64,000 bases of DNA from Gigantopelta aegis (lineage: Eukaryota > Mollusca > Gastropoda > Neomphalida > Peltospiridae), in contig NC_054700.1 in the NCBI RefSeq assembly GCF_016097555.1, positions 53,875,701-53,939,700 of the forward strand. Reading direction: 5' to 3'. The notes beneath the pieces are model-generated. The model did not search any database, had not been told where the DNA came from, and saw nothing but the letters and a program-made list of their open reading frames with translations. The position numbers and the translations under genes were made by a program. Below are positions 1 to 64,000 of the stretch, one piece after another (positions within the stretch are counted from its first letter, which is position 1; each line of letters starts with the position of its first letter).

Positions 1-1206
1 TCCATCGCCGTTGCGACGTGTAGGCTAATAGAATCTGTCGCCGTTGCGACGTGCAGGCTAATAGAATCCGTCGCCGTTGCGACGTGTAGACTAATAGAAT
101 CCGTCGCCGTTGCGACGTGCAGGCTAATAGAATCCATCGCCGTTGCGAGGTGTAGGCTAATAAAATATATCACCGTGTGAGGTGTACACCGATAGAATCC
201 ATCACCGTGTGAGGTGTAGACTTATAGAATCCATCGCCGTTGCGACGTGTAGGCTAATAGAATCCATCGCCGTTGCGACGTGTAGGCTAATAGAATCCAT
301 CGCCGTTGCGACGTGTAGACTAATAAAATCCATCGCCGTTTGGACGTGTAGACTAATAGAATCCATCGCCGTTGCGACGTGCAGGCTAATAGAATCCATC
401 GTCGTTGCGACGTGCAGGCTAATAGAATCCATCGCCGTTGCGAGGTGTAGACTAATAGAATCTATCACCGTGTGAGGTGTAGACTTATAGAATGCATCGC
501 CGTGTGAGGTGTAGGCTAATAGAATCTATCACCCTGTGAGGTGTATACCAATAGAATCCATCACCGTGTGAGGTGTAGACTTATAGAATCCATCGCCGTT
601 GCGACGTGTAGGCTAATAGAATCCATCGCCGTTGCGACGTGTAGACTAATAGAATCCATCGCCGTTGCGACGTGCAGGCTAATAGAATCCATCACCGTTG
701 CGACGTGCAGGCTAATAGAATCCATCGCCGTTGCGACGTGCAGGCTAATAGAATCCATCGCCGTTGCAAGGTGTAGACTAATAGAATCTATCACCGTGTG
801 AGGTGTAGACTAATAGAATCTATCACCGTGTGAGGTGTAGACTTATAGAATCCATCGCCGTGTGAGGTGTAGGCTAATAGAATCTATCACTGTGTGAGGT
901 GTACACCAATAGAATCCATCGCCGTTGCGACGTGTAGACTAATAGAATCAATCGCCGTTGCGACGTGTAGACAAATATAATCCTAATAGAATCCATCTCC
1001 GTTGCGAGGTGCAGACTAATAGAATCCATCTCCGCTGCGAGGTGCAGACTAATAGAATCCATCTCCGCTGCGAGGTGCAGACTAATAGAATCTATCACCG
1101 TTTTGAGGTATAGATTCTATCACCGTTTTGAGGTATAGACTAATAGAATATATCACCGTTGTGAGGTATAGCCTAATAGCATCTATCACCGTTGCAAGGT
1201 ATATAT
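1..1206. repeat. 33-bp tandem array (runs off the left edge)
   Basis: About 35 copies of a 33-bp unit of the form AATAGAATCCATCGCCGTTG followed by CGACGTGTAGGCT. Variants have CACCGTGTGAGG in place of CGCCGTTGCGACG. Because 33 is a multiple of three, open frames arise on both strands, but they are low-complexity repeats and not genes. Copies become divergent after about 960 and fade out near 1206. Confidence 0.9.
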
Positions 1207-2337
1207 AAGGCAATTCCAACCCGAGGGACAAAATGTGGGTTTTTTTTGTATGGGCTGAGGTTTTGTCCCGAAATTTGGAATAATAGTTTCTGGCACTTGT
1301 CCTTTTGTAGATGGTTTTTCTGACAGGAGTCTCAATAAAATACAAAAGGACGTGTGCCACCAATATTTTCTAGTTCAAGGATTGTTATAATTTTAGTATA
1401 ATCATTATACAAATCAATGCATTTTATGTTTTTCCGTGACGTCACTCCTGCTCTCAGAATAAACAAAACTTATTTTACGAAATTAATATTTTGTTACTGT
1501 AATTAAATGGACGAGAAAAATAATCCATCACCGGACGTTGCGAGGTCTAGCTAAGGTCATTCCTTGTGATGGCCTCATCTATAGCTCACAACGGTAATAG
1601 ATTATGTTAGTATTGACGATTGCATACCTGTCTTTTACTACTATAGCTGCCTCGTGTACCCTTCCAGAAACGGTTTTCATATTTGTAGAGTGGTGGATAC
1701 TACGTATTAGTGTTCCCTAGCGGTTATGTAATAAAGACGACACTCGGGACGATCGGTACTGTGTGTATGTGTGTGTGTCTATATATATCCCACAGCGGAA
1801 TCTCTGGTTTCGAATATACATGTAATTGGCTTTATTCATGGGCTGGGGAGGTGTCAAAGTGTGCGGAATCGTGGTTCTTTTCAGTTTAATTTGCTCTATT
1901 GCATATTTATTATTTTTACCCGCTGCTGTGCGTTCTTTCTGTCTTCAGCTCTATTAACATGCCTATATCCAGAGCCGGTTTAAAGATTCGCAGGACCTGT
2001 AGCATAAATAACAGCGGGGGGGGGGGGGGGGGGGGGGGGGAGTGGGCGGAAATTGGAGTTTGGAGTACAACGTTACAAGTTACCGCGTAGGTCTAGAACC
2101 TAAACCCAAAGGCCATTGCCAAGTTTACTCTTGTAGGATATTTAAAACCAAAGAGAAAATTTTATTGCTTGGCCAAAACGAATTCAAGTGATTTGAGCAA
2201 TTTTGACGGGTTGTCATAGTAAAGTGTTGTCAGATTATTTACAAAAAATCCAACACGAAAAATAATAAAAGAATAAACAAATTTTACAACGGAGCCAAAC
2301 TTGTTAAAGTCCTACTAAGAACTAAGTCTGGCGCATG
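1207..2337. other. non-genic stretch
   Basis: No gene recognised. It contains a short hairpin at about 1290-1361 (arms of about 19 bp around TGGCAC..GTCCTTTTGTA), a small GT run near 1763, and a run of 25 G at 2016-2040. Confidence 0.6.
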
Positions 2338-2398
2338 CTGGAAAGGTTGGCGATGGTGGTAGCGGCGGAATGTTGGCCTTCAACTCCAGAAGAATGTC

Positions 2399-2440
2399 TT
2401 ACAGGTCGACGAAGTTCTTGATGATCCTGGGGTAGTCCTC
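2399..2440 (-). other. possible small terminal exon, unrecognised
   Basis: On the minus strand a pyrimidine-containing acceptor (TTTTACAG) precedes an open stretch reading EDYPRIIKNFVDL then stop. The same frame continues past the stop as DILLELKANIPPLPP, in a patch clearly richer in GC than its surroundings. It lies downstream of the last REXO2 exon and does not match the REXO2 C-terminus. It could be the end of an unknown gene, a pseudogene fragment or chance. I do not recognise the protein. Confidence 0.2.
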
Positions 2441-2501
2441 CTGTAAAACTTCTTGCTTACAAACACAGTCCCAATTACATACATTAATGAACAACAAAAA
2501 C

Positions 2502-2752
2502 ATGTTTTGTTTAACGACACCACAAAAGCACATTGATTTATTAATCATCGACTATTGGATGTCCAATTTTGAGAAAATCCACTAAATTTTTTCCATTAGA
2601 AGCAAGGGATCTTTTATATGCACAATCCCACAGACAGGATAGCACATAGCACATACCACGGCCTTTGATATACCAGTCGTGGAGCACTGGCTGGAATGAG
2701 AAATAGCCCAATGGGCCCACCGAGATGGATCGATCCTAAACCGATTACATCC
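2502..2752 (-). mobile_element. SINE, family B (tail TCTAGTGGTGTCGTTAAAC)
   Basis: tRNA-headed molluscan-type SINE read on the minus strand. The tail (TTTAACGACACCACAAAAGC as seen on plus) is at the left. The shared body (AGCAAGGGATCTTTTATATG, CAGTCGTGGAGCACTGGCTG) follows, and a partial pol III head with the box B-like GGATCGATCC is at the right. The 5' end of the head is lost. A 9-bp stretch in the body (GCACATAGCACATACC) is duplicated. Confidence 0.85.
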
Positions 2753-3272
2753 ATTAATTCAAGTACTGTATGTCCAAACAACTTGTGAAATAAATAAATT
2801 GCTTTATTGCAAAGAGTTGCCTCCCTTTTTCAAACATGATTCCAGCTACAAACTTAAGTCTTTTAACGACTCACTGGGTAGGTGTAATGGCACTACGCCC
2901 TCTTCTCTCTCGCTAACCACTAACAATTAACAACTAACCCACTGTCCTGGACAGACAGCCCAGATAAATGAGGTGTGTGCCCAAGACAGTGTGCTTGAAC
3001 CATAATTGGATAAAAGGACGGAAATAAGTTGAAATAAAAATGAAATGTCTAATTACTGACATGTGTATATTAACTTTGCAGGTCAGCGCAGGCAAGGGCG
3101 GCAAGTGCGGCAAGGGGGCATGTGAGCCCCCACCACTTGATTCAGTAGCAACAGCGATGGTTTATATATATATATACACACACCCACATGCACACGCACA
3201 CACACGTGCCACTACCCCTTTGTGGCACCTTCCTACACCACTGGTCAGGAATGCCATCACTGGTCAGGAATG
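2753..3272. other. non-genic stretch with AT/CA microsatellite
   Basis: No gene recognised. A (TA)n/(CA)n microsatellite lies at about 3160-3208. A short GC-rich patch at 3080-3140 follows a CAG and translates to Gly/Lys/Cys-rich peptide, but it runs into the microsatellite and has no recognisable family. Confidence 0.5.
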
Positions 3273-3440
3273 CAAATAGAGGATAATAAACGAGTTTCCT
3301 GTTATTATCAAATTTAAAACGTATGTCCAGAGTGAAATAATTTTCAGTTGTCACGAGCTTTAGCGATTGACAAATGAAAATTATTTCATGAGGGACATAA
3401 ATTTGATAATAAATGGTACCGAGTTTGTTATTCTATTTAT
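3273..3440. repeat. foldback (hairpin) element 1
   Basis: Long imperfect palindrome. The left arm (ATAATAAACGAGTTT.. TATTATCAAATTT.. ATGTCC.. GAAATAATTTTC) is mirrored on the right (GAAAATTATTTCAT.. GGACAT.. AAATTTGATAATA.. GAGTTTGTTATTC). The loop lies at about 3350-3368 (ACGAGCTTTAGCGA). The arms are about 75 nt. Confidence 0.8.
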
Positions 3441-4181
3441 TACCTCAGTTATCTTTTCTCTAAAAGCCTTTATTTTTGACACACATGCACATACCTGTAT
3501 AGAAACGACGTAAACCACTTTACACCTGTTCTGAGTATTGCTATAACTTTATAATTTAATAACATTCACAGATAATTTTCAAAAACAAAAGTTCTTTATT
3601 CAGCTAAAAAATATATACCGTAATGAATTGCATTAAAATGACATTTTGTTATAAATTTAACACCCAAAACAGAGAGCCGTAAACACACTCTTTAAACTAC
3701 ATGACGTCATTGTGTGTCTTTGCCAGATGACGTCATATTTAGTACCGACAAGGTCATTGGTTTGTAAACGTCAAATCGTCCAATAGTATTGTTCGTTAGA
3801 CCAATGCAGAATATTTTTCACTGAGAAAATATGGAAAATATTTTCCCTGTTATGAGTGACCTCTGGGTAATAATATGGTTTTAGTCACTGTATTTAAATA
3901 AAGCAAATTCTAGTATTATATATTGTTAAGCAGATAATTTTAGCCTTGGGATGGAAATGGAGATATTTTGAATCTACATCTTGTCTAATGCTCATCCCTA
4001 GCTACCATGTGTTCAGGATTCTGCCACAAATATATGGTTTGTGTGAGTTAACACATTACAGTCAAAGGCTTGTTGTTCAAAGTAAGTAGCTACAGGTATA
4101 TTCAATGAATGAAGCGCCATATTGCTAACACTGCAGTTTGTTTGTGCACATATTAAATGTACAGTATCTGCTACTCATAGA

Positions 4182-25213
<21,032 letters not shown>

Positions 25214-25322
25214 GTAGCGCCTAAAACCCAAATGGCAAAACCCAAATTTATATAAAGATCAAGAGCAGATAACTCTAGTAATATTCCGTCGAGTTTTGGT
25301 TCTTGTTTGAAGACACTAGGAG
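25214..25322. promoter_or_regulatory. probable shared (divergent) promoter of REXO2 and PGPEP1
   Basis: Lies just upstream of the REXO2 ATG. On the plus strand an excellent 5' splice site, AGGAG|GTATGT, sits at 25322/25323. The first coding exon of PGPEP1 is itself preceded by an acceptor (TCTATTTGCAG at 27749). A non-coding first exon of PGPEP1 ending at 25322 would therefore start within about 100 bp of REXO2. This is inference; there is no transcript evidence. Confidence 0.35.
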
Positions 25323-27749
25323 GTATGTCCGACTTTCGTTTCAATTAGGTCTTAACGCATCTTGTTTTGCAATCGTTATGAAATACGGTTTAATGTTTGG
25401 GTGTTTGATAAACCCTTGAGTGGGTCCATTACTTTTTTCGGTCGAAACACCCACAGATTTGAGTACACATACTTAAAGTCTTTGTTCAATTGTCAATGTT
25501 TGTCACTCGCTGACTCAGTCTGGCTGAACAAAAAGAATAACAAATGCCCCAAACTCCGTTGTTAGGGTAACGAAATGAATTACGTACATTATTTTTGATT
25601 TGTGTGCATGTCCCTTAAATACTGAGCAAACATTTCTAAAATTACTAATTATTTAATTATGATAATAATATCGTTTTTTGTTTATATTTACTAATAATAA
25701 TATGCCATGTATACTCTCACCCTGTTGAGTGGTTGTCTCTATTAAGTCGTACCATTTGGGATTTTACCCCTTTTTAAAGTAATACACCACCTATCGTTTG
25801 TTTACGTTCCAAGTCTCACAGTAAGATGTGTAGACAGTCAAATAGCTAAGAAATTTTAGTACATTCTATTATTTGCTACAGTTTACCTTAAAAATTCATT
25901 TTTTTTACACAGGAACCAAAATAGGTCAAAATCATATGACCCGTATGCCAATTAAAACATTGGTAGTTTTCGTAATTTATGGCAATCATGCCCAAAATAT
26001 ATATCGAAGGGTCATCTGCATGTGCATGTTTATTTTTACGTATTAGTGAGTGACGTCAGTAAAAATGTGAGGTCACACATCAATTGTTTTTCCATGCAAG
26101 CAAATAAGGGCGCTAAAATTTTAAAACATAAACTAAGATGTAGATCAATACAGTTTTACATTAAAAATATGGCTATTACTACAATATGTATAGTGAGTAT
26201 TAATTTTTGAATAAATATTTAAAAAAAATATTTAGATAAAAAATACAATTAGAAATAACCAAAGCTATTTGAAAAACGAAAAAGACGTTTGTCCCAGCTT
26301 ATTTTGCAAGCAATATTTTAAACACCATGCAGCAACCTGCTGACTGCTAAATCAATAAAACAATTTTCATAAAAACAGTTCCTTTTTATTGATTTCTTCA
26401 AGACATAAATTCAACCAAGCAAATTGCTACTGTATACTTTGTTCTTATGACGTTTTGCCCTTCTATACTTGAAAATAGTAAATAACACGACTCAATAGAG
26501 TTATATTTTTTTAGACTGATTGTAAGCACGTGTGTACTTTTGATTGCATCAAAGATGTAGATTTTTCTGCATTGTTGGTTTAAGTAACAATTAAAAATTT
26601 TCTTCAACTAATAATTGTAATAAAATTACAAAGCAGTTTTAACATATACTAATACAATTATTAAGTACCTCGACTAACCAGGGTCCCAATTGTTACATGT
26701 ATTGTAATTTTGAGACCCTAAGGTTTGACTTGATCGGAAGGACCATACTTTGAAACTGACAACAATATAAATGTCACTTACCTGTACATACATATGTTAA
26801 TAGTAATGACAAATGAAAATAAAGTCCACTGGAACACTGCTGATATAATAAACACCGTTCCAAACACACTCCCCCTAAAACAAGTGACATCCGGGCAGAC
26901 TCCGAGTATCGTAAAGTCGAGAGTAGACACATTTTTACTTTATATGATGTCACATTCAATCGAGATTACTTAAAAGAAAAGTTTTGTTTCTGGAGCATTT
27001 TATTACATTTCTTTTGTATTGGAAAAAAACCCTACTGATGAAAAGGACAGTAAAATTCATAAAACAATGAATAATAAAACATTATAAAATTTTAAATGGT
27101 GACAGGTGACAACAGTTACTGTGGAAAAAGTGAAAATCAGTATGGAACATAATTTTCTGTTCATTGTTTTGACTATTGGACTTACAGTGAGGGCAAAACA
27201 ATTGATCATATCTTTCCTAATTACGTACTCTTTCTTTTGTTAAAAGTTATGAAAAGCAGAATGTCTGGCATTATAACCCACTCTTAAGCAATCTGTCAGT
27301 GCTTTATTTGATGTTTATTTCAGAATACCCCCAACTCTGTTAGTACCCATTTAAATACTTTATCATGGCCTTACATAGTCCCTCCCAATGTGTCACATGA
27401 CCGAAAGCTGTCAGTTTTGCCATTTTTGTCTACTTCTATATTTTGATAATGCTGTGTTTTGTTTCGAGGGTAAAAATGGGGATTAGTGAAAACAGTTAAA
27501 AACTATATAACAAACATTTTGTTCTGGTTCTATCTGTTTGTATTGCATTATTTCTGTGAAACTTGTTCTTAGCCTCTTGGTGTCTCTTCTGATGTTTTTA
27601 TTAGCAAAAACAATGGTTGAAGCACCAGCATGCTCACAAATTTCACGAAAATCGCTGAGTCTCGAACTTAGAATACTCTTGATTTTACAATACTCTACCA
27701 TATCATTAATTTATAGAGAGTTAAAGATTTGATTGAATTCTATTTGCAG
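25323..27749. other. putative 5' intron of PGPEP1; nothing else recognised
   Basis: AT-rich, no repeats of note and no recognisable coding. Short open frames at 26398-26607, 26774-26959 and 27483-27732 lack family resemblance. Confidence 0.45.
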
Positions 27750-27758
27750 ATCTACAAG

Positions 27759-27792
27759 ATGCCAGAAACCACGAGAACGGTTGTAGTAACAG
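27759..27792 (+). CDS. PGPEP1: PGPEP1 coding exon 1
   Basis: ATG then MPETTRTVVVT plus the first base of Gly12, before donor GTTATT. Human reads MEQPRKAVVVTG. The exon probably begins at 27750 after acceptor TCTATTTGCAG, so 5'UTR would lie on a separate upstream exon. Confidence 0.9.
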
Positions 27793-30700
27793 GTTATTGT
27801 TTATACTTTATTTTTCTTGCTAGTATGCATATTCATTCATTTTTTTCAGGGGGTGGGAAGAACCCACCTCTATTACCCAATACGCCCCCCCCCAAAAAAA
27901 AAAAATAAAAAATAAAACAGCATCATCAACAGTTAAACAGCCCATTCTAGCTAGCTGTGTGACCTAATTCAGGGCAAAAAGACTTTTAAGGAAGGAAGGA
28001 AATGTTTTATTTAACAACACACTCAACACATTTTATTTACGGTTATATGGTGTCAGACATGCTTAGGGACCACACAGATATAGAGAGAGGAAATTTGCTG
28101 TCTCCACTTCATGGACTACTCTTTTCAATTAGCAGCAAGGGATCTTTTATATGCACTATCCCACAGACAGGATAGTACATACCACAACCTTTGTTACACT
28201 AGTTGTAGAGCACTGGCTGGAACAAGAAATAGCCCAATGGGTCCACCCACAGGGATCGATCTTAGACCGACCGCACATCAAGTGAAAGCTTTACCGCTGG
28301 GCTACATCCCGCCCCCCAAAAAGAGACTTTTAAGATGAAACAGCTTGTGGGGAAATGACCCCTTACCATTTTTATGGTATTCATAGATTCCACGAGCAGA
28401 GTTTCTGCCACAGGCTAAAACGGGTATGGCGCAACAACACCCAAATTTGTTTGCAGAGTCAACCTTTTGACAAAATTAATTATTCTTACCATTACTGTAT
28501 GAGTTTCTTAACCCTAACCCTAAACTTAAGCCATTTTCTTTATGGGAAAAGCCCCCCCCATACCCCCCCCCCCCCCCCCCCCCCCCTTACCCCCTGTTGA
28601 TTGTGGTTGCAATCAATTTCATAGCGCCATACCCAAAGATTTCTTTCTGGCAGAAACACTGACAAGTGGTCTTATACTTGTCTGTCAGCAGCTGGCAATG
28701 TCAGAAGTTGGAAACATGGTGGCCATGTGTGAACCTTTGGTGAATATATGCATGTAGCTCGAGTCACCTCTAGCCCTCCCCTTTAGGCTTATTGATATGT
28801 TTTAGGGGAGGGCTGGAAGGGACTGTATGTAATACTTCGGCAGTTGTCAACGACCAAATGGTAGCCAAAAACTACTGTATCTAAAATACAAATTTTTGCA
28901 TAAATCTAATGACACAGAGCTTTAGTTTGATTATTATCGAGTCCAGTGATGACATTAAACTTACATGTTGTTAACCAGTACCAACGCTACATGAAGAAAC
29001 CCGACACCTCTATGCAAATGGAAGTGAAACTGCACTGTATTTTTTTGTGGTGACGCAGAGCAAAGTGTAAGTCGACGTGACACATATCAATAACGGGAGG
29101 GCTAGAGGTGACTCGAGCTAATATGCATGGCGATCAGAAAGGACCTTGACCCATGGGAGGCAGATTCAACTCGATACTCAGTAGTAGAATGTTTACTTGG
29201 TGTGCAGTGAGGTGAATGAATGAAACACCCGCATGAAAAATATATCAGCCATTTTAAAATGAAAGAAATATTTGTTTAATGATGCCTCAGCACTTTTTAA
29301 TTAAACCATATAGCTATTAGATGTCTTACATAAAATGGTTATTTCAACTCGTGATCAAGAGAAACTTGATGCTTCAAGTTATTCAACATCTAGACTGCTC
29401 CCACTTGTATAGTAATTATAAACTGCCCTCAAATTAACATCATCTTGCTATGTTAGTTCAACACAGACAACATCCAAGTAAATGCCCTCAAAATTAACAT
29501 CATCTTGCTATGTTAGTTCAACACAGACAACATCCAAGTAAATGCCCTCAAAATTAACATCATCTTGCTATGTTAGTTCAACACAGACAACATCCAAGTA
29601 AATGCCCTCAAAATTAACATCATCTTGCTATGTTAGTTCAACACAGACAACATCCAAGTAAATACCCCATAATGATAAAAATGATAAAATTGCAGATAAT
29701 TTATAAGAAAGCTTTTCGAACCGGAGTATTCAAGGGTCAAACTTGACCTGGAACCGAGTAGCCGACACATACATAGATGACGATGACTTATGAGACTAAA
29801 GGAATAAAGTAAAATAGCATTATATGCATCTTAGTTCCAGCCCTGAACATGGATGCCAAATGATGCCATTGTATTTCATTCCACACATTCGACTTTTGTT
29901 TTCCATCCATGTCTCATAGTCCTACTGTATAATGTAACTGACGTAACACAGTATAATTAAACAAGAGTGTTCTTCCTTGTACGGGTACTCGTGTCCTGTG
30001 AACAGACTCAAGTCTTGCTAGACTCAGCCCGTGCCCGAGTACTTGAGTAATCGTGGAGGCCCTACAGGGCAGTACATATCACGATCTTTGATTCAACAGT
30101 CATAGGGAATTTGTTGGAACAGGAAAAATGTCAGTTGAGGTTGATCAATCCTGTGGCCCATATTGTGCCTCACACGAGTGCCATACCAACAGGGCTCGAA
30201 ATGGCCTTTGGCCAGGTCGCCAAATGCGACCAATGTCCCGTTTGGGTGACTTAAAAAAACAAACAAAAATGGCGTTAGTCGCCCAAATAATATTATTTGG
30301 GCTATCTTCTTCAGAGCTATAACATATGAGCCACTATTAATATTTGTATTGCATATATTTATTCCACATTAAAATCTTGCTCGTGATTCATGGTTCACTT
30401 ACCTTAATTTGCCAACATCCATTATTATTTTTTGGGCCACCATATTTTTTGGCGAGTTTCGAGCCCTGCATACCACTGAGCCACATTCCACCCTGTGCAA
30501 TATTAGAAAACATTTTATTATTGCTACTGAACAACAAAAGAAATGCAGATCTATGTTAATTTTGTTTTCTTTTAGTTATTTAGGAGATAACCATATGGAG
30601 TTTTTAGATTTGCGGGTGTTATTTAGGAGATAACCATATGGAGTTTTTAGATTTACGGGTGTTATTTAGGAGATAACCATATGGAGTTTTTAGATTTGCG

Positions 30701-33700
30701 GGTGTTATTTAGGAGATAACCATATGGAGTTTTTAGATTTGCAGGTGTTATTTAGGAGATAACCATATGGAGTTTTTAGATTTGCGGGTGTTATTTAGGA
30801 GATAACCATATGGAGTTTTTAAATTTGCAGGTGTTATTTAGGAGATAACCATATGGAGTTTTTAGATTTGTGGGTGATATTGTCTATTTGATCCATTTTT
30901 TACCAAAGGCATTAGCCTGAGGTTAAGAATTAAACATTTGCAGGCATCAAATAGACAATAACACCCGCAAATCTAAAAACTCCATATGGGCTTGGGCTTG
31001 GAGATTCCATTGTAAACAGAATCGTTTTTCTATGGAACTAACTGTATATTTGGTATTTCTTGAAAAAAATACCTGGCTACAATTTAACTGTAGACCCTTG
31101 AATCGCCAACTTCGCCTGTTCCAATTGACATCATTAGCTTTCTGGGTGTTATTTTCATTTGATCCCAGAAAAAGAATGTAATTAACCAATCACAATACAG
31201 AACACACTCAACAACAGTTTAAAATTAAAATTATTCAGTTTTCAATTTAGTCTCATTTGTGTCTGTTAAAATTATGAATGTCTTGGCCCATTTTAACAGT
31301 CTATTACCAAGTTAATTATGTCATGAAACAATATATACATGTATATGTTGAAATAGTCACTATTTACCAAATTAATTATATCATGAAACAATATATACAT
31401 GTATATGTTAAAATAGTCACTATTTATCAAATTAATTATATCATAAAACAATATATACATGTATATGTTGAAATAGTCATTACTTACCAAGTTAATTATA
31501 TCATGAAACAATATATACATGTATAATGTTGAAATAGTCATTACTTACCAAGTTAATTATATCATGAAACAATATATACATGTATATGTTGAAATAGTCA
31601 TTACTTACCAAGTTAATTATATCATGAAACAATATATACATGTATAATGTTGAAATAGTCATTACTTACCAAGTTAATTATATCATGAAACAATATATAC
31701 ATGTATAATGTTGAAATAGTCACTATTTACCAAGTTAATTATATCATGAAACAATATATACATGTACGTGTTGAAATAGTCACTGTTTACCAAGTTAATT
31801 ATATCATGAAACAATATATACATGTATATGTTGAAATAGTCACTGTTTACCAAGTTAATTATATCATGAAACAATATATTTACCAAGTTAATTATATCAT
31901 GAAACAATATATACATGTACGTGTTGAAATAGTCACTGTTTACCAAGTTAATTAAACAATATATACATGTACGTGTTGAAATAGTCACTATTTACCAAAT
32001 TAATTATATCTTGAAATAATATATACATGTACATGTTGAAATAGTCACTATTTACCAAGTTAATTATATCATGAAACAATATATACATGTACATGTTGAA
32101 ATAGTCACTATTTACCAAGTTAATTATATCATGAAACAATATATACATGTACATGTTGAAATAGTCACTATTTACCAAGTTAATTATATCTTGAAACAAT
32201 ATATACATGTACATGTTGAAATAGTCACTATTTACCAAGTTAATTATATCATGAAACAATATATACATGTATATGTTGAAATGGTCACATTTCTTGTGTG
32301 TTTCAGTGTATATTTGTGAATTTTTAAGGAAGACACAAACTGGTGGATTTATTTAGATTTTAGTGTGGGACGTAGCCCAGTGGTAAAGCACTCGCTTGAT
32401 GTTTTGTTGGTTTGGGATTGATCCCCGTCGGTGGACCCATTAGGCTATTTCTCGTTCCAGCTAGTGCACCACAACTGGCTGTGGTATGTGCTATATCCTG
32501 GTTGTTGGATGGTGCATATAAAAAATCCCTTGTTGCTAATTGGAAAGAGTAGCCCATGAATATCTGTGTGGTCCTTAACCATATGTCCGACACAATATAA
32601 TCGTAATTAAATGTGTTGAGTGTGTCGTTAAATAAATCATTTCTTTCCTTCCTTCCGTATTTAGATTTATCTTGCACCCACTGTTTCTATTAACCGATTA
32701 TGATCACTGATTAAAGCAAAGTCATGAACATACATGTATACTAGCAGATTATGATTTGGCATCTCTCATGTAACGTTACATGCATACATGTATACTAGCA
32801 GATTATGATTTGGCATCTCTCATGTAACGTTACATGCATACATGTATACTAGCAGATTATGATTTGGCATCTCTCATGTAACGTTACATGCATACATGTA
32901 TACTAGCAGATTATGATTTGGCATCTCTCATGTAACGTTACATGCATACATGTATACTAGCAGATTATGATTTGGCATCTCTCATGTAACGTTACATGCA
33001 TACATGTATACTAGCAGATTATCATTTGGCATCTCTCATGTAACGTTACATGCATACATGTATACTAGCAGATTATCATTTGGCATCTCTCATGTAACGT
33101 TACATGCATACATGTATACTAGCAGATTATCATTTGGCATCTCTCATGTAACGTTACATGCATACATGTATACTAGCAGATTATGATTTGGCATCTCTCA
33201 TGTAACGTTACATGCATACATGTAAATTAGATACATTACAAAATAGCTCATTTGACTTCTAGCTATATGTCACCATACAATGTAGCTGAAATAACAGACA
33301 TGATAGATTTTCAATTTAATTTTTATGGACTACAAGATAAAAATAATAACTAATTAATGATGTAGGATATCTAGGGAAAATTTAGTTTTCAACATCTTGA
33401 TTAGTGATATTTCTAGTCAATTAAAAATTGATTAGCAACTACTGTTTAATGTTTTAAAATTGTATAGCGATCTCTGAAAGCTGTGTAGCGAATCGCAACA
33501 CCGAACAAAATGTTCCCTGATATCTGCGTATCCTGTTCAGGCTAAATTGGAAATTACCATTCTTACCATCGCAGGATATAAAGCAGATATTCTGAGTCAG
33601 TAACTACTTATTCTTTGTCTTATTTGCATATGAAATTAGCAGTATTAAAAGAAGTTTTAAATTTCTGTTTCAGGGTTTGGCCCATTTGGCAACTACAAGG

Positions 33701-36700
33701 TGAATGCGAGTTGGGTGGCTGTGCAGGAGTTGAAGAAGCTCGGGCTTGGAGACGACATCCAGCTGGTTATTGAAGAGATTCCCGTTGAATACAATTCGGT
33801 ACAAAATATTCTGCCATCATTCTGGGAAAAACACCAACCTCTGGTTTGTATTCAGGGTATAAGTGTATACCTATTTATAGACTTGATTTGTTATATGTAT
33901 TCAGTGTATAACAGTATACCTATTTATAGACATGATTTGAATGAATGAATGAATGAATGTTTAACGACACCCCAGCACGAAAAATACATCGGTTATTATG
34001 TGTCAAACTATGGTAATGGAAACAAATAAGGTGATGATCAACATCAACAGAAAAATTCAAGATATAAATAAAAACAATGTAAAGAACTGTGCAAAAATAC
34101 AAATACAAATATCACAGATAGATACTGACTTACTCTAAACTTCAATTTGTGCTGTATTGGCCATTCTCAAAGAGAATGTTACACCACGGTGAGGTTACAG
34201 CACGCGCAGGGGAGACTTGATTTGATATATGTATTTAATGTATAACAGTATACCTATTTATAGACGAATACCACTAGAGTACCGTGATTAATTAATCACT
34301 GGCTACTGGATTTCAAATATTTGTTAATTCTGACATGCGTCAATGAATGAGTGAAAGAAAGAATGACTGAATGGATGACTGAATAAATGAATGAATTAAT
34401 GGATTAATGACTGAAAGAATGACCGAATGGGTGACTAAATGAATGGAAGAATGAAATGACATACATGCATGTATTGTTAATAATATTAAAAAAAACAAAA
34501 AAACAAAAAAACTAAACAAATATTTTCACAGTATTGTAAGACAGCTATTAATTGTTTGCATACTAACACTTATGTGGGACACCTATTGTGTTGGCATACT
34601 GGTTTTTTATTGTACAGCTTGTGTATTTTACATGTATGTGGGACAGCTGGGTTTTTTTACATATTGTTAATAAAAATAATTTTGCATTTTATCTTCACAG
34701 CTTGTCGTTCATGTCGGGGTGTCGGGTCTGGCCACAGAGCTGACCCTGGAACAACAGGCACATAACAGTGGCTATGACAAAATCGATGTGTGTGGCGAGC
34801 ATCCCACAATGCATTGCTGTGTCGAAGGGGCCGATGATTGCCTGGTCTCAGAAATCGATATGAAATATGTGTGCGCTGAGGTTAATAATTCTGGATTAAA
34901 GGTCAAGGCTGTTGTGTCACATGACCCTGGAAGGTGAGTCAGAGATGGATGCAGGATTTTTTTAGGCAGGGGATTCAATATTAAAAAAGAGGGCCGACAG
35001 GATTCCAATGTACTCTGACCTGAATGAAAGTTAGTTAAAGTTTGCTTTATATAATGATGTCACTAGAGCACATTGATTTATTAATCATCAGCTATTGGAT
35101 GTCAAACATTTGGTAATTTCAATTCTTAATTCTGAAGGAACCCACTACATTTTGTCCATTGGCAGCAAGGGATCTTTTATATGCATTTTGCCACAGACAG
35201 GAGAGCACATACCATAGACTTTGATATACTAGTCGTGAGGCACTGGTTGGGATGGGAACTACCTTGAATGAAGGCAGTTGTACCAAAAAACAAGTAACCG
35301 ATCAAGATATACATCTTCAAAACTATACAAAAAAATTCATTATATTCAACCACTAAACACTATATATGTATGTATACAATGTAAGTGTGAGTATTTAGTT
35401 CTATGTCCACAAATACTATACTACACATTTGGTGCATTTGATACATGTCAGGGCTGGAATGTTGTTAAACATTCATCTGTCCATCCATTCATTCTATCAT
35501 TCATCCATTCATTTAGTCACCCATTCAGTCATTCTTTCAGTCATTAATCCATTTATTTATTCATTCATTCATTTAGTTATACAGTCATCCATTTATTCAT
35601 TCATTCATTGATGCATGTCATAATTAACAAATATTTTAAATCCAATAGCCAATGATTAATTAAAAAAAAGAAAGAAATGTTTTATTTAACAACGCACTCA
35701 ACACATTTTATTTACGGTTATATGGCGTCAGACATATGGTTACGGACCACACAGATATTGAGAGAGGAAACCTGCTGTCGCCACTTCATGGGCTACTCTT
35801 TTCGATTAGCAGCAAGGGATCTTTTATATACACTATCCCACAGACAGGGTAGAACATACCACGGCCTTTGATGTACCAACGGAGATCGATTCCAGACCGA
35901 CTGCACATCGAGCAAGCGCTTTACCATTGGGCTACGTCCTGCCCCCCCCCCCCCCAATGATTATTTAATCACCGTACTCTAGTGGTGTCATTAAACAAAA
36001 CAAACTTTTAACTTTTTAATTATGGTATGACATATACAGGGGTTGTATTAGCAGATTTTGTAATTTGTTCAATATCTGTTTGTTTTCTAGTTCCTCTATT
36101 TGTTTTCTAGTTCCTCTATTTGTTTTCTAGTTCCTCTATTTGTTTTCTAGGTGCTGTATTTGAAGTTGCTCTATTTGTTTTCTAGTTGCACTATTCGTTT
36201 TCTAGTTGCTCTATTCGTTTTCTAGTTGCTCTATTCGTTTTCTAGTTGCTCTATTCGTTTTCTAGTTGCACTATTTGTTTTCTAGTTGCTCTATTTGTTT
36301 TCTGGTTGCTCTATTTGTTTTCTGGTTGTTTTATTTGTTTTCTAGTTGCTCTATTTGTTTTCTGGTTGCTCTATTTGTTTTCTGGTTGCTCTATTTGTTT
36401 TCTAGTTGCTCTATTTGTTTTCTGGTTGTTTTATTTGTTTTCTAGTTGCTCTATTTGTTTTCTGGTTGTTCTATTTGTTTTCTGATTGCTCTATTTGGTT
36501 TCTGGTTGCTCTATTTGGTTTCTTGTTGCTCTATTTGGTTTCTAGTTTCTCTATTTGAAGTTGCTCTATTTCTTTTCTGGTTGCTCTATTTGGTTTCTTG
36601 TTGCTCTACTTGGTTTCTAGTTGCTCTGTTTGTTTTCTAGTTGCTCTATTTGTTTTCTAGTTGCTCTATTTGAAGTTGCTCTATTTGTTTTCTAGTTGCT

Positions 36701-39700
36701 CTATTTGGTTTCTAGTTTCTCTATTTGTTTTCTAGTTGCTCTATTTGGTTTCTAGTTTCTCTATTTGAAGTTGCTCTATTTCTTTTCTGGTTGCTCTATT
36801 TGGTTTCTTGTTGCTCTACTTGGTTTCTAGTTGCTCTGTTTGTTTTCTAGTTGCTCTATTTGTTTTCTAGTTGCTCTATTTGTTTTCTAGTTGCTCTATT
36901 TGAAGTTGCTCTATTTGGTTTCTAGTTGCTCTATTTGGTTTCTAGTTGCTCTATTTGTTTTCTGGTTGCTCTATTTGAAGTTGCTCTATTTGTTTTCTGG
37001 TTGCTCTATTTGTTTTCTGGTTGCTCTATTTGAAGTTGCTCTATTTGTTTTCTGGTTGCTCTATTTGGTTTCTTGTTGCTCTATTTGTTTTCTGGTTGCT
37101 CTATTTGTTTTCTGGTTGCTCTATTTGTTTTCTAGTTGCTCTATTTGTTTTCTGGTTGCTCTATTTGAAGTTGCTTTATTTGTTTTCTGGTTGCTCTATT
37201 TGTTTTCTGGTTGCTCTATTTGAAGTTGCTCTATTTGTTTTCTAGTTGCTCTATTTGGTTTCTAGTTTCTCTATTTGTTTTCTAGTTGCTCTATTTGGTT
37301 TCTAGTTTCTCTATTTGAAGTTGCTCTATTTCTTTTCTGGTTGCTCTATTTGGTTTCTTGTTGCTCTACTTGGTTTCTAGTTGCTCTGTTTGTTTTCTAG
37401 TTGCTCTATTTGTTTTCTAGTTGCTCTATTTGAAGTTGCTCTATTTGGTTTCTAGTTGCTCTATTTGGTTTCTAGTTGCTCTATTTGTTTTCTGGTTGCT
37501 CTATTTGAAGTTGCTCTATTTGTTTTCTGGTTGCTCTATTTGTTTTCTGGTTGCTCTATTTGAAGTTGCTCTATTTGTTTTCTGGTTGCTCTATTTGGTT
37601 TCTTGTTGCTCTACTTGGTTTCTAGTTGCACTGTTTGTTTTCTAGTTGCTCTATTTGGTTTCTTGTTGCTCTACTTGGTTTCTAGTTGCTCTGTTTGTTT
37701 TCTAGTTGCTCTGTTTGTTTTCTAGTTGCTCTATTTGTTTTCTAGTTGCTCTATTTGAAGTTGCTCTATTTGGTTTCTAGTTGCTCTATTTGGTTTCTAG
37801 TTGCTCTATTTGTTTTCTGGTTGCTCTATTTGAAGTTGCTCTATTTGTTTTCTGGTTGCTCTATTTGTTTTCTGGTTGCTCTATTTGAAGTTGCTCTATT
37901 TGTTTTCTGGTTGCTCTATTTGGTTTCTTGTTGCTCTATTTGTTTTCTGGTTGCTCTATTTGTTTTCTGGTTGCTCTATTTGTTTTCTAGTTGCTCTATT
38001 TGTTTTCTGGTTGCTCTATTTGAAGTTGCTTTATTTGTTTTCTGGTTGCTCTATTTGTTTTCTGGTTGCTCTATTTGAAGTTGCTCTATTTGTTTTCTGG
38101 TTGCTCTATTTGTTTTCTGGTTGCTCTATTTGTTTTCTGGTTGCTCTATTTGTTTTCTGGTTGCTCTATTTGTTTTCTAGTTGCTCTATTTGTTTTCTGG
38201 TTGCTCTATTTGAAGTTGCTTTATTTGTTTTCTGGTTGCTCTATTTGGTTTCTAGTTGCTCTATTTGGTTTCTAGTTGCTCTATTCATTTTCTGGATTTG
38301 TTTCAAGTGTCATTGTGATTTCTTGTACATATCTCTGCACATGGATTAGTGAAAAAATTTTTTAGTCTTCCATTATTTTTTAAATTTAAATGTACATATC
38401 ATTGTCCATATCTGATCATATTGATCAGTTTATTACTGAACTATAGTCCTTCCTACAGGGAATTTTTGTTTTCATACTGTGAAATTTACTAAAGGTTATT
38501 TATTTCCGAGTCGATTGTTTTCAAAATTGCACACAAAAATAGGTGTTTTTATGTTATTTTTAAAACAGTTTCACTTTTCTTCTCACATTAAACAAAACTA
38601 AAATTATTTACAAAAAAAATAAGAAATTGTAGGATTGGACAGACTGTAGCTAGTTGGTTTATTAGTTTTCGCTGGTTTTGTTTCAGGTATCTCTGTGATT
38701 TCTCTTACTACGTATCTCTACACATCGATCGATATCGCTCAGCCTTTATTAGTTTTCGCTGGTTTTGTTTCAGGTATCTCTGTGATTTCTCTTACTACGT
38801 ATCTCTACACATCGATCGATATCGCTCAGCCTTTATTAGTTTTCGCTGGTTTTGTTTCAGGTATCTCTGTGATTTCTCTTACTACGTATCTCTACACATC
38901 GATCGATATCGCTCAGCCTTTATTAGTTTTCGCTGGTTTTGTTTCAGGTATCTCTGTGATTTCTCTTACTACGTATCTCTACACATCGATCGATATCGCT
39001 CAGCCTTTATTAGTTTTCGCTGGTTTTGTTTCAGGTATCTCTGTGATTTCTCTTACTACGTATCTCTACACATCGATCGATATCGCTCAGCCTTTATTAG
39101 TTTTCGCTGGTTTTGTTTCAGGTATCTCTGTGATTTCTCTTACTACGTATCTCTACACATCGATCGATATCGCTCAGCCTTTATTAGTTTTCGCTGGTTT
39201 TGTTTCAGGTATCTCTGTGATTTCTCTTACTACGTATCTCTACACATCGATCGATATCGCTCAGCCTTTATTAGTTTTCGCTGGTTTTGTTTCAGGTATC
39301 GCTGTGATTTCTCTTACTACGTATCTCTACACATCGATCGATATCGCTCAGCCTTTATTAGTTTTCGCTGGTTTTGTTTCAGGTATCTCTGTGATTTCTC
39401 TTACTACGTATCTCTACACATCGATCGATATCGCTCAGCCTTTATTAGTTTTCGCTGGTTTTGTTTCAGGTATCTCTGTGATTTCTCTTACTACGTATCT
39501 CTACACATCGATCGATATCGCTCAGCCTTTATTAGTTTTCGCTGGTTTTGTTTCAGGTATCTCTGTGATTTCTCTTACTACGTATCTCTACACATCGATC
39601 GATATCGCTCAGCCTTTATTAGTTTTCGCTGGTTTTGTTTCAGGTATCTCTGTGATTTCTCTTACTACGTATCTCTACACATCGATCGATATCGCTCAGC

Positions 39701-40846
39701 CTTTATTAGTTTTCGCTGGTTTTGTTTCAGGTATCTCTGTGATTTCTCTTACTACGTATCTCTACACATCGATCGATATCGCTCAGCCTTTATTAGTTTT
39801 TTGCTGGTTTTGTTTCAGGTATCTCTGTGATTTCTCTTACTACGTATCTCTACACATCGATCGATATCGCTCAGCCTTTATTAGTTTTCGCTGGTTTTGT
39901 TTCAGGTATCTCTGTGATTTCTCTTACTACGTATCTCTACACATCGATCGATATCGCTCAGCCTTTATTAGTTTTCGCTGGTTTTGTTTCAGGTATCTCT
40001 GTGATTTCTCTTACTACGTATCTCTACACATCGATCGATATCGCTCAGCCTTTATTAGTTTTCGCTGGTTTTGTTTCAGGTATCTCTGTGATTTCTCTTA
40101 CTACGTATCTCTACACATCGATCGATATCGCTCAGCCTTTATTAGTTTTCGCTGGTTTTGTTTCAGGTATCTCTGTGATTTCTCTTACTACGTATCTCTA
40201 CACATCGATCGATATCGCTCAGCCTTTATTAGTTTTCGCTGGTTTTGTTTCAGGTATCTCTGTGATTTCTCTTACTACGTATCTCTACACATCGATCGAT
40301 ATCGCTCAGCCTTTATTAGTTTTCGCTGGTTTTGTTTCAGGTATCTCTGTGATTTCTCTTACTACGTATCTCTACACATCGATCGATATCACTCAGCCTT
40401 TATTAGTTTTCGCTGGTTTTGTTTCAGGTATCTCTGTGATTTCTCTTACTACGTATCTCTACACATCGATCGATATCGCTCAGCCTTTATTAGTTTTCGC
40501 TGGTTTTGTTTCAGGTATCTCTGTGATTTCTCTTACTACGTATCTCTACACATCGATCGATATCGCTCAGCCTTTATTAGTTTTTTGCTGGTTTTGTTTC
40601 AGGTATCTCTGTGATTTCTCTTACTACGTATCTCTACACATCGATCGATATCGCTCAGCCTTTATTAGTTTTCGCTGGTTTTGTTTCAGGTATCTCTGTG
40701 ATTTCTCTTACTACGTATCTCTACACATCGATCGATATCGCTCAGCCTTTATCCACGTCCCACCATTACACAACCCGTACAGTGCAGAGGAGCTTGCTGA
40801 GGGTCTGCGCTCTGCCATCCTGGCCATGCTGCAACAGTTGTCATGA
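27759..40846 (+). CDS. PGPEP1: pyroglutamyl-peptidase I, whole gene (four coding exons)
   Basis: Cytosolic cysteine peptidase (family C15) that removes N-terminal pyroglutamate from peptides. Exons: 27759-27792, 33674-33843, 34701-34933 and 40690-40846, all GT/AG, totalling 594 nt = 197 residues (human 209). Clear matches: VVVTGFGPFG, VNASWVAVQELKKLGLGD, IPVEYNSVQ, LLVVHVGVSG, GRYLCDFSYY and SAFIHVPPL. The catalytic Glu85 (TLE), Cys149 (YLC) and His168 (FIH) fall at the human numbers. The C-terminus ends MLQQLS, shorter than the human tail. Intron 3 (5.8 kb) carries a 20-bp minisatellite and 23 tandem copies of the exon 4 acceptor region, an organisation I know from no other gene. Confidence 0.96.
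27991..28323 (-). mobile_element. SINE, family A, full length with target duplication
   Basis: Minus-strand copy flanked by AGACTTTTAAG at 27980-27990 and 28324-28334. Head on the minus strand: GGGGCGGGATGTAGCCCAGC. Box B GGATCGATC is partly kept. Confidence 0.93.
28397..28661. mobile_element. MITE, TTTCTGCCAG family, copy 2
   Basis: Ends CAGAGTTTCTGCCA.. and ..TTTCTGGCAGAAACACTG, with inner GGTATGGCGC and GCGCCATACC. A C24 run interrupted by TTACC lies at 28563-28596. Internal CCCTAACCCTAAAC matches TTAGGGTTAAG of copy 1 in reverse. Confidence 0.75.
28755..29120. mobile_element. MITE with perfect 26-bp terminal repeats and 9-bp target duplication
   Basis: The left end TAGCTCGAGTCACCTCTAGC(CCTCCC) is mirrored exactly at the right. 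ATATGCATG flanks both sides (28746-28754 and 29121-29129). A second inverted GGGGAGGGCT close inside the left end makes it fold on itself. A 9-bp duplication fits Mutator-like elements. No transposase; non-autonomous. Confidence 0.88.
29262..29345 (-). mobile_element. SINE, family C tail fragment, decayed
   Basis: ATATTTGTTTAATGATGCCT.. CAGCAC.. AGCTATTAGATGTC matches the family C tail (GCTGGGGTGTCGTTAAACAT on the minus strand) with many changes. Confidence 0.5.
29424..29664. repeat. 60-bp tandem array, 4 copies
   Basis: GCCCTCAAAATTAACATCAT, CTTGCTATGTTAGTTCAACA, CAGACAACATCCAAGTAAAT. The copies are identical except for one A missing in the first, so the expansion is recent. Confidence 0.97.
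30062..30495 (-). mobile_element. old SINE interrupted in its head by the MITE at 30190-30468
   Basis: Left part: GGGCAGTACATATCACGATC, TTTGATTCAACAGTCATAGG, TTGATCAATCC. Right part after the MITE: CATACCACTGAGCCACATTCC, which read on the minus strand is a tRNA-like box A (GGAATGTGGCTCAGTGGTAT). Very diverged. Confidence 0.55.
30190..30468. mobile_element. hAT-like MITE, 8-bp target duplication
   Basis: Ends CAGGGCTCGAAA and TTTCGAGCCCTG. CATACCAA (30182-30189) and CATACCAC (30469-30476) flank it, an 8-bp duplication with one mismatch. Terminal CAGGG and 8-bp duplications are usual in the hAT superfamily. Length 279 bp, no transposase. Confidence 0.85.
30576..30876. repeat. 43-bp tandem array, 7 copies
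   Basis: Unit TTATTTAGGAGATAACCATA, TGGAGTTTTTAGATTTGCGG, GTG. The last copy runs into a foldback element whose arm has the same sequence. Confidence 0.96.
30848..30989. repeat. foldback element sharing its arm with the 43-bp array
   Basis: Left arm CCATATGGAGTTTTTAGATT..GGGTG.TATTGTCTATTTGAT. Right arm ATCAAATAGACAATAACACC..CTAAAAACTCCATATGG. The loop is about 50 nt. Confidence 0.85.
31300..32287. repeat. 60-bp tandem array, about 16 copies
   Basis: Unit GAAATAGTCACTATTTACCA, AGTTAATTATATCATGAAAC, AATATATACATGTATATGTT. There are small indels and a partial unit near 31880. Open frames on both strands are repeat translations. Confidence 0.96.
32361..32657 (+). mobile_element. SINE, family A, full length on plus strand with target duplication
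   Basis: Head GGGACGTAGCCCAGTGGTAA (box A), TTTGGGATTGATCCCC (box B), the body, and tail GTGTTGAGTGTGTCGTTAAA. Flanked by TATTTAGATTT at 32350-32360 and 32658-32668. Confidence 0.93.
32728..33222. repeat. 54-bp tandem array, about 9 copies
   Basis: Unit ACATGCATACATGTATACTA, GCAGATTATGATTTGGCATC, TCTCATGTAACGTT. A G/C variant (ATTATGATTT or ATTATCATTT) groups three adjacent copies. Confidence 0.96.
33674..33843 (+). CDS. PGPEP1: PGPEP1 coding exon 2
   Basis: From acceptor TTTCTGTTTCAG to donor GTTTGT. It encodes (G)FGPFGNYKVNASWVAVQ.. ELKKLGLGDDIQLVIEE.. IPVEYNSVQNILPSFWEKHQ-PL, residues 12-68. It contains the GFGPF motif and the substrate-pocket region of the C15 fold. Confidence 0.96.
33939..34212 (-). 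mobile_element. SINE, family C (tail GGTGTCGTTAAACATTCATTC)
   Basis: The (GAAT)n tail and TTTAACGACACCCCAGCACG are at the left, with a different pol III-like head at the right (minus strand CCTGCGCGTGCTGTAACCTC). Flanked by AGACATGATTTGA and AGACTTGATTTGA, a 13-bp duplication with one mismatch. It split an older tandem duplication (TATACCTATTTATAGAC, copies near 33875, 33925 and 34250). Confidence 0.8.
34363..34460. repeat. (GAATGACT)-type degenerate simple repeat
   Basis: Runs of GAATGA/TGACTGAA units in PGPEP1 intron 2. Nothing else is seen in 34265-34700 apart from an A/C-rich tract near 34490. Confidence 0.8.
34701..34933 (+). CDS. PGPEP1: PGPEP1 coding exon 3
   Basis: From acceptor ATCTTCACAG to the strong donor GTGAGT. 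It encodes LVVHVGVSGLATELTLEQQA.. GYDKIDVCGEHPTMHCCVEG.. VSEIDMKYVCAEV.. VVSHDPG plus two bases of Arg146. Holds catalytic Glu85. This donor faces the 24 candidate acceptors downstream. Confidence 0.97.
35030..35262 (-). mobile_element. SINE, family B, head missing
   Basis: GTTAAAGTTTGCTTTATATA.. GTCACTAGAGCACATTGATT at the left, the body up to AGTCGTGAGGCACTGGTTGG, then stops. Confidence 0.82.
35460..35612. repeat. (ATTC/ATCC)n simple repeat
   Basis: CATCCATTCATTC-type units, likely the residue of a family C SINE tail. No SINE body is attached. Confidence 0.85.
35645..36012. mobile_element. family A SINE (minus) nested in a family B SINE tail (plus)
   Basis: Outer family B tail on plus: CCAATAGCCAATGATTAATT at the left and CGTACTCTAGTGGTGTCATT at the right. 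Inside, at about 35664-35953, is a full minus-strand family A copy. CCAATGATTAATTA and CCAATGATTATTTA at its two ends look like the target duplication. The inner copy lacks about 50 bp of the body (TTGATGTACCAACGGAGATC). Confidence 0.85.
36078..38294. repeat. 20-bp minisatellite with higher-order blocks (about 2.2 kb)
   Basis: Basic unit TCTATTTGTTTTCTAGTTGC, with TTTTCTGG and TTTGGTTTCTTG variants. A 15-bp short form (TCTATTTGAAGTTGC) is dispersed through it. Longer blocks recur: the stretch from about 36720 reappears near 37270, and the stretch from 36900 reappears at 37440 and 37755, so segments of several hundred bp were themselves duplicated. It is pyrimidine-rich with frequent TTTTCTAG, and lies in PGPEP1 intron 3. 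Confidence 0.96.
38293..38345 (+). repeat. decayed copy of the PGPEP1 exon 4 acceptor and exon start
   Basis: CTGGATTTGTTTCAAGTGTC, ATTGTGATTTCTTGTACATA, TCTCTGCACAT aligns with CTGGTTTTGTTTCAGGTATC, TCTGTGATTTCTCTTACTAC, GTATCTCTACACAT. The CAG/GT at the splice point has become CAA/GT. It is clearly older than the 87-bp array and separated from it by a MITE. Confidence 0.75.
38442..38648. mobile_element. MITE (TATAGTCCGTCC family), copy 1
   Basis: Ends TATAGTCCTTCC.. and ..GGACAGACTGTA. Its interior (GGTTATTTATTTCCGAG, AAATTGCACACA, TTACTTTTCTTC-like) matches the element at 45719-45921. Flanking TA is consistent with a TA target. It sits immediately before the exon-copy array. Confidence 0.75.
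38658..40689 (+). repeat. 23 tandem 87-bp copies of the exon 4 acceptor plus exon start
   Basis: Each unit is 24 nt of intron end (TAGTTTTCGCTGGTTTTGTT-TCAG) plus the first 63 nt of PGPEP1 exon 4 (GTATCTCTGTGATTTCTCTT.. to ..CAGCCTTTAT). Exon starts fall at 38687 + 87k for the first 13, 39819 + 87k for the next 9, then 40603, and the true exon at 40690. Two units carry one extra T (TTTTTTGCTGG, near 39800 and 40580). Otherwise only a few substitutions occur (one T-to-G at about 39301, one G-to-A near 40391). Each copy encodes RYLCDFSYYVSLHIDRYRSA-FI, including catalytic Cys149 but stopping before His168. TTTAT occurs at both original breakpoints. Confidence 0.97.
40690..40846 (+). CDS. PGPEP1: PGPEP1 coding exon 4 (terminal)
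   Basis: Acceptor GGTTTTGTTTCAG. It completes Arg146, then YLCDFSYYVSLHIDRYRSAF-IHVPPLHNPYSAEELAEGLR-SAILAMLQQLS and TGA at 40844. Holds Cys149 and His168. Only this copy of the duplicated acceptor continues into the His-bearing 3' part. A G28 run follows 45 nt after the stop. Confidence 0.95.
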
Positions 40847-43596
40847 CAACGGTCAGGCATGATGCTTTCCAGTCAGCTGTATCCAATATTCGGGGGGGGG
40901 GGGGGGGGGGGGGGGGGGGTTGTGAAGATGTAATCATTGTTTTTTTGTTTTGTTTTTGATTGTAAGGTACTGTGGAAAATGCTTGTTTGGTGATTCTGTG
41001 TATCTGGAGAACGTCTGGGTTTTGGGTTTTTTCTTCTGCTGTGTGTAGAGATTGTGTACGTACAGGCATTAATTTGCAGTCTTTGTCTTTGAATGCTTAG
41101 AAGTTGAGTGCATCATTAAATAAAACATTTCTTTCTTTGTATGCTTATACATAATCAGAGTTATATGTTGTAATGAAAATTGGTGGCAATTAAGCTATCA
41201 GAAAATAGTGTGTTAGTTGAACATGCAGAAGTTCATACCGATGGATACAAATAAGGGATCTTACATTTTTATTCAATTATATACTAGTCACAAGAAGCCA
41301 ATTCGCTGTGCCAGTGGTATGGAAATGCTTTTGTAGTTGGACGACAGAATGGCTTACTTGCAGGCATCTCTCTATTTGTCTCGTGGATATGCTATCATTC
41401 AGACATGGCAGAGATCGACCACAGTCCAGAATGCTCAGTTTACGTTTTGGTGGCATGGTTATCTGAAGCCAGATTGCATAGATATTTATATTTTACATGC
41501 ACCATGCAGTTTTCAGGCAGGTTCTGTGCTTTAATTTTTTAATGCATTTGCCGTATGTTTTCTACTGACAACCAAACAAGCTGTGAGTAAAAGGCTCATG
41601 TACATGCAATCTGAAATGATTTATTCAACTCTGTAAACTACTTTTCACTACCTATCACCGCCCCTGATTATTATTTTTATTTTTATTAAGTAAAATTCGA
41701 CACTTGTTGTGACTGGTATAGTTTTTATGATCATACAGCATGTGGTGGTAGCAGCCAAAACCCTCATCCATAGTCAGTGTGTCAGGAAATTAATCATGTT
41801 ACATTCAATCCTATATTAACCATTGGTATTTTACACAGACATTTGTTTTTCAACTTAGCCTGACCTCAAACACATGGCATTTTCCACCCACTTAAAAAGA
41901 CTGGTCCAAACATCTTAACAGTCAATGGGATGGCGTAAAATCTTCCAATGAATCCACTGCTTCCTGTTCTGGTCATGTGACTGAAGCTTCCTTCTTTGTC
42001 CTTCGCTCGTATGGACCAGACATCTTTTCTTTTCTCTTGTAAAATCTAAGCCAACCAAACGATCCAGTGTTTTACATACTGTATTAATGCTCTAGTGGTG
42101 TTGTTAAACCTTTGTTTTTTAGCTAAACTATGTTAGTGAGTTAACAATACCATGTGTTCCCTTATTTCCAGTTGTACCGAGTATATTGTATACTAGTAAC
42201 TGATCTGTGATTAAATAATCAACTGAAATGTTTACACAGTGACTATATATTTATCAATATATATCATTTGATAATGGAATTTCTTTTAAATCATTGACTG
42301 ATGACTAGAGATATGTGATGGAGGGGGGGGGGGGGGGGGGGGGGGGTATAAAGGGGGAGTAGTATGGTTGCATCTCTTGTCAAATGAAATTTCATGTAGG
42401 TTTTGGAGTAAATCGGATATAAAAACTGTAGCAATTTTGGAATGTGTTTTAGGCAAAACCAGTAATACCTCCATATAATATGAATAAGTCACATGCCTAT
42501 AAGCCAAATGGGTGGGGACGTTGGGGGTAGGATGGGTAAGGATTGGATCTCATGGTTTTCATATATTATTAACAACACATTCCATCTCTCCTATTACTTA
42601 AACAAAGTGAAATAGTGAACTATAGCTGCTGTCATTTTTTGTCACAGGTTCTGATTGTCAGCTCTTGATATTTTGTGTAAATTATACAATGTTACAACAA
42701 TTACCATAATAACTGAAGCATTATTAATGTATATTCATGTATACCTGTAGGCCTACACATGTATATATATATATGTATATATTCTCCTAAAAGTTGTAAC
42801 AGATTTAATACATGTGACAGCTGACGGTGTAAATTCAGTATTCCAGAAAAATTGTATACATAGCTCACAATGCAGGATTTTCTTTTTTGTCAATTTTCAG
42901 ACGATTTTTCAAAATTAATTATTTTTTTAAAATAGTAATTTTAGCTAAATTTTATTGGCCATATACAGGTAATTTTTTAATCAATTTTATTTTTGTCACC
43001 AAATTTACATACAAATTAGGCAACTGATATTGTGTAACTAACATTTTCAGCTACATGATAATTGTATGGTTACGTAGCTAAACTGATTTAATAGGCGTGT
43101 TTTCACCGATTTAATATGACAGTGAAACATATAGCAAGTAATTTCTGGACCAATAAATGTTGTTGCTATTATTTTATTTTAATATTGTTATTATTTATTG
43201 TTATTATTATTAGGGTTTTTTTTGTGTGTTTTTTTAAGAATATCATACCATTTTCACTTTGATCAGGTATAACGTGAATAATACATTAATTTTTGAAGTT
43301 TTTTCTTCATTCATATTTTTGAAATATATATGTAAGGCCTGAAAGAAAATGTTTCCAGGATTTGCTGAAACAAAATCGATACAGTTGATATAGGCTTTTT
43401 TTCCTTTTTAAACTACATTTTTACTCTTTTTACCTGCATAGTAACAAAAAAAAATAATAATAAAATAATACATTAATTTTTTTAGGGTGTGGTAATTTTT
43501 TTCTAGGTAGGGTCAGGTTCCTGGAAACACATTTTTTTAAAGAGCCTAATAGTAATACTATAAAGTAGATATTTGTCTCACATTAGAAAATTTCAT
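40847..43596. other. PGPEP1 3' region, no further gene recognised
   Basis: Holds G28 (40892-40919) and a family A SINE tail on plus (41098-41140, GTTGAGTGCATCATTAAATA) that supplies an AATAAA usable for 3'-end formation. It also holds the dispersed repeat shared with 5645-5850 (41540-41745), a family B SINE tail on plus (42086-42122, GCTCTAGTGGTGTTGTTAAA) and G24 (42323-42346). The rest is AT-rich, with no coding seen. Confidence 0.55.
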
Positions 43597-43672
43597 TTAC
43601 CATAGTTTGACACCCAATTAGCCAATGTATTTTTTGTGCTGGGGTGTCGTTAAACATCTATTCCATTCAATT
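43597..43672 (+). mobile_element. SINE, family C tail fragment
   Basis: ACCATAGTTTGACACCCAAT.. TTTTTTGTGCTGGGGTGTCG.. TTAAACATCTATTCCATTC. Only the 3' tail is present. Confidence 0.75.
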
Positions 43673-43873
43673 CAATTCCACTTTAGTAAACTGTGACTCG
43701 TATTCCTCATGATCATTATATCTGGTGTCGACTGAGACTGAGCGAGCTAAAGGGGTAACTACAAAGTTTTACATAGTATTTGTCAGCTTTGATATTACTG
43801 GAGAAAACCCACTTCACCATTGAACATGTTGTAAACATTAGCTATCCCCAGCAGTTGATATGTGTACAAAGTA

Positions 43874-44447
43874 AAGTGAAACCCCTGAAAACGTGACGAG
43901 CTGTATTTTGGAATTCCCTTAAACAAATGTTTTATGTTCTTCCCAGTTCAGTTTTAAAGGGACAGACCCATTGTTAAACACTAAGGTATATTTTTCACCT
44001 AGACCTTAGTTTTAACCTGTAAAAATGGACACTAAGTTTGGTTAATTTACAAACATGTAACAAATTTGGATACAACAGAGTGAAACCAGAGTCTGATGTT
44101 GAAATACCCATTAAAAATAGATTAAACGCGACTACATAACCATTACTTCTCAGACGCACGTGCATTTTTTAAAATATGAAAAATGCATTTTGTGGGACTA
44201 GTCACACCAGGATGACCAGAAACACTTTGGTTGTACGAAAATGGATAATCTAAACAATAAAATATAAGTAATGTTTGAGTTTAGTTATCATGAACGGCTC
44301 TAATAGTGAAAAATATGCTGTAGTGTTTAAAAACTAGGGTCTGTCCTTTAAATATCGGTACAGAACCTCCCTAAACAGGATCAATTTTCCTTAAAAGCAG
44401 ACTTGTTGTTTAGTTCTGTCAGGGTCCAGTTTAGAGGAGTTTCACTG
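43874..44447. mobile_element. CAGTGAAACC-type MITE, copy 1, interrupted by the MITE at 43953-44352
   Basis: Outer ends TA-AAGTGAAACCCCTG and GAGTTTCACTG-TA mirror each other and match the intact copy at 52463-52621. Interior GTCCAGTTTAGAGG and CTCCCTAAACAGGATC correspond to the other copy's TCTCTAAACCGGAC. Confidence 0.75.
43953..44352. mobile_element. piggyBac-like MITE (TTAA target), GGGACAGACCC ends
   Basis: Ends TTTTAAAGGGACAGACCC and GGGTCTGTCCTTTAAA. Removing it restores the TTTAAATATC of the outer element, so TTAA is the duplicated target. About 400 bp, no transposase. TTAA targets are characteristic of piggyBac. Confidence 0.82.
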
Positions 44448-44616
44448 TAGTAGATCTAGTTTTATTTTTAAACTTGCTAACCGTAGTTTCAAAAACAAAA
44501 CAAAAATTATTTTGAGCTATTCTTTTTTTAACTGTTAACTTATTCATTACTTACAGATTTTTTTAACTAAATTATAAATGTTCGGAGCAAATTCAGTGAG
44601 TTTTTGGTGGTTGTAG

Positions 44617-45298
44617 TCATAAGCGTATGACACAGGGGGCAGGTGGGGGGGGGGGGGCAGCGCCTCCCCTAGCACTGGAGCAAAATTACCTCAAATTCGG
44701 GCAAAAATCATAGAGATATTTGTGCAAAACATGCTAACCTGAGACCATTTTACCATGTATTTCCATCATTTTACCCACAAAATTAGTTGTAATTAATGTA
44801 AAATTGCATAGTTGTTCGTTTGCAACCATACATGTATATGGCTGTTTGGTAAAGTTTGTTTTGTTTAATGACACCACTAGAGCACGTTGATTTATTAATC
44901 ATTGGCTATTGGATGTCAAACACTGGTAATTCTGACTCATAGTCAGTAGAGGAAACCTGCTACGTTTTTCTTAATGCCGCAAGGGATCTTTTATATTTTA
45001 TATATTTCCCACAGACAGGAAAAAACATACCACAGCCTTTGACCAGTTGTGGTGCACTGGTTGGAACGAGAAAAAACTCAATCAGTTGAACAGATCCACC
45101 GAGGTGGTTCAATCCAGCGATGCCAGCACCTTGAGTGAGTGCTCAACCGACTGAGCCAAATCCCGCTCCTTAGCTGTTTGATAGCAATGCTAATATGAAT
45201 AAATGTTGTTATCCAGATAGGGGCATTTTCATTTAATTTGGGCAGAAACCAGCCTGCATGACCCCCTACCAAAATGGGAACCTGTACGCCTAGGGTTG
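44617..45298. mobile_element. MITE-like element with GCGTA(C/T) ends, interrupted by a SINE
   Basis: Left TAGTCATAAGCGTATGACAC.. GGGGGCAGG; right TGCATGACCCCCTACC.. GTACGCCTAGGGTTG. The ends are loosely inverted (ATAAGCGTA / TACGCCTA). A G-rich run lies at 44645-44657. The interior is split by the SINE at 44852. Confidence 0.5.
44852..45172 (-). mobile_element. SINE, family B body with a different tRNA head
   Basis: Tail and body are family B, but the head differs. On the minus strand it reads GCGGGATTTGGCTCAGTCGG (box A) and GGATTGAACCACC (box B region) instead of the usual GTAGCCCAGTGGTAAAG. Flanked by GCTGTTTGGTA and GCTGTTTGATA, an 11-bp target duplication with one mismatch. Confidence 0.8.
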
Positions 45299-46644
45299 CA
45301 GTAGCTCAAACTGGATACAAGTAAAATAAATAGTATCCCTGAAACTAGAAATACATACATGTAGTATCTTGGGCTTTAAATTTTATTTAGAATATTATAC
45401 TAATAGTAACTGCATGTGACCCATCAAATTAGGTTTATCCACCTCTATCATATATTATCAGATATAATTTTACCCTTGTTGCCTTTTTGTTTTTAGTGAT
45501 CCCATCAAATTAGTTCATTCACCTCTAACAAGTACTGTACATGTAAATCATAAAGTATTAACTCTCTTAAAATATAGCGAAATCCAAATATATTAGTGAC
45601 ATATTAGTGACATAAAACTTTACTGAGGTTGTCATATCAGGAACTTAAAAACCCCCAGCTAAAATAATACTTTTTATAATTGTTTAAGTTACGCAGCTTA
45701 TGCAGAGAACTTAAGTTATAGTCCGTCCCACAGGGATCACATTTTTATCATACTATGTAATTCACTACAGGTTATTTATTTCCAAGCCAATTGATTTGTA
45801 AATGGCACACACAAATTGTATTTCTTTGTTATTTCCAAAACACTTACTTTTCTTCTTACGTCAAACTAAACTGAAATTATGTACAAAAAACTATTTTAAT
45901 AGAATGATGAGACGGACTGTAGGTGAAAAATGTGCAGTATAATGTGCCATATGCTGATAAACTATTTTTGTTTGCTATCCTATTGGTTTAATCAACATGA
46001 TGTATAGACATTTATGTGTGTTCAGTTAATCACTGATAAAACAATTTACACAAACGGTTTTTTTTTTAACATCTATTGTAAGTCTGTTTAAATTTAGCAT
46101 CATGAAATATTAGTGTCTTGTACGCCCTCTCTAACGTTTTATGCTCACTAACATTTCCTGATTTACAGTATTGACATTATAATTTTACCCTTGTTGCCTT
46201 TCGGGTTTTCATTCTTAACACATTGTGCCTACACTTAAGTTTCCAAAACACCAAATGTTCAGTTGTGGCTCTTACATGTATGTGCTTTGTCACAAACTGG
46301 TGTTGTCTAGTAACGTCAAGCTGCATAGAATACATCTACATACATACATACATATATCTACATATATACATGTGTATGTACATATATATATATATAAATC
46401 CAAATTCTCAATGTTTAGTAAGTATTTTGAAAATGTGACATTCATTGATTATATGTCTGAATTAATATGTTCCCCCATGGGAATGGATAAATTGTTTTTT
46501 TTAATAAGAACAATTTAAAAAAACACATTACAAGCTTAAAAATCTGAGACCATGAACTTTCAACTCGTAGCTAGCTACACATATGGCCGAATTTACAAAA
46601 GGATTTTTTTTTAGATGCATGGTCTTAAAACATGGACAAAATAT

Positions 46645-46645
<1 letters not shown>
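45299..46645. other. non-genic; MITE copy at 45719-45921
   Basis: The MITE (TATAGTCCGTCC.. / ..GACGGACTGTA) is the second copy of the 38442 element. A (TACA)n/(TA)n tract lies at 46335-46395. CTTGTTGCCTTT(T/C).G.TTTT recurs at 45476 and 46191, another small duplication. No gene seen. Confidence 0.55.
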
Positions 46646-46683
<38 letters not shown>

Positions 46684-46822
46684 GTGTGGCTGTGTGTGTG
46701 TCTGTGTATGTGTGTCTGTGTCTGTGTGTGTGCATGCATTGTGTTGTGTGCGTGTGTCTGTGTCCATGCGTGTGCGTGTGTGTCCATGCGTGTGTGTCCA
46801 TGCGTGTGCGTGCGTGTCGCAT
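46646..46822. repeat. (GT)n/(GTGTGC)n/(TGTCCATGCG) microsatellite
   Basis: GT-rich simple repeat with interruptions. Makes Cys/Val and His/Thr open frames on both strands that are not genes. Confidence 0.95.
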
Positions 46823-47289
46823 ACAGCTGAACACCTTTGTTTATTGTACATTGATTTATTAACATGACTGTTATAAGTTTTAGAAAGTTCCATGTAACTA
46901 GATAAATAGGTTTTGTAAATTCAGCCTCATAACTTACTTTTTTTTTAGATCTTTTATGCCATGAATAATTTAAGAACATGTAAGACTTTAAACACATTTA
47001 ATAAGTACAGCACACTTTTAGCCCAGCCATAAAGTATGGATCTTGCTGGGACCTGGTCTTCAATATCCTTGTTAAATTCACATTGTGTGTATTCTGGTCA
47101 GACTGTATACCCTTTTAAAGGAGTATGCTTATACATATCACTTTTTATCAGCCGATTTTGTTTATTTTTCTGTTGCCGATATTGTTTTAAGACCACAATG
47201 GTTGTGGTTGTATGAGATTTTTGTCCTGCAATATATATTTTTTCCTGATGTTTATTTTGTCAGTGAGCATTCCATATGATTATGTCATA
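46823..47289. other. non-genic, nothing recognised
   Basis: AT-rich single-copy-looking sequence. No gene, array or element identified. Confidence 0.4.
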
Positions 47290-47629
47290 TTAAAGGCATA
47301 TTGTCACAGACCACGGACCTATTTAATGGTCTAACCAAGTATTACCTGAACAAAAATTTGATTTGTCCCTAAATGTACTTTATTCAACCATCTTCATAAT
47401 CACCATACTCATTTATTAATGACATTTTGTAAAAATAATTGAATTATGGCAATGGTCCATAATTCAAAAACTAAAATTGCCAAGAGGGATGACATGGATT
47501 TCACTCCATCATGGTTCAGTTACGGTGATGTGATAGCTAGATTTGGTTTCCAACAATTAATGTATTTTTATTTTTATTATCCATTTTTAGAGAAATAAGG
47601 CTCTTAAATCGGTGACAGTATGCCTTTAA
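47290..47629. mobile_element. piggyBac-like MITE (TTAA target), AGGCATA(T/C)TGTCAC ends
   Basis: Left TTAAAGGCATATTGTCAC; right GTGACAGTATGCCTTTAA. TTAA lies at both edges. 340 bp, no transposase. Its ends differ from those of the 43953 element, so it is a second TTAA family. Confidence 0.85.
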
Positions 47630-48062
47630 CCTGTATGGTGAATCCAGTATGTTACTGGCCGTGTAATACAATAAAAAAGTGTACAAATATGTTCCTCGTG
47701 TTTATTGTTTATATTATTTGGGTTCACAGTATCCTCAGAAATAAAAAAGCATAGATTCAGAATTTTAAAAAATATTGGTCCTCCCTGAAAAGCTGCTATT
47801 ATGCTCTCCCTCCTGCCCCCCCCCCCCCCCCCCCCCCAATAAAAACAAAGGGTCCACTAAATGACATCAGTAAGGTTAATTCCTGGCTACAGATTTTTGA
47901 AGCTATCTTTGAGCTACATGTACAGTACATATCATAATACCATCGTACTTTACAACACACAGCTCAGTGATGTCATAGTCGACGGTTTTATAGTATCATA
48001 GTACTAAGATGGCTTCAAAAATACAGGTTCAGGAACATTAGTTTTACACATGAAAGAAAAGC
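47630..48062. other. non-genic; C22 run
   Basis: C22 at 47816-47837. No gene recognised. Confidence 0.5.
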
Positions 48063-48416
48063 AGACATATTGTTAAAGACACCCCAGAACATTTTAAACT
48101 ACAGCAATTTGATCTCTTATAGCGACACTTGATCGAGAGAAAAGTCTCCTGCCACACCAGCTGCAGTACTGCTACTAAAGCCTGTAGAGGATCTTTTACA
48201 TGCACTTTCCCATAGGCATCACAGTACATACCATTACCTTTGATGTACCATCCAGCCAGTGCACCACGACTGGCATATCAAAGGCTGTTTTATCTACTAC
48301 CGTCTGTGGGATGGTGCATATAAAAGAACTCTTGCTGCCAATCAAAAAGAGTAGCTCATGAAGTGGCGATATCGGGTTTCCTCTCTCTATACGTGTGGTT
48401 CTTAACCATATGTCTG
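48063..48416. mobile_element. two truncated SINEs joined head to head
   Basis: 48063-48245 is a minus-strand SINE with a family C-like tail (AAAGACACCCCAGAACATTT) and a degraded body. 48250-48416 is a plus-strand family A body (CCAGCCAGTGCACCACGACT.. to ..CCATATGTCTGAAA) without head or tail end. Their body sequences are inverted relative to each other around 48247. Confidence 0.75.
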
Positions 48417-48417
48417 A

Positions 48418-48738
48418 AAGGGGTGAGACGTAGCCCAGTGGTACAGCATTCGCTCGATGTGCAGTCTGTGTGGGAGCGATCCCAGTCGGTGGGCTCATTG
48501 GGCTTTCTCTCGTTCCAGCCAGTGCACCACGACTGGTATATTAAAGGCTGTGATATGTACTATCCTGTGTGGGATGGTGCATATAAAAGATCCCTTGCGG
48601 CTAATCGGAAAGAGTAGCCCATGAAGTGGCGACAGCGGGTTTCCTCTGTGTGGTCCTTAACCATACGTCCGATGCGATATAACCATAAATAAAATGTGTT
48701 GAGTGTGTCGTTAAAATAAAACACGTCTTTCTTTCTTT
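48418..48738 (+). mobile_element. SINE, family A, full length on plus strand
   Basis: Head GAGACGTAGCCCAGTGGTAC (box A) and GGGAGCGATCCC (box B), the body, and tail GTGTTGAGTGTGTCGTTAAA, ATAAAACACGTCTTTCTTTC. Confidence 0.93.
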
Positions 48739-48895
48739 CCATGTCCGACGCCATATAACCTTAAATAAAATGTGTTGAGCAAGTCGTTAAATAAAACACG
48801 TCTTTCTTTCTTTCCATGTCCGACGCCATTCATGTATAACCTTAAATAGAATGTGTTGAGCGAGTCGTTAAATAAAACATTTCTTTCTTTCTATG
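48739..48895 (+). repeat. two extra tandem copies of the SINE tail
   Basis: ATGTCCGACGCCATATAACC.. GTGTTGAG..GTCGTTAAATAAA..CTTTCTTTC occurs twice more after the complete SINE, giving three tails in a row. The middle tail keeps the CACGTC variant of the first, suggesting local duplication rather than separate insertions. Confidence 0.85.
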
Positions 48896-49019
48896 TACCA
48901 AATGTGAGATACTTTGCAAGATTCCACCCCAACTTTGAGAGTTATCAGTCCTATCCATGACACCTCAAGTGAGTGGTTCCACTACCGAGATACATCCCCC
49001 ACCCTTATTACATAATTAG

Positions 49020-49335
49020 GAAGAAAGGAAGGTTTTATTTAATAAAGCATTCAGCACATTTTAAGTACGGTTATACGACATGGTTTTTGACATCCAATAG
49101 CCGATGATTAATAAATCAATGTGTTCTAGTGGTGTCGTTAAACAAAACAAACTGCCAGACATATGGTTACGGGCCAAACAGATAATGAGAAAGGAAACCT
49201 GCTGCCATCTTGCAATGAGCTACTCTTTACGATTAGCAGCAAGGGACCTTTCATGTGCACCATGCATCACACAGGCAGAATATTACATACCACGGCCATT
49301 GTTAGATTAGTTGTGGAACACTGGCTGGAATAAGA
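49020..49335 (-). mobile_element. SINE, family A (minus) interrupted by a family B tail (plus)
   Basis: Outer: GAAGGTTTTATTTAATAAAG.. CATTTTAAGTACGGTTATA, then the body to GAACACTGGCTGGAATAAG. At about 49085-49152 sits TTTTTGACATCCAATAGCCG.. TCTAGTGGTGTCGTTAAACA, the last 70 nt of a family B SINE. That is a strongly 5'-truncated insertion. Confidence 0.8.
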
Positions 49336-52300
49336 TTAATTATGAAGTTCAGCACCTAATTTGGATATTAGAGGGAACAGTCAAAAGAACGCAAAGTTAA
49401 GTTCCATGCTAAAAGTAAAAGAAAACAACAAAATTATGGTAATGTCATTCTTTTATCGAAAAAACAAGAATAAACAATTGACTGATCGAAAAGATCACCA
49501 TAATTGATATGATTAATATCATAATTAATGTAATAACATATTTAGTGACAAGTTAAAAATTGAATATTATGGACTGAAATGAACACATACATGTATATGT
49601 TGGGAGGTTAAAGCAATGTGTATACTGTTGTCATCCGCTTACAGATGTCCCCTTAAAAACCCACTGAGACACTTCATTTTGTGGAAAAATAAATCTAAAG
49701 AATTTTAGGCTTTTTATTTTATTTATGTTGCATCTTTTCCTAGAAATAATGCAGCCATGGCTGAAGTTCACAGGAATAGTAACACTTAACAGGAATATTC
49801 TATTCACAATATATATATATATGACTATAATTCAATAAATGATCACACCTTAAGTTGGTAAAATTGATATATAAGCTTAAACATTCTTGGGTTTACCAAT
49901 TGTTTTTGAGAAAAACCACATGTATTTATAAACTGGTGTGATTTATAGCTTTTATTATGATAGAAAGCGGTTCAGAAGTTTCTTCCTGAAGTACACATAA
50001 TATATTTATTAAGAAGATTGACAACAATCTTATTACATTCATCAACAACAATAGAAACTGGGTAATATTAGAAAATTTCGGTTTGGTCTAGCACATGTGG
50101 TCAACTCAAACCATCAACACATCCATTCAAGATGGCGTAGGAAACGAGAAGGTCGGGTATAGTCCACCTACATGTAGCTGTTACCTCGGTAACAAGGGGA
50201 CACAACTCGTTACCCTGCCTTAGAGTGGATACACTAGGATACACATGCCCGAACCTCTTTTGGATATAGGCATGTAAATAAAGTAACAGTAATAGGATAC
50301 ACAGTATTGTAGATGCTACAACTAATTGAATAGTATAATATTATACTATATTTTTATTTTTTTGTACAAGAAATGACATCTTCCTACCTTTAACCTGTGA
50401 CACAAGCCCTTATAAAGTAGTGACAAGTTACCAGGTATGTACCATTATAACATTGAAGTTTTAATCATGCAAAGACATACAAGCCTTAAAATAAATATCC
50501 AACTAATCATAAATCTAATGAGAAATCTCTTGGTTTCGTAGTGAAAATATTGGTAAATAGATTAAGATGCACATTCCTTAATATTCAATATGTTTGGAAA
50601 ACAACAATTCATGATCATGATTATGAAAATACATTCAGACAAATAACAATGACTGTTAAACAACCTCTACATACCAAGTTATAACACCTTAAATTATACA
50701 CAATGAGGTTGTACTATTTACAAATATCTTTATAAAATCTATAAAGTTAAATCAATCGAGTCTTACTTTTGGTATGCTGTATATGTATGTATACAATGTA
50801 TATATGAAGGGTCCACGGGAATAATCTATGATGTCTTTTGATATTTTAAGATAACTGAATTTTACAGTTTACAACTCTGCAATGAAGGAATAAATAGACC
50901 TACTAAGCAAGCATGATAAACTAAATTCTTAATAGCATACCATAATTTTAGTTTTTTTAAAATTTTAATGTGTCTTTGTGACCTTGACATACACAACTAT
51001 TATAATTTTATTTGGACATCGCAGGTTATTCCTGTGGACCAATCATAAATATACTGAGGTTATGACGAAACACAACAAAAACCCAGCCCCAAGTCCATCC
51101 AAGTAACATATTGTTTCTGTAGCGTGTGTCATTTTAACATTATAACTGAAAAAAAGAACAAAAAACAAAACATCTCACATTATTTAGATTATCCTCAGCT
51201 ACTGACAGTCGAAAAACATTTCTCAAATCTTTCAATGTTCATAAATGTCATTAAATTTAATTAAATTTATGTTTAAAAAATATTTAATTCTTTCAAAATA
51301 TATTTCTTGTATTCTTTTGTTTCCACTGTATGGAAATGTTATTAAATTTAATAATGTTTTAATAAATACTGTTTAAAAAATAAAATATATATTTCGTAAT
51401 CCATGTGACTTGTACTGACTGGTAGTTACTATAGATTTTGCAACAGTATTGCAAAACATGGACGGAGAGACACAAGAACAGACAGACAGGAAAAAGGAAT
51501 TTAGAAGATGAAGACAACACAGAATTAGAATCGTCAAAGTTATCTCTAAAAGATCAACGGACCTATGCATTTATGACATTTGGCCTTTCATTTAGGACAT
51601 GCATTTGCATTATATTAAGTGCCTTTTATGAACAGGTGGTTGTTATGTATAAGGTGTCATTTAGAGCGACCTGGACTACTATTTTTAGACTTTAATTTTA
51701 ACCATTGGAGTATATATTGTATATAATTAGCATGTCTTTATAACACACCTCCATTTAACGAGGCATAATAAAACAATTTTTAATGGAATTTTAAATGCGT
51801 AATATAATTTACAAAAACAAATTAATAATAGAAAAAATAATAAACAATATAAACAATTTTTTTACTCACACGACAGTTATTATTATTATTATTAGTTATT
51901 ATTATTATTATTATTAGTTATTATTATTATTATTATTATAAACCAATGAAAGAGTTAAGGACTTAGTGCAAAAGTTAATGATGTGGCCATTGCTGGTGAG
52001 AAAAATAATAGCCACATGTATCTCTCGCCTTGATCAAGGCAAAACAAAAATACGAAATTGGAATATAGGCATGCATCTAAATGACAAAACCATTAACATA
52101 TTCAACCTCATCTCTGTACAAGACCGAGTCCAGAAAAGTTTTGATAAGACAAAAATAACAAAACATAACATAAAAATACTGTAACAAAAAAAACAAAAAA
52201 CAAAAAATACAAGAAGACTAGCAAAACACAATGTACAATCAGTACATGGAAGTTCCTGTAAAAAAACAGCACAGGTCAACTTAAAAAGTGTTTAACACAA

Positions 52301-52462
52301 ACATATTTGGGGGGGGGGGGGGGGGGTGTCTTCTTCTTTTAAAACATGGTTTTGAATTCAAATATCATCACAACAGTTAAATCCAATCCACCCACATAAA
52401 TATTTGTAGCACGTAACATCAGTCATTAGGAATGTAACACAATGGTTTATCATATACATGTA
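49336..52462. other. AT-rich non-genic stretch
   Basis: No gene recognised over 3.1 kb. Minor items: (AT)n at 49808-49822, a hairpin-like GTTACCTCGGTAAC near 50183, (TTA)n at 51877-51939, and G18 at 52309-52326. Short open frames (for example 51438-51695) show no family resemblance. Confidence 0.45.
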
Positions 52463-52621
52463 CAGTGAAACCTCGCAAAAGCGGCACCTCTATAAACCAG
52501 AATTCATTCAAAACCGGATGTTTTTCATGATCCCTTTTTAAATATCAGTATAAAACAAAAACTCTCTAAACCGGACATTTTACTTGGTCCCGTGGGTGTC
52601 TGGTTTAGACAGGTTTCACTG
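52463..52621. mobile_element. CAGTGAAACC-type MITE, copy 2 (intact)
   Basis: Ends CAGTGAAACCTCGCAAAAGC and GGTTTAGACAGGTTTCACTG, with TA on both sides. 159 bp, no coding. It serves as the reference for the interrupted copy at 43874-44447. Confidence 0.85.
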
Positions 52622-52717
52622 TATGTGAAAATATTGGTGAAATAAAGTGATATCAGCCACTAGTGAAAATAACACCCGTTTTGCTATAAGAATATTATTA
52701 TCACTACAAAGAGCTAA

Positions 52718-53075
52718 AGTACTAACACTGCTGAAACGAGTCTAGTCAGTCTTTTACTAACACTGCTGAAACGAGTCTAGTCAATCTTTTACTAACACTG
52801 CTGAAACGAGTCTAGTCAATCTTTTACTAACACTGCTGAAATGAGTCTAGTCAGTCTTTTACTAACACTGCTGAAATAAGTCTAGACAGTCTTTTATTAA
52901 CACTGCTGAAATGAGTCTAGTCAGTCTTTTACTAACACTGCTGAAATGAGTCTAGTCAGTCTTTTACTAATACTGCTGAAATGAGTCTAGTCAGTCTTTT
53001 ACTAACACTGATGAAATGAGTCTAGACAGTCTTTTATTAACACTGATGAAATGAGTCAAGTCGGTCTTTTGTTTG
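52718..53075. repeat. 36-bp tandem array, about 10 copies
   Basis: Unit ACACTGCTGAAATGAGTCTA, GTCAGTCTTTTACTAA with scattered substitutions. Confidence 0.95.
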
Positions 53076-53238
53076 CTTTTTAGGGTTTGCTTTAATAACA
53101 GTTTATCTTCGATTCCATTTTCATTTTTCTTGGCCATAGCATGTTCCACTTCCAATTAACAATTTAAGGTTTCTAACTCGGGAGAGGGGGGGATCAGTAA
53201 GTTTTTAACAAAACAAAAAGGTATACAATAGTTAATTC

Positions 53239-54036
53239 ATGGTTCATACAGAAATTTCAAACCTAAATTTAAGGGCTTTTTAGAGATTTTTTAGGGTCAA
53301 TGTAAGTAAAATTTAGGGACTAAAACTTTGCTGTCCGCCATTAACCTTCAAAATAATGGGAGTGTTCAAGCGGGCTGTCAAAATCGAGAGCACTGTCCTA
53401 CACATTTTCATAAACATAAATACAAAGAATCCACATAGGCATAAATGTCTGATTCAGTTCAGATAATTTTAGAATATTCCATTTTATTTAGTTTGTACTT
53501 AGATTAAGACACTTGATTAGTATTTTAGAAACATGTTTCATTTCAGAATGACCAATCAAGCACTCCCTGAAAGTTACTAATGAATCCTTCTATGAACAAT
53601 ACCGAACATTGACAATGTTTAACGAATGAATTGTTGGCATCATCAGGGCCGTAGCTAGGATTTTTTGTTTGGGGGGCAAGTGAGTAGTTAATAGTCTAAA
53701 ACTCCTTTTCTTTAACTTTCTATAATGCTTTCCGAATTTTTTTTGACCCCCTTGCTAGCTATGGCCCTGATAATTTTGGCATTGTTTACACACCAACGTT
53801 CGAGTGAGCACAGAGATCAACAAACGAAAGTAGATATCGATGTATTTTTGGCAATTTATTTAATGTTTCCGGAAGAAGAAAAATGTCTATCAATTTCAGG
53901 GCTCATATGGCCCAATTTTGGGTCTTTTGTGAACTTGCCCGTAAAATATAGAGCTTTTTAGGGCAAGATCATCAAAATAGGGACTTTTTAGGGCAACCCT
54001 TCAAATTTAGGGCCTTTTCAAAGGTGTACGAACCTT
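53239..54036. mobile_element. MITE-like element with GGTTC(A/G)TAC ends, containing another MITE
   Basis: Left TGGTTCATACAGAAATTTCA.. CCTAAATTTAAGGGC. Right GCCCTTCAAATTTAGGGCC-like.. GTGTACGAACCTT. The interior repeats TTTTTAGGG modules. At 53644-53769 a smaller element with CAGGGCCGTAGCTAG / CTAGCTATGGCCCTG ends is nested. Confidence 0.6.
53644..53769. mobile_element. small MITE with CAGGGCC(G/A)TAGCTAG ends
   Basis: 126 bp. The terminal inverted repeats are CAGGGCCGTAGCTAG and CTAGCTATGGCCCTG, and sub-terminal GGGGGG and CCCCC mirror each other. No clear target duplication. Confidence 0.7.
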
Positions 54037-54551
54037 GTAAATTGTGCTTGGTACTAAATTTAGTTATCTACAAGTACTTTGTTAATGTCAGAATCTATAA
54101 AACATCTCTAAAATGTTATGAAAATATGACAAAGTGAATTATTATCCATTGATACTAGAAAGGAGTTACTTCCGAGCCTTTATAAAAAAAAATTGTATTT
54201 TGGAACTATATATACTGCGTAATAGTATTTGTATATAATATATAGTTTTCTCACACACCCGTTGGTAATAACACCATGCATTATTTTTGATAACACAATA
54301 GTTTACACACGTACGCGTGTTAACAATTTCAAGACATATGACTGGCTGCTCCTAGGTGATGACCAGGTCACCAATGCCATATGTCCAATAAAAAAACAGC
54401 ATGGTGGAAATTGATTACACTGTGACGTATAGTTAACTTGATGTGTAAGTCAGCTACAAGTGCAACGGCTGTAAATAACTTTTAGTATAAAAAGGTGTTA
54501 AAATTTGCTTAAAACCTGGTTTTTGAGGATATATATATATATAAGAAGTAG

Positions 54552-54692
54552 AATAATACATTCGTAACCGTTAAATACCATTTATCTCACAACTTGTTTA
54601 AAAACATATCAAACTCGCTTTCACTCGTTAGATACGTTTTAAAACAACTCGTTGTGAGATAAATGGTATTTAACGGTCGCTCATGTATTATT
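54552..54692. repeat. foldback (hairpin) element 3
   Basis: Left arm AATAATACATTCGTAACCGT, TAAATACCATTTATCTCACA, AC, mirrored by GTTGTGAGATAAATGGTATT, TAACGGTCGCTCATGTATTA, TT. The inner part ACTCGCTTTCACTCGT forms the tip. Arms are about 65 nt. Confidence 0.9.
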
Positions 54693-54845
54693 GTCTATTT
54701 ATCAGTCACAATGGTCACTGCTAGATGGTGTCAACTGATTTCCAGTAGGATTTGTTTGACAATAAAAGCAAATTGATGAAAGTTGTATAGAAAACAGTAA
54801 AGTTCATGCTTTGAGTTAAATTGATTAACCATCTCATTATTAACA

Positions 54846-54918
54846 AGGAAGGAAAGGAAGGAAATATTTTATTTAACCACGCACTCAACACATTTTATTT
54901 ACGGTTATATGGCGTCGG
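54846..54918 (-). mobile_element. SINE, family A tail fragment
   Basis: GGAAGGAAATATTTTATTTA.. ACTCAACACATTTTATTTAC.. GGCGTCGG; only the tail. It abuts the element at 54927. Confidence 0.85.
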
Positions 54919-54926
54919 ACATTATT

Positions 54927-55369
54927 CAGAGCTGTCAACCTGTGGCAATTCTTAGGCGTGAGAAAATTAGAAGTCAGGGTCCAAGGACTGCAGGCTCTTG
55001 GTCGGCTCCAGCGCGAAGTTTTGTTGTTGTTGTTTGTTTAAGTCCAAAATGGAAATTGAGCGAGTGCAGGTTTTACTAATTAATACGGTTAATGTTAAAC
55101 CATACAAGTCGGTCATTGGTAGCACCCACGAGTGACTGTTGGTATTGAACCAAGGATAGATTCAAGGTGCTGTATTATTATTAATAGGTAACGAATTCAG
55201 AGAACTGCATAATCAGCATATAATTCCATTCAGCTCTAAAATATAAACCACGATTATAAAATATTTTTATTTTTAGAAAAAGCATGAGATTATAGTAACA
55301 TTGCATGAAAATGTGATGTTTGTTACAAATGCGTGAGACTCACGCCAAATGCTGTGAGTTGACAGGTAT
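54927..55369. mobile_element. hAT-like non-autonomous element, 8-bp target duplication
   Basis: Exact ACATTATT at 54919-54926 and 55370-55377. The ends are imperfect inverted repeats: CTGTCAACCTGTGGCAATTC..GGCGTGAG at left and CTCACGCCAAATGCTGTGAG..TTGACAG at right. 443 bp, no transposase. Confidence 0.75.
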
Positions 55370-55377
55370 ACATTATT

Positions 55378-58377
55378 AAAAGTGCAATTTCATATCACAA
55401 CTGAAGATTTCACTCAATAAGAAATAATTTATATTTTAGATAATACGTGAAATACCCCTCTATGTATCATGAAACATGCATTAAAAAATCTGAAAATATT
55501 ACATCAATAATATCTAGTAACAGCAAAAGACGGTGATGATCACAATCTCAGAAAACCAACAATAAAACTGATAAAATGGACACATACATGTAAACATGTA
55601 ATTTGATTTTTAGTATGTGGCCAACTGAAACCCGTGTCATTTGTCCTGGATCACAGTTTTATATTTAAAACTGATACCAAAATTTGGATAACGTATACAG
55701 TTATATATAATGGATAAATAGTTTTGAGACATATAAAGTATTTTGGGGATTATTAATTGCTGTTTGTATTTAGAACTAAAATATTAGAAGCCTACATTTG
55801 TCATACAATATATACATGTGTATATTTATTGTCTCAAAAAAACTGAAGGTAGTTGATTCTTTTTTCAAATAGAGGTAAAACAAACTACTTAATATACTGC
55901 CGTAGATAATTTCAATCAACACACAATTTCACTTTTGTTAACCTATGTAAAGTAAAATTTAGTATAATCAGATAAAAAACTTATACATTAATTCTTATTT
56001 AGTTCAAGATTAAAATCAGAACTCAAATTTGAATAGCTTAACTTTGCAATTTCTATGCATACAGCTTGCAGGGGGAGTGCACTTGTTTGAGGACAGGTAA
56101 CGTGGGAAAGAAATACTTGCACATTTTACTCTAGATTATATATGACTGGATAATATTGATATGTTTCATTCATCCATAAACCCTAAGCTTATTTGACATC
56201 TAAAACCCAATATTTTCATATAAAATTTAGATTTCTGTAAATAATATTTAATATAGTAACAAAAAAACATACGTAATTGAAGGTTTTTAGCAATACTGTA
56301 AATAAATGTCATGAAAAAATGTACAACAAAGTGATATGTTAGGACTTTTTATTGCACTGGACAACCTAAACAACAAAAACAAATAAGACCCCCCCACCCC
56401 CCCAAAAAAAAAGAAAAAAAGAAAGAAAAGAAGTTAACTTTGAAGGTGGAGGATTACTGTATAACTTACACCCGTAAATTGATCAACGACAACAAAAACC
56501 CCCAAATAAAAACAATAACATGTTGCACAATGAAAAGGTTTTGTACTTCCAACTAATGAAACATATAGTCTGCCTCCTTTCTAAGATCAACTAATTATTT
56601 TGATGTATACTTTATAGCCACTTTATCTTTCAAAACAAGAACCCTGATATTTATTATAAATATAATATATTAAATAGTACTTTGAGTTTTGTGGAAATTC
56701 AAAATTCAGTTTTAGCTTTTGGTTATTAGTAGCATTATACATTTGGGAGTAGTCTTCTGCTGGTTATGGAGGTCTACTGCAGTGTACAGTATCCCAACTA
56801 CAAATTCTAAATTACTCTTGTGTTGCTTTTGCATTTTTCTAATGTCATAAAATAATTACCATATAATACATACCAGATATCAGATGTGTTGTTATTTACA
56901 CTTTTTTTTCTAAATCATTCAATGCATAGCTTTCTTTACAAGGTTATAAATACATTAGTCATTGAAAAATGCTTAGCAGTTACTTTTCTTTACATTTCTG
57001 GTATTCACAGATGCCAAACAAATCCATTATGCACTTCATACAAATATATTTTGGCATCCAGTTGTTATTAACATTTGAATTGCATACTGTTTCATTATGA
57101 ATTTATAAAAAATAAATTAAAAAATAAAATAAAAATAAAAATAAAAGGTGGGAAACCATATACCATACTACTTGTGGTAAAAGCCATATATGCAAAAAAA
57201 GAAACCAGTCATTCTTAAAATATGACGAATATCTGCTCATTGTATGAAAAATAAATTATGGCTTTTTATACTCAAACTTCAATTTTTTTTAATTTAAAAC
57301 ATTACTTAAAGGAAGAAACTGACGATTTATGTCAATTTAAGTTAAAACTTAAAACTAAAAATAGTTTGCACACATAAAGAATACATATTTTTTCACAGAG
57401 AATTAAATTCCTTTTAATTAATACATTCAGCTAGGTTTTGTTTCCGATGATTGATATAATTACTCATCAATCCAATATACACATGAAAATGTTACACAAT
57501 ATACCATCAAAGAGAATTAATTACAACAAATGGAATTACATGTATTTGCAACTCAAATCTGCCCACTGTCTTACCTGAATTATGCAAATTTTCATCTGTA
57601 TAATTACATCATTTATGTACATGTTACAGTCCATTTGTGACAAAAGGGAACTGATGAATTGGCATGTAAATCCATACTTTATTAATAAAGTTAAAATTCA
57701 TACAAAAAACATATTAAGTTTTACACCCATACCAACTCAAATAAAAAACTTTCATAAAATATTTCAGGGTAAATAAAAGTTTCTTAACAAATTACCATCA
57801 AATTATATAGAATTACATCTCAATTTTAACACAGGTGAAGATGAAATGCTAAAACAGCCAATGTATGCAGCTTCAATTACATTTTCACTGAAGTAATCGA
57901 TAGTGCATTAAGCAGAGACTATAATAATAGACCTATGTATGTGTTCTTTACACCGACAGATCCATCAGTTGCCTTCATACCTGTATAAAAAAATACTAAA
58001 AAACATTTAACTTAAATGTCAGAGGTTGTGCCCACGACAGGCATGCTTGAATAGTTGTCTGATGGAAGCATGCCAAAAATTACCCACACAAACACGTATG
58101 CAATGTGATGGTAATTTGTAAAGAAACATTTATATTTACACTGAATGTTTTTTTCAAAAAATTTTTATTTCAGTTAGTATGGGTTTAAATATGAATGTCA
58201 ACTTTATTCATTATAGTTACATGCCAATTCACTGGTTCTCTTTTGACGAAAACATAATTTAGTCCACATTCTCCACATATTCTCCAACAATAAACCTGCC
58301 AAACACTTTCAGGCCCAACTTAGGTCAGATTTTTATTGTTCTATGTTTTACAGGCCTGGCGACAAAATCTCGATTTA
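55378..58377. other. AT-rich non-genic stretch
   Basis: No gene, SINE or array recognised over 3 kb. This is the quietest part of the window. A/C-rich tract at 56388-56430. Confidence 0.45.
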
Positions 58378-58605
58378 TAATAGTCATCAAATAAAAACAT
58401 TTCAATAGCAATTTTACACTGAAAGCTGTCCAGCCTTCAGAAAACAAAAAATGTTAGGCCCTAGTTTATTTTGATGTAAGGACATCCAAAATGACGTCAT
58501 TCGAGTTTGACATCATTTCCATTCAAAAATACAATGCGCCACATATTCTTATGTCATTTGAATATCGTGTAATGGCTGACTGCGTGTACAGTTTACAAAA
58601 ACATG
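58378..58605. repeat. dispersed repeat, copy 2 (partner at 4622-4835)
   Basis: Shares TCATCAAATAAAAACATTTC, TTTACACTGAAAGCTGTCCA, TTTGACATCATT and ATTCTTATGTCATTTGAATA with the left-hand copy. Confidence 0.75.
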
Positions 58606-58637
58606 TTATATTAAGCTTGAGATTATATGATAAAGAG

Positions 58638-58782
58638 ATTATTACCCTCGTGTATTTCGGTATCGTCAATATCATATATTAGGAATAAAAATAATGTATT
58701 ATGCTTGCCAGAGGCTCGCATAATACAATTTTTATTCCTAATATATGATATTGACGATACCGAAAAACACTGGTAATAACCT
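58638..58782. repeat. foldback (hairpin) element 4
   Basis: Left arm ATTACCCTCGTGTATTTCGG, TATCGTCAATATCATATATT, AGGAATAAAAATAATGTATT, ATGC; tip TTGCCAGAGGCTC; right arm GCATAATACAATTTTTATTC and so on to GTAAT. Arms are about 65 nt and nearly perfect. Confidence 0.92.
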
Positions 58783-59011
58783 ATATATAATACATAAGGA
58801 TCATACATTATTTTGACTCTTATATTATGTGATATTGCAATTTTATTTTTATTCTAATTCCCAACATTGTTTTGTGTAAGAATTAGACCATAAAACATAA
58901 AACAAAAAATGTCTGACCGTATAATAATCATAAAAATGGGCAAGAATTCTAATACACAAAATATTCACATTTCAGCTTGTATATTCACATCGGTCATTTT
59001 ACACTCACCAG

Positions 59012-59148
59012 GTAGGCCCCCTATTATGTATCTGAACATGTTCAACATTGACACAGGTACAACAAGAAGACATGCCCGAATGAATAACCAGGACAATGCA
59101 AATGAGCCTGGATTTAAAAGCATGTCAGCTTTCTTCCAACAGATGTAA
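59012..59148 (+). other. possible terminal exon, unrecognised
   Basis: The plus strand reads RPPIMYLNMFNIDTG.. TTRRHARMNNQDNANEPGFK-SMSAFFQQM then TAA, after possible acceptors CACTCACCAG (59011) or CACATTTCAG (58978). Composition is protein-like and richer in GC than its surroundings. The opposite strand is also open, as a hydrophobic stretch ending at a good donor (CCTG|GTGAGT). I cannot name a family or find partner exons, so this is a weak call. Confidence 0.25.
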
Positions 59149-59464
59149 ACACTAGTCATACATGTAAACATGTCAAATAAAAATAGTTTAAGGACACTTA
59201 AATTTAACACTTTCTGGCAAGGTCACGTCGCCTAACAAAATATTACTAAAGAATATATAGAGAACAGCTAATCATTGTTTTATCCTGCAGAGGTTAGAAT
59301 GGCACATGCTTCGAGTCTCTTCAGAGTTGCATTCGCTATTCAGCCTGAGCAGGATAAAGATGATCTCTTAAGACAGTATTATTTTATTTATCCTGCAATG
59401 CTACATAATATTACGAAAAATTAATAAAATTAACCATTTAATATTAAAACTTCATTGGGTTTTG

Positions 59465-59714
59465 AAAAGTTTGTTTTGTTTAATGACACCACTAGAGCAC
59501 ATTGATTTAGTAATAATCGGCTATTGGATGTCAAACATTTGGTTATTTAGACATAGTCTTAGAGAGGAAACCTGCTACATTTTTCATTAGTAGCAAGGGA
59601 TCATTTATATGCACCATCCCACACAGGACAGCACATACCATGGCCTTTGATTTACCAGTTGTGGTACACTGGCTGGAACGAAAAATAGCCCAATGGGCCC
59701 ATCGTGCATCCCTT
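59465..59714 (-). mobile_element. SINE, family B
   Basis: AAAGTTTGTTTTGTTTAATG tail, the body with CACACAGGACAGCACATACC and AGTTGTGGTACACTGGCTGG, ending GGGCCCATCGTGCATCCCTT. The head is mostly deleted. Confidence 0.87.
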
Positions 59715-59778
59715 GATTGTGTATTGTATGCTCTGTTGCATACTACATGTATATATCTATACATCAAAACAAAATAGT

Positions 59779-59903
59779 TTTTAAATAACAATTTATTTTT
59801 TATTTAAACAATATAAATGTTTTCAAAATAGTCTATAATTTTTTTTTTAAATAACAATTTATTTTTTATTTAAACAATATAAATGTTTTCAAAATAGTCT
59901 ATA
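59779..59903. repeat. 62-bp direct duplication
   Basis: TTTTTAAATAACAATTTATT, TTTTATTTAAACAATATAAA, TGTTTTCAAAATAGTCTATA occurs twice in a row with almost no differences. Confidence 0.93.
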
Positions 59904-60120
59904 AAAAATCAAAACCCATCAAATGGAAAAAGAAAAGTTATTTTGAATAATACAACATTCCTTTGCTGATAATAATTAGAGTAAAAATATTTCTGTCACA
60001 AAAAGCTATATTTTTGCCAAAAACAGAAATTGATCTACTTGTTAACAAATAGATATTGCAGGATAAATATTAATTATTCTAATAGTCATAAATCACAAGA
60101 AAAACAACTGATTACTTTTT

Positions 60121-60329
60121 AATCAACTCTAGCCTTTTAACTGTGTGAGTGTCAGCAAGTGAGTGTACATGTATATATGATGTAATCTGAACAACTCTGC
60201 CAATTGACCTATGACCTTGCCTTTAATCAACTCTAGCCCTTTAAATGTGTGAGTGTCAGCAAGTGAGTGTACATGTATATATGATGTAATCTGTACAACT
60301 CTGCCAACTGACCTATGACCTTGCCTTCA
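60121..60329. repeat. 104-bp direct duplication
   Basis: AATCAACTCTAGCC.TTTAA, TGTGTGAGTGTCAGCAAGTG.. to ..GACCTATGACCTTGCCTT, two copies with few differences. Confidence 0.93.
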
Positions 60330-61103
60330 AGTAAAACAAAATAAAAATCAAGTCATATTTAGGAAAATATGAGAATCGTATGAGAATTCAAGTATATATA
60401 TATTCATGTTAATTGTTTAACAATTATAACTCTGAAATTATGTTTAACAGTGTTAGGGTCAAACAATATATGGACTGTACATACGAGCTTGTATTCAGGT
60501 GGACAACAAACAAACATAAAAAACCCAGACTGTACATGTTTGTAATCACAGTAATTGCAGTTATTTGTACAAAAAAATAAAATAATAATCCACTCAATGA
60601 ATATTTTTTAATATGTATTATAATACAGATCATTTGAATATTTAAAAAAGAAAAAAAATTGGACCTTTGTTTATATACACAAAGTAAATTTTACATTTAA
60701 TATAAATTATTTACACCAACAAAACAGTTAAGGCATTATAATGTCTATTAACAGAAAAACATTTTGAATCTCTTTTATTATATGAAAAGAGATTACAAAA
60801 TGCTACATGTGCATGTAAGAAACATTGCAATGAATATATTCATGTAAGCGCATCTTAATAATCGAATATTTGTTGAATTTCAAAGAAAATATTTTCTTTT
60901 CACATCGTGTAAATGATTTAATGAATGAAAAAGTTTCACTGTACAATCTGCAATGATACAAAATATGACGACTGTTGAGCAATTCCTGCACTCAAACTCA
61001 ATGGCTAATAATGAAAAACTGATCCAATGATTTTCCATTTAAAAAAAAAAAAAAACTATTTTCTTTTTTCCATTTTAAAAATCTATTTTCCATTTTTAGT
61101 TTT
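60330..61103. other. AT-rich, nothing recognised
   Basis: No gene seen. Could be 3'UTR or flank of the minus-strand ATPase gene, but no evidence decides it. Confidence 0.4.
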
Positions 61104-61392
61104 CTGGGGCCTAATTCGCTAAATTCTCACAACTTTGCGATCTTGCAGTGCAATGCTAAAAGACTTGCAAAGAAGATGCTTTGTTGTCTAGCAGAGGCTA
61201 AGAGAGCTTTATGAATTAGGCCCATCTCACAGTGCAATGCTAAAAGACTTGCAAAGAGGATGCTTTGTTGTCTAGCAGAGGCTAAGAGACCTTTATGAAT
61301 TAGGCCCATCTTGCAGTGCAATGCTAAAAGACTTGCAAAGAAGATGCTTTGTTGTCTAGCAGAGACTAAGAGAGCTTTGTGAATTAGGTCCC
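61104..61392. mobile_element. MITE with CTGGG(G/A)CCTAATTC ends and three internal 83-bp units
   Basis: Left TTCTGGGGCCTAATTCGCTA; right TTTGTGAATTAGGTCCCAG. Between them an 83-bp module (CAGTGCAATGCTAAAAGACT, TGCAAAG.., GAGAGCTTTATGAATTAGGC) is repeated three times. The AGCTTT.TGAATTAGG end motif recurs in each module, so the array is a multiplication of one end of the element. Confidence 0.75.
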
Positions 61393-62791
61393 AGTGGTCT
61401 CAAAACTTTCAAAATTGATTTATGTACACAATCAAGGTCACAATAAAATTGATGACATCAGTTCTGTTAATATATTCCTTTTTGTGCTCTGTAAAATTTC
61501 TGTTCTGTTTCTATCAAGAAACATATCTCAAAGAACAAATCATAAAGTACAGTAACACCTGTAAAGGCATCACATGTTTGTCAATAGTTTCGTATATCAA
61601 GTGCTTTTCATCAGTTTTACGAATCCTGTCAATATTAAAACAGAAAGAGATATTATAGAATGCTCTCAAATTCATAACTCAATTTGTGGATTCTGCGAAA
61701 TCGGTCTGTTTTTCACAACCGAGAAAAATCATTGGATCTAAACAGTCAGTTACAGGGGAGATAACTAATACTTCACTGATCAACAACAAAGAGAGATAAC
61801 TCTGTTAACTTTGAAACTTTAAGCTAATCATTCTTGAGTGATTTTATTTAATAAAATACCAGTCTTGCTACCAAAACACAGCAGAACTATGGTACTCAAT
61901 TTTCACTTTATACCAAATAGAATAGAACTGATTTGATTAACTAAACAGTATTCAATGGATTGTACTGACCACCATCTCACCAGTGCTACACAGTCATTTA
62001 CAACATATATTACAAAATGGCCCTTTGGGGAAAAGATAATTATACAAGTCATTTAGTACAATACTGCATGATTTCAGACAATAAGGTTAGTTAGTACAAG
62101 TCAATTATTACAATAATGCATGATTTCAGACAATAAGGTAAGTTAATACAAGTCAGTTAGTACAATAATGCATGATTTCATACAATAAGGTAAGTTAATA
62201 CAAGTCAGTTAGTACAATAATGCATGATTTCAGACAATAAGGTAAGTTAATACAAGTCAGTACAATATTGCATGATGATGGACATTAAGGTGGTCTTCTC
62301 TGGTGGCTTAACACGTGACAAACTGATCAACTGACTGGTCCGTGCACAAACCAGCAACAAAGTCAGCTAGGCAAGAGAAAGAGCTGACTTTATTGTTGAG
62401 TCTTATACTGTATTAACATCCAAACTAGCTGACTTTATTGTTGAGTCATATACTGTATTAACATCCAAACTAGCTGACTTTATTGTCGAGTCTTGTACTG
62501 TATTAACATCCAAACTAGCTGACTTTATTGTTGAGTCTTGTACTGTATTAACATCCAAACTAGCTGACTTTATTGTCAGTTTTGTACTGTATTTATATCC
62601 AAACTAGCTGACTTTATTGTTAGTCTTCTGCTGTATTAACATCCAAACTAGCTGACTTTATTGTCAGTCTTGTACTGTATTTATATCCAAACTAGCCAAC
62701 ATTATTGTAGAGTTGTGAACCGATTTTTAAAAACATCCAAAGTCCTAACCCTACACATAGTTTGAGAATCAGCAAATACACAAACATATTC
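61393..62791 (-). other. 3' flank (probable 3'UTR) of the ATP8B-like gene with two short arrays
   Basis: Contains a 52-bp array at 62043-62275 (ACAATAATGCATGATTTCAG.. GGTAAGTTAATACAAGTCAG, about 4.5 copies). It also contains a 45-bp array at 62381-62700 (GCTGACTTTATTGTTGAGTC, TTGTACTGTATTAACATCCA, AACTA, about 7 copies), starting 90 bp past the stop codon. No coding seen. Confidence 0.6.
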
Positions 62792-63343
62792 TCACAATTT
62801 CTCCACAAATAAGACTCTGTCATTTTTCAGGCTCGTTGTGGCCGTATTCTCATCGTCACTGTACCGAATAATTTTTGTGAGTTTCACCGGTTCTTTGGGT
62901 TCCTTAATCCGCTCTTCCAAACGCTGCGTCATGTTGAGGCCGCTGGTAATCAGCTTGCCGAAGCCCTCTTGGTGAGAGAATGCGTAGCCAGACCGCAGTG
63001 ACCGTGTGCTGTGTCTCACGAAGGACTGCCGGTGGATGTGTGACTCTCGCGACCGTGATTTCAGCTTCTTTATCCTCTGCCTGAGTCGGACTCTGTCGGA
63101 CAGAGACGCCGTGATGTTGGTCTTGTAGAAGCGGTATGCGACCACAGGGACGATGAGGATGGTGCAAGTCAACAACAGGCACAGCCAAAAGCTGGGCGAG
63201 GAGAAGACGGCGAATGCGACACCGATGTACGTGTAGTGGATGCCATTGGAGTAAAACGCCAGAATGAAACAGAAGTAGTAGATGATACTTCCCCAGATCA
63301 CAAAGTGATTGAAACCAGTCCAGTAGGAAGTATCGAGAGCACA
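62792..63343 (-). CDS. ATP8B: phospholipid-transporting ATPase, ATP8B type, last coding exon
   Basis: C-terminal 183 residues of a P4-ATPase (lipid flippase, works with a CDC50 subunit); full proteins are about 1,200 residues, so the rest lies beyond the right edge. The exon starts at 63343 after acceptor GCTTTGTTTCTTCAG, phase 0: CALDTSYWTGFNHFVIWGSI. Two membrane spans follow (FNHFVIWGSIIYYFCFILAF and SFWLCLLLTCTILIVPVVAY), then a basic cytosolic tail (SDRVRLRQRIKKLKSR) and SGYAFSHQEGFGKLITSG. The last matches human ATP8B2 (RRSGYAFSHQEGFGELIMSG) and the GYAFS motif of P4-ATPase tails. Stop TGA at 62792-62794. Which ATP8B paralogue it is cannot be told. Confidence 0.93.
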   Translation of the reverse strand, partial: CALDTSYWTGFNHFVIWGSIIYYFCFILAFYSNGIHYTYIGVAFAVFSSPSFWLCLLLTCTILIVPVVAYRFYKTNITASLSDRVRLRQRIKKLKSRSRESHIHRQSFVRHSTRSLRSGYAFSHQEGFGKLITSGLNMTQRLEERIKEPKEPVKLTKIIRYSDDENTATTSLKNDRVLFVEKL

Positions 63344-63625
63344 CTGAAGAAACAAAGCAGATGATGATGATACAATAATATTATATATACTTTTAACTCA
63401 TGGCCAACAGTGAAGTATTTTCAGTATAATACCCATACCTCTTTCAATCTGTGCCAACCAATATGATACCAAATGAACTTTAATGACTGATCTAAAACAT
63501 AAATACATGGTGTTCATAAAGGTCCTACCAATTTTACTGTACCAATTTTCAATCACTATAAAGTAGTTTTGTGTAATAAAATATTTTTGCTAGGCCTATG
63601 TAAAAAACCCAGTTTATAATAAAAA

Positions 63626-63669
<44 letters not shown>

Positions 63670-64000
63670 TTGGGTCCATTCTTAATTCTATATTATGAGC
63701 CCACCCAGATCTTTAAAAGGATATGCTTCAGAGTTAAGTAAAGTTTTGTCATGAAATGTTTTATTCACAAATATTTATGCCTAACTATGTGTTTTAAAAT
63801 ATAAGCAAACTGACATGCTACTAAATTTTTTATAAACCTTATTCATGCATATATCCAAAAGACGGTTCCAAAAATGCACCATGTTATTAATTAAAAACAA
63901 TTCCCCACTAGTGTTTTGGAGTGACGATCTTAATGCTACGTACGTTTTCTAACTCTGGTCTCACTTCACAGAATAAATCTTTCTAACATACTGTCATGTA
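63344..64000. other. intron of the ATP8B-like gene; (CA)n at 63627-63668
   Basis: No further exon of the flippase was found up to the window edge. A (CA)n microsatellite of about 21 units is the only repeat. Confidence 0.6.

Follow-up and report, generated by a model that had tools for sequence, protein, structure and literature searches.

A tandem array of 24 near-identical intron 3/exon 4 boundaries in a PGPEP1-like gene of Gigantopelta aegis, probably a tolerated minisatellite expansion

A PGPEP1-like gene in the 64,000-nucleotide stretch of Gigantopelta aegis DNA analysed here (the window) carries the boundary between its intron 3 and exon 4 in 24 near-identical copies arranged head to tail, the last of which is the start of the true exon 4. 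Judging from the anatomy of these copies and from their surroundings, the array is probably a young, tolerated and nearly neutral minisatellite expansion, not a device, and would mostly be removed from the transcript as intron. The features on which the argument draws are given below; a slash within a nucleotide motif marks the splice junction.

27759..27792, forward strand: coding part of exon 1, MPETTRTVVVT/G, donor CAG/GTTATT, found by a filtered scan, with an acceptor-like TTTGCAG upstream
33674..33843, forward strand: exon 2 of the PGPEP1-like gene, donor CTG/GTTTGT (Pfam PF01470 over exons 2-4)
34701..34933, forward strand: exon 3, with the strong donor AAG/GTGAGT
36075..38293, forward strand: 20-bp minisatellite in intron 3, with TTTTCTAG acceptor-like sites
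38282..38346, forward strand: very likely an older, now decayed duplicate of the intron 3/exon 4 boundary, found by similarity search, with CAA in place of the acceptor CAG
38442..38617, forward strand: interspersed repeat in the spacer that separates the decayed copy from the array, with a related copy at 45717-45890
38658..40752, forward strand: array of 87-bp units carrying the intron 3/exon 4 boundary 24 times, 23 with TTTCAG/GTATCT and unit 8 with TTTCAG/GTATCG
39789..39876, forward strand: unit 14, an 88-bp frame-shifting variant
40573..40660, forward strand: unit 23, which shares the variant of unit 14 and is likewise 88 bp long
40690..40846, forward strand: true exon 4, coding part with the stop; its first 63 nt are unit copy 24

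The four exons join into an open reading frame of 197 aa. A scan of 18001-33600 for an ATG, a hydrophobic end and then T or S followed by G/GT returned two candidates for exon 1, and that at 27759-27792 was chosen because TVVVTGFGPF fits the start of the family as it stands in the human protein. The product of exons 2-4 matches PF01470 (Peptidase_C15) with an E-value of 1.4e-17 and 64.9 bits, against a cut-off of 22.7, and also matches pyroglutamyl peptidases of known structure, in 19 distinct sequences with the best at 2e-14. Its Cys and His align with the Cys and His of 3rnz and 1aug in two alignments; these are presumably the catalytic residues of pyroglutamyl peptidase I. The profile match, the solved-structure matches and the completed gene model all agree with the PGPEP1 name and the exon numbering proposed in the initial annotation. 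A run of 28 G lies at 40892-40919, shortly past the stop codon of the gene; a promoter and terminator scan of the gene 3' end with bacterial models, which have no bearing on an animal gene, returned nothing.

TRF reported a period of 87, 24.1 copies and 99% matches over the span 38658-40752, in agreement with the splitting of the array into 24 units, 20 of them identical, and with the earlier description of 87-bp head-to-tail units in front of the true exon 4. With head-to-tail units in the range of 10-100 bp, the array is a minisatellite (VNTR). Each repeat unit consists of 24 nt of intron 3 and 63 nt of exon 4, includes the Cys of YLCDF and, as had been claimed and is seen in translation, ends just before the His codon. 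Unit 1 is preceded by unique intron (...TTGG/TTTATTAG, the slash here being the array edge) and the last unit continues into exon 4 (...GCC/TTTATCCACG); these two edges indicate that the units end in a common TTTAT. The breakpoint thus falls within this 5-bp microhomology, and 24+63 or 29+58 nt are equally valid descriptions of the unit.

Three distinct variants occur in the array, two of them exonic and each missense (T>G in unit 8 and G>A in unit 20) and the third frame-breaking. The last is common to units 14 and 23, which are 88 bp each and change TTTTCGC to TTTTTTGC; the initial annotation was right that two units split the frame, but what it described as single-T insertions is a C>T change plus one extra T, identical in both units. 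Two of the three variants, read off the letters, have the appearance of CpG transitions, which suggests real mutation rather than read error. A pair of units differs on average by 0.33 events (0.37% per site), a level at which the array is either young or well homogenised.

The acceptors are all intact, with TTTCAG/GTAT in 24 of 24 units and GCTGGTTTTGTTTCAG/GTAT likewise present in all of them (24 matches); their first exonic bases run from 38687 to 40603 and 40690. As originally proposed, the 24 near-identical acceptors are of equal quality, sharing the same motif. All donor and acceptor scores given here derive from generic matrices with approximate frequencies. The AGs that match or exceed the true acceptor in score number 24 of 74 in the 87-bp array (the true one included), 7 of 68 in the 20-bp array, where they are acceptor-like TAGs, and 0 of 73 in the rest of 34981-40846. 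For seventeen of the 23 upstream acceptors, identity with the true one reaches over no fewer than 81 nt on the upstream side and 63 nt on the downstream side. Among the remaining six, agreement upstream extends over 29 nt at acceptor 1, 16 nt at acceptors 14 and 23 and 36 nt at acceptor 21, and agreement downstream over 5 nt at acceptor 8 and 50 nt at acceptor 20. With such near-total local identity, acceptor 24 is hardly recognisable from local sequence and can be marked mainly by position, kinetics or sequence past the first 63 nt of exon 4. A search for inverted repeats of at least 16 nt in 34934-41200 gave 10 pairs, all with both arms outside the array.

The choice of acceptor determines the predicted product, for which the following bookkeeping assumes no re-splicing inside the array. 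Joins to acceptors 1-13 run into a stop at 39830 and joins to acceptors 14-22 into a stop at 40614; acceptor 23 (40603) gives the full enzyme with 29 extra residues and acceptor 24 (40690) the normal protein, and the full enzyme is therefore reached from only 2 of the 24 joins. Translation upholds the earlier division of the acceptors into blocks of 13, 9 and 2, the absence of a stop from the native frame of the unit and the restriction of full enzyme to the last two acceptors, with the earlier blocks ending at 39830 and 40614. Within a unit the native frame and one other are open and the third has stops. Decay that depends on a downstream exon junction does not act on stops in a terminal exon. 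Since the array stops lie in the terminal exon, such decay would not apply to them. We rejected the combination of a period divisible by three and an open native frame as proof of coding use, because chance gives both fairly often (about one in four by a hand estimate). Coding selection on the units was likewise rejected, as both exonic variants are missense and the frame-breaking variant is shared, two variants proving little.

A first-come model, in which each acceptor is taken on emergence with probability p, puts the enzyme-making share at (1-p)^22, that is 0.10 at p=0.1 and 0.50 at p=0.031. Half-level enzyme thus calls for p of no more than about 0.031, which is low for sites identical to a real one. 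This leaves three possibilities: a strong preference for the distal acceptor, re-splicing that repairs early joins, or a shortage of enzyme.

The initial annotation treated the units as acceptors only; the acceptor motif is indeed intact, but CAG/GTATCT, a donor-like motif, also stands directly at the acceptor in 23 of the 24 units (GTATCG in unit 8). The unit motif CAG/GTATCT scores 5.82, and the donor AAG/GTATCT, which a join of exon 3 to one of these acceptors would create, reaches 5.69. The three donors of the gene itself have scores of 4.79, 3.74 and 12.25, and the unit motif exceeds two of them. It is off consensus at +4 and +5, and 3.4% of the 3664 GT dinucleotides in the window, array copies included, score at least 5.82; in 34941-40750, 26 GT score at least 5.8, of which three lie outside the array, the best (9.22) at 35381. 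The array therefore presents 24 AG/GT sites in which an acceptor and a donor are juxtaposed, as in recursive splicing. With an acceptor and a donor-like motif in every unit, potential splice sites flank each unit at either end, and a unit could also serve as a mini-intron or a recursive-splice site, and the recurrence of CAG/GTATCT in 23 of 24 units means that upstream acceptor choices might be erased by re-splicing. All paths that end at acceptor 24 without a retained unit give the identical, normal mRNA. The donor motif is itself a by-product of the Arg-Tyr-Leu codons at a phase-2 junction and needs no selection.

Minisatellites are common in the window, where 19 arrays (period of at least 12, at least three copies) occupy 16009 of the 64000 bases (25.0%), and 7 of the 19 lie inside the PGPEP1-like gene; with minisatellite birth this frequent, one on a splice boundary needs no special cause. 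The window also contains a 6-kb array at 13854-19833 (95-bp unit, 63 copies, 98% matches). Pieces of a transposase with Tc5-type DNA-binding and DDE_1 domains lie in three ORFs at 21205-22773, which we take to be Tigger/pogo-like, and the C-terminal part of a phospholipid-translocating P-type ATPase lies on the minus strand at 62792-63355 (PF16212, 3e-14).

Upstream of the array, 38282-38346 aligns with the intron 3/exon 4 boundary at 75.7% over 70 columns (E 1.2e-7), with a local score of 57 compared with a maximum of 39 in 500 random first-order sequences and 27 at the next best place among 610 chunk-strand comparisons across the window. On its own, the exonic half reaches a score of 34, compared with at most 33 in 1000 shuffles and 24 at the next place, and the intronic half one of 26, compared with 24 at the next place; the strength of the signal lies in both halves falling in one collinear match. 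On this similarity, the boundary had very likely been duplicated once before, the copy having since decayed. The possibility that the spacer between this copy and the array belongs to a longer old duplication was rejected, since its middle, 38442-38617, is an interspersed repeat (79.8% over 178 columns with 45717-45890, E 8.2e-38). The decayed copy lies directly at the end of the 20-bp minisatellite at 36075-38293 (about 115 copies, 31 TTTTCTAG words), the units of which look to be in register with the pyrimidine tract. A weak similarity between the 20-bp unit and the intron 3 tail (score 21, shuffle p 0.04) faintly suggests that the one may have descended from the other.

Near-identical repeats are a classic place for misassembly; an assembly artefact is nevertheless highly improbable here, since four units carry variants, one variant being common to units 14 and 23, since unique sequence flanks the array at either end, and since the window has further long arrays, such as that of 63 copies of 95 bp. 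If the array is real, it may mark a loss-of-function or largely silent allele in which most transcripts end in the array, the enzyme being supplied by another allele or a paralogue or being unneeded. The 22 of 24 acceptors that lead to an array stop absent re-splicing, and the harsh first-come arithmetic, speak for such an allele, but apart from this the reading frame stays open through all four exons, and the splice signals are recognisable, albeit with low scores for donors 1 and 2, and we consider this reading unlikely. The initial annotation instead proposed that competition among the 24 acceptors sets the enzyme level or makes Cys-multiplied isoforms. Such regulation would fit 24 intact acceptors, a period divisible by three and a native frame open within blocks; against it stand the two identical frame-breaking units, the missense nature of both exonic variants, the one-in-three chance of a period divisible by three and the lack of any sign of selection for the units in a variation that is sparse (two exonic variants), and it seems to us quite improbable.

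Serial recursive splicing, in which units are removed singly or severally from AG/GT to AG/GT and the array acts as a ladder of ratchet points, is possible though on the unlikely side, and our estimate for it overlaps with the favoured explanation, of which it is one of two routes. In its favour, the AG is directly followed by GTATCT in every copy except unit 8, which has GTATCG, the unit motif scores above two of the gene's three donors, and ratchet points are described as juxtaposed acceptor and donor sites (PMC8605326). The motif is, however, explained by the Arg-Tyr-Leu codons at a phase-2 junction with selection unneeded; intronic ratchet points are reported to need a cryptic exon and to carry donors that are stronger than those of this exon (PMC8605326), whereas the motif here is off consensus at +4 and +5, and repression by the exon junction complex is reported in human cells (PMC6224609). 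That the 24 sites form a working ladder, early joins being re-spliced to the last and copy number setting the delay and yield of the mRNA, is rather doubtful; were it true, this would be a minisatellite transparent to splicing, with each unit its own intron.

We therefore return to the tolerated, nearly neutral expansion, for which the anatomy, the microhomology, the local identity, the donor motif, the frequent arrays of the window, the decayed copy, the variants and the precedents argue together. A segment straddling the junction of intron 3 with exon 4 would have been tandemly duplicated between two TTTAT microhomologies, and the duplicate then amplified, in the manner of a minisatellite, to 24 near-identical units; the anatomy is observed, and the process is what we infer from it. 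The AG/GT on both sides of a unit is likewise present in the sequence and may be used for scarless removal of the unit from the transcript. The main mRNA would be the join of 34933 to 40690, reached either in one step, if the terminal exon and its poly(A) site favour the distal acceptor, or by successive joins, first from 34933 to an early acceptor and then from the rebuilt AAG/GTATCT donor to one further downstream. Any leaky splicing to acceptors 1-22 would yield truncated or unit-extended proteins. Against this explanation count the 2 of 24 equal-use joins that give enzyme and the low p of about 0.031, together with the repression of re-splicing by the exon junction complex in human cells, the weak donor motif and the better donor-like site in intron 3 at 35381.

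Splice-site choice has been studied with constructs carrying duplicated sites, and the 31-bp VNTR of the human CBS gene may yield alternative splice sites. The array may offer a natural test of such choice, with 24 near-identical acceptors facing one strong donor in a single gene; it bears on the extent to which a gene can tolerate a minisatellite spreading over one of its splice boundaries, and may capture intron gain through tandem duplication at a stage when the copies remain near-identical, beside an older decayed one. No gene with many tandem acceptors was found in the open-licence literature searched. The earlier statement that no gene with this organisation has been described nevertheless goes too far as regards the kind of organisation: 844ins68, the CBS VNTR and intron gains by tandem duplication are kin, with fewer or other copies.

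The closest of these is human CBS 844ins68, like the array a tandem duplication over an intron end and exon start that creates a second splice site; the intron 7/exon 8 boundary is duplicated, and the distal site is strongly preferred with normal mRNA, as stated in PMC2630376, whose text says 'donor' for 844ins68 and whose reference list has a paper on 3' splice site selection. It differs in having one extra 68-bp copy, compared with 23 extra 87-bp copies here. The CBS VNTR, c.1444_1467+7, has 16-21 copies (PMC2630376) and, to go by its name, is likewise a many-copy minisatellite over an exon/intron border of an enzyme gene, but on the donor side of the exon, while our array stands at an acceptor. 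In potato RdRp, a duplicate of an intron end and exon start is described as having produced a new intron (PMC4974935); there two copies are involved, whereas here 24 copies occupy an existing boundary and unit splicing is a candidate only. The two gained introns of Schizosaccharomyces SPOG_01682 and SOCG_00815 in fission yeast are given as tandem repeats with proto-splice sites, for one of which an EST showed the removal of more sequence than the annotation gives, and the authors call for further study (PMC3629103); their units are of 24 nt, in contrast to 87-bp units in 24 copies at an existing boundary. In recursive splicing, Drosophila data suggest that the strength of the donor, the sequence of the exon and removal of the upstream intron each play a part (PMC8605326), and the exon junction complex is reported to repress recursive splicing at exon junctions in human cells, an effect not seen in Drosophila S2 cells (PMC6224609). 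Ratchet points and RS-exons, as described in these sources, resemble the array in an acceptor followed by a donor motif, with the donor rebuilt at the junction (PMC6224609, PMC8605326). The known sites are reported from long introns or annotated exons, whereas in the PGPEP1-like gene 24 candidate sites, each with a weak donor motif, stand head to tail.
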